Assembly: GCA_021399435.1 (NCBI GenBank)
Contig: JAJTUP010000032.1
Coordinates: forward strand, 558,001 to 622,000
Origin: Diaporthe sp. PMI_573
Lineage: Eukaryota > Ascomycota > Sordariomycetes > Diaporthales > Diaporthaceae
Length of the DNA stretch: 64,000 nt
Reading direction: 5' to 3'
The notes beneath the pieces were generated by a model. The model had not been told where the DNA came from, ran no database searches, and saw only the letters and a program-made list of their open reading frames with translations. The position numbers and the translations under genes are program-made. Shown piece by piece: positions 1 to 64,000 of this stretch (positions within the stretch are counted from its first letter, which is position 1; every line of letters starts with the position of its first letter).

Positions 1-1
1 T

Positions 2-603
2 GAGTTCCAATTGCTATGGGATCACATCTACTGTGTAGGTCGGATTGTGAGAGGCCAAGGTGACTTTGAAAGTGCCAAGGTCTGTTTCGAGCGGTGTTGT
101 GCAATAACTTATGGGGTTCGGCCCTCTAAGGTGATTATTACTCAATGTGCTCTTGCAGACACATACTGTGAGCTAGGTCACCTCTACAGCAGAGATCCCC
201 AGAACTCCTACCTGTCGCAGGCTAAGTCTATCCTTGAGCTTGCTGTTAAGTCTGTTGGGGAAACGAACTCCAAGAGTCGCCGGCGCCTTCTCCTATCTTT
301 GTCTGAGGTATATATCAGACAATCCCAGGTACACGAGGCGACAGCCATCCTGAAAGAACTCTTAACCCTCTTCGACGGGTTGAAATGTCCTGACATTGTT
401 GATCGACTCGGACATGTGCGATTATACATGGCACCAGCTCGCTCATGCCCCTCTGGGCAATCGATGCCATATTGGAAGGAAGCCCTACGCCTAAATAAGG
501 CCTACAACCCATCTGAGGAGGAAGTCTTTACCTGCGCTGTGATTTATTTGAATTTAAGCTGGCTGAGCTACTGCGAAGGGCAATCGGATATGGGACAGGA
601 GAT
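2..603 (+). CDS. TPR-repeat protein, 5'-partial, 3' end cut by hAT-1
   Basis: The frame is open from the first bases of the window, so the true start lies upstream; the first internal candidate codons are not ATG. About 200 codons encode regularly spaced helical repeats with TPR-like spacing (for example GDFESAKVCFERC, LADTYCELGHLY, VYIRQSQVHEATAILKEL). Such arrays often form the C-terminal half of fungal NLR-like or TPR scaffold proteins that bind partners. The coding look ends at about codon 200, where the hAT terminal inverted repeat begins at 604; translation then reads through transposon DNA to a stop at 788-790. I see no continuation beyond the right end of the element at 5398. The gene is therefore probably inactivated or truncated. 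The identity of the missing N-terminus is unknown. Confidence 0.5.
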
Positions 604-873
604 CAGGGTAGGGAATCAATCCACGACTTCCACGGTATTGATCAATATGTTGACTTCAATCCACGTCAACGTCAATCCACGAGACCTATTGTTACGTAAT
701 CAATCCATCCACGGTTGGGGCTCGTGGATTGAGATGTGGATTGACGTGGACGCTAGTCAGGGGTATGGGTACCCTGATATATGTCGTTAATATTTGCTAC
801 GTATCTCTGCGCAAACACTAACAGATCTAATCAGGCAAACGTCGGACGCGTTGTGGCACGTCGCGACGCGTTA

Positions 874-2765
874 CCGTATATACTCGACAAATTCACGATA
901 CCCCCGGTCGCCTAATTAGGCCTAATCTTACCTAGGCTGAAGCTATAGCCACCTTACTAATCTACGCTAGGTTTAGCCCCCCAGAGATGCCCATCACGTC
1001 TCTAACGCGTCGATCTTGAAGTTATTTGTTTACTGCTGGTCTCATGGGTCACAATGCCTCCCCTAGGCCCAATCTCAACCAACATCCTACAAAAAAAGCC
1101 AGGGCCAAAGCCCAAGCCCCTTCATGAGCGAAAAGCTCCTTCATTTAAGCCAGTTACACGGGTAGAACGGTCATACAAGCAGAAAAAACGTGTTGAAGTT
1201 CTTCTATTTCTTTTGAACCACCGTATCCCAGGAACTACTGGAGGTAGAGGTGGCCATTATCGACAAGACCTCCCACCTTCCCAAGATGGCTTCCGTCCTC
1301 CTACACTATTTGAAGCCTCCCAGTTCTTCAAGATCCCTGAAGCAACTATAAGGACTTGGTGGAAAAAGCGGGATCAGCTTGTACGCAAAGAGGATCAACG
1401 AAGGTATCACCCTAGATGGCCAGAGTTGGAAGACAAGCTTTACACCTGTTTTCTTACACGGCGAACAGAAAATAGAATTGTTTCTATCGGCTGGTTTCGA
1501 CGAGAATCAAAAAGGCTATTTAAGGACACCTACCCTGAAAGCGTTCACCTCTGGGTATTCTCTACCGGCTGGTTTAGAGGCTTTCTACATCGACATAGGA
1601 TTTCACATAGAAGGGTTACTAAGAAGGCCACCAAGCTTCCTGCAGAGTACCTTGAAGTTGTGAATAACTTCGTCAAGTTCATTAGACGTATATCTCAACC
1701 AAGAGATTCTCTCTCAGTACCAGTATCAGCACCAGCACCAGCACCAGCACCAGTTGTCAACAACTCACCTCCTCGGCGGTTCTCCAAATCAGCAATCCTA
1801 AGTCTGGACGAAACTCCTATTCCATTTGAGTATAATTCTGGATGTACATATACTTCTACAGGCTCGAAGTCAGTACAGGCAAAAACAGAACGGAGTGGAT
1901 GGGATAAACGACAAGCTACTCTTATTCTCTACATCTCTGCAGATGGCATACAGAGATTCAAGCCGAAGATTATATTCCATGGTACTTCAGGACCTGCAGG
2001 AAGGATATACAATCAGGAATCCTCATCCTACAGTCCTGATGTTACTGTGGAATTCAATCCTATAGCTTACAATAATGAGGAATTATTCGGTAAATGGATT
2101 ACTGAAGAACTAGACGCAGTAGCTAAGGATATGAAGGATTTCCTATTGGTTATGGATGTTGCTAGATTCCATGTAACTGACACTATCAAGCAACAGTTGA
2201 AGGATCTAGGGGTTACTATTGCATTGATACCAGCTGGCTGTACTAGTCTCCTTCAGCCATTGGATACTGCAGTCAACCATCCCTTCAAGCTTTGGCTTCA
2301 GGAATTTACTGACGAATATATGACAGAGAAAGAGAAGGAAAGCCCTGGACATATATGGACAGTCTCTGACATGCGTATAATGACTACCTGGGTAGTAGCC
2401 AGGGCAGTAAAACGTCTGGAAGAAAGGCCAGAGTTGGTTCAGAATGCCTTCATTCACACTGGAATTTCTATTCGTCCTGATGGAAGTCAGGTTAACATGG
2501 TCCGTATCAAGGATATAGAGCCTTCTCAAATCAACTGGGAAGGCTGGGAACGGCTAAGGAACCTACCATGAAGATGGAGTATGAGGAAGTGTCTGTAACA
2601 CCTCTGGAAGAGATGGACCTCTTTGTGAAGGAAGAGGAGGTTCAAGACTGTATTACTGTAGCTTGTTAGTGTATCCAAAACCCTGGCCATGGTGGCTTCA
2701 AACTAGACCAAAATAGGACTAGTCTTAGTGACCGGGGGTATCGTGAATTTGTCGAGTATATACGG
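874..2765 (+). mobile_element. Fot1/pogo-type DNA transposon (Fot-A), apparently complete
   Basis: A perfect 36-bp terminal inverted repeat occupies 874-909 (beginning CCGTATATACTCGACAAATT) and 2730-2765. The element is flanked by TA dinucleotides at 872-873 and 2766-2767, the standard TA target duplication of Tc1/mariner/pogo elements. It is 1892 bp long with one intact transposase gene. Perfect TIRs plus an uninterrupted frame suggest a recent, possibly still mobile insertion. It sits inside hAT-1, directly upstream of the hAT transposase gene, so it is younger than hAT-1 and may have cut off its promoter. Confidence 0.92.
1054..2571 (+). CDS. Fot1/pogo-type transposase (DDE superfamily)
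   Basis: 505 codons starting at ATG 1054, uninterrupted. The N-terminal region (about residues 45-180) has the helix-turn-helix and CENP-B-like DNA-binding layout of pogo transposases (FKIPEATIRTWW, then WFRRESKRLF). A proline/alanine-rich low-complexity linker lies near residues 220-240. The catalytic core shows ILSLDETPIPFEY (first Asp, about residue 252), FLLVMDVARFHV (second Asp, about 368) and SLLQPLDTAVNHPF (third Asp, about 404), giving D...D with roughly 36 residues between the last two. It should cut and paste its own TIRs at TA sites. The related fragment at 19486-19797 belongs to the same broad group but is clearly a different copy. Confidence 0.92.
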   Translation: MPPLGPISTNILQKKPGPKPKPLHERKAPSFKPVTRVERSYKQKKRVEVLLFLLNHRIPGTTGGRGGHYRQDLPPSQDGFRPPTLFEASQFFKIPEATIRTWWKKRDQLVRKEDQRRYHPRWPELEDKLYTCFLTRRTENRIVSIGWFRRESKRLFKDTYPESVHLWVFSTGWFRGFLHRHRISHRRVTKKATKLPAEYLEVVNNFVKFIRRISQPRDSLSVPVSAPAPAPAPVVNNSPPRRFSKSAILSLDETPIPFEYNSGCTYTSTGSKSVQAKTERSGWDKRQATLILYISADGIQRFKPKIIFHGTSGPAGRIYNQESSSYSPDVTVEFNPIAYNNEELFGKWITEELDAVAKDMKDFLLVMDVARFHVTDTIKQQLKDLGVTIALIPAGCTSLLQPLDTAVNHPFKLWLQEFTDEYMTEKEKESPGHIWTVSDMRIMTTWVVARAVKRLEERPELVQNAFIHTGISIRPDGSQVNMVRIKDIEPSQINWEGWERLRNLP

Positions 2766-2834
2766 TATAACGCCTGAACCCGAATGTCTCCTCCTTTACT
2801 CGATTCATACGCTCGGTGAACCTTCAACTTCGAG

Positions 2835-5189
2835 ATGGCGGACTTACCTCTTGACCCTGAACTACCGACCAACAACGAGGGGCATGCCGAGGTCCCTCGG
2901 CGTTCTCTAGATCCAGACCCTGAACTCCGCCAGCCTTCTACTTGGGCACCAACAAGTGATGAGGAGCGGAGAATCTTCCGCGTCTGGAAGGGATTTACGT
3001 TGGCCGAGCGCAGCAAAGATACCCTATCATGGGTATGGAACTACGGGGTCGAGATTCAATCCAAAACATCCCGACGATGGATCTGTATGCCATGTGTGCG
3101 CCAGAAGACCCCCACGCCACAGTCATACGAATCCAAAGGCACCCAAAACGCTGAACTCCACCTCTGGAAAGCTCACGGCTACTGGGATCCATCAGGACGA
3201 CGATCAACACCATCAGAGAAGAAAGGAGGCAAGAGGGTTCTTGCTTCTATTTCGGACTTCATGAGCCTCAAACGTTCCGATCCAAAGGAGCAAGCGCTGG
3301 CCAATAGCTTGATCAAACGCTTCGATCGAGGAGAGTTCCAGAAGCTCATTGTCAACTGGATAGTCGAAAGCCAGCAATCGTTCAAGCAGGTTGAACACCC
3401 TCGATTGCAACAGATTTTCGAATACCTCAATCCGGCGGTCAAGGTTACGAGTGCGCACATTTCGGCGAAGACTGTGCACAGACTGGCGGTTCAACAATTC
3501 GAGCGATATCATGGCACGGTCCAGCAGGTCTTGAAGAGGTCGTCGGGTCAGATCCACATTGCCTTTGACGGCGCAAAGACTAGGAATCGTCACGCGTTAT
3601 GTGGCGCGACGGCTGTCTTCAGAGACCACGAGAATCAGCTCCAAAAAGTTGTGCTCGGCATTCCGGAGCTGGTAGAACGACATACTGGCGAGAACATTGC
3701 CGCCGAGATCCTCGAGATCATTAGGTCGTTTGGCATCGAGGACAAGGTCGGTTACTTCACTCTCGACAACGCAGCAAATAATGAAACGGCAATGGCAGAG
3801 ATTGCAGAAGAGCTGAAGTTCGACCCGGTTCAACGACGAGTTCGATGCATGGGACACATCCTTAACCTTGTTGTTAAATCCCTTCTCTTTGGAAAGGATG
3901 TTGATGCGTTTGAGAAATCTCTCGTCGAGGAGGAGCCTTTGGCGAGAGCAACCCATGACCAGTGGATGCGGAAGGGTCCTGTCGGGAAAGCGCATAACTT
4001 CGTCGTTTGGGTCCATCGGGCCGACTTACTGACTCAGTTGCTTCGTCAACTGCAACGAGACTCATTTGCAGCTTCTGGCGAGCCTGAAAGTGGAAAGCAA
4101 CGGCCAGTTGACGTTGTCCTTGACAACGATACTAGATGGTTGTCCCAATACTACATGATAAAACGAATGCTTCGCTTGCAGCCCGTCTACGAAGAATTCA
4201 TCGCCAAAGCCAAGCGGCTATTCCGAGACGCTCGGAAAGGTGAGGGTGGACAGAAGCTTCCTCCCTGCCTCGAGGAGTCGAGCTTCATCAACGAGAGCGA
4301 TTGGGCGGTGCTGAGGACATTTGATGAGATACTCTCTGATTTCCACGTCGTTGTGCAAGTACTTCAGGGAGACGGACAGTCGCGATGTCGATCGTCTGGA
4401 GTTAGGGAAGCTTTTGGTTCCATGACTGATGTGCTGGAGGCGTTCGAATTTCTACTTGGGAGGCTCGAGGACGCAAAATCGCGTATTGAGAGGCATCCTG
4501 AACCGGAGCAATTCTGTGTCAATATCAACCTTGGCTGGAAGAAGCTCGATAAATATTACAATACTTTGAGGGACTCGCCAGCATACTACGCCGCCGCCGC
4601 CTTGCATCCTAGCCTACGATGGGACTATTTCGACGAGGTTTGGGGTCAACAGCATCCAGGTTGGGTCGATGAAGCGAAGGAAATCGTACAACGTCTTTGG
4701 GATACGGAATACAGAGACCTACAGATCACAGTCACCTCTCCTGAAGGTCCGGTTGTGAAGAGGCGAAAGACGACTTTGTCCTCCTTTGATCGGTATCGCA
4801 ACCGATACCGTCAAAGCCAACCGTCCGCTGCTCAAGCGGATGAATATATCCGCTGGCAGGCCAGTGTGTCTGGGAGCGACAAGGACGTCGCAGACCCAGT
4901 TGAGTATTGGGTCCTCAAGAGGTTTGAGTATCCAAGGCTATCTCGAATGGCTCTTGACGTCATGACAGTGCCGGCCATGAGCTCGGAGTGCGAGAGACTG
5001 TTCTCCGCCACCGGGTTGATGGTCACGCCCCTCCGAAACCGCTTAGACGCCGGGACGATTGGACTAATCCAAACGCTGCGATCTTGGTTACGCGCAGGCA
5101 TTATCGAAGATGTCGATAGCATACTGCTTGACGATACAGCGTTACAGGAGGCTGTTGAACGGGCTGGCTTGGAGGAGCGCCAGGAGTAA
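2835..5189 (+). CDS. hAT family transposase (hAT-1)
   Basis: 784 codons from ATG 2835, no internal stops. In order: a BED-like zinc-binding segment (CMPCVRQK ... AELHLWKAHGY, about residues 80-115), an RNase H-like core with HIAFDGAKTRNRHALCG (first catalytic Asp), DKVGYFTLDNAANNETAM (second Asp), RCMGHILNLVVKSLL, LDNDTRWLSQYYMI, and the C-terminal hAT dimerisation region (YPRLSRMALDVMTVPAMSS, then ECERLFSATGLMVTPLRNRL). It is the transposase of the surrounding element. The decayed copy at 15464-17262 is a close relative sharing most motifs. The intact frame shows relatively recent activity, although its leader is now occupied by Fot-A. Confidence 0.93.
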   Translation: MADLPLDPELPTNNEGHAEVPRRSLDPDPELRQPSTWAPTSDEERRIFRVWKGFTLAERSKDTLSWVWNYGVEIQSKTSRRWICMPCVRQKTPTPQSYESKGTQNAELHLWKAHGYWDPSGRRSTPSEKKGGKRVLASISDFMSLKRSDPKEQALANSLIKRFDRGEFQKLIVNWIVESQQSFKQVEHPRLQQIFEYLNPAVKVTSAHISAKTVHRLAVQQFERYHGTVQQVLKRSSGQIHIAFDGAKTRNRHALCGATAVFRDHENQLQKVVLGIPELVERHTGENIAAEILEIIRSFGIEDKVGYFTLDNAANNETAMAEIAEELKFDPVQRRVRCMGHILNLVVKSLLFGKDVDAFEKSLVEEEPLARATHDQWMRKGPVGKAHNFVVWVHRADLLTQLLRQLQRDSFAASGEPESGKQRPVDVVLDNDTRWLSQYYMIKRMLRLQPVYEEFIAKAKRLFRDARKGEGGQKLPPCLEESSFINESDWAVLRTFDEILSDFHVVVQVLQGDGQSRCRSSGVREAFGSMTDVLEAFEFLLGRLEDAKSRIERHPEPEQFCVNINLGWKKLDKYYNTLRDSPAYYAAAALHPSLRWDYFDEVWGQQHPGWVDEAKEIVQRLWDTEYRDLQITVTSPEGPVVKRRKTTLSSFDRYRNRYRQSQPSAAQADEYIRWQASVSGSDKDVADPVEYWVLKRFEYPRLSRMALDVMTVPAMSSECERLFSATGLMVTPLRNRLDAGTIGLIQTLRSWLRAGIIEDVDSILLDDTALQEAVERAGLEERQE

Positions 5190-5406
5190 GGCAATAGAAA
5201 GTTTCGGCGACGGGTTCCCGAATTGCCCGATTAGGAAATCCGAGTTAATGTGACAGGGGTCTTCCACGGGTTCAATATTATGGACATCAATCCACAGATG
5301 GCTTCGTGGAAGTCAATCCACGAGCACTTTGCTGAGTAAGCCGTCAATTCCATCCACAAAGTCGGATATTGACGTGGATGGATTGATTCCCTACCCTGCT
5401 CATGCC

Positions 5407-5781
5407 TCATGCAAGCCTCGCTCCTGCTGTCTGTATCCAAGCCGGCAGGCTGATACAGTCTCCCGTACTTAATGTACAGCGGAATGCACACAGCCTGAGC
5501 TCTCTGCAATGGGGCGTTGGCTCCGCAACGTCCCCGGCCGTTGTGTCCCAGTCGCTGAAATGGTCCCGTGGCTGAGAACCGCAACGAACAGCGCCGCTGC
5601 GGTACTGAAAGCGCCAAATCTGGGTTGGTGAAGCGCCGGCATCAGAAGACGCGACGCGCCAATAGTAGACTTCACCGTCGGGGAAAAGGGCCCATTTCCA
5701 GCGAGGCGCAGAGGATTGTAGAGCTGGGTCGGGCGTAAGCACATCGGTGCTGTTGTCACTCTGACTACTGTCCTCGCCCAC
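5407..5781 (-). CDS. hypothetical protein fragment next to the hAT-1 right end
   Basis: Minus-strand frame of 124 codons from ATG 5781; the same frame stays open upstream to about 5855 through an acidic stretch. A compact segment (PRWKWALFPDGEVYYWR, residues 26-42) looks protein-like, while the last 50 residues are less convincing. It ends within 10 bp of the right TIR of hAT-1, so its 3' end may have been lost to the insertion. No family recognised. The opposite strand also has a coding-like frame starting at 5817, so at most one is likely real in the small overlap. Confidence 0.25.
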   Translation of the reverse strand: MGEDSSQSDNSTDVLTPDPALQSSAPRWKWALFPDGEVYYWRVASSDAGASPTQIWRFQYRSGAVRCGSQPRDHFSDWDTTAGDVAEPTPHCRELRLCAFRCTLSTGDCISLPAWIQTAGARLA

Positions 5782-5816
5782 CTCTAATCCTTGCTCTTCC
5801 TTGTCCTCCTCTTCAG

Positions 5817-6251
5817 GATGATCAGAAATTCTTGCGATTCTGGCGAGGCCTTATGCTGTGAAACGGCTTTTTTTATTACACCAAGAGTCTCTGTGTCGAA
5901 ATACCTTTCAATTCCGCAAGAGACAGCATCCTTACACTATTCGATCCAATCATCAGCGGAACGCAAACTCAACTACAGACCATCGACCTGAACTTCGTCA
6001 AGGCACATGGTATCCTTTTTATCAGAAGCAATACGGACGAGAAGGACAACGCGCTTCCCAAATCTCGCCATGAGGCGAGCGAAGATGCTACTTTGTTTGG
6101 CAAAGAAGGGTCCATGCTACGCTGCTTAACCGCCGGCAGTACAGAAACATTCGACCAAGGCACCAAGAGTCCGATCACAGAGAACGACGATGGTGACACG
6201 GCAGCTACGGATGATGATGTCTCAATGCTCACTGAGAACGCGGACTCTTGA
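5817..6251 (+). pseudogene. coding-like exon with one in-frame stop, family unknown
   Basis: Immediately after a pyrimidine-rich tract ending TTCAG (a plausible 3' splice site at 5816) a plus-strand frame reads DDQKFLRFWRGLML, meets a TGA at 5859-5861, then stays open to a TGA at 6249-6251 for another 129 codons (segments such as DSILTLFDPIISG and NFVKAHGILFIRS, ending in an acidic, serine/threonine-rich tail). No ATG opens it, so it would be a terminal exon. The lone TGA suggests decay (CGA to TGA would be one C-to-T change). I cannot name the family. Confidence 0.35.
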
Positions 6252-6437
6252 GACCATCCGTTTGTGAATATGGGTCAACTTCTGCAATCCCGCAACAGGA
6301 CAAAGAACCCAAAGACAGCTTGATGAAGCCAAACAAGCGACAAATACTACCTATGCCATGGCATAATCTTGACGGTAAAGGCAGGGATCATTGTAGAATC
6401 AGCCAACGTAGTACTCTAGAACAGATTCAATAGAGAA

Positions 6438-6674
6438 TTAAAAGCAGACGCAGGAGATCCCCGCGCGCAAGGGGAACGTCTTTTCAACCTTTTCGCACCA
6501 CTCATGAACAATCTTCCTCCCGTAGTCAGTCTCTTCCAGGTGTTTTTCGTGGACAGACCTTCCATCTGTCAGCACATAAAGATAGCCCTGTCCGATCTCT
6601 CTAGGTGGCCCTCTGCCGATGACAGCCACCTGGTTTTGTTCGGCATCAGGACTGCTGTCCCTCCACTGCTCCAA
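6438..6674 (-). CDS. hypothetical small protein
   Basis: 78 codons from ATG 6674. It has a mixed, protein-like composition with a possible beta segment (VAVIGRGPPREIGQGYLYVL) and a basic C-terminus, but no motif I recognise. No splice sites were needed to read it. It stands alone between gene relics, so it may itself be a fragment. Confidence 0.25.
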   Translation of the reverse strand: MEQWRDSSPDAEQNQVAVIGRGPPREIGQGYLYVLTDGRSVHEKHLEETDYGRKIVHEWCEKVEKTFPLRAGISCVCF

Positions 6675-7276
6675 AGTTACGATATTGCTGCTCTAGACTG
6701 AGGCATTTAGCGGAGGTCGTTATAAACCTAAGGTTCGTCTTCATACCTTGGTCATATTTTCCGCGGGCCTGTACGTGTGAATTGTCGCTGCCATTTCGGG
6801 TGTTTTCAGGTCGACGCCAGGCCCTCCGCTAATCAGCCTGTTAGCTGGCACTCGAGGCCCTGGTAATAGGAGAGGGGTGAACTAGGTCTGCGTACTAAAA
6901 CACCACAAAGTGGCCTGTGTGTGTGCTGTATAGTGTACTTTCCAGAGTGCTGCAATATGTACTTTAAGTTTCTGACTATGGGGCACTCTATGTTTTGTAA
7001 AAACAAATGTCTTTAAGAGAATATAATTAACAGGCAGTCTTTAGAAGATGGGTGTGGCGGTTGACAAATCAGGGTCGCGGCGGGAAAGGATTGTGCATGA
7101 TAGTTTCGGCGGGGTTTTTAGTGGTTTTAACTGAAATTTTGTGTCGCGCGACCAGGCACGGGGCACGTGGCAAGCGGCGCCGAAGGTTGCCGTGCCGCCG
7201 TGCCTACAAATAGGCCCATGGGCGGCCCTTTTGATCCTCCTGCAAGATTCAGTCTATCGTCAAAGCGATAGCTGTA
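6675..7276. other. intergenic, no gene recognised
   Basis: No long coding frame, TIR or LTR border recognised. The stretch around 7004-7035 is AT-rich. The minus-strand phosphotransferase relic begins just to the right. Confidence 0.4.
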
Positions 7277-8219
7277 CTACTGGTGAATTAATACGTTGCC
7301 CACCACGTCTACGCCTTGTGCTTGCTTGCCTAGCTCTCCATTGTGACATTTTGTTTCAAATTCTGCTATGTAGAATACTTGACAATAAAGGATTCTTATG
7401 GAGCTGTCGGTGTGGCGGACCATTTGTATCCCACAGGTATACTGTTCTTGTGGGTTCATTTGTCGGGGTACTGTTGTCAGAAACCGCGGGGCATCGATCC
7501 ACTCCCACGGTACTGTATGTGCGCCTTCCCAGTCGATGACTCCTAATACCTCGAATTTCTTTGTTACTACAATATTGCTGTGATAGAGATCTGGGTGGCG
7601 GATTGGAAATGGTACTTCAGTAGTGAAGTATTTACCGGTAATAGCAAGTTGTGCAAGCCGGCCTGGCAGTTTATCAATCCCTTTGAGGATTTCGGTAAAG
7701 GAGGTACCATAGCACGGATGGCTTTTTCGTCTATGGGAACCTGACGCGGGCAGCCCACGCCTGGATAAATAATGCCGCTGTGTTGAATGGTCCGCCAAGA
7801 CCGGGAATGAGCCCGAGTATAAAATTGCCGCTCGTATCGCGGGAAACGGCGCCAATTTGTGGGAGGCGCGCCGAGGCGATTTGGACCTACATACGCATCG
7901 CAATTCAGTCTATTCTCTCGTTAAAATTTTGAGATAACGTGCTCCAACCTACATGTGCCGCAGCTGTGGAGTTGTAGAATGTCTGACGGAACTGCCGCGG
8001 GATGAGGGCACCTTGGGCCCCATCCGTGTAGAGTCGACTTTCATCAAAGGCTATATTGCCGGGAAGCAACTCGAGCAGGGAAAAGGCGACGCCTGTTGAA
8101 TTTCCATCGTCTGTTGGCCGGTCTGGCCCATCCAGCCGGACCTGAGAACTTAGCTCAGACCTGCTAATTAGGGCCATTACAGTTTTGTAAACCGCATTTA
8201 CGTCTCTCTTATAATACAC
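7277..8219 (-). pseudogene. APH-type (aminoglycoside phosphotransferase-like) kinase pseudogene
   Basis: Read on the minus strand, pieces of one fungal APH-family protein lie in order but in different frames. The N-terminal piece (8219 to 7905) contains LLPGNIAFDESRLYTDG and IPRQFRQTFYNST. Then come frame-shifted middle pieces, and a C-terminal piece with the catalytic-loop motif PFPIRHPDLYHSNIVV (HxDxxxxN type) and GVIDWEGAHTVPWEWID (metal-binding Asp with the usual WEGA). Known family members phosphorylate small molecules or proteins with ATP. Frame breaks between the pieces mean no intact protein can be read. It is one of several kinase-like relics in this window. Confidence 0.72.
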
Positions 8220-8227
8220 TAACTAAT

Positions 8228-8578
8228 TTAAGTTTCATGCTCTACACCGTCTTCGTGGAGTAAATCACACTCCGGCACGTTAGCCGCCGGGTTAACATCA
8301 AATGACACCAACAGTTTATGAGGAACCCTTAGCTCTTGCCCTGCTGTGCCAGATTTGAAGATACCACGAGTCAGAAGAAACATCATCTCTTGAATTCTGG
8401 TACTATCTTCTTCAGGATTTTCACTTTGTAGCTGCTTTATAACTGTCTTAATGAATTTGATCATCCTTTCAATTGCAGCATTATCTACTTCCGGATATAA
8501 ATTTTGTACCTCCTCGTTAACCGTTAGGGTGATTTGGTGGCCGGCATAGCTGCTGTATGGAGTTTGTGAGCGAGACAT
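8228..8578 (-). CDS. hypothetical protein, 116 codons
   Basis: Starts at ATG 8578 and ends eight bases before the APH relic begins. Contains an amphipathic helical centre (ERMIKFIKTVIKQLQSENPE) and ends in an acidic tail. No family recognised. Because it directly precedes the APH pseudogene in the same orientation it could be a displaced upstream exon of that gene. Confidence 0.4.
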   Translation of the reverse strand: MSRSQTPYSSYAGHQITLTVNEEVQNLYPEVDNAAIERMIKFIKTVIKQLQSENPEEDSTRIQEMMFLLTRGIFKSGTAGQELRVPHKLLVSFDVNPAANVPECDLLHEDGVEHET

Positions 8579-9142
8579 ATTAGCGTATTTGGCACTAGTC
8601 TGACTTTTCCCAGGCTGGTTCTAGGGACAGGTCACTCTCATATTAGGCCAGAGTGTGCTAACCGCTGCTACTGCTTCATCCCAGTCGTTCTAAGCACCAT
8701 CAGAGCTAACTAACTATTAGCATACCCCCGAAATGGTCTATCTGTACAAACGTACGAGATTTTGACAGCATTTAGGGCAAGATGCTTTGCTTTCAACAGG
8801 ATTGTGTAGACGACGAGATCATATGGCTTTTGGTCTGTCTTACACCGATTACTATGATTGTGTGTAAAGCGGGTTGCGCCATTTCAGAGAAGGCCAGAGC
8901 TGTCCCCGTTTTGCTATCGGCTACAAATATCTACCTCCACAATATGGCAAGCGCGCCCAAGATATATTTCACAATCAAACGCGTCACGTAACATGCAAAA
9001 AGAAAGTTTGGTGACACGGCCTGCAAAAAGCAATTGCGCATAGCGGGCACTCTTGGCCTAGCAGGCTCTCAACGTTGATTGGTCCTGGCTACAGATGTGG
9101 GGCATATCCAAATAATCAGATATCCAAATAAATCTGGGCTCT
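8579..9142. other. intergenic, no gene recognised
   Basis: Only short frames without protein-like runs. No element borders recognised. Confidence 0.4.
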
Positions 9143-9258
9143 CCGATTTGATTTGATTTGAGTCAGCGCAGGGGCAATTTGATTTGATTTGATTTGGATA
9201 AATTTGATTTGATTTGAATAGATTTGGATCTGATTTATTTGTTTGCAAGTCTGATTTG
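9143..9258. repeat. imperfect (GATTT)n low-complexity repeat
   Basis: Runs of GATTTGATTTGATTTG recur with short interruptions, giving a T-rich strand bias. This could be an expanded subterminal repeat of an otherwise lost DNA transposon or a simple-sequence expansion; neither can be decided from the sequence. Confidence 0.8.
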
Positions 9259-10212
9259 GACTATTAGGAGCGCTGAGCGAGGCTGTCCTCCCTTATCGTT
9301 GCTAACAAACCTTCGTAAAACACATGCTACAATACTGTAGCTAAGAACCAATGAAGACTGACGCACTGTAGACACCGAGTCGCAAGATATTCGAGGATGG
9401 GAGCTTTAAACTTATTTGAGCCCCAGTGGTCGCCACGTTCATCAATGCGGCATCCCTGGGCTGTCGTTATACGTTATATAAACACCCCAGGCGTTAGTGT
9501 CGTGGCGGTCAGGTTGGGTGCAACGTGGCTCGTCTCTTGTGATAGTCGACTTCGGCGCATACAAAGTAAATGACATGGTTCATTTTCAATACCAACATTT
9601 GAGAAACTGGTACGAATGGTACGAGTCGCTCAGGTCATCTGTCTCATCCTCAGGGTTGTGGGTTCTGGTCATTGCTTCCACTCTGCATGGAGATGTATAT
9701 TTACCAATATTTCCGGGGAGCGAACTATTCTGAGGAATCGACAATTAAGCTCATACCTGAGTAAGGACGCACTTCCAACCCAGCCTACAGCCCTTTGCCT
9801 CCCTATGGGATAAGACCGACTATGTAATGAAGTGTACAATGGAATGCCCTCAAACAAATCACACTGCCGTTTTCAATGCCGTTTTGATAAGCGCTAACGC
9901 ATCATCTACCAACAATGCGTCCTGTCCTTCCTGCCCAGGCTCGAACATCAAACACTCTATCTTTAGTCCCTCCGAAGAACTATCTGGTTGCTGTCTGGAA
10001 TGGTTTGCTCCAAGCGACTTTGATCGAAGTCTGCTTCGAGGATCTCCGTTTCGTATGGAAATTTTTAAACACGTCGGTGAAGGCAGCCAAGGAAGTGAAC
10101 CAACTCACAATACTGGAGAGCTCTAGCCGCCTCGACATGCTTCTTCCGCTGACTAAGAACAATAGCGGGTCATAACCTGGTGCCTCGCCCGCCTAAGTCG
10201 TTTATCTGGTTC
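9259..10212. other. intergenic with possible promoter, no confirmed gene
   Basis: A TATATAA box lies at about 9474-9480 and is followed by short overlapping plus-strand frames (9497-9733, which lacks an ATG start, and 9915-10175). None shows a recognisable motif. A spliced small gene is possible. Confidence 0.3.
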
Positions 10213-10563
10213 TCATTTCCGCCGTCTAGAAATTCGAAAACGTTCATGGTTGATGACAACTGGCTTGAACGCGGCACTTGGTAGAATTCCCAGTGCGCGG
10301 CATTGAAATTCAACATATGGTCGATCTTCCATATAGAGGCCAGCCATTTGACGAAAAGACGTGGGAAAGTTTTTGAGAATCCAGTATCCCTGGCTGCAGA
10401 ATACCCATGTCAGCCCCTCCGGCACAGGCCGAACAAAAGACGAAGGGAAAGAGTTTTGGGCTTTGGCTTCTGCCGCAGACCTGAATCGTGCTGCTAGTGC
10501 AAAAGGGTTGCCACCGAAACTAGTGCGCCAATCGCCAAACCTTGCTTGCTGTGTCCTACCCAT
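10213..10563 (-). CDS. small conserved-in-window protein, copy A (116 codons)
   Basis: Starts at ATG 10563 (MGRTQQARFGDWRTSFGG) and ends in a basic RISRRRK tail. A TTTTATAT box lies about 70 bp upstream on the same strand (near 10630), a sensible promoter distance. The same coding segment and its upstream region recur at 13039-13450, where the frame is broken; conservation of FGDWRT, GGNPFA and VFCSQGYW between the copies supports a real gene. No family recognised. It may be cytosolic: there is no signal peptide or membrane segment. Confidence 0.5.
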   Translation of the reverse strand: MGRTQQARFGDWRTSFGGNPFALAARFRSAAEAKAQNSFPSSFVRPVPEGLTWVFCSQGYWILKNFPTSFRQMAGLYMEDRPYVEFQCRALGILPSAAFKPVVINHERFRISRRRK

Positions 10564-10781
10564 CTGTTACAGACCGATAAAGGTTTAGCCCTGTCTCCCT
10601 CGGAGGTCCAGTCTACTCGGTCAAAGAACATATAAAAGACTTGCTGATTGTGGAAAACGGAGATTTTGGAATGTGCACGCTTACGAGGAGCGTTTAAGAG
10701 TTGGGTGGGAGGACGGCTTTTTATAGGTGATTTGTAGTTTCGGAAATCAGATGTGGTTTTTAGTAATGAGATAATAGAATT

Positions 10782-11153
10782 CTAGCAATCGTGCAGTACT
10801 TTTTTGGTAGTCGCAGAGCAGAATATACTACATCTCTCGAAAGTACACATCCAAACCAGAAATAGTTTCACATTTGCCGACTTGAATCGATCCACGGCGG
10901 TCCTCGTCAACTCCTCCAAAACTCCTGCAAAGGTCTGGACAAGATCAATAGGCCCTAGATCATGAGTTTCGTCCGGGTAGACATGTGTCCATTTCTCTGT
11001 ACTTGAACTGTCTGAGTATAACTTTCCTAGCTCGGTGCTGGACAGCCATTCCCGTACAATCGAAAATTCCTGCATGCTCGTACCAAAGCGATATACAATC
11101 TGCTCCAGGCCTTGAAAGGCTGAGACGTTTGGGGGGCTGACTGTCAAACACAC
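10782..11153 (-). CDS. hypothetical protein, probably part of a spliced or frameshifted gene
   Basis: The frame has protein-like character from about residue 12 (GLEQIVYRFGTSMQEFSIV, then HDLGPIDLVQTFAGVLEEL). Upstream on the same strand a second frame begins at ATG 11247 (MLTWMSSIARKSFAADVAA) and reaches a GTAAGT donor near 11160, but the next CAG acceptor (near 11118) restores the wrong phase. A C6 run near 11130 is a likely indel site. Either an intron I have mis-assigned or a frameshift separates the two parts. No family recognised. Confidence 0.35.
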   Translation of the reverse strand: MCLTVSPPNVSAFQGLEQIVYRFGTSMQEFSIVREWLSSTELGKLYSDSSSTEKWTHVYPDETHDLGPIDLVQTFAGVLEELTRTAVDRFKSANVKLFLVWMCTFERCSIFCSATTKKVLHDC

Positions 11154-11264
11154 TTACCGCAGCCAGAGACAAATTCTCTGCATGCTCTGATGCAGCCACA
11201 TCAGCTGCGAAGCTCTTTCGCGCTATAGAGGACATCCAAGTCAACATCGACTACCAATCCCGCA

Positions 11265-11813
11265 TACAGCGAATTCTGTGTTTCTTCCGTCCCTTTAAAG
11301 GAGATTATACAATATACCGACCCCTTTTGCGCAGAATGCCGAGCTTATGGTCGCATTCAGGAAGCCAGTGAGACACTAGGTTTTAATAGTCAGTTAGCTG
11401 TGAAATGTCATGGTTATATGTATCTTGGAGACGAAGACAAGAACAGATTGGAATATATGGGACTCGATCTTGGGACCGCAGTACTTGACGACCAGCTCAG
11501 ACAAGCTCTGGACGGAGGGGGCCGCGTTCGAGCTATCGTGAAAGATTTGGCCCCTGCACGGCCACCCATCACCTCGAGCAACGTCCAGGCGGCGCGGCAG
11601 GAGGTAATGAAGCTGCACGAGCTGAAGATTTATGTCAGGGAGATCAGTGTGGGTAAATTTTGCGATGGGAAACTGGTTTCTTTGAGCTACTCGTGGACCG
11701 AACCCCATACCATCCTCGATGCTTTGGGTGCTGATGAAGCTGAGGAGGAAAGTGCGGGGGATCTGGTGATGTTCGATGAAATGATCGAAGAGAAAAATAC
11801 CTCCTACACATAA
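11265..11813 (+). pseudogene. fungal kinase-like (FTA2-type) domain fragment
   Basis: The frame is open from about 11241 to the TAA after codon 11811 and carries the pattern DPFCAECRAYGRIQEAS, LAVKCHGYMYL, RVRAIVKDLAP, which matches what I remember of the N-lobe of the fungal FTA2/protein-kinase-like family (PFxxECRAYGRL ... AVxCHGY ... RAIVKD). There is no ATG at the start and no catalytic lobe downstream: the frame ends in an acidic tail at 11813. It is therefore a partial gene or relic. The family assignment is from pattern memory only. Confidence 0.45.
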
Positions 11814-12207
11814 CTAAATGGATTAATTCCGACGAGAATACAAGCGATTAAATTAACGTTGGTAGGCAGAGGGCGTTTTGCAAGGCGAATTGTTTAGGCT
11901 GCAAAAAGCACCATGGTGGGCCGTGAATCGAGGTTGAATGAGGCGTAGGTGGCGATGACAAGCAAAGGAACTAAAAGTCACATTCCTATTCCGCCTGGCA
12001 CAGGAACATACAACCATGGCAAAAACTCATTTGAAATAAGGGATTGATTTAGTTGTGTATGTGACTTATCTCAAACTCTATGTCTAAGACTAACGTTCCC
12101 CTTCCTGATTGCACAGAACAACCTTGCCTTCTACCTGCTTGAATGAACTTGCTTGACCTCTTACCAAACCAGACCATTGACCTGTGCAACTCACCAAATC
12201 CATCAGT

Positions 12208-12819
12208 ATGGAGCATCGTGAGGGCCGAGAATTTATTCAGTGTCTCCGAGACAGACTGCACGAGTCCTTGGGGTCACCGTTCTGGCAAAACCATGAAGAA
12301 TCGACCCAGCTTCTTCAGTGGGTACGCACTGTCGAGGCTATTCATAACTGGCTTGAAGAAACAAAAGCGCACTATGGCCATCTCATATAACACAACCGAG
12401 AGACGAAGGACCCCCAAATGCCCGACAGCTACATCCACAAAAGATTTGACGAAGTCAGCAGACATCTCGATGCTATGGATCCCTACCTCCCGAAGACATC
12501 GCGCAATGGAACATATTACGAGGGCCTCAAAGACGTCACCAGACGGATAACTGATGAGCTTTGGAGCGGCAACGTCTATTGGTTGGATTGCTTTTCAAGG
12601 TTGATGGGGGTGGTGCTTTTGGATCAGGACGAATGGCTTTCCGAACTTATTACGCCAATGGGTGAATCTCTCCAACCTATCAGAGTGGACCAGAACAGAG
12701 TCGTGGATTTACGCAGCCGCGGCGAGAGGGGCGATCTGGCTCCCGATGGCCGGCGTGAGAGGTCTCTATGGCCAGGCATTGTACTAATATTCATAATACT
12801 GATGATTACATTAGGTTGA
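12208..12819 (+). pseudogene. paralogue of the 28829 gene with an in-frame TAA
   Basis: ATG 12208 opens MEHREGREFIQC followed by LHESLGSPFWQNHEES, then LLQWVRTVEAIHNWLEET. A TAA at 12388-12390 interrupts the frame; the same frame continues with RFDEVSRHLDAMDPYLPKT, RRITDELWSGNVYWLDCF and a C-terminal hydrophobic anchor (WPGIVLIFIILMITLG). The paralogue at 28829-29311 has CAA (Gln) at the corresponding position, so one C-to-T change in a CpA context explains the stop. Read-through or restart at ATG 12418 would still give a membrane-anchored fragment. Function unknown. Confidence 0.65.
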
Positions 12820-13038
12820 GGCGATCATCAACTATGTACTGATTCCTCGTCCTCATCTTTTATATCCACTTCCAATTGCATTTGCTCGTAGCTATTAGGG
12901 TGAGATCTGCTCTGGCGCTTTCCTGATTGCAAGTCTGTTGTACTAACTCAGATACGTGTATGGCCCCCCATTGAAGAGATCGAGAAATATCTCTGTATAT
13001 ACTGCTGTGCGCAACGCCGTGCGGCGCTAGCTGAGCGT

Positions 13039-13450
13039 CCAGTATCCCTGGCTGCAGAATACCCATCTAATGTCCTCTCGCACAGGTTCAGGGAAAGACG
13101 AAGCGAAAGAGATTTGGCCTTTGGCTTCCGCCGTATTCCTGGATCGTGCGGCTGGTGCAAAAGGGTTACCACCGCAACCAGTGCGCCAATCGCCAAACCT
13201 CGGCCAGAGACTAGCCCTTTTTGTTGGCTGTCTTCTCCATCCGTTACAAAGTGATCAAAGTATTGAAAAGATGGAGGTGGAGCACTTGCTAGTAGCTTTG
13301 GTCCTGTCCCTGCTGAAGATCCAGGTCACTGGGTCTTAAGGCACATTAAAGACTCGCTCACTATAAAAGAACGGAGATTTTGAGATATTGTCGCTTGCAT
13401 GCAGTGCTTAAGGGGCAGCTTGGGTGGGACGACTGCCAAGCCTCGAGAGG
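13039..13450 (-). pseudogene. copy B of the 10213-10563 gene, broken
   Basis: Plus-strand bases 13039-13262 match 10381-10590, and 13316-13450 match the upstream region 10620-10740. On the minus strand the corresponding start codon is kept, but the reading frame meets TAG at codon 10; the conserved segments (RFGDWRTGCGGNPFAPAA, WVFCSQGYW) are in another frame. A TATA-like box in the upstream part is also retained. This is a segmental duplicate that has decayed. Confidence 0.6.
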
Positions 13451-14315
13451 TACTTAGATTTTGCTGATTTTGCACCTTAAGTGCTTAATTCGGAGGTACT
13501 GTCAACCAATTTTGGCGCCCACCGCGCCAGCAGTGGGTGCACGGAAGCCGCAGCCACCCACGGGTAAATGCCCCATGGAATCAATTGATTCAACATCGAA
13601 AATATGTATACTCTAGTCGGTCAAATACCAAATCTGTGGCATTGTGGCGATGGCAGAGGTCCCTGATTACTCGGGTCTCGAGGCGCAGTGGCAGGTCGAT
13701 TGTCACAACTGAAACTCCAATATCACCACCATAAACCACCGCCACCTAGCACTTTCCAACCCTTCTACCTTTCTGAAACTTTTCCATGATGGATACGGTA
13801 TTTATGAGAACCTGAAGGCTGATTTAGACGAGGCCATAAGCTCTGCTGCCTGGCTTAGCTAGGCGGCTTGGCTGGGCGATGTCGGCTTGGCTGGGCGACG
13901 TCGCCGCTTTATTGGGTCTAATAGTGCTTATTTGGTGCCCTTATGTGTGTGGGAATAGTGGCATGCTGAGGGAGAGGGGGGAGGATACCGATTCGTGATC
14001 ATTTTCATCCGGCAGCGGGGACGCGGGCACCTGCTGCTTTCTTTTCCTTTTACTCTGTCGTCGTGGCGGTTGCCCATTGCTGTGCTGTATGACTCCCTGC
14101 TGCCGTGTTTGCGGCACCGCCGTGAAAAGACAAACCCAAAGCCTCGGAAAGTGCATGCGACAGCAAGTGGGAGATTGAACGATTTCGAATTCCGTCCGAT
14201 AAGAGCGTGAAAATTGTACTAAGCCGAAGACTTTAACTATAACGACTTAAGCGCTTAGATGACGTTCTTCTAATACAAATTGCAGGCCTTAAGATAGAAT
14301 TGTGAACCAGTTTTG
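13451..14315. other. intergenic, no gene recognised
   Basis: A short local repeat of a GGCTTGGCTGGGCGA unit occurs at about 13863-13900. Short frames on both strands lack motifs. Confidence 0.4.
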
Positions 14316-14831
14316 TCATACATTTATGCGGAAACTCTTCACAACGTAAGCTCCAAAACCACAATACGTATCCCATATCCTCAATGGAAAATAAAGAAAG
14401 CGGATGAATTCGCTTCTAGCGGTACTCAAGCCCATCTTAGCGTTCTTTAATAACGGATTCGTTATACGACAATAATGTGAAGTTTTATTTCCATATTTCT
14501 TGCGAAGCTTGGACCGTACGTTGATCACATTCGGATGAGCTTGCCTTATCACGAAGATTACCCACACAATTAACACAGGAAGAAGCTTCAGTAGCTCACT
14601 TATCCCCTCAACGGTGATGGTGGGAACAGGGAAAGCTCGAGTATTGAAAAAACCTTTAAACTTCCCTGCCGCGCGGTGCACCTTTCGAACGTACTGGATA
14701 TCAAGTCCTTCAGGCGGAGGCTGGTGGGTAAGGAGATAAGAAAAGTCTTGCTCGTAATTATGCTTCCACAAGTCATTATCGCCCAGGCTTGGTAATATTG
14801 CCCACTCCTCAGTGTTCTTCGAATTATCCAT
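14316..14831 (-). CDS. hypothetical single-pass membrane protein
   Basis: A 171-codon reading from ATG 14831 (MDNSKNTEEWAILPSLGD); an in-frame ATG at 14885 would add 18 residues but the internal start is followed by more protein-like sequence. One hydrophobic segment (LLKLLPVLIVWVIFVI, mid-protein) predicts a membrane span, followed by a basic stretch. The last 60 residues are AT-rich and less convincing. The local DNA is AT-rich compared with neighbours, which may reflect point-mutation decay. No family recognised. Confidence 0.4.
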   Translation of the reverse strand: MDNSKNTEEWAILPSLGDNDLWKHNYEQDFSYLLTHQPPPEGLDIQYVRKVHRAAGKFKGFFNTRAFPVPTITVEGISELLKLLPVLIVWVIFVIRQAHPNVINVRSKLRKKYGNKTSHYCRITNPLLKNAKMGLSTARSEFIRFLYFPLRIWDTYCGFGAYVVKSFRINV

Positions 14832-14885
14832 TGACGATCTGTATTTAAATAATCTAATACCATAGTATCGTGTCTTTATTCGCAA

Positions 14886-15463
14886 GGCTTTTGGTAGGAC
14901 AAAATTGCTGGCGTCCAGTGTGTTTATATATTAGGTGATACGATTAGTGTACTATTTAAATTTTACATTTTTGGTTTTAGATCGTTTAATTTGAACCTAT
15001 TTCTGGGATTCTATTATTCTTGGTACTTCTGATGCTTAATCCTTCCCTCACGACCGGGCCAGAAATAGAAACATCTTATGCGCCAGGACATTTCAAAAAA
15101 TATTCAATATGGAACATTCGTCTCCCCCCTGACAGTACAATAAGTCTTTGTGGTTTCTACAAGTTACCTTCAAAAAGTACTGTATCTTGCAAAGCTGACG
15201 TCTTTTCGCTCTCGAAGTACGAAGATGTGCTTTAATACTTTTCAATGCCAAAGACCACCCCCCCCCCACCCGCATCTAAATATTTTATTTTTACAGTATT
15301 TTAGAGAATCTTTCTGACAGCTATGAAACGGACTTGTTGGTCGACCGTGCTTTAGTTAAGGGATGAGACAGGGCGGCTGGAACTAAGCGACAGTAAAGGT
15401 GGGGCGTGTATGGTTTTACGGGAGTGAAGATGCCAGTAAGGCTGTCTTGGCCTGGTGTATGCT
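14886..15463. other. AT-rich spacer, no gene recognised
   Basis: AT-rich with a C10-type homopolymer near 15258-15270. No element border was found, although the left end of the decayed hAT copy to the right must lie somewhere here. Confidence 0.4.
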
Positions 15464-17262
15464 TAGTCACTAACATTTGAATCGATTGTTTCCGACAGCG
15501 GTTTCGGGTCGGCCCCCGAATCAACGCCCTGTTCGACGCCCTATCCTCCACGTTCAACTTCGACCCCTTTCTCGACATCCTCGACCCATTCCGCAAGCGA
15601 TGACCACTACGAACGTACGCTCTGGAGGCATTTCCCGGGCCGGGCATTCTCTGAGCGAGCTAGAGAAACGCGGTGCTGGGCCTGGCAATTTGGTTATGAT
15701 ATCCAAAAGGAAGGCGACCGCAGATGGGTTTGCCAAGCGTGCATTCGCAAGAATGCCCTACACCCACGTCATTTCGAAGCTGATGGCATTCACAACGCGT
15801 ACAATCATCTGTTCAATGACCACGGGATTCGTGCTCCGCCTGGCAGGACCAAAGGAACTGCTGAGAGGAAGGCTAATTCCAAGAGCAGGAAGCGTACGGG
15901 GCAACAGACTCTCGCGGAATCCCTGAAGCTTGATCTACACGACCCCCGGGAACAAGCAATTGCGAATGGCTTCATCAAGCGCTTTGACAAGGAACACTTC
16001 CGGAGGCTTCTGGTCAACTGGATCGTGGCCAAGAATCACCCCTTTTCTATTGCTGAAGAGGTAGAACTCCGAGCTATCTTCGATTACTTGAACCCGTCAG
16101 TTTCAGCACGTAAAGCCAATATTACCCACACAACGGTTCGAGAAAAGATCGTCGCCGCGTTTGAACAACACAAGCACAAGGTGATTGAGGCCTTGTGCAG
16201 GGCGCCCGGCCTTGTCCACATTTCTTTCGACGGCTGGCGGTCGGGAAACCGACACGCCTTATATGGTATCTGTTGCTTCTTTAGGGACGAAAACAACAAG
16301 CCTTGCAAGATTACGCTTGGGCTCCCCGAACTCAGCGCCAGGCACACAGGGCCTAATATCGCCGCCGAAATCCTCGACGTAATTGAATCGTATCAGATCC
16401 AAGACAAAATTGGCTATTTCACGCTTGACAACGCGAAAAACAACGATACCGCCATGGAGATTATTGGTGGAGAGCTCGGCTTCGTAGGGACTCGCAGGCG
16501 AGGGCGCTGTTTTGGACATACCTTGAATCTCTCCGCCAAGGCCATTCTGTTTGGCCACGATGCTGATGCTTTTGAGCGGCGGCTATCAGGGGCTGAGCCT
16601 CTCAGTGAAGCAGAACACTTGATTTGGCGCAAGAAGGGGCCAGCTGGCAAATTGCACAATCTTGTGGTAGCTATCCACGGGTCTGACTTGTTGACTGGTA
16701 TGCTTCGCAGCATTCAACAAGAAGCCTTCACTAAGTCGTCTGACCCCAAACTCAACGCCAGAAAGCCGTTGGATGTTATTTTGGACAACGATACCAGATG
16801 GCTGTCACAATTGTATATGATACGACGAGCTCTACTGCTTCGCGACTATATCGAGCGACTCGTTGCTCACCATCGAATCGACTTCGAGGGCGGTCCTAAG
16901 ACGTCGCTGACATTGCCCTTTATTTGCCAGCCAGAGAACCAGCTGTCCGACAAGGACTGGGAGGTGGTCGAATTATTTGCGCAAATCCTTGGTTACTACG
17001 AAGCCACGATCAAGATGCTCGAAGGCGACGGCCAGATCCGCAAGCGGAAGCGTGGGTGGACTGGGTCATATGGCAATATTTGGGACGTGATTCAAGGCTT
17101 CGAATTCCTTCTCGAGTAGCTTGGACGTTTCAAGGATATCGCCAAGGACTTCGCTGATCTTGAACAGTTCAGGATCAACATCAATTTGGGCTGGCAAAAA
17201 TTAAACAAGTACTACGAGACATTGAGTGAGACGCCCATGTACTACACTGGCCTGGCGCACTG
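15464..17262 (+). pseudogene. decayed hAT transposase (hAT-4), relative of hAT-1
   Basis: A single frame is open from 15464 to a TAG at 17117-17119 (about 550 codons) and resumes in the same frame to 17262. It has no ATG near its start. Motifs match the hAT-1 transposase: RRWVCQACIRK (BED-like), HISFDGWRSGNRHALYG, DKIGYFTLDNAKNNDTAM, RCFGHTLNLSAKAIL, LDNDTRWLSQLYMI, and after the TAG, FRININLGWQKLNKYY. The C-terminal dimerisation region is missing: sequence after 17262 belongs to another gene. So it is 5'-uncertain, carries one nonsense codon and is 3'-truncated. No TIRs found. Confidence 0.85.
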
Positions 17263-17269
17263 AAGTTTA

Positions 17270-18415
17270 TTAACTTATCCATGGAGCGCTTACTTGCCGG
17301 GGGGCCTCAAGGCGTCGTTTCTGTGGTATAACAGCGGGACGCCCGGTATCGAGGCGTCGTTTCTGTGGAACAACAGTAGGACACCCTGTATGGCCCCCTT
17401 GTTTGGCCAAGTGCGCCACCAGTTCTGCAGACTTCCAAGTAAGGGCGCCATAGGCCTTTGCGACATCGTTGTTCGCGTTCGAGGCAGTCTCGCAAGCCTC
17501 GGTGACAGCTTGGAACAGCCTCAACGCTGTAGGGTCGTCATGTCGTACTGGAGAGTCGGCTCGAACCACTTCCTCCACTTCCTCCGTTTCCTCGTCGTCC
17601 TCGTCCTCCACATCCTTCTCCACCTGCTCCAGTGTCTCCCTGTTGCGTGTATGGCCTCCTTCATGGGTGTCAGTCGCTCCCTGCATGCCTGGCGACCTCC
17701 GAACCCCTTCCCTCACGGTCTTGGCCACGAGGAGCTCCAGGTGTGATAGATCCCAAGGATGGTCCACCACCTGGCCCACCTTCAGGCCGGTCTTCTCCAT
17801 CAGCCACCCTAATAAATGATGGTCTCCCCCCTTTTCGACGAGTCCCAGCAGGCGTAGCGAGCGCACAAGTCGGATGTATGAGTTCTGTGTCCTGCTTCGG
17901 TCCCATACCCGCTTGAGATTGGCCTTGCTTGCGAACTGTCTGTCCTTGGCGGAGACGTAACGAGGCTTTGTGTCGGCATCGCTGTCAAAGAGGCTCATCG
18001 CAAATTGCCCCAGGCGTACCATTTGATCCTCGTCCTTCCCCTGCATCCATTTCGCTGTGACGACTTTCAGCTCGTGGAATCCCCAAATACTCCTCGTCGC
18101 CTGGCATTCCAGTTTAGAGGGGTTGAAATCCTGAATAACATCGAATATCGGCTTGTTTCTTTCATACACAAATGCTATAAGCAGGCTCTTGGGGTCTGTT
18201 GCACTTATGCCGGTCCCGAGGAATTCAAGAGCCCTCAAAATTCCCATGTACGAGTCTAGTGTAAAAGGAGCTTGTCGGCCCATAGTCAAGCTGTACACAA
18301 GGTCGACATGGTCTCTTGTCGTCTGCTTGAGCTTGTAGAAGCTTTGGAGCAAGGCTTCAGTATAGGTTCTGTAGTTCTCAACTCTGTCCCTTTTGGCATT
18401 TATGGCGGAGCACAT
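17270..18415 (-). CDS. hypothetical protein, 381 codons
   Basis: Intact frame from ATG 18415. The first two thirds are a mixed alpha-helical protein (TYTEALLQSFYKLKQTT, FTLDSYMGILRALEFLGTG, GGDHHLLGWLMEKTGLKVG). It is followed by a strongly acidic stretch (EDEDDEETEEVEEV, about residues 265-285), a helical segment, and two C-terminal repeats of a VPQKRRLDTGR-type motif that look like basic nuclear-localisation sequences. I do not recognise the family. A TATA box on the same strand about 110 bp upstream supports real transcription. It abuts the broken end of hAT-4, so it may belong to a larger mobile unit or be a gene into which hAT-4 fell. Confidence 0.6.
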   Translation of the reverse strand: MCSAINAKRDRVENYRTYTEALLQSFYKLKQTTRDHVDLVYSLTMGRQAPFTLDSYMGILRALEFLGTGISATDPKSLLIAFVYERNKPIFDVIQDFNPSKLECQATRSIWGFHELKVVTAKWMQGKDEDQMVRLGQFAMSLFDSDADTKPRYVSAKDRQFASKANLKRVWDRSRTQNSYIRLVRSLRLLGLVEKGGDHHLLGWLMEKTGLKVGQVVDHPWDLSHLELLVAKTVREGVRRSPGMQGATDTHEGGHTRNRETLEQVEKDVEDEDDEETEEVEEVVRADSPVRHDDPTALRLFQAVTEACETASNANNDVAKAYGALTWKSAELVAHLAKQGGHTGCPTVVPQKRRLDTGRPAVIPQKRRLEAPRQVSAPWIS

Positions 18416-18520
18416 TGTGGACTGGTTGCAAATGATGTGCGAAGCGTCGTGGTTTCTGTGAGTAAAGAATGGTGTGAATGGGAGTTTTGTCCTAACATGA
18501 CCATGGACTGGGACTTTACG

Positions 18521-18530
18521 GCTTTATATA
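18521..18530 (-). promoter_or_regulatory. TATA box of the 17270-18415 gene
   Basis: On the minus strand TATATAAAGC lies about 110 bp before the ATG at 18415, with no ATG in between that would spoil translation. The placement fits a fungal core promoter. Confidence 0.5.
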
Positions 18531-19120
18531 GACACTGGAGCTGTCTCGTTGAATGGGGTCTATGGTCGACCAACAGATTGTGGTTAGCCTCGTTGCAAGC
18601 CGCGATCGACGTGCCAGTACATCGCATCGGTTGAGGCCCATGGCCTGCGAGTACTTTTTCCACTTGGAAAGATGACAGAGGTCTTCGACCAACTGTGAGG
18701 GATCAGGCCGACGCGCCTTGCGTAGGCCCCCAATGGTAAACTTCCATTGACCGTCGGGTGCCATTGCTCAAGGCCCAAGCGATCCGGTACCGTGAGTGTG
18801 CGTCCGTGATACTGGTGCCTTGACGCATGCGCAGTTGCAGTAGGATTGCACCCTTCATGAATCCTTTCGGCAACCACGCTTGCCCACCGCGTAGGAGACC
18901 AAGCGGCCGCCACTTTTATGGCGCCTGTGATGCCCTTGAGCGCCCAATGAACAAGAAAGGACGGAGGGCGATGAGCAGCCCCAACCTGACGCTCTCAGCT
19001 TCCAAGAATCTGGCAAAGGGTTGGATGGACTGCCGGCCTTGTATCACCAACCATGATCAGTTGGCCAAGGTGACCCGAAGTTTGATGTCATGCACGTCCC
19101 ATAGCTTCCCCCTTCCTTTT
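18531..19120. other. intergenic, no confirmed gene
   Basis: Minus-strand frames starting at 18764 (MAPDGQWKFTIGGLRKARR) and 18913 have some protein-like character but no motif; they may be remnants of a gene upstream of the 17270-18415 gene. Confidence 0.3.
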
Positions 19121-19513
19121 CTACCTAGCAGACAACTTCTGCTTTCGCCACTGCTGTGCCACGGCGCTCGCGCTGCGGCCCAAATCAGCCCCTATCCGAC
19201 CATCCTTCCACCCCTTCTGCTTCAGCCGGGCAAGTCGACGCCGTTCCCTCGATGACCACTGGCGAAGACGATGCCCACTCCTCTTCCGACGTGCTGGGTT
19301 CCTCCTGCCACCGCTGCCACTGCCGCTGCCACTGCCGCTGTCGCTTCCGCCAACGCTACCGCTGCTTTCATCGCCCTCATCCTGACCCTCGTCCTCTTCC
19401 TCATTCTCCCCATCGTCATCCTTATCGCCATCACTGTCCAGTGTAGCAAAGTCAATGGGGAAGTCAAGGAGAGCCTTAGACAGTTGCGGCGAAACCAGGC
19501 AACAGTTGTTGTC
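19121..19513 (-). CDS. Myb/SANT-like DNA-binding region, partial
   Basis: A minus-strand frame open from a TAA at 19514-19516 to TAG at 19121-19123 (about 130 codons, no ATG). It reads: a hydrophobic start, an acidic tract rich in D, E and S, a Gly/Ser linker, a basic patch (GGRRNPARRKRSGHR), then RQWSSRERRRLARLKQKGW and DGRIGADLGRSASAVAQQWR. The W...W spacing and RSASAVAQQW pattern resemble a Myb/SANT-like helix-turn-helix. It lies in a different frame from the longer overlapping frame that carries the Fot-type fragment. Probably an exon or a shifted remnant; the partner exon is not identified. Confidence 0.4.
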   Translation of the reverse strand, partial: DNNCCLVSPQLSKALLDFPIDFATLDSDGDKDDDGENEEEDEGQDEGDESSGSVGGSDSGSGSGSGSGGRRNPARRKRSGHRLRQWSSRERRRLARLKQKGWKDGRIGADLGRSASAVAQQWRKQKLSAR

Positions 19514-19797
19514 TTATTCGCCTGGCGTGCCTCCTGGAACAACCCATATAGCCGCTCCTCTAGAACTGGCCAACGAGGAGTATAAGACCGGTCTGCCTGT
19601 GCATCGTTGGCTAGAATTGTCGTCCGGTTACTCCACCAGCGCGAAATCGTCTTAAAAGGGATCTTAAAGTGGGCATATGCCTCCTCATAAGTTGGCTGGC
19701 GATAACCGTCGGTTGCTATATAGCCTTCGCGCTGACGTACGTGAGGCTTCCAGTCAGCGTCAATGGGTATCCGGTAATGCTGAAGAAAAAGGAGCAC
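19486..19797 (-). pseudogene. Fot1/pogo transposase N-terminal fragment
   Basis: About 100 codons from 19797 match the DNA-binding half of the Fot-A transposase in order and spacing: LLFLQHYRIPI, YEEAYAHFKIPFKTISRWW, YTPRWPVLEERLYGLF, TVAWFRRNCLRLSL. The catalytic domain is absent; the frame runs into repetitive sequence. No TIR was seen. It is a truncated relic or a domesticated DNA-binding region fused by frameshift to the Myb-like part just downstream. Confidence 0.6.
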
Positions 19798-19973
19798 TTC
19801 TAAGCGCTTCTTTTGAGAGTAAGAACGCTCGATGCGCTGGATTGGCTTAAAAGGAGGTGGTTTTCGCTTCTCCAGGGGGATTTACCCCTGATGGTGACCC
19901 TGGTCAGTGGCTGGCCGCCATGCCACTACTAGCCTAGCGTAATTCTCAATTTTCCAAGTTAATACGGTAGTCC

Positions 19974-20373
19974 ATGGACGACGAGATCGCAAGACTGCGT
20001 CAGGCTCTTGCAGAAGCTGAAAGCCGGGCTTTCGATGAACAACGCCGACGCGAAGAGGCTGAAGAGATCGCGAGAGCGTCACAGCCAGACTCTCGAGCGT
20101 TATCTCGAGGCTTGCCATTCACTCAGTCTTGCCATCGACGTGGTCGTCGACCGTTCTTTGACCACACAAGGCGACACAACCAATCCCGCCAGCCGAGTCT
20201 ATCCCCGACGCATTATCCCATGGCACGACTTCCCGGCACAGCAAGAGGAAATATGGAACAAACTTTCTGAGCCATCCTTCCCGCCGAAGTCGGCTCCAGC
20301 AGCACCAAAGTCGCGAAGAAGCGTCAGAGCGCTCCCTCTGCGAAATACTTCGTGGCACCCTCCAGCCTCATAA
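19974..20373 (+). pseudogene. fragment of a fungal coiled-coil protein family, frameshifted
   Basis: Starts at ATG 19974 with a heptad-rich coil (MDDEIARLRQALAEAESRAF), then shifts frame near 20060-20090 and continues with LEACHSLSLAIDVVVDRSL, TTQGDTTNPASRVYPRRI, IPWHDFPAQQEEIWNKL. I remember the coil plus EACHxLxLAI...TTQGDTTNP...YPRRIxPW pattern as the N-terminus of large fungal proteins often followed by a kinase-like domain. Only this head region remains before a stop at 20373. Family naming is from memory and unverified. Confidence 0.45.
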
Positions 20374-20518
20374 TAAGCCATCGCGAAAGCTGGAAACATA
20401 TTGATTGTTCAGGGCTCATGTAGATTGCAGTCGAATATGCCATGCTTCGGTGGATGCAACCCACTGCCTTCAACACATGTTCAGCTTTATTTGTCTCTAA
20501 ACGCAGTCGCACTCTAAA

Positions 20519-20980
20519 ATGCAACGCTATATCTACGGCAGTTGGAGCCCTGAGCACCGCCGAAAAGCCATGCTCATCATGTTCGTTGTCTCAGTCCTGC
20601 AACTCGCCATCACAGCGCCGTCATGGTACGCCATGCGCCAGTACCGCTGGGCCGAACTCCTGCGCCAGGCGGGACACGACGACCACTCCTACCACGTCGA
20701 GGTGTCCTACAGAATGGAAAAGGCCGCCATAATCTTCTGGTCCGTCATTGGCTTCATCTGCTTAGTTGTGGTCCTGTGCGGTGTCGTTTCGGCGGTCTTG
20801 CATAGACGGAGCATGAGAAGCTGGTGGAAAGAGAAAGACCAAAGAGAGGAGCACTCGATCCGATTGCAGACAAATCTACACATAGAAAGGGGTGATGATC
20901 AAAAAGTAGGCAGGTGTCTCACGAGTCCCCCCCTCGCTCGAAACCCAACGTTTGCAGAGGAGGATCATTCCCGCTGGTGA
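20519..20980 (+). CDS. small two-pass membrane protein, hypothetical
   Basis: 153 codons from ATG 20519. Two hydrophobic segments predict membrane spans: residues about 17-34 (AMLIMFVVSVLQLAITAP) and 70-93 (IIFWSVIGFICLVVVLCGVV), separated by a polar loop, followed by a basic tail (HRRSMRSWWKEKDQREEH). The N-terminus is short and positively charged before the first span. No family recognised. The composition, GC content and ATG context look like a normal host gene rather than a transposon product. Confidence 0.55.
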   Translation: MQRYIYGSWSPEHRRKAMLIMFVVSVLQLAITAPSWYAMRQYRWAELLRQAGHDDHSYHVEVSYRMEKAAIIFWSVIGFICLVVVLCGVVSAVLHRRSMRSWWKEKDQREEHSIRLQTNLHIERGDDQKVGRCLTSPPLARNPTFAEEDHSRW

Positions 20981-20991
20981 TGGGCTATCGA

Positions 20992-21828
20992 TATATAAGA
21001 GTACAGATATTCGGGCCCAAAAAATCGGATGCCGGGCCCATTCTCATGACTAATCATGTGGCCCCATGTGCGCCAATTGTAATTTCACACCTATTCGCCA
21101 TACTAAAAAGAATTGTCCCAACACTGGTCATCATGCTATGCCATAAAGTACAATGAAGCTATTCCCAGACGCTCCAGAGCACCAAATAAGCAAAATTCGG
21201 CCCAATTAAGTCGATTAGGGCTAATTAAGTATGTTTAGCGACGAAGTCAAATTCTACGTAAATCGCTCGGCCCGTCGCTCAAAAAGTCGCTTGGGTAATT
21301 GGCTTCCTCGCCAATATCCCCACAGTAGATTAAACTCTGCGTTTCCTTGGTGTTGACACCGTCGTCGTCGTCGCCATCGTCGCCGTCGTCAACGTCGTCA
21401 GCCGTCAGGTCTACGCAGGAGGATTGGAAAGTGCTGGGCGCCGGCCGTTTGTGGCCGTGATATTGGTATTCCAGGCACTACAATCAGCTTGCCACTGCGG
21501 CTCAAGCCCCAAGTAGTCCAGATATTCTGACATCGCTACAACCACGCAGGAGTGGTATTTAACCAGCTGGGGGGGTTCAATACTGAAATGATCGATTCCA
21601 ATAGTCAATTAGTCGATATTACAAAGCGTTGAGGGTGGGCGCATGGGTCGAGGTTGGTATGAAGAGAAGCAGTAGCGCATTTTGAGCTTGCATTCTACTC
21701 AAAACGCACCGGGCTAGGTAGTGCAAAGCCGAGAAATAAAGCGATATGATTGGCTACAGATTTGATTAGTCATGAGAATGGGCCCGGCATCCGATTTTTT
21801 GGGCCCGAATATCCGTACTCATATATAA
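20992..21828. repeat. 837-bp unit bounded by 65-bp inverted repeats
   Basis: Positions 20992-21056 and 21763-21828 are inverted copies with only a few mismatches; they contain GGGCCCAAAAAATCGGATGC and end TCATGACTAATCA on the inner side. The interior codes for nothing recognisable and includes a (GTC)n run at 21359-21405. It could be a non-autonomous TIR element or two inverted copies of one repeat; no target-site duplication was found. Confidence 0.7.
21359..21405. repeat. imperfect GTC trinucleotide repeat
   Basis: About 15 GTC-like units (GTCGTCGTCGTCGCCATCG...). It lies inside the inverted-repeat unit. Confidence 0.8.
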
Positions 21829-22068
21829 AGAGGCCAATACGGCGGATGAGAGTGGCAAGGAGAGGGGATTCCTCTCTCGCTCTGTATGTAATCTGAAACT
21901 CCCTGCTGGGCGAGTGTAGAAAAAAGGATGCAAAGGGAGCGGAGGGAGGCACATGCCTGTGGGCACAAAAATGAGATGTTTCGGAACCGGAGCTGCGGTA
22001 GAGGTGCAACTTGAAATTCGCATGGAGACGGAATGGGCCTTATAGACTGCTAGGACAGTAAGTCTAGA

Positions 22069-25000
22069 CAGTGTGTCCAATAGTCAGGTAACGGGAAAAA
22101 TGGAGGTTATAACGTACCTAACGGTTGGATTTCCAACTTTGTAACGTCCCTAACGGTTGAAAAATGAGCCGTTAACGGCTTGTCAAACGTTAACTAACTG
22201 GTAACGGTTGGAATTTCCTAAATAGGTAACCCATGATAGAAACTCGTTGGTGCTGAAGGGGATTTACACCAAATTAAGCTTTGCAAGCAATATATTCCCA
22301 TGTTTCATTCAGGTTTTATCTTTCTCTCAACTTCTGATAAAGAACAATGTCCAATCTATAAAAAAAAATCCGCCTATCGAGCCTCAGTATGCAAAGCGCC
22401 GCTATCAAGCTCCCACAGGTACAACTCTGCCGGTCTAGCCTCTGCTAGCGGAGTATCAGTCATACCGCCGTCACTATGAGCACTAATCCAGCTAGCCCAT
22501 ACCTATCCTGCTAGCATATCCCTCCGCCGCCGCTGCTCATGGCCGCGGCGTAACCAGTTCTTGAGACATTCGTTCGCTTCAATTGTGACAGATCCAAGCC
22601 GATTGCGTTCGTCGGTGATTAGGCGTTTGGACTGACTGAAGACACGTTCGCACTCGGCGCTCATAGCTGGGATAGAGAAAAGATCAAAAGCCATTTGGGT
22701 AAGGATCGGATAGGACTTCTCGCGCTCGCGCCACCAAGTCAGCGGCTCTTCGACAAAGGGTTCAACAACGTCTTCATCATAGAGGTAGCGCTCAAATTCG
22801 TCGACCATTCTGCGCCTCTTTCGCCTGTCGCTATTGCTATCCACATCAACGCTGCGGTCAAGCCTTCTATGTAGTTTGAAGCGGCCCAGCTCTGGCGTTT
22901 GCTGAGGTTGCTCAGTTTGCTGCGGAGGAGAAGCTGGCTCCGTAATGCTGTATTTTGTTGCATACTCGTTGTATAGCTGGCGGACGTCTGGCTCAACAGT
23001 GTCCACCCAGATCTCGTGTGATCGCCACTTATCCTTAAAGTAAAGCAGCTTGAAGCTTGGGACGAGACAAATCGCGGCACGGTAGTACGGTGTCTTTGCT
23101 GTCAAGTCGAAATATTTCATAAGCTTCGCATAGCCAGCATCGAGTCCTGCAACATAGTAGTTAGAATAGGACCTAGGGTCTGCAGCAACTGCAGCTTTTT
23201 CTTCCTGCAGTAAGCCGTCAAGGATGTCCATCATCTCCAACGCCTGCCAAAGAGCGCCGTAGTTGCCGTGTATGGCATGGCCTTCCAGCTCGAGGGTAGC
23301 GTCTTTAAAGGGCTTTAGCAGAGCGACAAATCTCTGGATTTCCTCCCAATCGCTTCTCTTGAGGAAGTCCTGGCTCAAATCATAATCTGCGTCCCTCTCC
23401 CACTGTGCACAAAACAACTCAATTGCATTCCTAAGCTTAAGCGCGCGCTCAAGCATAGAGAAGGTTGAATTCCACCGGATCCCGCCGTCCTTGATAAGCT
23501 GTAGGCTGAAAAGCTCATCATCTTGCAGGGCCTCGGCTTGTAGAGTCTCGAAATGCTGTCGGCGCTGATCTGAGCGTGTAATGTAGCGAACAATATTATG
23601 AACTTTGCCGATAACGCCTCGTTGCCGCCAGATCGAGAAGGATTCTTGGTCGTTACAACACTGGAGCTGTCGTTCGGCCTTACTCACACCTTTGCCATAG
23701 AGAATTTCCTTGACAACGAGGTTGATAACGTGGCCAGAACAGCGGAGTCGTCTCCAGTCCGGATCGAAACCAAATCGCGTAGCTAGTTGTAACACGGCGC
23801 GATCGTTATCCTTGGCGTTATCCATCATGAAACAACCAAGCTTCGGCTCGAGATCGTACTGCGTAACTACGCTAATAAGGCAATTTGCTATATTTTCGCC
23901 TGAGTGAGAACCATATAGCCGCGGGAGGCCGAGAAGAGCTTGATGATTGGTGTAGTCCACGCCTAGTAAGCGGAGGTTAAAAGTTGGATTAAGCCTTATA
24001 TAATAAAACGCCTGAATAGTAAAGGGTATCACATATATATACGTACCTACAAAGTGCGCAACTACGCCGCAGAGGCTCATCCCACTAGTTGACGTCCATA
24101 AGTCGCAGCTTAGGTGGACCGCACTCCTACATTCCTTCAACTCAACCTTCAAACTCTCCCTGCGTGTTTCAAATGCAGCCATTATCCAACTGCTCAGCGT
24201 CGTCGCGGACGTAGGGAGAAGCCGCTCTAACTCAGGCCTCCCATACGAGAGTAAGTCACACGTATCTCCGGCAGTTGCGCTTCGAAAGCTCACGTCGTGA
24301 GCAACAACCCAGTCCAGATACTGCTGCCTGTAGCCTTCCCCAGTAATAGGAGTCCGTAGTGGACCAAAGCTATTAGCCTTCTTACTTCGATCCCATGGGT
24401 TGGAAACCCGGATATGCTGAGGAACTTCGCCGTCCTCAGAAATGCCGTGTTTGTGCTTTAAATGGTAGGCGATCGCACTATTTCCGTTGTATTTAAATAT
24501 TGTAGAACAGTCGCTGCCAGTCTCATGGCATCTCCGACAAAGCCAGTACTGCTCATTTTCTGACTCAATATTGGCACCGTGGTCCCAAATCCAGGACTTC
24601 TTTGTCTTGCCGGTTGTACGCTTGTGCTTCATATAGTAGTGCGCATCGCTTAGACGTTTGTTGATGTACTGGAGAGCACCCCAGCGAATCGGGAAGGCAC
24701 CATCGGCAAGAGGTCTCGGAGCTCGGACAGATGAAGGAGATGACAAGGGCCCAGTTGAAGGCGTGGTCGATTTCTTGGCAGAGGACTCGATTGATGGTTG
24801 GATTGAGAGCTCCGTAAATTGGTCTGCTGAACGCGACGATGACGGCGTGGAGGAGAAGGACGGGGCCGACATGGTGGTGTGTACTGCCGGAAATTTTCCG
24901 TTGCGCGTACGTGTAGGGAGCGTTGCTATATGCAAAAAGAGATGCTGAGTCTAGATGGGAGGGCAAGTTGAAGTTCGACGGAGGCCGCCAAAACTCTCGC

Positions 25001-25359
25001 TAAGACGCGTTACGCGTCGCGCATCTGGCACGTCGAACGGAATGGCTCGGGACGGCCAGGTCGGGACAATCAAATGACAGGGATTAATGCGCTAAGCAAG
25101 GGGTTGAGAGACGCCGTCTCTGGGCTAGGATCTGAATAGGAAAAACTCGGTCTTTACATCGAGTTGAGATCCACTAATAGGTATCTGGGACGGTTTTAGA
25201 AAACCCCCCTCTAAATCCAACCGTTAACTAGTTAACTGACAAGCTTATAACGTCCCTAACGGTTGAAATGAGGAACTTATAACGTCCCTAACGGTTGGTA
25301 TTACGTAAGCCGTTAACTGGTCCGTTATCCAAATGGTTAACTGACTATTGGACACACTG
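22069..25359 (-). mobile_element. hAT transposon (hAT-2), apparently complete
   Basis: Ends are CAGTGTGTCCAATAGTCAG at 22069 and its complement ending GGACACACTG at 25359. Subterminal copies of TAACGTCCCTAACGGTTG occur at about 22108, 22141, 25246 and 25277. The only gene is the minus-strand transposase. The 8-bp flanks (AGTCTAGA left, GGACCGTC right) do not match, so no target duplication survives. The right flank carries the beginning of a minus-strand gene that stops at the TIR. Confidence 0.88.
22503..24872 (-). CDS. hAT transposase (hAT-2), one predicted intron
   Basis: I take the first true ATG, 24872 (MSAPSFSSTPSSSR). The frame is open throughout, but 23963-24046 is probably an 84-nt intron: it begins GTACGT, ends CTTACTAG, is AT-rich, and its 28-codon reading is hydrophobic filler between AHFV and VDYTNHQALLGLPRL. 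Spliced length is about 761 residues. Features: Ser/Thr-rich N-terminus, BED-type finger (CRRCHETGSDC ... HLKHKH), AVHLSCDLWTSTSGMSLCG (first Asp), KLGCFMMDNAKDNDRA (second Asp), RCSGHVINLVVKEIL, GGIRWNSTFSMLERAL, and C-terminal dimerisation region (IPAMSAECERVFSQSKRL). Retaining the intron keeps the frame, so both forms could be translated. No disabling mutation seen. Confidence 0.9.
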   Translation of the reverse strand: MSAPSFSSTPSSSRSADQFTELSIQPSIESSAKKSTTPSTGPLSSPSSVRAPRPLADGAFPIRWGALQYINKRLSDAHYYMKHKRTTGKTKKSWIWDHGANIESENEQYWLCRRCHETGSDCSTIFKYNGNSAIAYHLKHKHGISEDGEVPQHIRVSNPWDRSKKANSFGPLRTPITGEGYRQQYLDWVVAHDVSFRSATAGDTCDLLSYGRPELERLLPTSATTLSSWIMAAFETRRESLKVELKECRSAVHLSCDLWTSTSGMSLCGVVAHFVGTYIYVIPFTIQAFYYIRLNPTFNLRLLGVDYTNHQALLGLPRLYGSHSGENIANCLISVVTQYDLEPKLGCFMMDNAKDNDRAVLQLATRFGFDPDWRRLRCSGHVINLVVKEILYGKGVSKAERQLQCCNDQESFSIWRQRGVIGKVHNIVRYITRSDQRRQHFETLQAEALQDDELFSLQLIKDGGIRWNSTFSMLERALKLRNAIELFCAQWERDADYDLSQDFLKRSDWEEIQRFVALLKPFKDATLELEGHAIHGNYGALWQALEMMDILDGLLQEEKAAVAADPRSYSNYYVAGLDAGYAKLMKYFDLTAKTPYYRAAICLVPSFKLLYFKDKWRSHEIWVDTVEPDVRQLYNEYATKYSITEPASPPQQTEQPQQTPELGRFKLHRRLDRSVDVDSNSDRRKRRRMVDEFERYLYDEDVVEPFVEEPLTWWREREKSYPILTQMAFDLFSIPAMSAECERVFSQSKRLITDERNRLGSVTIEANECLKNWLRRGHEQRRRRDMLAG

Positions 25360-25500
25360 GGACCGTCCCCCGCGAAAAGTAGCAAACGCGGTGCTTCCGG
25401 CTGCGGCGGATCTCGTGTTCAGGGTCGAGGGCTGGCTGGCCGTCTCGGTAACTGCTTCCGAGAGGGCGACCACCGAAGAGGTATCGTCAATATCCGACAT
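25360..25500 (-). CDS. N-terminal fragment of an unknown gene, cut at the hAT-2 end
   Basis: From ATG 25500 the minus strand reads MSDIDDTSSVVALSEAV and about 30 more Ser/Thr/Ala-rich residues up to the hAT-2 border at 25359, after which the frame enters TIR sequence and stops. Nothing resembling a continuation was found on the far side at 22068. The low-complexity head resembles N-termini of fungal hAT transposases, so it may be a relic of another element. Confidence 0.35.
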
Positions 25501-25611
25501 GTTGACGGTGATGAGCGTGGTGCTCGGGGCTAACTTTTGGCCGTGCCAGCAGGAATTTTACCATCCAAGCCACCGTGTGCTATGACCACCATAGGGTCCC
25601 TGCTTACCAAG

Positions 25612-25735
25612 CCGGTATCAAGACAAGTCAAGCCAGCTAGAAAAGCCGTCTTGATTGATAAGATGGTCATCTTGACTTGGCTTGACTTGACTTGGCTTGT
25701 CTTGTCTTGGTTAGGCTTGTCTTGTTGAGAGCGCT
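25612..25735. repeat. CTTGA/CTTGT-rich low-complexity repeat
   Basis: Repeated TTGACTTGGCTTGACTTGA and TTGTCTTGTCTTGG units on the plus strand, with complementary CAAGACAAGTCAAG at the left, so the segment could fold into a hairpin. Confidence 0.7.
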
Positions 25736-26207
25736 GGCAGGGACCCCGAAAGCCTCGTTGTTTTACCCCCCGATTACAATCCCTGTCCACAGCAGGGGTG
25801 GCTTTTTTGGCCATAGGCACTCTCCCAGGGCGCCTTCCCGGCCCACAAAAATAGTTCGTCAAGGCTCTTTACGGGCCAACTTGCTGGGCCCGATCACTTG
25901 TTTTCGCAAGCCTCACCAGGCTCTTATAGGCTGTTAACGATATGCTTTGCAACACAACCTTCTCCCTTGTTGCCAATTCCCTCGTCGCTCGATCTATCTC
26001 CCGCATCGCTCATCTCGGAAAGGAAATGCGGGCCGCAGTTTGCATGTGGGATGGGCAGCTTGTGTTGGCTATTCTTGCTCAGTCTTTAGAAGTATATTTT
26101 TTATTGAAACTCATTGAACCGGTTCATTGAACACTTTCCCTCGACTCGTTTTTCCTGTCATCTCCAAAGCCAAGCCAGCGCTAGATATTGCTTAGTATAG
26201 CTTGCAT

Positions 26208-27270
26208 CTATTGAATTGCACGACTTACAAATTGCATTTCTTCGTCATCTACCTGTTCCGCTTTAACGTCTTTCTTGTGATACTCAAGGTTGCTGTCAAT
26301 GAGCAGATAGGTAACGAGCCCGTCGTTCGCAGAATAGACTTCTTGATTTCAGCCTCTCGTCTCGTTCTTGATTGAAAAGCAGACTTACTGGTATGACAGC
26401 CTGTGTGGTTTTCTTGAAATCCACTTAGGACGTCTTCATGGCTCCGTATAACCGCCGTAAAGTTGTTTTCCTGTAGGAATCGCGTCGTCCCACGTGGATC
26501 GAAGCGTCTCCCATAGTCTCCTCTCTGGCTCTTGAGTGAGCCCCCATTTTCGGTGGGGTCATTCCAAAGAATTTGCGTCAAAAAGTCAGTGGTGCTGTGT
26601 GGCGGCTCATGAGATCTAGGTATTTCCTGGATCTGATGTAGTGTTACGGGCTCTGACCCTTGGAACGGTATACCGCCGTGGACGACGAAGAGTCGACTTA
26701 ATTTGTTCCCCACAATCGAGGCTATAGGAATGGTTCGGAATAGAGCGACGAAGGTATTATAAGTTGGCACGTCTAGTCGAATCCTGACTTCTCTCCGGAA
26801 GCCCTCTTCCGCTGTTATTGCTTCAGCTTCGTGGTTACCACGGTTTAGGAAGACAAAGTTCGGATAGCGGAGTTTGAGACAGAGAATGACAACTATGGTC
26901 TCTAAGGAGAATGCTCCCCGGTCCACAAAATCACCGTTGAAGAGATATCTTTTTTTGGATGACGGTGATCCTTCGGTGTTGAGGACTGCGAGGAGGTTAT
27001 GTATCCGACCTGCGAGGAGTGAGTCAGTCGTTGCCAAACTATTCGGGGAATCCAGACCTCACCATGTAAGTCTCCTAGGAGGACCAAAGTGTCCTTGTCT
27101 GCCAAAGTTATTGAGTTAACGTTCGGCTCTTCTTTAAGCATCAATGAAGCTGATTCAACGACCGATTGGATGGCAACAGAATCTAGCTCCATGGGAAACG
27201 ATCCGACGTAAAACATGTTCAGAATAGCGTCTGTGGTGCGCAAGACATCTTGATCCGCGTTGTTTGCCAT
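26208..27270 (-). CDS. PPP-family serine/threonine protein phosphatase, three exons
   Basis: Exons 27270-27063, 27009-26389 and 26338-26208 join in phase (960 nt, 319 residues). Intron 1 (27010-27062) starts GTGAGG and ends CGCAG; intron 2 (26339-26388) starts GTAAGT and ends AAGAAG. Signature motifs are complete: GDLHG (66-70), GDFVDRG (95-101), RGNHE (126-130), FVVHGGI, LWNDPTENGG and IRSHE, so both metal ions should bind. The protein dephosphorylates phospho-Ser/Thr. Length is just the catalytic domain with a 65-residue helical N-terminus; no TPR or calmodulin-binding extension. Details near the C-terminus (FLQENNFTAVIRSHE) look closest to PP5-like enzymes, but it is divergent: GDLHG for GDIHG and TIYSANDG where most have TxFSAxNY. 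Start chosen because upstream in-frame codons to 27378 lack similarity. Confidence 0.88.
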
Positions 27271-27299
27271 ATTGTTATTGGGTTGAGGGGCTTGAATGA

Positions 27300-28828
27300 G
27301 TGTTGGGCGTTTCGTCCTTCGGTGATAATCGCAAATGCGGGGGGAGTCATCATTTATATGACAAGCGCGTCCAAACATGCACGGACCACTGGGGCGTGGG
27401 GCGGACAGCTATAGGACTCAACGATAGATTACTCGTCGTCGCCGTATTGGCCTCCCTCCCGCTGTCGACGGAGGACAGCCGGCCGCGCCAAGCCCGGCCT
27501 CCGGGGCGTGCCCACCGTTTCCCTACCGTACCCAGCAACGCCCATCCAGCCCCTCCGTTCAGGTCTTGCTGCGCCTGCCTGGCTGGACTGAGGCCTCCGA
27601 TGCTATACGAACGCCCCCTCTTTCATGATGGTCTCGCCTTCTGGTCTGGCACTGCCCTTATTCGTCGCGGCCTTCGCGCTCGGGCTGCCCGCGGCCCACA
27701 TGTTGGTTGGCTGGCTCCTCCTCCTAGTCAGCGCAGGGGGCGCAGCAGGCCCAACATTTGTTGCCTTACAGCTAACGTCCAACCGGCTCAGAGTTGATTT
27801 ATAACATATAGAAAAACACAGTCCAACAAGTAGAAAGAAAGGAAAGGAATCAGAACGGAACGTACGCTATCCGCAGTCATACATCACCTAGTGTCTAGTA
27901 GCAGAGCGTTTTCAAAATGAGTCTTCCAACACTGAAGAGGAGAAGACACTGCTATAGCGCCATTATTATTGCGTGATATGCACGGCCTCCACTTGTGAGG
28001 AGCCAGCAGCCTTCAAAGCTTGGATACCACGGCTGCGCGCTCGCTTGTGATGTAGAGGCTGCACATTCTGGGGCCCCTCACTCCTCCCTGGGGTGATCTA
28101 TCTGGAGGCGCTGTTCCGTCCTCGAGACACGACAGCCTCTCGAGGCACAATCGCGAGGGTGCACAACTCGGGTTGGCCCTGTCATGCAGCCCACACCACC
28201 CAGGACACGCCGTCTTCACCTATCATGAGGCACTTAGTGTCGAGGCATCCTTGGCGATGTGTTCCTCGCGGATCCCTCGCCCTCCAGCAAACCTTGTCAG
28301 TCACAGCGCATATGCACAAATGGCATGATGGCCTCGTATTCTAAGGTTGGTGCCTTGATTCGGTTGTTGACAGTGTGGGTGGCCAAGCTGTGATTGTCGT
28401 ATCGAGGAGCTGTACACAGCTGGTATAGGCTGACTTGTGATGCTGATTCTGCCTCACGGTGCCCCGTTGGTTGCCATCCAAGAGGCGGAAGGAAATCCAA
28501 GACCAGCCCCAGAGATACTGGGGTGGCCTTGCTCTTTCGTGACTGAGGATGGTCCTTTCACGGTCTCCTGACTTTCTCGTCACACATGATGTGGTGTGCC
28601 GTGTAAAGGCGGCTATGACAATAAACCTGAGTGACTGTTCGTCATTTTGTCCAGCTGGTCAAGAACTATGCACATCTGCCTGTCGAGCTGTAGGAATGTC
28701 CCATCGCTAGGATCACAAAAAGGCTTAATCTCCCTGCTGTTGTCAGTCCGACTGCGATACGGCAACTCCTCTCTTCTGGCCCGACTCAACCTGCTTTACT
28801 TTACCCTTTATCAACCAAACCTACCACT
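27300..28828. other. intergenic, no gene recognised
   Basis: A GC-rich plus-strand frame at 27300-27797 has a skewed Arg/Pro/Ala composition without motifs and is probably spurious. No TIRs, LTRs or splice-linked exons were recognised. The last 100 bp precede the small gene at 28829. Confidence 0.4.
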
Positions 28829-29311
28829 ATGGAATCAACCAAACCTTTCACTATCACTGTGAAGCATACTATGGACGCTGAATATATTGAGTACGTCCGA
28901 GACATATTGCACGAGTCTTTGGGATCACCGTTCTGGGAAAACCATAAAGAAGTGCCCCAGCTTCTTCAGTGGGTACGCACTGTCAACGACATTCACAAGT
29001 GGCACGAGGAAGCAACAGAGTACCACGGTCGTCTCATACAATACTACCGAGAGACTGAGAACTTCCATCTGCCGGACAACTATATGGACCTAAGATTTGG
29101 GGAAGTCCGCGGACGTCTCGATGCTATGGGCCCCTATCTCCCGAAGACGTTACGGAACGGAACACGTTACGGGCACCTCGAAGACCTTACGAGACGGATC
29201 ACTGATGAGCTCTGGAGCGGCAACCTCCGTTGGCTTGATTGTTTTTCGGCATTGATCGGTATGGTGCTTTTGGATGGTGACCGGTGGCATCAAGTTGTCC
29301 GCCTCAACTGA
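28829..29311 (+). CDS. small helical protein, intact paralogue of the 12208 pseudogene
   Basis: 160 codons from ATG 28829 (MESTKPFTITVKHTMDAEY); an internal ATG at 28871 aligns better with the start of the paralogue. Strongly conserved blocks between the two copies: LHESLGSPFW, LLQWVRTV, RLDAMGPYLPKT, RRITDELWSGN and RWLDCF. Predicted mostly alpha-helical and soluble; unlike the other copy there is no C-terminal membrane anchor because the frame ends 30 residues earlier. Conservation at protein level in duplicated copies argues for a real gene. Function unknown. Confidence 0.6.
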   Translation: MESTKPFTITVKHTMDAEYIEYVRDILHESLGSPFWENHKEVPQLLQWVRTVNDIHKWHEEATEYHGRLIQYYRETENFHLPDNYMDLRFGEVRGRLDAMGPYLPKTLRNGTRYGHLEDLTRRITDELWSGNLRWLDCFSALIGMVLLDGDRWHQVVRLN

Positions 29312-29961
29312 TTCTCGTGTTTACACAATTCTGTGCTGCCTGCTTTTTGAAGCGTGATGCCTTGCCAGATTCGATGGCCCTGGCAACGAAATGGGGTGAA
29401 ACCCGAAACTCGGCCCTCTTCGTCTTTCGCCTCGCCAAATCCAGTCCTAAACATACCTTGTAGACTAGATCTGATTTCGCAAGGGGATTATCCTGTCATT
29501 GAGTATATTGTCCTGCTTCTTCGCCTCATGTGGCTCTTCTCTAACTTAATAGTATTGTTGCTGTCCATGGATTCAATGGCGACCGAGAAGAGACATGGAC
29601 TGCATCCAATGGCATCCACTGGCTCCGGGATCTCCTTTGCGATGATATACCACGTCGTGTAGTGGGTCTGAGAAAATCTTCACGGACGAGACGCATTTGA
29701 CAGTGAGTTTCCAGACTAATTCGGGCAATCAGTCATTCGGTGAAAAGTGATGTGGCCTCTATACACAACAAGCTCCCAAGAAAGCCCTCACCAAGTAAGC
29801 TGGCACTACAGCTAACACCCAAGCACACAGCTGCTGACTTTAATAGATAACTCATTGCGACTAGACACAACGTATACCTGGCAACCTCTTTTGCTTCTCT
29901 GCAATGAATGGTAGGGCCTCCTTACTTTGCTACCATCCATGAGCTCGGCATCTCGAGGGCT
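29312..29961. other. intergenic, no gene recognised
   Basis: Short frames only; no repeat borders seen. Confidence 0.4.
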
Positions 29962-30683
29962 AGTTCCTCGAGAATAGGGTTGAGCGGGTCGTGGTCAACC
30001 AAGCGGAGAATCCAGTCCGAGATGCTCGATCAGGCATCAAAAACAAACATGGGGTTCATAAATTTGATGAGCATGACCGATTTGACTTGAGCCATTTTGC
30101 TGACCCCGATAAACTTGTCGAGTCTGCTATGGTCCGACCCCGACAGTGGTGGTTTGCATACAGCGATAGCGGAGCGCAAGAGGCCCCACGGTCACTGTTT
30201 GATGAAGTCCCTCTCGCGATGCGTACGGCAGGGGCTCAGCTGGCTGGCCTTGCTGTCGATATGACCTTTTACCCTCTCACCCAGGACATTGGACGTACGA
30301 ATGATCAGCTTTCTAGTTTCGCAGAGGCTACTAAGGATCTCACAGAGTTTCCGTTTCGCTTGAAGCCGCCTCAGCGTGCTGATGATGGTCGAAACTACCT
30401 GGAGCAGCGGGAGTGGACCCCAGATCGGCTTACTCCCGAGAACATGCTATGCTCGCGAAACGTCCTAGGGGTATCGTTAAGACTTGATCTCGCTTATCGC
30501 GTTGGACTTTTCAGGGGTCATCAACGCTATTCATTTTCTATCGCGCCTTTGCTCCGCTCGGCGAATTGGCACACGCTGGATTGGGCCAACCTTTTGTACT
30601 TCGATATCGATCTCGAAGATCTGAGAAAGCTTGTAGACATGCTAAAGCCGAGTAAAGCCTTGGCCTCAAAAACCTACACCTAA
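29962..30683 (+). CDS. hypothetical protein fragment, about 240 codons
   Basis: The frame is open from 29962 to TAA at 30681-30683 but has no ATG near its start (the first codon often taken, at 29991, is GTG), so it is probably an internal or terminal exon or a 5'-decayed gene. Composition is protein-like (DRFDLSHFADPDKLVESAM, AGAQLAGLAVDMTFYPLTQ, NWHTLDWANLLYFDIDLED). No family recognised. Confidence 0.4.
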
Positions 30684-30693
30684 GAAGCGGGAC

Positions 30694-30906
30694 TTGGGCT
30701 GCAGCGCTGGACTGTCTTCGGTCAAGGTCGGCAAGGGCTCTTACGTGGATTCCCCGATGGGGACAGAGATGCCACTTGACTACTTTGAGATCTTTGGAGG
30801 GGACGGGGACGAGACGCGACGCGATGGCAAGGCTACGCAGTATATCAATTCCGTTGCTGAAGTAGAGAATCCCCTTATTGATAGCAACGGAGATCTGCGC
30901 CTGTAA
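30694..30906 (+). CDS. hypothetical C-terminal exon or separate small frame
   Basis: 70 codons beginning 10 nt after the stop of the preceding frame, in another phase. The end is acidic and protein-like (MPLDYFEIFGGDGDETRRD, VAEVENPLIDSNGDLRL). It could be the true C-terminus of the 29962 gene after a frameshift or short intron near 30660-30690, but no convincing donor/acceptor pair is seen. Confidence 0.3.
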   Translation: MGCSAGLSSVKVGKGSYVDSPMGTEMPLDYFEIFGGDGDETRRDGKATQYINSVAEVENPLIDSNGDLRL

Positions 30907-31624
30907 TGATAGAGGGTAATACATTATTATCCCCCTCCTTGCATTTCTTGTCCCCAAAGGCTCTTCTATAAGCTTCCTACATGTTGTCCTGTTGTGTCAT
31001 CATGCGGTCCTGATTTGTCATGTTCCACAGAGTCGAATATTATCGGCTTTCGAAGCCTTCTCATTATTTGCGCGAAGTCGATCAACGTGACTCCCTTTTC
31101 TCTTCCATTCTTCAGAACGCTGTTACCATGCCTTGTTATTCCTACTGCGATAATCGGGAAGTCTTGTGAGGTCTTGGTCTGCTCGCCAACAACGATCGAA
31201 ATGCGACTTCTTGGATCTAAACAACTCCAAGTATTTATAGCACATCTTGACTCAGCATCAGAAGCTGAAGGACAAGATCGAGGATTTGGAGGAGAATCTC
31301 ATGCGTCTGCGAAAGCAGAAGTGAATGTGGCGTGATAAGATGTGTAGATCGCGATTATACTGGTCTAGGCCGCTGACTGGTCTGGCGCTACATCCGTCAC
31401 AGCAGTAAGGGCCTTGTTCCGGTCTCCATCATCATATAGCTTCTGCATATATTTAACCAGGCCTTATCCTAATAGCATTAAAATATCCGACGTAATAATT
31501 GTGGGTTCAGTCTTCGTATAAAATTTTAGGCACGCCCAACGAGGCGGCCTTTCCTCGGTATAAACGTCTCTTTCTGCTTATACCGCATATGGGCAGCAGT
31601 CGCATGTTTTGCGTGGGGAAAGTG
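30907..31624. other. intergenic with one exon-like coiled-coil segment
   Basis: At 31255-31324, after a CTCAG acceptor-like site, the plus strand reads HQKLKDKIEDLEENLMRLRK and stops. That is a clean heptad coil, but no convincing upstream exon was found. The rest shows nothing recognisable. Confidence 0.3.
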
Positions 31625-33167
31625 TTAGGAGCCTCCTGGTGAACGGAACCGAGGGCGCTTTGGACCTTGTATGACAAGGTCATACTCCGTCGGGGTGGCT
31701 GGACGTTTCCTACCCCTTGTGGGGTCAATCCTTTTATCTCTTGTCAGTAGGTTGCTTTTGATATTATGTTTACTCCATAACGGAGAGGCGCGGAACATTA
31801 ACTCGCAACGTATTTCACACACGGGAGGGGGCGAGACAAGACACTCACGGTGGTGGAGGACTCTCAACAAGCTCACCGATCGAGACTCTTCCCTCTTCAT
31901 CAATGACCTTGTTGACCCCCGTCACGAGGACATCCTGTAGTTGCATCATCGTAGGTCGTTTGCCTGGGGAATGCGCCATAATCCAAGCGATTGTCATGCG
32001 TAAGCCCCGATCGTAGTGGTTATACGCCTGGTCGAGAACATGGCCTCCGTACTGTGTCGAGGTTAATAAGCGGCTTGCGCAGTACTAGCTCGCGGGTGTG
32101 TCTTTAAGCTCGAACCAGCAAACCAAACTGACGGGAGCAATCCAAATAGGTGTACTACTTACGGTCAAGACGTCGAAATCATTGTCCAGTAAACCGGAAA
32201 TCGTCTCTGTTGTGCCCGACGGCGGTCTGTCGTACGCATTTTGTGTGATAAGACTATTCATGATCTAAACAAAGCAAAGTCAATTTGATGAGCCGGAACG
32301 CTATATAGGAAAGGGAGATATGATTAATGGCGTGAATCGGTTCTTACAACTCCGATCTGGTATAAGTTTGTCGCCCACCCATACCGGCCAGCTGTATCGT
32401 CCTCTGCCATCATGGTCTCCCAGTCCGTAAATAATCCCCATGCTTGTGTGAATTGTTCCTGAATCATTAACATGGTTACTTGGATTAGAAAACAATTGAA
32501 ATAGCATTGGGCTGTTAAAACGATTTAACTTACAGGTGTATGTGTGCCTTGATTTCCCGTGATTCTATTCCATACTGCAGAGGCACTACGTGTGTATGTT
32601 CATTTAGTATGACTATTCTCATGAACTAAATGAATAAGGACCACGGTTATTTACAATTTGTATTCTTCGTCATCCTTATATTGATCTACAATTCCTAGAT
32701 CTCCAACCTAGGATAAGTCAGTCAGACAGCCTGCCAAGGCTATTATCGCCCTTGTGGCATTGTGTATCCTTAATGTTATCTTCGGGCTCGAAAATCAGGC
32801 TGCTATTACAGGACGGTCAAATCGATTTTGGATAATATGAGGGGAAAGCTGACAAAGTAAGACTTCTACTCTGGAAGAGACGTCATAGTGTAACAAACTT
32901 AAAGCGCCCTTATATCGCATCATACGTGCGTTGTGGCTTAGCCACACATTGATTGTGGGCCGGTGATGAGGGACCTTTTGAAAATGTGCACATACCTTGA
33001 AGACGGGCGCCTGGGTATGCGCAAATACTGCAGCATCGGTATCATAGCCACCGATCATAACTAGATGGTCTTTATTAGCCCGTGGCTCCTGGAATAAACA
33101 AATACAGCTTACTATTGTTATAATTAATATCCGTATTTACCAAAACATCGTCCCCTGGAGGTATATA
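31625..33167 (-). pseudogene. protein-kinase-like gene, many exons, 5' end cut by Fot-B
   Basis: Reconstructed from splice sites on the minus strand. The last six exons join in phase for 212 codons: 32707-32655, 32585-32534, 32458-32348, 32264-32163, 32051-31849, 31739-31625; introns are 69, 75, 83, 111 and 109 nt, all GT...AG. They encode VGDLGIVDQYKD (DFG-like, subdomain VII), TGNQGTHTPEQFTQAW (activation segment and APE-like), YGWATNLYQIGVIMNSLI (subdomain IX), RMTIAWIMAHSPGKRPTMM (subdomain XI Arg) and a basic tail (TRGRKRPATPTEY). Upstream exon 33088-32996 is clear (31 codons), as is part of one at 33141-33167. Between 32995 and 32708 the catalytic loop is not intact: FEPEDNIK is readable, but the HRD motif is missing and the expected GT donor after it reads GA. 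So the protein is probably inactive. Confidence 0.65.
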
Positions 33168-33318
33168 AGTTGCCGTGCCCACATTCGGCCCACCCCCCCA
33201 TTCGGCCCACTCCACACCCGCGACCGCGTCAGGTCCACATCTTCACGTAAAACGCGATTTCTTTACGTGTAATTTTTCTCTTCTCATCAAACTTTGCAAG
33301 TATCATCCCTATCATTCA

Positions 33319-34498
33319 ATGAAGCTATATACCGAAGATGACGTACAGGCAGCACTCGAGGCGATGTCGGCCGGCGCCGGCGCACGGGAGGCATCCTTGC
33401 ATTGGGGCATTCCGAGGAGCACACTATTTAATCGCCGTCAGGGCGCCCAGAGCCATTCTGAAGCTTCAAATTAAGATGAGGCTATCGTCAACCCAAGAAA
33501 GCCATTTGACTACGTTTGCACTTAACCAGGCGACCCTGGGGCTGCCGTTGACCCACTTTGAGATGAGAACTTTCGCGGCCCGGATCGCCGCTCCTCAGCA
33601 GCAACCACCACGGCTTGGAAAGAAGTGGCTGAGAGGTTTCCTCGTGAGAAACCCCGAGATTCATAGCGTCAGAAGCCGCCAGATGCACTTCAGCCGGGTC
33701 AACGGGGCAACGACGGCGATAATCAGGCCGTGGTTTAACCTTCTTCGCCTGCCAGTTGTTCTTAAAGTCAAGCCAGAAAACCGCCATAATGCCGACGTAG
33801 GGGGCATTGCCGAGGGCGCCGGATCTAACGGAATAGCCCTCGGCCCGGAAGGAAGAAAGCTTGTTACTCGAAAAAGCAATGGAGGGAAGGTGTGGACTTC
33901 TTTCCTCGAGTGTATCTCCGCCACGGGCAAAGCTTGCCCTCCACTTATTATCTTCAAGGGAAAGAGTGTACAGCAGCAATGGTTTAAAACACTCGAGGGT
34001 CACGAGACTTGGGAGTTCACGGCGACGGAAAACGGCTGGACAAACAACGAAGTCGGCCTCGAGTGGCTAAAAAAGATCTTCATCCCTCATACAAAGCCAA
34101 GAGAACCCAACGAGTGGCGTTTGCTTGTAGTTGACGGGCATAGAAGCCACTGTACCTTCGAGTTTATGTGGGAATGCTTCTCAAATAAGGTATATGTTGT
34201 TTACTTACCGCCACATACGTCACACGTGCTTCAACCGCTAGACTTGGGTGTTGTCACGGCCAGCACGAGATGCAGCATGGGAGCTGGGTCTATTGGCGCT
34301 ATCAACGAATATTCTAAGCTGAGGAGAGGAAAAGAAAGGGGAGAGCGAAGCTCTGGCGGTCCCTGGCTCGCGAAGTCTTGACGCGACTGTGGGGCTAAGG
34401 GTTAGGGTCCTTGTGACGGCCAGAGGGCTTGCCTACCGTGGCTGCCGTCACAGGTGTATTTGCTTCGCTTAAGGTGGCGTACAAAGCCGAAGCCGACG
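33319..34498 (+). pseudogene. Fot1-type transposase, frameshifted and interrupted
   Basis: ATG 33319 opens a Psq-type helix-turn-helix (YTEDDVQAALEAMSAGAGAR, then WGIPRSTLFNRR), but the frame ends at 33472; the rest lies in another frame from about 33450: GKKWLRGFLVRNPEIHSVRS, RVNGATTAIIRPWF, WTSFLECISATGKACPPLI, ENGWTNNEVGLEWLKKIF, LLVVDGHRSHCTFEFMWE and PHTSHVLQPLDLGV. At that point a solo LTR is inserted; after it the frame resumes (FASLKVAYKAEADG) until hAT-3. In the first catalytic block the usual Asp-Glu is replaced (NADVGGIAEGAG), so this copy was probably already inactive. Confidence 0.82.
34252..34452 (-). mobile_element. solo LTR (201 bp) of a Gypsy-type family
   Basis: Begins TGTCACGGCCAGCACG and ends GCCGTCACA, flanked by a perfect 5-bp duplication GGTGT at 34247-34251 and 34453-34457. 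It splits the Fot-B transposase frame exactly between GV and FASLK. Its terminal sequence is the reverse complement type of the intact Gypsy LTR nearby (which ends GCTGGCCGTGACA), and both contain a TTAGGGTT-type piece, so it is a related family in the opposite orientation. A solo LTR arises by LTR-LTR recombination. Confidence 0.85.
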
Positions 34499-37299
34499 GC
34501 CAGACCTGCGTATATCGATATCCACCGAAATTCCGGCCCTTATATCGATATCCAGATAAGTGGGAGAAATTATCTGGATATCGAGATATCCAGGTAGATA
34601 TCCATACAGCCACATAGCCACTTTAGCAAGGTTGATATCCAGATAAACCACATACAATTCTTGTAGGCTAGAAGAAAGAACAAGAAAGTACCCTAATCTA
34701 GAAAGTCTTCTGCCTCTGTTTCAACGCCAAATTCAACAGCAACGCTCGAAATAACGCCCCTGCCACCGTGAGACCTGGGTACAATGATACCCTCGCGCAT
34801 CCAGTTGCCCACACACTCAACCTTCGCCAGGTTCTCGCAGGTCATGCTCTCTCTATCCCATGATAGCGTACGCCGCGCCGATGAGAAGTGAGACTCAACG
34901 TCAGATGATTCAGGAGGGATTGAGAGGATATCAATTGCCATGCGGGATAACCGCGGGTATGCTTTCCTTTGATCTCGATGTAGCCACCACTCGAGAGGAG
35001 AGCCAGTTATCCGGGTCGGTGGTGCATCAACAAAGGTTTCAAAGTCATCGGCGTCGTGGATAGGGCCAGTAACAGCAATATCGCTCAACAACTCATCCAG
35101 CTCGTTGCGCTGCCTCGCAGATGAAGAGGACACATCTAGAGGCACCCGCAAGGATTCTGGGATTGGCGCGGCATTATATTCATCTAGCCAAATTTGCTGG
35201 GCAGCAGCAATAGCAGGCGCGTGCCAGGATTCTTGCCAATTCCGCTCAATGTATTTTCTTCGTTTCGAGGGATCGAGAAGGAGTGCGGCGGCATACACAG
35301 GTGTCTGGTCTGATAAGGTGTAGTACTTATTAAGTACATACCAGCCCATATCGATGCAGTGTACCATGTGGGAATCATGGTTTTCCTTTGAGCTATAAAG
35401 CTCCTAAATAAGACAATTAGTTAGCCGATCAATTAGATGAAAGAAAAAACATCGCCACCGACCTTATACTTCTCGTACTGTCGCAATAAAACATCCATTA
35501 TCGAGAGTGATTGGGAGAGTGTAGATCGCGCCCCTTCAGCCAACAACGTAGCTGAGGCAAACGGCTGTAGGAAACGATGCGTCCGTTCAATAAACTCCCA
35601 CTCTGAAGCTAGCAGGATATCGTCTTGAAGCTCTCTATCATGGTCAATTAGGAACTGTTTTACACGGGATTGATACCGCAGAAAATTATCCAACAATCGA
35701 TACCATGAATTCCAGCGTGTGGCATTATCTATGCCTAGTCGGAGCTTTATTTCATCGTCCCATATAGCCGAATGAAGCGTAGAATTACGTATCCAGACCG
35801 CGATGTTGTGTACTTTCCGTAGGGGCGCGATATGCTGCCATCCAGTGAAGTTCTCAAGTATACGATTGCCTCTTCGCGAAGCTCTTCTTCTCTGATGGGC
35901 CTCATCTGTTCTTGTTGTCTGTCCGGCGTCGTGTAAGCTGTCGTAGAACTGTGCAAATAACTGATCGCTTGAGGTATCATCGGCGGCATTAAGAGCGGCG
36001 ATTAGTGCCTCTTTTGAAGACGCGAGAAGGAATGCTTGAAGGGATAGGTTAATAATGTGGGCGATGCAGCGGATACGGCGCTTAGAGGGATCAAACGTCA
36101 ACTAGCAACCAATTAATCCTAATCCAGAGATAAGGGAAGAGCTATCGTACCCCATAGTCTTCTCGTAACCGCCGTGAGAGATAAGACAAGCAGGTATCAT
36201 TTGAAGTGGCGTTATCCCCTACATGGTAGCCCACTTTAGAAGCAATGCCGTACTTTGCCAGTGTATCGAAAATTAGAGATGCCTGGGTTTCACCACTATG
36301 GCTATAGCGACATTCTGGCATCGCTAGCAGTGCCCTTCGTGGCTGATAATCCTGATCAACCCATCGCGCAGAGATGGCGAGTATCCCATGGCGATGGGGC
36401 GATGTCCAGAGATCAGAGAGGATATGGATCTTCGAGATGGAAGCTTCAAGAGTTGCCATGAGCTGAGAAGAATATAACTCATATGTGGCATCAATTAGTC
36501 GCATTAGAGCACTTCGGTTGGTCACTAAAAGGTCCTCTATAGCAGGATTAGCTGCTAGCATAATCTCTTGCATCTCATCCCAGGTAATTTCTGAGAAGGC
36601 AAGCCGGCGGCGTGTGATTAGGCTGATTATTGCATCTAAATACCGATCGCGGTCGAACATACGGCGGAGAGAGGCATCCGAGTAACGAGAGGGAAAGAAA
36701 GCATCAATCCGAGGACGTTTGGCTTCCCTTTCAGCATCTAGAACATCGGAACTGCCCCCAATGAGCGTGCGATCGAGGGAAGAGATAATATCGGCATGGC
36801 ACCGCCGGGCGTGATGCCATGCGTTGTCCCGCTTCCGATTCGCCCAGGGCTTATCGGCAGGGCAATGGAGACATCGATACATCACCATACCCCTAGATTT
36901 GCACGTACGTGACCCGCCGGTGGTGTTCTGGGTGTCCTCATCAGGATACGTTGCTTTGAAGAAGAGGAAAAAGTCCAGAGACGTCCCAGTAATTGGCTGG
37001 TCCGAAATCGAGGGCGTAGAGGCGGCGGTGGTCTGAGAGGATGTCATGGTCGATAAATCACCTGGATAAGCTAATTGTGCTAGTATACCTAAGGCCGCTT
37101 GAACGAGTACTGAGATGGTGCTGATGTTGAAATTGAGAGAAGTTTTTTCATCATCTAATCAATTGATAAGATCTTTTCAGCCAATCAGAGAGCGGTATTT
37201 AGGTGGATATCAATCTGGATATCCATTTAAGAGGCAGAGAGTTATATCGATATCGATATAACGTGGTTGGACAGTCAGCCGCGCAGGACACATGCCCGC
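34499..37299 (-). mobile_element. hAT transposon (hAT-3), ends approximate
   Basis: The transposase gene 34693-37047 lies between subterminal arrays of TATATCGATATC and GGATATCCA motifs (34510-34660 and 37204-37262). The left border is placed where Fot-B coding sequence stops making sense (about 34499). The right border lies between about 37262 and 37299. I could not identify a clean terminal inverted repeat or an 8-bp duplication, so limits may be off by tens of bases. Confidence 0.7.
34693..37047 (-). CDS. hAT transposase (hAT-3), three exons
   Basis: Exons 37047-36151, 36101-35463 and 35403-34693 join in phase 0 (748 residues). Intron 1 (36102-36150, 49 nt) runs GTACGA...TGCTAG; intron 2 (35404-35462, 59 nt) runs GTCGGT...TTTAG. 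Motifs: zinc-finger region (YRCLHCPADK ... WHHARRCH), ISKIHILSDLWTSPHRHGIL (first Asp), SKVGYHVGDNATSNDTCL (second Asp), RIRCIAHIINLSLQAF, DNATRWNSWYRLLDNFL, MGWYVLNKYYTL and the C-terminal YPRLSRMAIDILSIPPESS dimerisation region followed by SHFSSARRTLSWDRESM. The splice joins restore YG-LTFDPSKRR and YK-ELYSSKE, supporting the introns. No disabling change seen. Confidence 0.88.
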
Positions 37300-37503
37300 T
37301 GTGACGACGACGGAACCCTAACCCTGGATGGCCAGGTGGGGCATGCAAGCACGCGATCTAGCGTGCAGGCCAACGCGCTTGACTTCTCGTCGCGCCCGCG
37401 GTAAAGGCTGCGGCCTTTTCTTTCTCTTGCTTCCCTAGAGTAGAATCTTCGTCCATAGTGCCAATTCGAGGTGTTCACGCCCTCTGCAACGCTGGCCGTG
37501 ACA
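37300..37503 (+). repeat. 5' LTR of the Gypsy element
   Basis: 204 bp, TGTGACGACGACGGAACCCT ... GGCCGTGACA. Contains AACCCTAACCC, a short telomere-like string that is part of the LTR. Confidence 0.93.
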
Positions 37504-37523
37504 CTATTCTACTCTCTCTTTAC

Positions 37524-37596
37524 TCGCTGACCTAGCGATCAATAAATAAGGTACCCTTTTCGCTGGCTTAGCGATCAATAAATAAGCTGCCCTATT
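37524..37596. repeat. two tandem copies of a ~37-bp leader unit
   Basis: CGCTGACCTAGCGATCAATA and CGCTGGCTTAGCGATCAATA start two adjacent units, both continuing AATAAG, in the untranslated leader between the 5' LTR and gag. Confidence 0.75.
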
Positions 37597-37623
37597 TCAC
37601 GTCGTTCATACGCATCCGACCGA

Positions 37624-37697
37624 ACGACCAACGACCAACGACCAACGACCAACGACCAACGACCAACGACCAACGACCAACGACCAACGACCAACGA
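37624..37697. repeat. heptamer tandem repeat (ACGACCA)n
   Basis: About ten and a half perfect copies of ACGACCA in the Gypsy leader, ending about 55 bp before the gag ATG. Could act in the RNA leader (packaging or translation) or simply be slippage. Confidence 0.9.
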
Positions 37698-37751
37698 CTA
37701 ATGATTGGCTAGTCGACTAACTGACACCGATCAACGACCCGGCCGACCTAG

Positions 37752-39185
37752 ATGCCGCCGAGGAAGACCTATCCGCTCGCAAGCCGACGATCCGTCCGAC
37801 TGAACCGCGAGTCTGCTGGAGGAGCGATCAACGGCTTAGAAAGTGTAGGAGGGACGGCCCCTGATACCGACTCGACCATTGAGCAAGAAGACTCAGCCAA
37901 CGACGCAAGTCTGGTGCTCCCCAGCATTGAAGTCATTCCTGACGACTCGAACGACGAGTCCGATTCAGCAAGGACTAGCGGGACCACCACACCGATACCG
38001 ACCCCAAGTGAACACGACACTGCACCTGAGATGGCCGACGACGAAGTCCAAGCTCAGCTCGCGCAGATCCAAGCTGAGCTCACACGCCTACGCGCCGAGA
38101 ACGTGCAGCTCAAGGCTGCAATCGACAGCAACGGTAATGACAACGGCAATGGTCGCAACAATGCCCGACCACGTGAGGCTACCCCCGACGTGAGTGCGTT
38201 TGGTGGCAAGACCTTCACCCCGATTGGTATAGCCGCGCGGGCTGCCTTCAAACCCTATGGCAAGGACCAAGACGCTGTTAACCCCGACTACGACCGAAAG
38301 GCTAAACCTACGGCCACCGACCCTGGCAGGTTTGGGGGTGACAAGAACGAGTTTGACAGTTGGGTTGCCCGATTGGCTGACAAGTTTAAGATCGATAATG
38401 ACACATTCAAGAACGAATATGCCCGGATGGCTCTCGTCCATAGCCTGACGACCGATCGTGCCAATAAGATGATCAAGACTCGATACCTATCTGAGACTAA
38501 CCCTTATTCGGGCGTGGCCGAAATGATCCAGGTACTAGCAACGGTGTACCACAACTCGAACCAAGCTTCCGACGCTCGTAAGGCTCTGGCTAAGATGATG
38601 TATGAGCCGGGAAGCAAAACCGATATCTTCCAGTTTATTTCGGACATCAACGCCCTAGCCGACGAAGCTGGCATCGCCGACGCTGAACGTAAAGCCACCC
38701 TATGGGAACACATCCCACCTGGTCTTGACAACCGTCTGCTTAGTGACAGCAAAGACCCCGACATTTCCTACGAACGCTTCACCCGTAACGTCGCCGACGC
38801 CGCCCACAGCCAACAACGCCATTACGAACTGAACCAGGAGCGTCGCCGTAAGAAGGATAGCTCTAATACCAACGACCCCAACGACCGTAAATCATCTTCT
38901 CATTTGCCTAAGTCTCGTAACAACCACCGACCTAAACCCGATTCCAACCCAAAGGCTTCTAACGGCAAACCTGTTACCGTCCTAACCGCTCACCGCGCCC
39001 TCACGGAGGATGAAAAGCGCGTCCACTGGGATGCTAACTCCTGCTTCATTTGCGGCAAGGTTGGCCACAAAGGCGCTGCTTGCCCGGACCGCGAGAAGCT
39101 CCCGACAGTCAAGTCTATCAAGGCTAAGGAGAAGGATGCTAAGGTAGAGGAAACGAGCTCGAGCGATGAGTCGGAAAACGAGTAG
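37752..39185 (+). CDS. gag: Gypsy gag polyprotein
   Basis: 477 codons from ATG 37752. An acidic, low-complexity N-terminus is followed by a coiled segment (QAQLAQIQAELTRLRAENVQ), the capsid-like region (PGRFGGDKNEFDSWVARLAD, ANKMIKTRYL ... NPYSGVAEMIQVLATVY), and a CCHC zinc knuckle CFICGKVGHKGAACPDR near residues 430-445. It forms the virus-like particle and binds element RNA. The last codons (GAA AAC GAG TAG) overlap the open pol frame by about 16 nt. Confidence 0.92.
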   Translation: MPPRKTYPLASRRSVRLNRESAGGAINGLESVGGTAPDTDSTIEQEDSANDASLVLPSIEVIPDDSNDESDSARTSGTTTPIPTPSEHDTAPEMADDEVQAQLAQIQAELTRLRAENVQLKAAIDSNGNDNGNGRNNARPREATPDVSAFGGKTFTPIGIAARAAFKPYGKDQDAVNPDYDRKAKPTATDPGRFGGDKNEFDSWVARLADKFKIDNDTFKNEYARMALVHSLTTDRANKMIKTRYLSETNPYSGVAEMIQVLATVYHNSNQASDARKALAKMMYEPGSKTDIFQFISDINALADEAGIADAERKATLWEHIPPGLDNRLLSDSKDPDISYERFTRNVADAAHSQQRHYELNQERRRKKDSSNTNDPNDRKSSSHLPKSRNNHRPKPDSNPKASNGKPVTVLTAHRALTEDEKRVHWDANSCFICGKVGHKGAACPDREKLPTVKSIKAKEKDAKVEETSSSDESENE

Positions 39186-39214
39186 GACCACCGGAAGTCT
39201 CTACGGTGGTCCCT

Positions 39215-42200
39215 ATGTACACAACAGTCCAGATCGGGAGAGAGAATCCCACCTCCTTCCTCATTAATGCTCAACTTAAGAAGCATAGTGAAGAAGTGCC
39301 GATCAAAGCCCTTTGTGATACTGGAGCAGAAGCCCGACTGCTAGTCAGTCCCTCAGTAGCTCAGCGTGCGGTGGAGCAGCTGGGCGCCCGTCTTAAGAAG
39401 CTCAAACGACCTATCACCTTGACCGACTACCGCCAACAAGAAGCCGGCCGCATCACCTACATCCTCAAAACATCACTGTGTGTAGACGGTCGAACGTTCC
39501 CTGACGAATCGTTCTGGGTCACCGAAACAGGCTATGACGTATTCATTGGTCTAGACTGGTTTGTAGAAAAAGATGTCTGGCTACACCCCCGGACAAGGAC
39601 ATTGGAATGGCCAGAAGACAAAAAGAGCCTCGCCCACGAAAAGTGCGACCAACCGATATCTATCGACCCAGTCGTCAACGTAGCAGCCCTTCAAGCCCAG
39701 ATCAATGACGACCCGCGACAAGCGCGGTGGAGGGATAAGCCGCTACCTGGCGAGCCTATACCCCTCGAGCTATCTAAGCCACAACAGATTACGGGAATCG
39801 CTGGAATCAACCCATCGTGGAGGACCAATAGAGGCGAGAAGATACCTTTTCCCCTAGACGAGGACCCAGGACACGTTCAATTGGTCCGCGAACGGTTACC
39901 ACTACGGTTACGCCACCTCGAGGGTTTCTTTTCGAAGAAGGCCTCTACCAAACTCCCGCCCCGGCGACCCGGGTACGATGTGACGCTCGAACTGAAGAAT
40001 CCGTTGACCGGCTCACCTCCGACCTTCCGCACACCGATCGGATTGATTCCACTGGAGAAGGAAACAACAGACGAACTCTTGAAGATTGGGTTTATCGAGC
40101 GATGTATGGAGCCCAAGGCAGCGTCAGTCCTCTTCGTACCAAAGCCACACTCTACGGACAAGCGCTTTTGTATTGATTACCGCTGGATCAACCAATTCTT
40201 GAAGGACCGTTTGGTCCCCGCACCTGATGTCAACGGGACAGTGGCTGGGTGCCGCAACGCTAAGAGATTCTCTAAGATTGATATCATCAGGGCCTTCAAC
40301 CGACTCCGTATGGCCGTGAACTCTGAACACTTGACAGCGTTTCGTACACGCCAGGGTACATTCCAGTGGAAGGTTCTGCCTTTCGGCCTTAAGGTTGGGC
40401 CGGCTTGGTGGCAGGATTTCATTAATGCCCAATTGAACGAACTCCTAGACCTATTTGCGAGCGCCTACGCCGACGACGTTCTGATCTATTCAGATGAGGA
40501 AGACGAAGAAGTCCACTGGGTACAGGTGGAGGAAGTGATACACCGACTGAGCCAAGCCGATCTTCAAGGGGACATCAAGAAGTCCCGATTTAACGTCACG
40601 ACGATAGACTACCTCGGCATTGTGATGGAAGCCGGGGTAGGTGTTCGCATCGACCCTGAGAAAGTGAAGGCTATTCACAACTGGAAATTCGAAGACCTCA
40701 AGTCGAAGACCGCGATCCGCTCATTCCTAGGCCTCTGCAACTATATTCGCGTATTCTGCCATCACGCGAGCGGCACCGCAGAGCCTCTTAACCGTTTACT
40801 CAAGAAGGATGTGCCCTTTAGCTGCGGCCCCGAGCAACAAGCTGCCTTTGAAGAACTCAAACGACTCGCGTGCGAAGCGCCTGTGATGGCCTTCTTCGTA
40901 CCGGGTCGAGAAACGAAAGTCGAGACTGACGCCTCACGTAACGCCACTGGAGGAGTTATCTGGCAGAAGCAACCTGACGGCGAGTGGAAGCCGGTGGGTT
41001 ACTTCTCCAAGACAATGACCCCGGCCGAGAGAGCCTACCCGATCCAGGACCGCGAATTACTCGCTGTGGTACAAACCCTTGAGCAATACCAGCCTGAACT
41101 ACTCGGAATGAAGTTCTTCGTCCTGACTGACCACCAAGCGCTCGTGTATTACTCGACAAAACGAGTCCTCTCTACCCGGCAAGTCCGCTGGGCAGACTTC
41201 CTCTCGAACTTCGACATCACATTCCAGTACCGACCGGGCAAGGATAACGTTGCTGCTGATGCCCTCTCACGAAAGACTGCCGATCTCCCTACTGTCAAAG
41301 CCCGTGAGCAAGAAGAACGCACAATGGCGCTGATCCCGCCCGAGAAGATTAAACCTGCGATCAACGCAGCCGAGGTTGCGTTGACACCCTATACGGTTCA
41401 GGGTTCCGACCTCGTCGACCTCATCAAGGTCGAGAATGAGAAACAAGAACTCGGCTCATATGAAGGCAAATTGATCGTCCCGGAACTCACGAGCAATGGC
41501 CAACTCTTTCTACGTACCGCTCTGATCCGCGAGGCTCACGAACCCAAGATCTTCGCCCACCCAGGGCAGAACAAGACGATCGAGGCAATCCGCCGCCAAT
41601 ACCACTGGGAGGGATTGAACAAGGATGTCCGACGCTACGTGAAGAATTGCCACAAGTGCGGCCGCAACAAGGGGCGGCATGACCGTAGCCCAGGACTCCT
41701 ACGCCCATTACCTATTCCGAACCACGTGTGGGAGCACGTGGCCGTCGATGGCAAAGATATGCCGCCTGACCGCTATAGCTACAATTACGTATGGGTTTTT
41801 ATTTGCAAATTTAGCAGGATCTTAGCTACGCTACCGGGACGAAAGACTGATACGGCGGAAGACCTGGCAAAGCGGTACTACCGCCACCTATATCGTTTCC
41901 TTGGTGTTCCTTGGATCTGGATCTCTGATAACGCAGGCCCGTTCATCTCTGAGTTTATGGCAACGATCAACAAACTCACAGGCACGAAGCACCGTCACGG
42001 TAGTCCTCTCCATCCGCAGACCCAAGGCGCGATTGAGATTACCAACCAGGAACTTGACCAGAAGTTGCGCTTCTATATTGACAAATACCAGACCGACTGG
42101 AGTGTCCACCTCCCGGCCTTCGACTTCGGCCATAATGCCTCGTGGCACTCTAGCATCGACATGGCCCCGCTCAAAGTTGCCCTAGGCGCTGACCCGCGCA

Positions 42201-42931
42201 ATCCCCTCTCAACCGACCTGCCTACGATTGATATCGACTCGCATCAAAAGAAGAAAGCCTTGGAGATCATACAACAAACAAAGGAAGTACAAGACCTAGC
42301 ACGCAAGAACGCAGAAGCGTCCCAGGAAAAGCAGGCCAGGCAAGCGAATAAGAAACGACGGATGGTCGACTTTAAGATCAACGACTATGTATTCCTCAAG
42401 AAGAAGGGCTTTACAACTACAGCTCCTACAACGAGACTGGAGTCACAATGGACAGGGCCGTGGCAAGTACTGGAAGAACGCGGCCACAGTTACGCCCTGG
42501 ACCTTCCTGCATCCTTCCGTGGTAGGAACCTCTTCCACGCTGACCGCCTACGGAAAGCGGCAATGGACCCCTTACCGCAGCAACGACGAGAACCGCCGCC
42601 GCCCGAGGAGATCAACGGCGAAGCCGAGTGGGCAGTCACTAAGATCCTCGCGTCCAGACTGACAGGCCGCAACAAGGTACTGGAGTACCAAGTCGAGTGG
42701 CAAGGCTGTGACCCTGACGACACGTGGTACCCAGCTGGGAACTTCAAGAACGCTGCAGTGACACTGGAAAAGTTCCACCAAGAATATCCTGACGCAGCTG
42801 GACCACCAATCAAGCTACAGGAATGGATACGCGCCGCCGCTGAAGACCGTGACGACCAACCGCACAACGATGATAACATAGCTGACCACGGAGAGAAGAA
42901 CCCCCGACGTAAGCAACGACGACACATATGA
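39215..42931 (+). CDS. pol: Gypsy pol polyprotein with C-terminal chromodomain
   Basis: About 1239 codons from ATG 39215; the frame itself is open from 39170 and is -1 relative to gag, so it may be made by frameshifting or re-initiation. Order: protease (IKALCDTGAEARLLV), reverse transcriptase (FCIDYRWINQFL, FSKIDIIRAFNRLR, LPFGLKVGPAWW, YADDVLIYS), RNase H (VETDASRNATGGVIW, LTDHQALVYY), zinc-binding integrase N-terminus (HPGQNKTIEAIRRQYHW, CHKCGRNK), DDE core (AVDGKDM, WISDNAGPFIS, TQGAIEITNQEL), and a chromodomain (LEYQVEWQGCDPDDTWYPAG). All catalytic residues expected for RT and integrase are present. No stop or frameshift, so it is potentially active. Confidence 0.95.
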   Translation: MYTTVQIGRENPTSFLINAQLKKHSEEVPIKALCDTGAEARLLVSPSVAQRAVEQLGARLKKLKRPITLTDYRQQEAGRITYILKTSLCVDGRTFPDESFWVTETGYDVFIGLDWFVEKDVWLHPRTRTLEWPEDKKSLAHEKCDQPISIDPVVNVAALQAQINDDPRQARWRDKPLPGEPIPLELSKPQQITGIAGINPSWRTNRGEKIPFPLDEDPGHVQLVRERLPLRLRHLEGFFSKKASTKLPPRRPGYDVTLELKNPLTGSPPTFRTPIGLIPLEKETTDELLKIGFIERCMEPKAASVLFVPKPHSTDKRFCIDYRWINQFLKDRLVPAPDVNGTVAGCRNAKRFSKIDIIRAFNRLRMAVNSEHLTAFRTRQGTFQWKVLPFGLKVGPAWWQDFINAQLNELLDLFASAYADDVLIYSDEEDEEVHWVQVEEVIHRLSQADLQGDIKKSRFNVTTIDYLGIVMEAGVGVRIDPEKVKAIHNWKFEDLKSKTAIRSFLGLCNYIRVFCHHASGTAEPLNRLLKKDVPFSCGPEQQAAFEELKRLACEAPVMAFFVPGRETKVETDASRNATGGVIWQKQPDGEWKPVGYFSKTMTPAERAYPIQDRELLAVVQTLEQYQPELLGMKFFVLTDHQALVYYSTKRVLSTRQVRWADFLSNFDITFQYRPGKDNVAADALSRKTADLPTVKAREQEERTMALIPPEKIKPAINAAEVALTPYTVQGSDLVDLIKVENEKQELGSYEGKLIVPELTSNGQLFLRTALIREAHEPKIFAHPGQNKTIEAIRRQYHWEGLNKDVRRYVKNCHKCGRNKGRHDRSPGLLRPLPIPNHVWEHVAVDGKDMPPDRYSYNYVWVFICKFSRILATLPGRKTDTAEDLAKRYYRHLYRFLGVPWIWISDNAGPFISEFMATINKLTGTKHRHGSPLHPQTQGAIEITNQELDQKLRFYIDKYQTDWSVHLPAFDFGHNASWHSSIDMAPLKVALGADPRNPLSTDLPTIDIDSHQKKKALEIIQQTKEVQDLARKNAEASQEKQARQANKKRRMVDFKINDYVFLKKKGFTTTAPTTRLESQWTGPWQVLEERGHSYALDLPASFRGRNLFHADRLRKAAMDPLPQQRREPPPPEEINGEAEWAVTKILASRLTGRNKVLEYQVEWQGCDPDDTWYPAGNFKNAAVTLEKFHQEYPDAAGPPIKLQEWIRAAAEDRDDQPHNDDNIADHGEKNPRRKQRRHI

Positions 42932-42983
42932 TCAAACCCCGTATAGTCTACTGCGTCGATATACGAGGTTTGGCGGGGGGTAG

Positions 42984-43187
42984 TGTGACGACGACGGAAC
43001 CCTAACCCTGGATGGCCAGGTGGGGCATGCAAGCACGCGATCTAGCGTGCAGGCCAACGCGCTTGACTTCTCGTCGCGCCCGCGGTAAAGGCTGCGGCCT
43101 TTTCTTTCTCTTGCTTCCCTAGAGTAGAATCTTCGTCCATAGTGCCAATTCAAGGTGTTCACGCCCTCTGCAACGCTGGCCGTGACA
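42984..43187 (+). repeat. 3' LTR of the Gypsy element
   Basis: 204 bp, same borders as the 5' LTR, with one visible difference (G to A). Confidence 0.93.
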
Positions 43188-43400
43188 TCGGGCATGTGGT
43201 CTGATCGGCTGACTGATGAACCACGTTAGGTGAAATCTTTAATATTCTTTTATATATATAATCATTAAATCTTGTTAGTCTAGCTAACATAAAAAGAGTT
43301 TTTAATATTAATTAGTATAAATAAGGTATATAGTAGGTAGGTGTATCTAAACACTAAAATAAGGGGTGCTGAGGAGTTTAAGCACTTAGTACAAGCTCAC

Positions 43401-43611
43401 TGTAACGGCCAGTAATATCCAGCATGGAAGCTGTTGTATTGGCACTACGTACGAAGATTCTAAGCTTAAGGAGAGAAGAAGGAAGGAAAGAAACTCGCGA
43501 TGTGCGACGCGTGGAGAAGTTTAATAACCGTGGTCCGTGCCTGTGGCAGGGACCAGCCCCTGCCAGCACCTTGTGGTGGTGTCAGCCCGTCTAGTGGTGA
43601 CAACCGCCACA
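43401..43611 (-). mobile_element. solo LTR (211 bp), Gypsy-related
   Basis: Begins TGTAACGGCCAGTAATATCC and ends GACAACCGCCACA, flanked by the perfect 5-bp duplication CTCAC (43396-43400 and 43612-43616). The start resembles that of the solo LTR at 34252 (TGTnACGGCCAG), so both derive from related families, inverted relative to the intact Gypsy element. Confidence 0.8.
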
Positions 43612-43616
43612 CTCAC

Positions 43617-45030
43617 ATAGTACGCTGTGGGTAGCCGCGCGGCGTCAAAGGATCACGAGATACCCACCGAATAGGATTTAAGGTTCAGGGGTCCCTGTGG
43701 CTCAGGCAACGTCTTCCGCAGATAAGGCTTTGCCGCGGTTAGTTTTGGCGGGGCGCATCACGACCGGACGTATCTGTACGGTCGTAACTGGGCTGACCGC
43801 GGCAGCAGGATCCACCTCCATCGGACCGGAGCTCTAATCATGGCCGGAAAGACGAGTAATGTCAAGCTTTGTATTAAGGTTGGTACCGCTGTCACTTGCA
43901 TGACTAGCTAAGATGGGGCGTTTGACTCGGGTTGACTTGCATGACTAGCTAAGATGGGGCGTTTGACTCGGGTCGTCAGCTTGCCGCCAGCTCGCTCGCA
44001 TTCGTAACTCGCAGCCAGCCTTCTTTTTTTAAGGGGGGGGGGGGCATTGCTGGCATGAAGGAGCCTTGTGTCCATGGCGTCTATCTCTATCTACAGAAAT
44101 GACGCTTTCTTTACAACATCTGGTCCCTTTAGCTTATGATAATAATATTATTAAATGAGTGAAAAGTGTAGAGACAGTTTGAACTATGAATTTGAAAGTA
44201 CGTACCCGAAGACGCACAGAAATTAATGGAGATTAACCGCGCGTTGCGAATAGATAGCGAGGAGAGAAGCGGTGTATTTGAGAGCGGGCGAGAGCTGAGA
44301 GCCTCTAGCCTGGTTTGGCTTGACTTGAGTAAAACGCTGGCAAGCTTCACTTCGTTGGCTATCTGTACACGTCTTTTGAACTCCACATGGCATAATCGTT
44401 CCACCAGCAGGCAGCCATGACTTTGCCTAGAGACTTCTCCACCCAAAGTCGCTTTTCTTAGCAAATTGGGCAAAGTAAGTATGACCTGATCAGTCCAAAA
44501 TGATGAATGGAAAGGCTGTACACAATTTAAAGTTTGGGATGCTTGAAGAGGTGGGTGGTCTAGAATCAGAAGTCTAGAGTGCCCAGGTCCCACGGGCCCT
44601 CGCCGGCCCAAACTCAGTACCTGCAGGGGCCAAATGCAGGGTTCAATCTAGACTCCGCATAGGACGTAGGAAACCTGGGGAATTCCGGGAACCCGGGTTG
44701 CCCGGGTTGGCGCAAACGAGAAGGACAGGGTGGATAGTGTAAGAGCAGCATCAAATGTGGTGCCGAAGTCCAGCGGCTAGAAGCCCTGAAGCTGTCAAAG
44801 ATCTTGTCTGCGTTTTCGTCTCACTTGATGGTAGCACCTGGGCAGAGTATGCTACTTGACCAGCACTGACATAAATTAAAGCTCAACCATCTACTTTTGT
44901 CGACCAAGACGCCCCATTTGGGGACCCATTCCGAGATTACCAGACACGTAGGTTGAACCTCTCGAGTGTGAACCGGCCCTTTTTTTTTAGACTTTCAATC
45001 GTCTTCTTTTCTCAGACCAACGTATACGAT
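43617..45030. other. intergenic with a 38-bp tandem duplication, no gene recognised
   Basis: No long protein-like frame on either strand. Contains a G-run at 44033-44044 and the duplication described separately. The last 100 bp are pyrimidine-rich and precede the methyltransferase ATG. Confidence 0.4.
43894..43972. repeat. 38-bp direct duplication
   Basis: 43894-43931 and 43935-43972 are identical (starting ACTTGCATGACTAGCTAAGA), separated by 3 bp. Confidence 0.9.
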
Positions 45031-46002
45031 ATGTCTACCCTTACCACCGAGGACTTTCAGCGGGGAGGTGCTGCGTACCCAAACACGTGGCATTATGATC
45101 AGGATTTGCCAGAGGACCGAAAGAACATTGACAAAACGTTCAAGCTCTTGAGGGAATATAGCGGTATACCTGCTGACAAAGTTGAGGAGCATGTTCACGA
45201 TATTGTAAGACACATCTTTCCATGGCTCCTGGTTTGGTGTGATGCCAAAGCTGACTCCTTCACACCGTAGAGAAACAAGGCGTGGGAAGTCTTCCCATAC
45301 CCATGTATTGGGTCCTGGCGCTTCTTGGCAGACTACATGGAAACGTTTCCTGAGTATCCTGAGATCCTCGCCCGTATTAAGTCAGGCGATGTCTTTCTGG
45401 ACGCCGGATGCTGCTTCGGTCAGGTGCTCCGTCATCTCTATGGTGGAGCACCTGCCGAGAACCTGATTGGTACCGATTTGTATCCCAAGTTCATTGAGCA
45501 AGGCTACGATCTGTTCCGGGACGAGGGCAAGTGCGGCCTTGAGTTCGTCACGGGCGACATGCTGGACCACTCAGACACGTCGCTTGACGTCCTAGATGGC
45601 AAGGTGGACATCATCCATGGCACATTCCTCTTCCACTTATTCAATCGCGAGGAGCAGATCAAGCTGGCAACACGTCTGGTCATGTTCTTCAAACCGGACG
45701 CCAAGAACGCGCTCATTGTCGGCCGTCACACGGGCCAAGCTGAGCCCCTGGATCCGTTTGAGACTTGGACTTTGGACAAGCTCAAGCGCTTTTTGCACAC
45801 TCCAGCGACGTGGCAGGCCTTGTGGGATGAGGTTGGCGAACTGACGGGGACGAAATGGCTGACCACTGCCGAGGTGGTGGACCTGAAAATTCTCGACATC
45901 GACGACAATTACTGGGCAAAGAGGAAGGAAATAACGGGAGACCCGAACCCCCCCAAGACTTTGCGCTTTTGCCAATATCGCTATTCGGTGCGCAAGCAGT
46001 AA
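45031..46002 (+). CDS. SAM-dependent methyltransferase, two exons
   Basis: Exon 1 45031-45204 and exon 2 45271-46002 join in phase (301 residues); the 66-nt intron starts GTAAGA and ends CCGTAG. Without splicing the frame hits the TAG of the acceptor. The SAM-binding motif I is VFLDAGCCFGQ (Asp102, Gly104, Gly108), followed by LIGTDLYPKFIEQGYDLF (acidic end of beta 2) and VDIIHGTFLFHLF (motif post-I/II). The N-terminal block NKAWEVFPYPCIGSWRFLADYM and overall length match the small methyltransferases of fungal meroterpenoid and polyketide clusters, which methylate hydroxyl or carboxyl groups. No other biosynthetic gene lies nearby, so the substrate is unknown and it may be an orphan left after cluster loss. 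No defect seen. Confidence 0.85.
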
Positions 46003-47138
46003 ATGGTGTCGTACGCCACATTAGCTCTAGCGTAGGCCGACCACATTCTCCAATTCAAATCGTTTCCCAGCGGTCTCTTCGGCCGATTTGTAGGTGATGA
46101 CTGTGAGGAAGCTTGGGTTGTTCTTTTTCTCTCAGAAGAACGGGCCTCGCCGCGGCAACTGTAATGGGTACTCGTCATAATGCCAGCATTGTTTCTGCCT
46201 GCCTGATTGAGATTGTGCTGCACTGATAGGAGAAGCCATCGAACCCTCAAATCATCACTCCAATCAATCGCCTTGCAAGTCAAGTCGACCTACTCTCGGG
46301 GCAGATGCAGCCAGCAATTCCCTGCATCGCCTGCATTACCAATTGCAACCCTTACTGATATACCGTGCTGATCCACATTCTGGCGCATTTGCCTGAGCGT
46401 GATTTCCTGGACAAATTTGGGAAGTCCCCGCTCGATGGCTTTTCAGGAGCTGTTTAGACTACCATTCAGAGCGTAGTGAATAAGTAGGATGACTGAGTGG
46501 GAAAAGTATCCTATTTCGCAGGCAAGAAGAAAGCAGAAAGGACTCTATGTCGGACGCCTGCAGGCACTGCCGCGAACCTAATGCACTAGCGCAAATCGCG
46601 TATATGCGGTTACATTGATGTGAGTTTCATTAAGGTTTTCGACATCCGCCGAAGATCGATCACAGCCACCAACTGACCGTCGAGGTGCCGCTCTGCCCGC
46701 ATCACAACTCTGCATGTCCAAGACCGTCACCATATGGCTTCCTCTGTGGTAACAATGGTGGGTCGGCGTGTACAGGGGCAAATTGCACAATTACGTAAAG
46801 GTGCGCTCGCAGGATACACTGAGGACGAACTCGTCTTGTGTTTAAGCACGCTTGTTCTTCACCTGGAGCAGATCCATTGAGAGCTGGATACCAGCTGTAA
46901 CGTGGGATCAGGCTGCCAAGGCTTCGTTTTCGCACGATCATCAGAGGCCCCGCTGGCGTGAGAAGCGATGCTCTTTGTAAAGCATTTCTTCTTTTGCACA
47001 AAAAATACGGCGTAGTGTCCCCCCTCTCGCCGCTGTAGCACCATGCTACATAAGACGGGTGCATCTGAGCAAAGGACGTGAGACCGTTTAGACCTCTGGG
47101 TTCCCGCAATAAAATCTCAGCGCGTCAGCAAATACCTC
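46003..47138. other. intergenic, no confirmed gene
   Basis: A minus-strand frame at 46702-47109 (135 codons) lacks motifs and has a scrambled composition; I do not call it. Confidence 0.4.
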
Positions 47139-47640
47139 CTAGTCGAGCTCAATGATCTCCGCCGCAACCCTCTTGCCAGATCGCTTGCGCAAGGTAGCCA
47201 CCGGACCCTTTGGAACCGGGCCGTCTCCATCACTGCCAGCAACCTCGACGTCAACTGGCTCAACGACGGGCCGCCGTGCGCCATCAGGCGCAACAAGTAC
47301 CGACTTCGTGTCCATTTTGTTTTGCTCCTCTAGTTGTTTACGCACACTAAGCAGAAAGCTATCGATACGAATACTTCTCGGCCTGGCATCCAAAAAAACA
47401 GATGGGGCATTTGCACTTGTCTGGCTCTGAGGGCTCGAGACATTTTGAGTACGTACAAATGTATTGTTGGCCATTTTTGATCTCCTGCTTGATTGGGCGC
47501 GTGTCCAGCCACGTCTCAAGGTCAAAGATTCCATGTGAGTGCACGCTGAGCCACGGGCTGGTATCGAAGATACGCTCGCGCTGAACGGGACGGTCAAGCC
47601 TATGGAGAGCTCTGACGCTTTGACACCACTTCCATCAATC
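47139..47640 (-). pseudogene. Cys-rich protein fragment with a poly-T frameshift
   Basis: On the minus strand one frame opens after a stop near 47637 and reads HRLDRPVQRERIFDTSPWL, FDLETWLDTRPIKQEI and a cysteine cluster (QQYICTYSKCLEPSEPDKCK, CPICFF), typical of a small metal-binding module. It collapses at a run of seven T (about 47395-47401). Shifting by one base there continues into SFLLSVRKQLEEQNKMDTKS, then VEPVDVEVAGSDGDG and a basic end (LRKRSGKRVAAEIIELD) before the TAG at 47139. A single indel in the homopolymer, real or a sequencing error, separates the halves. No ATG opens the upstream part. Family not recognised. Confidence 0.5.
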
Positions 47641-48150
47641 ACAGAAATTTCGTCCTTATAAAATTATCTTTACGATTCTTTTAAGAAGCAGAGGACTAAG
47701 CCGAATATACTAGATTTCATGCCGCCTTTAAACCCAAATCAATCTACAGTAAGCAGACTACCCTGGGCTTTGCAGATATCGTAATGCCCCGTTTCATCAG
47801 ACGGCATCCATGCTATTGAGAGCCTTTGTGAACTACCAAAGGTCAATACACAAAATTCCAAGCACTGCGTTCATATCGTCTAGGAGTTAGCCAGAGTTCC
47901 TGATATTTAGGCTTGTATCAAGGTATGATGCCGTGTAATGTGTGCAGTGGTTTTCGGCGAATTAAGCTGGCTCTATACCGTGAGATTGCAGCAGACAAAG
48001 AGACTCGGCTTCAATCGTACAAGAAATCGTAGGCCACTCCTTCTTCTTCGTCGTCAAAGAAATCGTCTTCTTCGTCGAAGGAAGCGTCTTCATGCGCGGC
48101 TGCCACTGCATCCATATAACTGCAATGTAGAACGATGGATACCACTTCCA

Positions 48151-48891
48151 AGCACACCACTTCGAAAATACGAGGGAACAGCTACAAAAGAGCAGATCAA
48201 GGGATTTCAAGAAAGGGTGGGCTCGATTCTATATACTGGGATTATGATTCGAGCAGACGTAGCATACGCAGCTGCGCAGCTCTCTCTTTTTCTGCTTAAT
48301 CCGGGACCCGAGCACCTCGCTGTAGCCGATCAGTGTATAGCATATTTATATGCTACTCGCACGCTCGCTATTCGATATGGGAGCAAGCAGGAGGAGATCT
48401 TGATTTTTGCATCTGATGCTTTTGCTGATGATGAGGAATCTCGACGATCTTCCCACAGGTACACTGTACGCCTATATGGAGGGCTGATCAGCTGGAGAGC
48501 AGCTCGGCAAGATACTGTGACCACATCGACTACAGAAGCCGAGCTGCTCGGGGTGGCACACGCTGGAAAGGAGCTTATAGCATTAAAGCGGTTACTCTAT
48601 GATCTCGCTATTGATGTGGGAAGCTCCATGAAGCTATACAACGATAATCAGCAGACGATTCGGCTGATTGTTAGCGATCACGGGAGAGTAACTACGAAGC
48701 TTAGACATGTGGATATTCACACCATGTGGCTAAAACAAGAGCACGGCAAAGGAACTTTCCGAGTAGAATACCTACCAACCGAGGTTATGCCAGCAGATGG
48801 GCTTACAAAGAATCTCTCACGGGCTCGTTTTGAGCATTTCCGAGCACTGTTGAATTTTCATAATGTGCAAGAGATGCTCAACCGAACATAA
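48151..48891 (+). pseudogene. Ty1/Copia pol C-terminal fragment (RNase H)
   Basis: Only the end of a Copia polyprotein remains: SILYTGIMIRADVAYAAAQL and YLYATRTLAIRY (connection between RT and RNase H), IFASDAFADDEESRRSSHRY (RNase H Asp), TVTTSTTEAELLGVAHAGKE (catalytic Glu), KLYNDNQQTIRLI (Asp), LRHVDIHTMWL and VMPADGLTKNLSRARF, ending TAA at 48889-48891. The frame is open further upstream to 47938, but that part is low-complexity and not recognisable. No integrase, RT palm or LTR lies next to it, so it is a 5'-truncated relic unrelated to the Copia element at 58 kb. Confidence 0.85.
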
Positions 48892-49137
48892 AGACGACTT
48901 TTCATTTGTTAGGGCCGAGCCCGGGGAATAAGTTTGTTTTCGAGCACCCGAAGGGTGCGAGGCCGTCGCCATTCATTTCATTGTGTCAATTGGGCGCTCC
49001 GTTGTCCTGTATGATCATTTCCATGATACCGACATTGTCGATTTTGCTCTTTCCATCCTCGGTCCACACCTGGTTTGTGTCCATGAAATTGGGCAGTATC
49101 TCGGTGAATTGAGTGAACGGCGGAATGCCAGGAGGCA

Positions 49138-49467
49138 ATGGATGCCTTGAAGGTGATCACCAATGCAGAGTGGATCAAGATGCCACACCACAACAACATC
49201 TTCACTATTGACCCTGATGGGATGGTCCAGGCAGATTCAAGACCAATGTACTGGGCCATGAAGGAAGTGTGCAGCATTGAAGGCTTCGACGACCACCTTC
49301 GTGCGACTATGGAGCGGCTAGATGAGATCGAAAGTCTCCAGATGACGAGGGAGGTGACGCTCAAAGATTTAGTGGGCAATGAACAGTATTATCGAGCCAC
49401 AATGGAGACAAACTCGGAGGGTGGAAAAGCTTGGTCAGTCAAGCTTGTGCCATCATCAACCGAATGA
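49138..49467 (+). CDS. hypothetical protein, 109 codons
   Basis: ATG 49138 follows an in-frame TGA 18 nt upstream, so the start is well defined. Protein-like composition (NAEWIKMPHHNNIFTIDPDG, DDHLRATMERLDEIESLQM, VTLKDLVGNEQYYRATMET) with a helical centre. No signal peptide or membrane span; no family recognised. It lies just downstream of the Copia fragment. Confidence 0.45.
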   Translation: MDALKVITNAEWIKMPHHNNIFTIDPDGMVQADSRPMYWAMKEVCSIEGFDDHLRATMERLDEIESLQMTREVTLKDLVGNEQYYRATMETNSEGGKAWSVKLVPSSTE

Positions 49468-50339
49468 TTACTAGAACCCACCTAATATACTTCCTCCAAT
49501 ACTCCCAAAGCCAATAATTTCCTCCGAATTGCGTCTCGAAATTTCCGTCTTGGGTCCCGGCCACTCGAGCTCCCTCATCACATTGAGTCATTTCGTTGCA
49601 CGATAGGACGGCGCGAACACGAGGTATCGGCAGCTCGGTTCCTCTAGGACAGAACACATAATCATAAAGTACAGACCAGTAGCAGGTGGCGGGTGCGCGG
49701 CAGGGTCTTTCAGCCCTTTACATGCAAGGGGCTGTCAGTATCCAAGTCTCACACCCAATAGACACTTTGGCCAAATCGATGCATTCCTGATACCTAGGTA
49801 CCCGTACTCCAACTACAGGCTGTGCGTGCAGCAGCTAATTTAAATCTAATACCTACGCCTCACAGGTAAATGAGATCGGGGCCCCCGCGTTTTGCAAATT
49901 GGACGGGGTCATTGCACATGTCTACTCAAGCGAGGGAAGGATCACATTAGCTGGTTGTTGAGGACTGTTGCGTCTATCGAGTTCTTGCAAGGCTCCGGGA
50001 GTGAGCCAGACTGAGTTGAATCAACTGCTGTCGTGTCTCTTACGCGTCGAAGCCTTGCTCTAGAGTCATTCCCCACCTGAACTCTCTTTACAGCCCGTCG
50101 TGGATTCGTGGCTAGATGTCGAGCCATGTTTTGTTCGGGCAGGGAGGAATACCTGGACGACGCTCCTGGAGCTATGGCAGTGGGTGAGCAGGTCCAGTGG
50201 CTCTGTCGGTGACTTGATGCTCGCTTGGATGGGGTCCGTGCCACTGATGAGTGAATCCAATGCACATGTATTTGCAATGCAGCCTTTCGATTGATGCGAT
50301 GTGCGACACGACAATCTGGAACGTTATTGGACATGCTAT
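49468..50339. other. intergenic, no gene recognised
   Basis: Short overlapping frames without motifs. The left limit of the Fot fragment to the right is unclear. Confidence 0.35.
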
Positions 50340-51180
50340 GGGCAGCGGGCCCCCTTCATGTCATCTCAAACACGGCCTCACACGTGTTACAACCGCTCGA
50401 TGTGGGTGTATTCTCATCGCTCAAGGCCGCCTACAAGCAAGAAGCTGATAACCTCAGCTTCTGCTTTGAGAACACATTCACAGGAAAATAATTATTTCTT
50501 TTCTGCTATCGCAGGGCACGTTTGAGTGCCCTAAAGGAAAGGAATATCTGCAGTGGGTGGCGTGGGACTGGGTTGTGGCCGGTCAATATGGCGAAGCCAC
50601 TACTAAATGCCATTCTCTCAGAAAACGCCGCCAAGGAGGCAAAGGAGGCGAAAATAAAGACCGCCACGAGAACGAGGAGGCTCGAAATAGTTACTCCAGT
50701 ACCCATAAGCTTAAAGAAAGCACTGTTGTCAACGCCGAGAGCATCCCGAGAGCTCCGGGTCTTGCATGGTGTTTTTGACTCCAATAATCAATCAGGCGCC
50801 ACGCAACGACTACTCTTTAGGAAGGTTGAAAAAGGATATGACGAGAAATACTGGCAATTGAAGATAGCTCTACGAGAAAACGAGATCCTCAAAGCGAAGT
50901 TGGAAGCCATGGCACCTGTTGAAAGAAGGAAGGTCGAAACGAGCCCAAATTCGAGGTTCGTCAACATTGAGGCAATTCGGAGGGCGCAAATTGCAGCCGG
51001 AGCAATCGAGGCTGAGTTAGCAGACGAAGAAGGGTCTGAAAATGCCCCAGAACCAGAAGAATGTATCGTGGTGGCTTCAGAGGGTGAGGCCGACGAGGAC
51101 GAAGTCGAAGGGTAGTTGTGGTGGGTGGGCGATTTGGGTGGGCCGAATCAGAGGGTGGGCCGAATGTGCTGTGGCAGACT
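50340..51180 (+). mobile_element. Fot1-type transposon, right portion with transposase C-terminus
   Basis: Coding remnants begin with ASHVLQPLDVGVFSSLKAAY (third catalytic Asp region) near 50370, are broken at about 50490, and resume at 50522: ICSGWRGTGLWPVNMAKPLL, then ATQRLLFRKVEKGYDEKYW and a coiled, acidic C-terminus ending at 51115. The right terminal repeat (GGGCCGAAT twice) ends at 51180 followed by TA. Its terminal repeat matches the left end of Fot-B, so it is the same family, but the two pieces overlap in the QPLD region and must be different copies. Confidence 0.8.
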
Positions 51181-52120
51181 TATTGTAAACAAAAGCTTTT
51201 AATGAAAATTCTAAATACGGTACGGTACAGTACAGTACTGTACGCACTTCCACCATTCAACGGCCAGGTGCGTAGACGGCCTAGATCGTCTTCCTCACAA
51301 GTCCTGGTACCTTGGGGCACCTCTCTGGCGCAGCATGACAGCCAGCCAGATGTTTTCCGACTGATCTCTTGTCGTTCACAACGATGGAGCCTGCGACTTG
51401 GCAGCGCATGTGTTTCAATAAGGTTTCTCGACTACAGTAAATGTTTCAGATGACATACATGACAATTGGACCATTGTTGCGCTGCGACAACGTCAGAATG
51501 GGCAATCTCAAAAGACAGGAGTTTGCTGCAATTCCTGCCGATTCCTGCATGGGTTGCCCGGAGTGAGCTTCTTCTCCGGAATCCTCAGTGTTCGGATTTC
51601 TCGCCGCGATGTTGTAGTCATGTGCCTGCTCCTGGTAATATCCAGTGCCTGATGAGTCGATGGTGATGACGGCTTCCAACCCGTAGGGGTCGATTGACCA
51701 TGTCTAGCAACTGGTATGCGATTATTGAAAGATGCTTGGAGGCCGCGGCGAGACTGTGTTTGTCTTTTGGAGTCTGACCTGAGATTCTGTGACGTCGACG
51801 GCCCTCTATTCATCACGGAAAGTTCATTGAAAAGCAAGAGCTCACGGTGCAGGCTATTGATCCCCAATCACGGTTCTATGGCGCATGATAATACAAGCAT
51901 CAAGTGTTACCATGAACTCTACGAGTCCCCTCTGAAATTGCCCCGAACAGCCGAAAAGACCACGAAGGTGCTTCGCCAGCGTGGAAATGGCTGATCATCT
52001 GAAAGGGCTGCAGTTATCATTGACTATCATCCATTCTAATTCAATTTCCAGAAATATGGCTTCCCACATTGCTCGACATTGGTGTTTTCGGATACCCACG
52101 AAATTCTGGCTAGCGGTCAG
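51181..52120. other. intergenic, possible further exons of the 52741 gene
   Basis: A plus-strand GTACGGTACAGTACAGTACT repeat lies at about 51219. Minus-strand frames (for example VITIDSSGTGYYQEQAHDYN near 51670) have some protein-like character and could belong to the gene at 52121-52741, but no convincing splice chain was found. Confidence 0.3.
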
Positions 52121-52741
52121 CTACCAGGCTATGCATACCACGATCTCGTCCTCCGCTTCCTCGTCGCCGTCGATGCCAGCTCTATTCTGGTTCATCTCCG
52201 GGATGTTGATGCTCTTCCCAGGTCTCGAAATTTGCTTTTCTGTAGCTTGGGCCTTGTTTGCACACGAAGGCAGCTGCCGAAAAAACTTCTGCTCGTCTGG
52301 CTGCGTTCTGGAGCTTTTTTCATGATACACGCTCGGATGGACAGCCTCTTCCCGGATCATGCTGCTGCGATCATGCTCGGTCGACTGGGTGCTGCTAGAT
52401 TTGCTCGCCTGGGCAAGTTCTGCCTCGAGCGCAGACCGATGGGCTAAATACTGTTGATCAGTCCGCCTTGGTCACAAAAATGGTCGAGAGTACTTGGAAT
52501 ACCAACCCTCAGCCGCTTCACGAAGAAGCTGATCACTAGGGGACGGGGAACGAGCGAGTCCAGTAGCCTCTTCCGGACGACATGAGTTGGCCGTAAGCGA
52601 ATGACGGCGGGCGACGTCGGCTGGTTCAACAGGGATGGTGGCTGACTGTTTTAGCCAGTAGGGCAAAGCTTCGTTGTAATGAGGCGGCTTATAGCTCATT
52701 GTGAGTGATGGGCGCTGAGGATTTATCCGCAAAGGAGACAA
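52121..52741 (-). CDS. hypothetical coiled-coil protein, two predicted exons
   Basis: Exon 1 52741-52507 and exon 2 52443-52121 join in phase (185 residues) across a 63-nt intron GTTGGT...TTTAG with an ACTGATC branch-like site. The join creates SDQLLREAAEAHRSALEAEL, a smooth helical coil, which is the main reason to believe it; the GTTGGT donor is weak. The N-terminus is MSPLRINPQRPSLTMSYKPP and the C-terminus is acidic (GIDGDEEAEDEIVV). Function unknown; more exons may follow. Confidence 0.4.
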
Positions 52742-52847
52742 GCCGCTGGACGAAAATATATTTTAAGGGAATGGGCCTTAAACACGAGACCAGTGGCCAG
52801 ACAGTAAAGTATTGAGTGCCTACTAAATATATAAGGCTGATGAAGTC

Positions 52848-53506
52848 TTGGCTAAGCTCAACGCTCAAAACGAGCCCCTGGCGCAGGCAAAGTGGGAAGC
52901 CGACGAGGCTAAGCGTTTTGCTGCTGCCTATAAGGAAAATTCTCGTACAGCTCGTCACCGCCGCTGGATCTGGTCTGAGAAGACTGGTAAGCTTGTGAGG
53001 AAGCCTGGGCGTGGAGGAGTTGATTGGTACCGCTATCAGAAGGAGATTCTGCTTGATAAACTACTTCCGTTTGCAAAGAAGGTCGGGCCAGAAGCGATCG
53101 TGCAAGAGGACAAGGCTCCTTCGCATGCCCACTTTGCTCAAGCAGAAGTCTTTAAACTTCACGATGTTAAGCGTTTGCTCTGGTGTGGCAATTCTCCTGA
53201 CCTCAATATGATCGAGCCAGTCTGGCCCGAGCTTAAGAGGAGGACAACACGCCGTGGAGCGCCAACGTCGGGTCCTCAAGCAGAGCAGCTTGGAGGAAGG
53301 AATGGAGGGTATTTGAGCAAGAACGTCTGCAAGCCTTCGTCGAGAGGATCCCATGGCACATCCAGCAGGTAATTCGCTGCGAGGGCGGCAACGAGTACAA
53401 CGAGGGAAGAAACAACGTAGCTACTACAGAGTTTCTTAGGTTCTGTAGCATGTACGGTGTGTACGGTAGTTGGGTAGTCGAAAACACCAAAAAAAACAGT
53501 CGCTGA
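52848..53506 (+). pseudogene. Tc1/mariner transposase C-terminal fragment, frameshifted
   Basis: Reads AKRFAAAYKENSRTARHRRW, WYRYQKEILLDKLLPFAKKV, AIVQEDKAPSHAHFAQAEV (second catalytic Asp, with the typical D-x-APxH) and LLWCGNSPDLNMIEPVWPEL (third acidic position; PDLNxIE). The frame breaks near 53250; the continuation in another frame is WRVFEQERLQAFVERIPWHI and QQVIRCEGGNEY, ending TGA at about 53504. The N-terminal DNA-binding half is missing. A decayed relic of the Tc1-like group, distinct from the Fot elements. Confidence 0.8.
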
Positions 53507-53707
53507 CGATGTTTTTGGTGACGAGTTTAAGCGCTTAGTACTGGCAGGTGCCGTACGCTTTGGGTAGTTGACTACTCGATCCTGCTGGGCAACCAGTTTC
53601 TTAGTGGTTTCCCTGGTAATCAAGTTAGTTGACCAGGGGCCCCTGCTCCTTGGCATCAAAGACTTTTTACAGCGACCTCCGTACAGAAAAAGCGGGCCGA
53701 ATCAGGG

Positions 53708-53986
53708 GTGGGCCGAATCTGGGCCGGGGACGTTAACCCAGAAGAGGCAGAAAACGCGCGCAGTCACCTACAGCAGTTCTTTGAAGATGAACAGTTTGCA
53801 GAAAACCTCGCAGTTGGGATTGGAAGATATATGTACCTCCGACAAAGCGTGGTTGACATTCCACGGGATCGAATCTGGAATAGAGGAGAAGCCGCCTACC
53901 GTCTTCTCCCACCCATTTCTAACCCTAATCCAATCATCACAGAAAGACAGCGAAACAGAGCCAAAGCAACATTGACCATTTACTGA
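53708..53986 (+). CDS. hypothetical protein fragment, 5' end replaced by TE sequence
   Basis: About 85 codons read NPEEAENARSHLQQFFEDEQ, NLAVGIGRYMYLRQSVVDIP, WNRGEAAYRLLPPISNPNP and end ATLTIY. This is clearly protein-like. Just upstream (53690-53740) are GGGCCGAAT repeats like the Fot-B terminal repeat, so the start of the gene was probably replaced by a transposon end. It ends convergently, overlapping the last 7 bp of the AT-hook gene on the other strand. Family not recognised. Confidence 0.45.
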   Translation: MGRIWAGDVNPEEAENARSHLQQFFEDEQFAENLAVGIGRYMYLRQSVVDIPRDRIWNRGEAAYRLLPPISNPNPIITERQRNRAKATLTIY

Positions 53987-56070
53987 GCATGACGCACTGC
54001 CTGCAGTGGTAGCACCTCAACTTCTTCTCTTAATTGCTTCACACGTTCCACAACAGCGGGCACGTCGACCAGCATGAAAGCTTGTTGGAGCCGGCGAGAC
54101 TTGGTGCACCGTAGCTTCCGCTCTGTAATATCTTTCAGCGCCTGTTCCACGTCGTTTTTTACTGTGTCCAAGCACGAGCTACTCGATTGAAAGGACCCAG
54201 CATCCTTCTTCATCCTCTGCAGAACCGCCTCATCGTCGTCCAATTTATTCAGGTCTTCTGGCTCCACGGTCCCCGAAGCGCAGAGAGCGTCAGTCAGAGC
54301 TGCAAGATGGCTCGCAACTGCTTCTAACTGGCCCAACTCAGAGACTTGAGTGTTCTTGTAGGTAGTCGCAACCGCCCGAAGGAAGTCATCGTGGGACTTA
54401 TTACTTCCGAAAGAAGTAGCATCGAGAGAATTCTGGATTGCTGCAACAACTTTGAGTAGAGCATCGACGTTGCAACTTTGGATGAAGTCAGTCAAGGAGA
54501 ACACATCCCAAAGCGTTTTAGGGCTTTCGCCGTTTCGATTGGTCGCACCAGGTGTAGCTTTAGTGCCGCCGCTGCCAGGCGCTACGGCAGCGATCGCGAG
54601 GTGATTGGTATCCATGCATATGGCATGGATGAAGGATCGCACCAGCCGGCCATCGAACGATGAAGGCAGTTGTAATCCAGAAGCAATATGCATGACAACC
54701 CAGGTATAGTAGATGTCACTATCGCGAGAGCTAGATTGTTGTGGGCTTGGGTAGAGCTGTGTTGTCCAACGCTCATCCCAATTATTGTATGGCTCTGGCA
54801 GGCAATTGCTGACAAAGAGGGAAGCCAGTTGCTGAATCTTTTGATGGTCCTCCTTGACTTGCTTATCCATCAGTAGGTTGGGAAGCATAGCCTTGTGTTG
54901 CGCCATGTGAATAACCATCGAAGCTAGGCGTTCGTTGATATTGACTGGAAGGATAAATATCGATGAATCGTCGCATGGCAGGGTATTTTCACCCGGCTCA
55001 CCAGCGGCCCAAGCACGGCCAGGTATGGCAGTGACGTGTCGGTTGCAGGCAACAAGATGCTGCACAATAGTGTCGAGGAAATCTCCATTCAGTGGGGAAT
55101 CGTTAACTGGGCTCAGCAGCTTTTCGATGTCCTCTGGCCGGAAGGGCAGCTCTGGCGTTGGTGACTCTGCTGTTATCTCTTGGTTTGCTGTGATATCCCC
55201 ATTCTGAATGCGCTTGTCCAGCTCCTCCAAAGTCGGGTGAGGACGATATCTCTTCCAGGGACGCTCTGGACGATCAATATTGTTGTGTGCATCAACTGAT
55301 CGGCGTTTGGTGGGGCGCCCAATCTTCCCAGCCTTCGATTTTTTCGCCGGCGCATTTGGAACAGACGCGGATGCCTCTTCAATGGACGATGTCCCCAGGT
55401 GATTTGTCTCGTCCAAGAAAGCTAGATCAGAGGCAACCATGATGCTACTGTCTGCCGGCGTGTTGAGTTCAGGCATAGATGAGGTATCACCTGCTTGAGC
55501 GAGGGAGGGGTTGGCGTTCTTGTTTCTCAACTGGTACATTTTTGCAAGAAGATTATCCCCGTCATCAACTGCTTTTTCAGACGATGGTTCTCTTCGATGC
55601 GTAGTTGGTCCCGCGTCTTGGGGAGATGAATAGGTTGTTGGAGATTTGCAGAGATCCTGGAAGTTGACGTGTGGGAGATCTGTGGTATCTTCGTGCGGAA
55701 TTAGACCTGAACTGAAGTGAGGAGATACGGTCGAGATGATCTGGTTATCGGCTGCTTTTTCAATCAAGGGCGAGGACGGGGCTGTCGTTAACACCGTAGT
55801 CTGGCTCAACTCAGCTTGTGATGGAATTGGATTGAAACGGAAACCGTTAAAAGGGGAATTTTCCTTGACGAAGTGATTGGTTTGGTATCCGTCGTTTCCA
55901 AATGTGCCTAATTGATCGGTTGACGCCAGAGGCACCGTTGGCAGCAGCTGGCTGAAATCTTCCTGCGCCGAAAATGGATTGTGATCCGAAGTGTTGAAGA
56001 AGACTTGATCTAAAAAAAAGGATTGGTCTGGAGATAGATCTTTTTCCACGGGAGAAGCTGAGATTTCCAT
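53980..56070 (-). CDS. AT-hook-containing protein of unknown function, 696 codons
   Basis: Intact single-exon frame from ATG 56070, the longest non-TE gene here. The N-terminal 230 residues are disordered and Ser/Thr/Pro-rich. A basic AT-hook-like motif (AGKIGRPTKRRS, about residues 245-256) and a nearby basic patch (RPERPWKRYRPHP) suggest nuclear DNA binding. The C-terminal 370 residues are helical (FLDTIVQHLVACNRHVTAIP, IYYTWVVMHIASGLQLPSSF, FLRAVATTYKNTQVSELGQL) and end in a coil (ALKDITERKLRCTKSRRLQ). I do not recognise the family. It may be a transcription regulator or chromatin factor. No frame breaks; composition resembles a normal host gene. Confidence 0.7.
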   Translation of the reverse strand: MEISASPVEKDLSPDQSFFLDQVFFNTSDHNPFSAQEDFSQLLPTVPLASTDQLGTFGNDGYQTNHFVKENSPFNGFRFNPIPSQAELSQTTVLTTAPSSPLIEKAADNQIISTVSPHFSSGLIPHEDTTDLPHVNFQDLCKSPTTYSSPQDAGPTTHRREPSSEKAVDDGDNLLAKMYQLRNKNANPSLAQAGDTSSMPELNTPADSSIMVASDLAFLDETNHLGTSSIEEASASVPNAPAKKSKAGKIGRPTKRRSVDAHNNIDRPERPWKRYRPHPTLEELDKRIQNGDITANQEITAESPTPELPFRPEDIEKLLSPVNDSPLNGDFLDTIVQHLVACNRHVTAIPGRAWAAGEPGENTLPCDDSSIFILPVNINERLASMVIHMAQHKAMLPNLLMDKQVKEDHQKIQQLASLFVSNCLPEPYNNWDERWTTQLYPSPQQSSSRDSDIYYTWVVMHIASGLQLPSSFDGRLVRSFIHAICMDTNHLAIAAVAPGSGGTKATPGATNRNGESPKTLWDVFSLTDFIQSCNVDALLKVVAAIQNSLDATSFGSNKSHDDFLRAVATTYKNTQVSELGQLEAVASHLAALTDALCASGTVEPEDLNKLDDDEAVLQRMKKDAGSFQSSSSCLDTVKNDVEQALKDITERKLRCTKSRRLQQAFMLVDVPAVVERVKQLREEVEVLPLQAVRHAQ

Positions 56071-57185
56071 TGAGCTGACAGGACAAGCGCATTAGCCCCC
56101 TACCTCATGGCTGGTCGTCGATCATCCGGACTTACTTTTCACCCTGCTTGAGGTGGAAAATGAAGCTCGAGAAGGTTGGCCCGAGGGGAATTTGAGTAAT
56201 TCTTTGTAAAGAGATTTCATTGAAATTTAAAAAGATGGGATTTCCATCACGTATATACCGCGTCTGTACTTCACTGCTGTGGGCTTCCCTACCAACCTCC
56301 CTCCTCCTCTCTAAGCCAAGAGGACAAGGAAAACATCAACACAGCAGCCCCACTCATGTACAACCGATGGACAACTCTTGTGCTGAGGAGCCAACCAGAT
56401 TGGAATGAACCGATCACCCCACGGTGGCCCGGTCGTTCCTGACTGCATGTATATGCAGGCAACCACCATGGACGCAGGTTTAGCGAGATATGGGCACCAA
56501 TGAGGCGATTGATGGGAACGATTCACACAGCAGATGTCACCCTCTACCCCGGCGACGAGGCTGGAGGAGACCCACCGATGCGAACGCGATTGCTGGCTAA
56601 ACGGGACTACCTCCTGATCGCCAACCACCGTGGAAGCAAGACGCGCTGCTGACGCCGTAATATGCAGGAGCAGCAGGCACCAGTTTCAAAAGAGGGCTTG
56701 GTCTCTCGACGATATTGGAAGGTGGGACGCTCCCATCAACAGAGACCCCAACCACCATGTGCACTCGTTATCAAGTTAGGAATGCATTAGACTCAGCTCG
56801 GCCTCTCGACTTCCAACTGGTCGAGCCCGTTGCACCATTGAAACTTGGGGGGGGGGGGTGTTACAATTGCCGCGCCTCTGGAAACACCATCGCTGAGAAG
56901 GAACACCTCTCGGTCGAAACGAGTTGGACGGACAGACGGATTTTGTCTGTGAATCTCAATTTGTATTTCTAGACCAGGATCATGATGCCATTGAGAAACT
57001 GGATGGCATACTGACGGGACGATTTCATGCCTCGACTCTGCCCTGGCGATCCAACTGCATATGCAGGATTCCATTCATAATAGGTACATGTACTTTATAG
57101 AATGTAAATACAAAATTTTGAACTCTAATTTCCACTCGGAGCTCGCCACCAGGGAGCTGGCTAAATTGGTGGATGTGAAGCGCGG
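56071..57185. other. intergenic, no gene recognised
   Basis: Contains a G10 homopolymer near 56850-56860. Frames on both strands are short and without motifs. Confidence 0.4.
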
Positions 57186-57960
57186 AGCGCCAGAACACGG
57201 TGTCAAAACCACAACCATGTGTGGGTGTGATTGCATTATGGGGGTGACAGGGACACCAACACAGGAGACGTCGAGGCATTACTCAACCGCCAGAGAGGCT
57301 CGAAGGCAGAACAATATTTTGCCACGCCCTCCGCTTGTGAGTAAATTGCCGTTGTTTTCCAACGCTCGATACAGTACTTATCGAGCACGAAGGTGCTGGT
57401 TCCGTGCGATTGCGCCTTTTGACACTTCCACGCGCATGACGCGACGCCATGTGCTCTTGGAAGTGCCAAAACATGGTCCCTTTCCTGAAATTATCTCGCA
57501 CACCCTGCCAGAATTATCTGCAGGAGAGATTGCGGTAGGTCAAAAGCGTCCAGGTGATTTACGCCGTAAAGAATTCTCACGGTTTGAGCCTAGTGCCAAA
57601 ATTTTCCGGCGTGTTGCTCTCAACGTTGGGTCATTTCCAGGCAAGCCAGACCGGGACCAGGGCCTCAGAGCGATTTTCAGCTGTCCAACTTGCAGCATTC
57701 CTTGACCCCTATTTTTTTTTAAAATACAACACGTATATCTCAAGTTGACACAACCGCGGAGTGCCAGAGCATGGTGTAAAAACTGCACCACGTGGGTATG
57801 ATTTTACTGGCATGGGGGGACGTCGAGGAGAGGCTCGGAGACCAACGGATATCTTGCCACGCCTTCTGTTTTGTGGGTACGTCCCCGTCGTTCTCCTTCC
57901 CTGCAATCGCGTTTCGAAACAACTCCCACGCGACAACGCAACGCCATGGCTGGGCCTCGA
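57186..57960. repeat. two diverged direct copies of one decayed repeat
   Basis: 57186-57455 and 57757-57960 share ordered matches: GCGCCAGAACACGGTGTCAA versus GTGCCAGAGCATGGTGTAAA, GAGGCTCG, then ATATTTTGCCACGCCCTCCG versus ATATCTTGCCACGCCTTCTG, and CGACGCCATG versus CAACGCCATG. Many differences are C/T or G/A transitions, as RIP would produce. The parent element is unknown. Confidence 0.6.
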
Positions 57961-58326
57961 CAAAGAGTGCTAGAACACATTAAAACCAGTACTACTGTTG
58001 GAATAGCACCTGGTTGGATCGCACGTAGTTCGATAGGTTGGGTGTGCTTAGTCAGCCGGGGGCCCGGCTGGGGAAGAGTGGCCTCTTCGTTTCCCTGAGC
58101 AAGCAATAATCAGAACCAACCAACAGACCCCTACGTACGTACGTACTATCGCCATATGGCAAAGGCCATTCAACACTGATCAGTGGATTGCTTGGCAATT
58201 CACAGATTGGCAAGAGTGAAGAGACGAGGCTCGCACAAAGACGACTAGCCTGAGGAGATTGCAGCAGTGCTGCCTCGGGAGAGTCGGGAATCGTGCGCTT
58301 GTGCTATATCCCAGGAGTACTTCTTT

Positions 58327-58464
58327 CTTTTGCTTGAGAAGGCGTCTACTACGGTAGAAGCTGAGATCGTACGAGAAAGAAGCACTTCTAGACGACTAAA
58401 CTACTCAATTCTTTTGCTTGAGAAGGTCTTCACTATTGTGAAGGCTGAGATCGTACGAGAAAGA
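58327..58464. repeat. 54-bp direct duplication in the Copia leader
   Basis: 58327-58380 and 58411-58464 both run CTTTTGCTTGAGAAGG ... GCTGAGATCGTACGAGAAAG, with a diverged middle. A third partial relative (TGCTTGAGAAGTTGTTGCCG) lies in the trailer at about 63907. Confidence 0.85.
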
Positions 58465-58526
58465 GTAGCAAGGTGTGCGCCATTGCACAACTATACAACC
58501 CCAGACTATACGAGACGACATAGTCT

Positions 58527-61500
58527 ATGTATATATCAACAACTCGATTCGCACGATACGACGCGAAGACCACCACCATGTCAAACCCGACAACTCCGGA
58601 AGAACAGTCCCAGACTGAGGCGAGCAATAGCCAAATCCATCACCAGCTGACATACGAAGAAGTTCGAGGGGAAAGCACTATCCCGATGTCAGTATGGCGG
58701 AGCCGTACGAACCTCGAGATATGGTTTAACCCAATTGACCCTCACAACGCTCCCACGGAAGCCGAGCTGAACACATACATCGCACGGCTTACATGGGAAA
58801 TAAGAACAATGGGAATATCTAGAAGAAATCTCCAAATATCTTTGTGCGAGGACTTTGAGGGATGGACCGAGGTCCAATACAACACAGTGGATCGTCTGTT
58901 CCTAAAGGAGCTGATTGAGGCCCTTACAAACAAGGGAATCGAAGTCCCACCCGCACGAAGATATGGAGAACGAATACGCCGCCTGGTAGAGAAGACCCTA
59001 GAGGAAATCGAAGAAGAGGAAGCTCGGGAGGCCCAGGCACGGGCTAGCAAGGGGAAACAACCCGTACGGTTCCAGGAACGAACTCCTGTTCCGATACAAA
59101 CCCGAGACCCTCTCGCTGAGGAAGAACCAGGTGACCGTGTTGCCCAAGAGTCCCTCGCGCGAACAGAACCGCAAGGCGTATATTCTGAGAACATTCAGCC
59201 TACGGTAGAGACACACCAGAGTCCCCCAGCACCAGCCGAGTACAGAAGCCCACCCGCACGAAGCGTATATAATGGAAGTCAAGAGCCAGGATATATGCCG
59301 AGGCCACAAACGGTGGATTCACAGGCTGTACGACAAGCACCCCCGGGAGCACGGTTTTCGCACGAGGTGGAAGCATACCCACAACTACCTCGCACGGAAG
59401 ACATAACGCGACCTATACCTGCTCGGAGCAATGGGTACGACCTTCCCCCAACACGAATTGTTTACAATAACCCAATTGAGCCACAGCAAAGCTCACAATT
59501 TTCAAAGCATTGGAACAAGAAGCGAAACTATACTGGGAAGCCGTACGATTTGCTATACGATAAGACTCGAGCATTCATCGCAACATGTCGCCACACCGGC
59601 GTACGAGAGGATCAATATCACGCTGTCTTCCCTATTATCTTAGAAGACCGTGCGTACGACTTCTGGCTAGAACATATTGGCCCAGAAAGGCGTTGGGACG
59701 AAGTATATACCCTCATGGATATGCACTTTAACACCAACACCAATCACAACCAATACTGGGCAGACTGGACTACGCTCTCTTTCGTACAACTCAAACAGGA
59801 GAATCCCGACAAGAAACAAGTCGAGGTACTAGAGATGCTCTTGGATCGACTACAGCTCGTACAAAGGGCCCTAGGACAAGGGTACCAAGGAGAGATCCCC
59901 CTTCGCACGGCTGTGGTTCGAGCATGCCGAGGGGTCCCAGAGTTCGAACTAGCTATCATGCAGCAAAAGCCTACGTGCGAAGGTCTCTTTTCAGACCTTC
60001 GAGGAGCTATTCAAGTAGCCCAAGACAGGAAGACAACTACTCGCCAGTTTACGTACGAAGCAGCCCCAGGAATCAATTTTGTGGACAGGCGGTACAGAGC
60101 ACCTTTTAAGGACCGCCAGAGGATACCGTACGGAAAAGGGAGGCCTGTGAACTATCAGGGACAGGCAACTATTCCCTATCGTGCGGGATCTGCTTCCAGA
60201 CAGCCTTTTAGAAGCCGCACCTTCAAGAACAAAAGGTGCTTCGTGTGTAAGAAGGAAGGCTGTTGGTCTACAAACCATCCAGAGGCTGAGAGGAAACGTA
60301 TGAGAGACCAATACCTCCAAGCCTGCCAGGTTATAGGGGAAGAACCTCCGTACGACTCAAATGAGAGAGGCTTTCAGAGCTTTCTTCTTGAGTACGAAGG
60401 CGAGAACCAGGTGCGGAGTGTAGCGGAGAGTTCGGAAGAGGAGGACTCGGAGGGCCAAGCAACCGAAGGTTCCTCTAGTTACCTCCTCGATGCCGCTTTC
60501 TTTCACCGTACGACCGGAGAAGACATATACACAGCCCCAAAGACCACAGAAGCAACCCAATTCGTGCTACACAATCCCTATAGTACGAAGTATCAGGGAG
60601 AACTGTGGGATACTGGAGCTGCGAAGGTCTCGACAGTTGGCAAGGCCCAAGTGCTTGCATATTTACGTGAGAACCCTCGCGCGAAGATCTCATGGACCCC
60701 AGGAGATGCCAAAGTCAAATTCGGCCCGCACGAAATAGTCTCCTCCATAGGAACTATCCAGAAGAAAAACCAACTAGGCAAAATCACCTCCTATATTCTG
60801 GATACACCTACTCCTTTCCTGCTGTCATTGCACGATGCCGACAAGCTAAAGGCATACTTCAATAATGTGGAGAATGTCATCGTACGAGAAGACGGTGTGA
60901 AGATTCCTGTGATTCGGAAATGGGGACACCCATTCTTCAACACCAGCCGTACGGAAGCAGGAGTTTTCTTCACAGAGGCAGAGCTAAGACGTCTACATAG
61001 ACGCTTTGGACATCCTCGTGCGGAAAGGCTATATAAACTGCTGAGGAACGCTGGGCACGAAGATGTGGAACAAAGTGCTCTTGAGTCTATTCAGAAGTTT
61101 TGTCACCACTGCCAATCGCACGACCAAGCCCCAAGACGGTTCAAATTCTCCATCAAAGATAAGAACCACTTCAACTATCAAGTAGTAGTTGACGTCGTGC
61201 GATTAGGGGACGACAATGTTCTACATGTTGTGGACTCAGAGACGAGTTTTCAAGCCGCTACGTTTCTAAAGTCCCTCTCCGCACGAGACACTTGGAACGC
61301 CCTATGCCGGTGCTGGATATATACCTACCTCGGACCCCCAGATCACATCTCGCACGACCCAGGAACGAACTTTGCTTCTGAGGAATTCAGGAATAATGCT
61401 AAGATCCTGGGTATATCGTGCGAAGAGATGCCAGTTGAGGCACATTGGGCAGTTGGGAAAGTTGAGAGACTACACGCTCCTCTCCGGAGGGCGTACGATA

Positions 61501-63716
61501 TTCTTACCCAAGAAATCGGCCATATTACAGACAAGGAGACGATACTCCAGATGGCAATCAAGGCTCTCAACGATACCGCTGGCCCAAATGGTATCGTACC
61601 AACCCTTCTTGTTTTCGGGGCATACCCCCGAATCAACCAAGACTCACCACCATCGCCGGAAATCACACTTCGTGCGGAAGCAATTCAGAAGGCCATGAAG
61701 ATGCTCCGAAAGATTCGCGCAGAGGTAGAGATCAACCGCGCGATCAACACAAGAAACGGCCCAGATCTACACGAAGTTCTGTCCCTGCCACTGGGCGCTG
61801 AAGTGATGATTTGGAGGGAAAACAAAGGATGGACCGGACCGCACGAACTCAAGGCCAGAGACGGGCACAACTTGACTATCGAAACAGTCAATGGACCGGC
61901 TACCTTCAGAGCTACCCAGGCCAAAGCATATCATCGTGCGGAGACCCAACATGACGAAGTTGAAGACGAGATCATCGTGCGACCAGAGCCAGAGCAGCCA
62001 AGGAGGCGAGGACGACCTCGGAAAACAACCGCACGATACTTCCAAGTATTCTTGACCCAGAAGGAGAAGGATAACTTCGAGTTAGCCCTCAAACTCCGTG
62101 CGGATAACGTTATCAATGTGCCAGGAGGTCCCTTTGAGGAATCAGATGCTCTGGAACTGAATGCCCTTGCAAATGAAAATGTGTTTTCCTTCGTACGATA
62201 CAAACCAGAGGGAATTCACAAAGGGCTTCGAGTATACAAGACGCGAATGGTACGAGAGATCAAGAACAAGTCTACCAAGCCTATAGAGAAATCCAGGCTG
62301 GTCGTACAAGGTTATGGGGATGAGGAAAAGCAAGCTATCCTCACCCAGGCCCCAACTATTCAGAGGATGAGCCAGAGGCTAACCTTTGCCTTGGGCCCTA
62401 CCCTCGTACGAAATTTTGGGGCACAAGGGGAACTCAGGGACATCACTCAAGCCTATACTCAATCTGAGGACAGGCTGACTAGGACAATCATCGCACGATT
62501 ACCTGCAGAGCTTGAGGAGAGGTACCCCGAAGGAACAGTCCTCTTGATATCGAAGCCATTGTACGGGCTTGCGGAATCAGGGCTCTACTGGTTCAAAACA
62601 TATCATTCGCACCACACGGAGGCTCTAGGGATGAAGGTCTCTACGTACGACCCATGTTTGCTATATACCACAGATGGCCCAGAGAACTTTGCTATCACAG
62701 GTATGCAAACAGACGATACCTTTACTTTTGCAACTGAGCCCTTCTCGCACAAGGAGGAGGAGGAGTTGAGGAAGAAGAACTTCCGTGCGAAGCCCAAGAC
62801 TATTCTGACCCCAGAACAACCAATTGAGTTCAACGGAGGCAGAATTAGTCTCGAAGGGGAGAACATCACCTCCGTACAAAAGGGACAGGCGAGTCAACTC
62901 AGCCTGGTTGACCCTCGTGCGGAAGACGCACCTCAACAGTACATAGCCCAAAGGGCAAGGGGAGCATACATTGCTTCCATCTGCCAACCCGAGGCTTCGT
63001 ACGACCTATCAGCAGCAGCACAAGTCAAAGAGCCAGAGGAAAAAGACATCGAGGCTCTGAACGCGCGAATAGAGTGGCAAATGAGGAACCCATCCAGGGG
63101 TCTAACATATGTGCCACTTGACCTCGCACGAGCAAAACTGTACATCTTCACAGATGGATCTTTTGCAAACAACAAGGACCTAAGCTCACAGCTAGGGTTC
63201 ATCATCGTGCTGGCTACGGAAACAGGTCGTACGGAGAATGACTTTGAGATCCAGGGCAATATCATCCACTGGAGCTCTACGAAGTGCAAAAGAGTTACAC
63301 GAAGCGTTCTGGCTAGTGAACTCTATGGCATGACTACGGGCTTTGATAGTGGGATTGCCCTTAGTACGACGCTCAACCGGATACTAGACTCTTTGAACAT
63401 ACCACGAGTCCCACTGGTGATCTGCTCAGACTCACGATCTCTGTACGAATGCCTAGTCAAGCTAGGAACTACAGATGAGAAGAGACTGATGATAGATATC
63501 ATGTCCCTCCGAGAGTCGTACGAAAAGAAAGAGATCTCAGAGGTACGATGGATCGATGGCAAAGACAACCCGGCAGATGCCTGTACGAAGAAGACCCCCA
63601 ACCAGGCCCTGGAACGCCTCATATCTACAAATACGCTCAGAATTCGAATCGAAGCGTTTGTGGATAGGCTGGACAAAAAGGAACCGCACGAAGCAAAGGA
63701 AGCTACCGTGCGATGA
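58527..63716 (+). CDS. Copia gag-pol polyprotein, 1729 codons, intact
   Basis: ATG 58527 is the first in-frame start; a second at 58578 (MSNPTTPEEQ) is also possible. Order is Copia-type, with integrase before RT. Gag: NYTGKPYDLLYDKTRAFIAT and the zinc knuckle CFVCKKEGCWSTNH (about residue 570). Protease: GELWDTGAAKVSTVG. Integrase: HRRFGHPRAERLYKLL with CHHCQSHDQ, then the triad in VVVDVVRLGDD, HISHDPGTNFASEEF, AVGKVERLHAPLRRA. RT: RLVVQGYGDEEK, LRDITQAYTQSEDRL (first Asp), LYGLAESGLYWF, and MQTDDTFTF where most Copia have YVDD. RNase H: IFTDGSFANNKD, LASELYGMTT, ICSDSRSLYEC, DGKDNPADACTKKT. Gag and pol are one frame. No stop or shift, so it may be active. Confidence 0.93.
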   Translation: MYISTTRFARYDAKTTTMSNPTTPEEQSQTEASNSQIHHQLTYEEVRGESTIPMSVWRSRTNLEIWFNPIDPHNAPTEAELNTYIARLTWEIRTMGISRRNLQISLCEDFEGWTEVQYNTVDRLFLKELIEALTNKGIEVPPARRYGERIRRLVEKTLEEIEEEEAREAQARASKGKQPVRFQERTPVPIQTRDPLAEEEPGDRVAQESLARTEPQGVYSENIQPTVETHQSPPAPAEYRSPPARSVYNGSQEPGYMPRPQTVDSQAVRQAPPGARFSHEVEAYPQLPRTEDITRPIPARSNGYDLPPTRIVYNNPIEPQQSSQFSKHWNKKRNYTGKPYDLLYDKTRAFIATCRHTGVREDQYHAVFPIILEDRAYDFWLEHIGPERRWDEVYTLMDMHFNTNTNHNQYWADWTTLSFVQLKQENPDKKQVEVLEMLLDRLQLVQRALGQGYQGEIPLRTAVVRACRGVPEFELAIMQQKPTCEGLFSDLRGAIQVAQDRKTTTRQFTYEAAPGINFVDRRYRAPFKDRQRIPYGKGRPVNYQGQATIPYRAGSASRQPFRSRTFKNKRCFVCKKEGCWSTNHPEAERKRMRDQYLQACQVIGEEPPYDSNERGFQSFLLEYEGENQVRSVAESSEEEDSEGQATEGSSSYLLDAAFFHRTTGEDIYTAPKTTEATQFVLHNPYSTKYQGELWDTGAAKVSTVGKAQVLAYLRENPRAKISWTPGDAKVKFGPHEIVSSIGTIQKKNQLGKITSYILDTPTPFLLSLHDADKLKAYFNNVENVIVREDGVKIPVIRKWGHPFFNTSRTEAGVFFTEAELRRLHRRFGHPRAERLYKLLRNAGHEDVEQSALESIQKFCHHCQSHDQAPRRFKFSIKDKNHFNYQVVVDVVRLGDDNVLHVVDSETSFQAATFLKSLSARDTWNALCRCWIYTYLGPPDHISHDPGTNFASEEFRNNAKILGISCEEMPVEAHWAVGKVERLHAPLRRAYDILTQEIGHITDKETILQMAIKALNDTAGPNGIVPTLLVFGAYPRINQDSPPSPEITLRAEAIQKAMKMLRKIRAEVEINRAINTRNGPDLHEVLSLPLGAEVMIWRENKGWTGPHELKARDGHNLTIETVNGPATFRATQAKAYHRAETQHDEVEDEIIVRPEPEQPRRRGRPRKTTARYFQVFLTQKEKDNFELALKLRADNVINVPGGPFEESDALELNALANENVFSFVRYKPEGIHKGLRVYKTRMVREIKNKSTKPIEKSRLVVQGYGDEEKQAILTQAPTIQRMSQRLTFALGPTLVRNFGAQGELRDITQAYTQSEDRLTRTIIARLPAELEERYPEGTVLLISKPLYGLAESGLYWFKTYHSHHTEALGMKVSTYDPCLLYTTDGPENFAITGMQTDDTFTFATEPFSHKEEEELRKKNFRAKPKTILTPEQPIEFNGGRISLEGENITSVQKGQASQLSLVDPRAEDAPQQYIAQRARGAYIASICQPEASYDLSAAAQVKEPEEKDIEALNARIEWQMRNPSRGLTYVPLDLARAKLYIFTDGSFANNKDLSSQLGFIIVLATETGRTENDFEIQGNIIHWSSTKCKRVTRSVLASELYGMTTGFDSGIALSTTLNRILDSLNIPRVPLVICSDSRSLYECLVKLGTTDEKRLMIDIMSLRESYEKKEISEVRWIDGKDNPADACTKKTPNQALERLISTNTLRIRIEAFVDRLDKKEPHEAKEATVR

Positions 63717-64000
63717 AGGAAGAAAGAAGTCGAGGGAAGAAAGGGAGAGGAAGGGCGTTTAAACATTCGCCGGGACAGCGTGCGAGTGTGCGCTGTCGCC
63801 GTATCTTCCCTTTACGGCTGGGCAAGTGCTCACCCGTACGAATGAATCACTGACGGCAAAGGAAAATGTTGCTGAAAGTGCTGCAAGAAAGTTTCCTTTG
63901 TCTGCTGCTTGAGAAGTTGTTGCCGTGCGAAAAGGAGGAAGAAAAGGGGGAGAAAAGTGTCGTCGTGATACCCGGGGGCCAAACGGTTTTCCTGGTGTAC

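Follow-up and report, generated by a model that had tools for sequence, protein, structure and literature searches.

Dispersed short sequence words are known from several systems. In icosahedral RNA viruses, packaging signals are short, degenerate and repeated many times on a single RNA, where they are presented in stem-loops, and the DNA uptake sequences of Neisseria and Haemophilus consist of a short word that runs through genes above chance across the bacterial chromosomes. Closer to the element reported here are two groups of mobile elements. According to the accessible text of Donnart et al. (2017, PMC5445492), fungal GalEa Copia retrotransposons have LTRs of 138-311 bp with TGT...CA borders, and in 85% of the families CHSeq1 (CTGATCAGT or CTAATTAGT) stands directly 3' of the 5' LTR, with a complementary CHSeq2 12-41 bp away that has a fixed A/A mismatch. 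The same text gives a C(2)C(4)C(4)H knuckle, QTDD, CQPEA, ADxxTK and KSRLVI as signatures, and lists a 5-bp target site duplication and the lack of a tRNA primer binding site among the traits. The second is VANDAL21 of Arabidopsis, a DNA transposon with anti-silencing by its VANC gene and a dense, TE-family-specific motif, which in the accessible accounts lies mainly in non-coding tandem repeats, in one orientation, and is spread by repeat formation (Hosaka et al., 2017, PMC5735166; Sasaki et al., 2023, PMC10398659).

The element shares with VANDAL21, as far as these accounts go, a dense short motif in one TE family and related families that differ in having it. Unlike VANDAL21, it is a retrotransposon with the motif in coding and non-coding sequence, both orientations of the asymmetric centres (CGCACG 46, CGTGCG 38), sites that differ by substitution and a regular spacing; and whereas VANDAL21 has a dedicated VANC gene, we saw one long ORF and no extra gene. 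The many short sites recall viral packaging signals, but here they are palindromic and have no loop context; the dispersed word recalls uptake sequences, but here it forms a regular array in one mobile element lineage.

Identity and parts of the element

All results come from one genome, and coordinates are those of the window, the whole stretch of 64,000 nt that was analysed. Self-comparison of the window copy (L029) gave two LTRs of 180 and 204 bp, which are 87.7% identical, and the following parts were located.

57996..64000, continuing to 64361 (6366 bp in total), + strand: Copia element of GalEa type, window copy L029 of family A (self-comparison)
57996..58175, + strand: 5' LTR, TGTTGG...CAACA (self-comparison)
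64158-64361, beyond the window, + strand: 3' LTR (self-comparison)
58176..58210, + strand: Conserved Hairpin Site with CHSeq1 CTGATCAGT at 58176-58184 and CHSeq2-like ACAGATTGG at 58202-58210 (sequence)
58527..63716, + strand: single long ORF from Gag to RNase H, 1729 aa, with 51 CGYRCG cores (signature motifs)
60237..60278, + strand: Gag zinc knuckle C-x2-C-x4-C-x4-H, a GalEa trait in the accessible text of PMC5445492 (sequence)

The two hairpin sequences are separated by a 17-bp interval, and the CHSeq2-like one keeps the A at position 3; at two positions the pair is G-U instead of Watson-Crick. Among 13 loci checked, CHSeq1 CTGATCAGT is present in three family A copies (L029, L009, L014) and in L022 (family B), L020 (C) and L021 (D), is replaced by CTAATCAGT in the RIP-mutated copy L025, and is missing from L016, L030, L037 and the unrelated L031-L033. 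QTDD, CQPEA, ADxxTK, the C2C4C4H knuckle and KSRLV occur in family A and in a sister family, E, for which neither an LTR pair nor CHSeq1 was found within 7.8 kb; the residue after KSRLV is V in family A. The long ORF matched only RVT_2, gag_pre-integrs and rve in Pfam, every one below the Pfam cut-offs, and folding an N-terminal stretch from its single sequence gave a model of low quality (mean pLDDT 55).

Judged by these sequence features, the element is a fungal GalEa-type Copia retrotransposon. It has in common with GalEa, as given in the accessible text, the LTR ends and lengths, CHSeq1, the knuckle, KSRLV, QTDD, CQPEA, ADxxTK, one large ORF and a length within the range. We write "GalEa-type" because one listed feature differs: GalEa elements have a 5-bp target site duplication, but it is absent in six of six family A copies examined with both ends, which may result from later recombination. 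The array described below also sets the element apart, as an interspersed motif is not described in the accessible GalEa account. The first-pass annotation had mentioned, as unverified, short interspersed motifs in some fungal Copia elements; the paper most likely to contain them, Donnart et al. (2017), does not bear this out, as what it describes, in the text accessible, is instead a palindrome beside the 5' LTR, namely CHSeq1. Among the matches listed for the literature outside subscription papers and preprints, there is no description of an interspersed motif in Copia elements.

A regular motif array independent of coding

The first-pass annotation had called the Copia unit studded with YCGYRCGR, and the enrichment turned out to be stronger than claimed. 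Positions 58365-63932 hold 47 exact YCGYRCGR and 56 CGYRCG cores, compared with 9 and 35 over window positions 1-56,000 (sum of fourteen 4-kb bins), and the exact word occurs 14,892 times in the 83.7 Mb of the genome, i.e. 0.18 per kb vs 8.4 per kb in the element. With one mismatch allowed there are 80 sites in 58101-64000 vs about 17 per 5.57 kb elsewhere in the window, so the earlier count of roughly 70 was fair; the coordinates given with it were off by 0 to 4 bases. The fitted motif, which is YCGYRCGR but also admits T at position 2 and A at position 7, gives the following sites.

58133..63930, no strand assigned: fitted motif array, roughly one site every 75 bp, with 78 sites inside the window and 84 over the full element (motif fit)
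58367, 58451, 58549, 58703, 58780, 58951, 59062, 59155 and 59254, no strand assigned: examples of exact 8-mers in the array (motif count)
59358, 60880, 61116, 62191, 62997, 63516, 63834 and 63923, no strand assigned: further exact 8-mers (motif count)
58231..58490, no strand assigned: non-coding leader sites TCGCACAA at 58231, TCGTACGA at 58367, TCGTACGA at 58451 and TTGCACAA at 58483 (motif fit)
63717..63930, no strand assigned: non-coding trailer with sites 63778, 63834 and 63923, the first two polymorphic among copies (motif fit)

In 2,000 codon-preserving shuffles of the ORF, the comparison proposed by the first-pass annotation, the 51 cores stand against 6.0 +/- 2.3 (maximum 17) and the 43 exact words against 3.1 +/- 1.6 (maximum 10). 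The cores are spread over the codon phases as 16/17/18. The earlier statement that protein sequence cannot explain the motif therefore holds, since all phases are used, leader and trailer contain sites, and sister family E has a colinear protein (48% aa identity) and no motif; the shuffles and the sister together rule out an explanation by protein or codon usage.

The consensus reads Y-C(t)-G-Y-R-C-G(a)-R, and its GYRC centre is almost never violated. One-mismatch sites outside cores show no overall excess (23 vs 28.8 in ORF shuffles), and only certain kinds are enriched. Inside the motif the tolerances are dyad-symmetric, as T at position 2 (27 vs 8.4 expected) mirrors A at position 7 (39 vs 9.9), and at positions 3 to 6 no change is in clear excess. 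The description of the consensus as self-complementary needs a correction: the tolerances of the inner six bases have two-fold symmetry, but the outer base has a weak sense-strand bias and is held more tightly on the 3' side of the sense strand (R at 8 in 124/130, Y at 1 in 95/130; p 0.012 pooled against a CG-matched background, alone significant only in family B). In coding sites, there is also an enrichment of C at 3 to 4 bases before the core (z about 3). Non-self-complementary centres are common in the four families (CGCACG 46/163, CGTGCG 38/163) and, if anything, over-represented (p 0.02), which favours a protein that reads Y/R classes over a self-pairing site; self-pairing, be it in RNA or DNA, is rejected, because such centres are not depleted.

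The sites had been described as dense and spaced, and measurement bears out the density but reveals a regular array rather than a merely dense one. The coefficient of variation (CV) of the gaps between cores is 0.53 vs 0.97 for random placement, and that of fitted-site gaps is 0.43, with 0.64 as the lowest value among 20,000 random sets. No helical phasing of the array was found.

Turnover at steady density and constraint in the coding sequence

The array recurs in four families of the same genome, A-D, with 57 to 71% nucleotide identity among them; B, C and D are represented by one copy each in shuffles and fit. Copy numbers are lower bounds, because the genome search gives best candidates. 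The family statistics leave out L018 (no frame of 300 aa) and L026, L027, L028, L034, L040 and L041 (low GC or fragments), and pooled family counts include sites shared by descent. Cores exceed the codon-preserving shuffles in B (26 vs 3.8, longest ORF), C (33 vs 5.9) and D (20 vs 3.6). Fitted sites occur once per 72 bp over the four families, with mean gaps of 75.6/68.2/66.2/65.0 and CVs of 0.41-0.57, at 13-15 per kb; family E has 1.1 per kb, and the remainder of the window 1.3. Densities of 11.9-14.5 per kb were also found in L023, L035 and L036 (both family A), L037 and L039, and 7.7 in L017. L039, which shares its locus with L026, has 3 cores vs 1.2 expected in its ORF and so no clear excess of cores, although its fitted sites reach 13.6 per kb. 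Among the elements read, the motif is confined to one clade; in E or three other Copia loci no other 8-bp palindromic motif was found (best z 3.7 vs 21.3 for A), and in a scan of viral contigs for relatives no candidate was confirmed.

At this steady density, single sites turn over. More than half differ in place in five of six family comparisons, and retention in place is 27-56% vs 10-17% for permuted-letter controls. Since the regular array is kept while single words move, the reader of the word probably matters to the element.

Motif positions also proved steadier than other synonymous sites, as the first-pass annotation had suggested comparing. When eight recent copies are compared, variation is seen in 1/68 motif CG columns at third codon positions, vs 186/1,627 of the other third positions (Fisher p 0.005) and 16/113 of the third-position CpG columns that lie outside motifs (p 0.003). 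Outside the coding sequence, the CG columns of the motif vary no less than the rest (2/60 vs 17/1,084). In the RIP-mutated copy L025, motif sites survive in 3/36 comparable cases vs 122/532 for control hexamers, and the motif gives no protection from RIP.

These data bear on a mutational or compositional by-product of RIP, CpG decay, codon bias or repeat expansion, an origin we regard as extremely improbable. Transitions account for the most strongly tolerated variants (positions 2, 4, 5 and 7), as such an origin would have it, but codon-preserving shuffles and regular spacing speak against it, as do family differences that are substitutions in mostly ungapped columns (59/67 family A sites when aligned to B). 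Moreover, under CpG decay A at 3 and T at 6 should be as frequent as T at 2 and A at 7, but the former were found 6 and 0 times and the latter 27 and 39 times, and RIP removes the motif. CpG decay and RIP are ruled out by these mismatch counts and by the motif loss in L025. It follows from the shuffle excess, the family-wide spacing with site turnover, the third-position constraint and the motif-free sister that selection acts at the level of the nucleic acid.

Candidate readers of the array

The symmetric tolerances fit binding by a dimeric protein, as the first-pass annotation had suggested. The whole-length array would then be a set of putative sites at which a homodimer with two-fold symmetry binds DNA sequence-specifically; such a factor, coded by host or element, would be recruited along the whole element and might keep its chromatin from silencing or compaction, as in Arabidopsis VANC/VANDAL21. 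Binding to double-stranded DNA that would benefit the element is the reading we favour, although in our estimate it falls just short of probable; that the benefit would be anti-silencing specifically, in our view the likeliest function, is a less likely proposition. Several results count against double-stranded DNA binding: motif CG columns are no steadier than others in the non-coding part, no domain distinguishing the motif families from E was found, the array is not helically phased and the motif gives no RIP protection. In addition, the outer-base bias together with the upstream C hints at a strand-specific (RNA) reader.

The main rival is a dispersed signal for RNA packaging or handling. 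Here, Gag or another RNA-binding protein of element or host would read the motif at numerous places in the sense transcript and thereby restrict packaging, export or protection to the element's own RNA. The weak sense polarity, sites over the whole transcribed element, the lineage-typical Gag knuckle and a regular spacing natural for RNA without helical phasing agree with such a signal, but single-stranded RNA offers no obvious reason why the inner six bases should be two-fold symmetric in what they tolerate. The probability of being unpaired, moreover, is no different from that of permuted-letter hexamers in five of six strand tests, and the remaining one (C, + strand, p 0.008) finds the sites more paired; this lack of a special RNA structure context speaks for reading as double-stranded DNA, and we consider the RNA signal rather unlikely. 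Display in RNA stem-loops was rejected, as A, B and C have no excess unpaired probability on either strand.

Integrase or Gag/NC might also bind sites on the double-stranded cDNA, for coating, nuclear import or the pre-integration complex. Dyad symmetry, regular whole-length coverage and restriction to one clade among the elements read would suit this, but no polyprotein domain of the motif families was found missing from the colinear E, and the AT-hook-like stretch RGRPR is present in E too, which leaves cDNA binding improbable. Silencing or tagging of the element by a host factor that reads the motif is more doubtful still. Dense CpG-containing sites might suit a host factor, but the motif is maintained in the element lineage, where selection would not keep a silencing tag, and it decays in L025. 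Silencing as the purpose, which the first-pass annotation had named among several options, is unlikely, because the element's lineage keeps the sites.

Returning to the dimer-binding array, it could quite possibly amount to a second, protein-independent code over the whole element: a self-renewing lattice of dimer sites, at least about one per nucleosome length, by which a factor coats the element and averts silent chromatin or marks the nucleic acid as self. If true, it would add a rare example of a mobile element in which every codon phase is under strong, regular selection at the nucleic-acid level. The 8-bp word, the motif clade and the colinear motif-free sister would offer a handle on how LTR retrotransposons, in a fungal host where RIP-like mutation occurs, escape host chromatin or make use of it, and on how they may tell their own RNA from the cell's, and the word's putative reader is open to direct fishing. 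With one site per 65-76 bp, nearly every nucleosome-sized stretch has at least one: 99.9% of 165-bp windows in family A contain a fitted site vs 88.7% under a Poisson model, and 98-100% vs 89-92% across families A-D.

Motif excess in a GalEa-like element

We counted occurrences of the motif YCGYRCGR genome-wide, across the window and within the element, and tested them against codon-preserving shuffles; a further comparison took in eight copies that are nearly identical and a number of divergent families, all of the same genome. Fit, spacing, symmetry, RNA structure and literature were examined as well. Our data show a near-symmetric word that recurs at steady intervals over the full length of the element, under a constraint independent of protein coding. 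The interval in which the first-pass annotation placed the array (58365-63932) holds 47 exact motifs and 56 inner cores (CGYRCG), whereas the window's first 56 kb contain 9 and 35, respectively. Genome-wide (83.7 Mb, 217 contigs), the exact motif occurs 14,892 times (0.18 per kb), fewer than the 23,031 matches of a control pattern obtained by reversing it without complementing; the motif is thus no general feature of this genome. The element comprises:

57996-64361: LTR retrotransposon, window copy, 6366 bp; the window stops before the 3' LTR
58527-63716: single long ORF, 1729 aa

The ORF contains 51 cores versus 6.0 +/- 2.3 in codon-preserving shuffles (maximum 17, n=2,000), and CGTACG, CGCACG and CGTGCG are among its four most over-represented hexamers. 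These cores are spread over the codon phases as 16/17/18 (expected 1.2/2.3/2.6), which bears out both the excess beyond coding and the presence in every phase that the first-pass annotation had claimed.

Judged by its sequence features, the element fits fungal GalEa as described in the available text of PMC5445492. It has TGT...CA LTRs, a C2C4C4H knuckle, QTDD, CQPEA and ADACTK; CTGATCAGT directly adjoins the 5' LTR, with a partner resembling CHSeq2, one half of the GalEa Conserved Hairpin Site (CHS), 17 bp further. Pfam matches of the ORF product to RVT_2, gag_pre-integrs and rve are weak, all below curated cut-offs. Of the features listed there, only the 5-bp target site duplication is lacking: it was found in none of the six copies of this family (family A) with both ends (L009, L012, L013, L014, L015 and the window copy L029, at 57991-58000). 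LTR identity is 98-99.5% in four of these six.

L012 and L013 share their 5' flank and differ in their 3' flanks. The LTRs of the window copy (57996-58175, 64158-64361) are only 87.7% identical, with a length difference of 24 bp, and those of five other copies 97.6-99.5%. An (ACGT)n microsatellite, itself including the CGTACG core, lies in the LTRs of the divergent families A, B and C (window copy 58133-58146). The leader carries, at 58318-58464, two copies of a 63-bp repeat, 84 bp apart and 81% identical, each holding ATCGTACGAGAAAGA. An AT-hook-like RRRGRPRK stands in the integrase-RT linker (62001-62024); stretches resembling it occur in C and E, and two in B.

Families with and without the array

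The motif is enriched over shuffles in each of three further Copia families, B (L022, L024), C (L020, L019) and D (L016, L021). Nucleotide identity to family A is 62.5% for B, 62.8% for C and 70.5% for D, and reaches 65.3% (B-C), 56.6% (B-D) and 57.7% (C-D) among the others. The locus L037, 35-57% identical to A in amino acids over two stretches, has 11 and 6 cores in its two largest frames (1.4 and 1.6 expected). Sites of the fitted motif (YCGYRCGR with T tolerated at position 2 and A at 7) occur at 11.9-14.5 per kb in L023, L037 and L039, at 13.1-13.6 in L035 and L036, which belong to family A at 97-99% aa identity, and at 7.7 in L017. Family B also has a non-coding trailer of about 1.5 kb past the ORF (L022 6255-7750) with 15 cores.

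The sister family E (L030) has an open ORF of 1718 aa, colinear with A at 48% aa identity by alignment, and shares all GalEa protein signatures of A. It shows no excess of cores (4 vs 4.9 expected), and no 8-bp palindrome of another kind stands out; a second copy (L038) has 6 cores versus 3.6 expected, and cores are not in excess at three further Copia loci (L031-L033). Thus, neither a GalEa-like life cycle nor that of Copia in general requires the array. Upstream of the E ORF (L030, L042), several tandem repeats make up the leader; a search within 7.8 kb revealed no LTR pair.

Shape, spacing and turnover

When the ORFs of A-D were scanned for variants with a single mismatch, no change at positions 3-6 (GYRC) was in clear excess over shuffles. 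T is tolerated at position 2 (27 vs 8.4 expected) and A at its dyad partner, position 7 (39 vs 9.9); A and G are tolerated at position 1 (34 vs 5.3), C and T hardly at position 8 (5 vs 2.7). Expectation-maximisation on the plus strand gave [TC][C(t)]G[T(c)][A(g)]C[G(a)][A(g)], with about 270 fitted sites in the four families, one per 72 bp. Core centres in the four families are CGTACG (69), CGCACG (46), CGTGCG (38) and CGCGCG (10), the mixed ones being slightly over-represented (p 0.02).

Core gaps in A are even (CV 0.53 vs 0.97 at random), only 2 being shorter than 40 bp (18.7 expected); gap evenness is above random in B, C and D, too (p 0.01, 0.02, 0.05). One-mismatch sites have no overall excess (23 vs 28.8 in shuffles); they lie inside 12 of 16 core gaps longer than 120 bp and are scarce close to a core (per 100 positions, 0.07 at 8-20 bp vs 1.28 at 60-80 bp), with none at 80-100 bp. 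For fitted sites in A the CV falls to 0.43 (lowest of 20,000 random sets, 0.64), and the longest gap is 169 bp, or 228 in B. At least one fitted site is present in 99.9% (A), 98.1% (B), 100% (C) and 99.9% (D) of 165-bp windows (Poisson 88.7-91.9%), compared with 18.6% in E (Poisson 16.5%). Five periods tried revealed no helical phase in A-D.

In the eight family-A copies (L009-L015, L029; L010, L011 and L015 incomplete), 5 of the 69 motif places are polymorphic; the other 64 are intact in all copies that cover them. Motif sites were expected to vary less than other synonymous positions, and this held at ORF third positions: 1/68 motif CG columns is variable versus 186/1,627 others (p 0.005) and 16/113 non-motif CpG columns (p 0.003). 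The non-coding columns add nothing to this constraint, as motif CG is no less variable there (2/60, both in the trailer at 63779 and 63835, vs 17/1,084).

Between families, sites are retained in place at 16/59 (A to B), 17/43 (B to A), 20/45 (A to C), 20/36 (C to A), 14/29 (B to C) and 14/39 (C to B), above the 10-17% of permuted-letter controls (p 4e-7 to 6e-4). More than half of the sites differ in place in five of these six comparisons and spacing stays alike, which together indicates turnover under a density constraint. Letters changed within the consensus in 17 of 50 retained pairs. Residues of motif codons are conserved about like others (A-B 65% vs 72%, A-C 67% vs 63%) and less so in the A-E comparison (38% vs 49%).

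Possible readers of the word

A reader of the word would be two-fold symmetric and hence probably a dimer on double-stranded DNA. Since the lineage continues to have sites at new places, being read would benefit the element, and since nearly every nucleosome-length stretch holds a site, the reader may act on chromatin. Among worked-out systems, VANC/VANDAL21 comes nearest: there, according to the available text of PMC5735166, the density of a motif across one TE family guides an anti-silencing protein. The element described here differs from it in most anatomical details, so the likeness is one of working and not of membership. In the available text of PMC5445492, the CHS palindrome is the only palindromic or interspersed motif mentioned; among the listed matches of our literature search, none deals with a motif interspersed through Copia elements, which does not equal absence from print.

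The main rival is that the motif serves RNA packaging, best supported by a weak sense polarity: on the 3' side in sense orientation, the outer base is under tighter constraint (p 7e-5 against a phase background, p 0.012 against a CG-matched one). By family and against the latter background, this bias is significant in B alone (p 0.009) and not in A, C or D, and 26 non-coding sites leave it undecided. Unpaired probability of motif sites is no different from that of permuted-letter hexamers on both strands of A and B and the minus strand of C; it is lower on the plus strand of C (0.333 vs 0.408, p 0.008), the sites there being more paired.

Low-GC relatives (L025, L027, L028, L034) have RIP-like indices (TpA/ApT 1.37-1.51). 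Together with the presence of GalEa, this points to a host that is probably a member of the Pezizomycotina. In L025, a dead B-like copy 83% identical to B, C-to-T or G-to-A changes make up 679 of about 896 differences. A role of the motif as a shield against RIP is ruled out by the loss of sites in this copy, where 3 of the 36 B sites that can be compared are left, against 122/532 control hexamers; 32 of the 36 were altered by transitions only and 1 by transversion.
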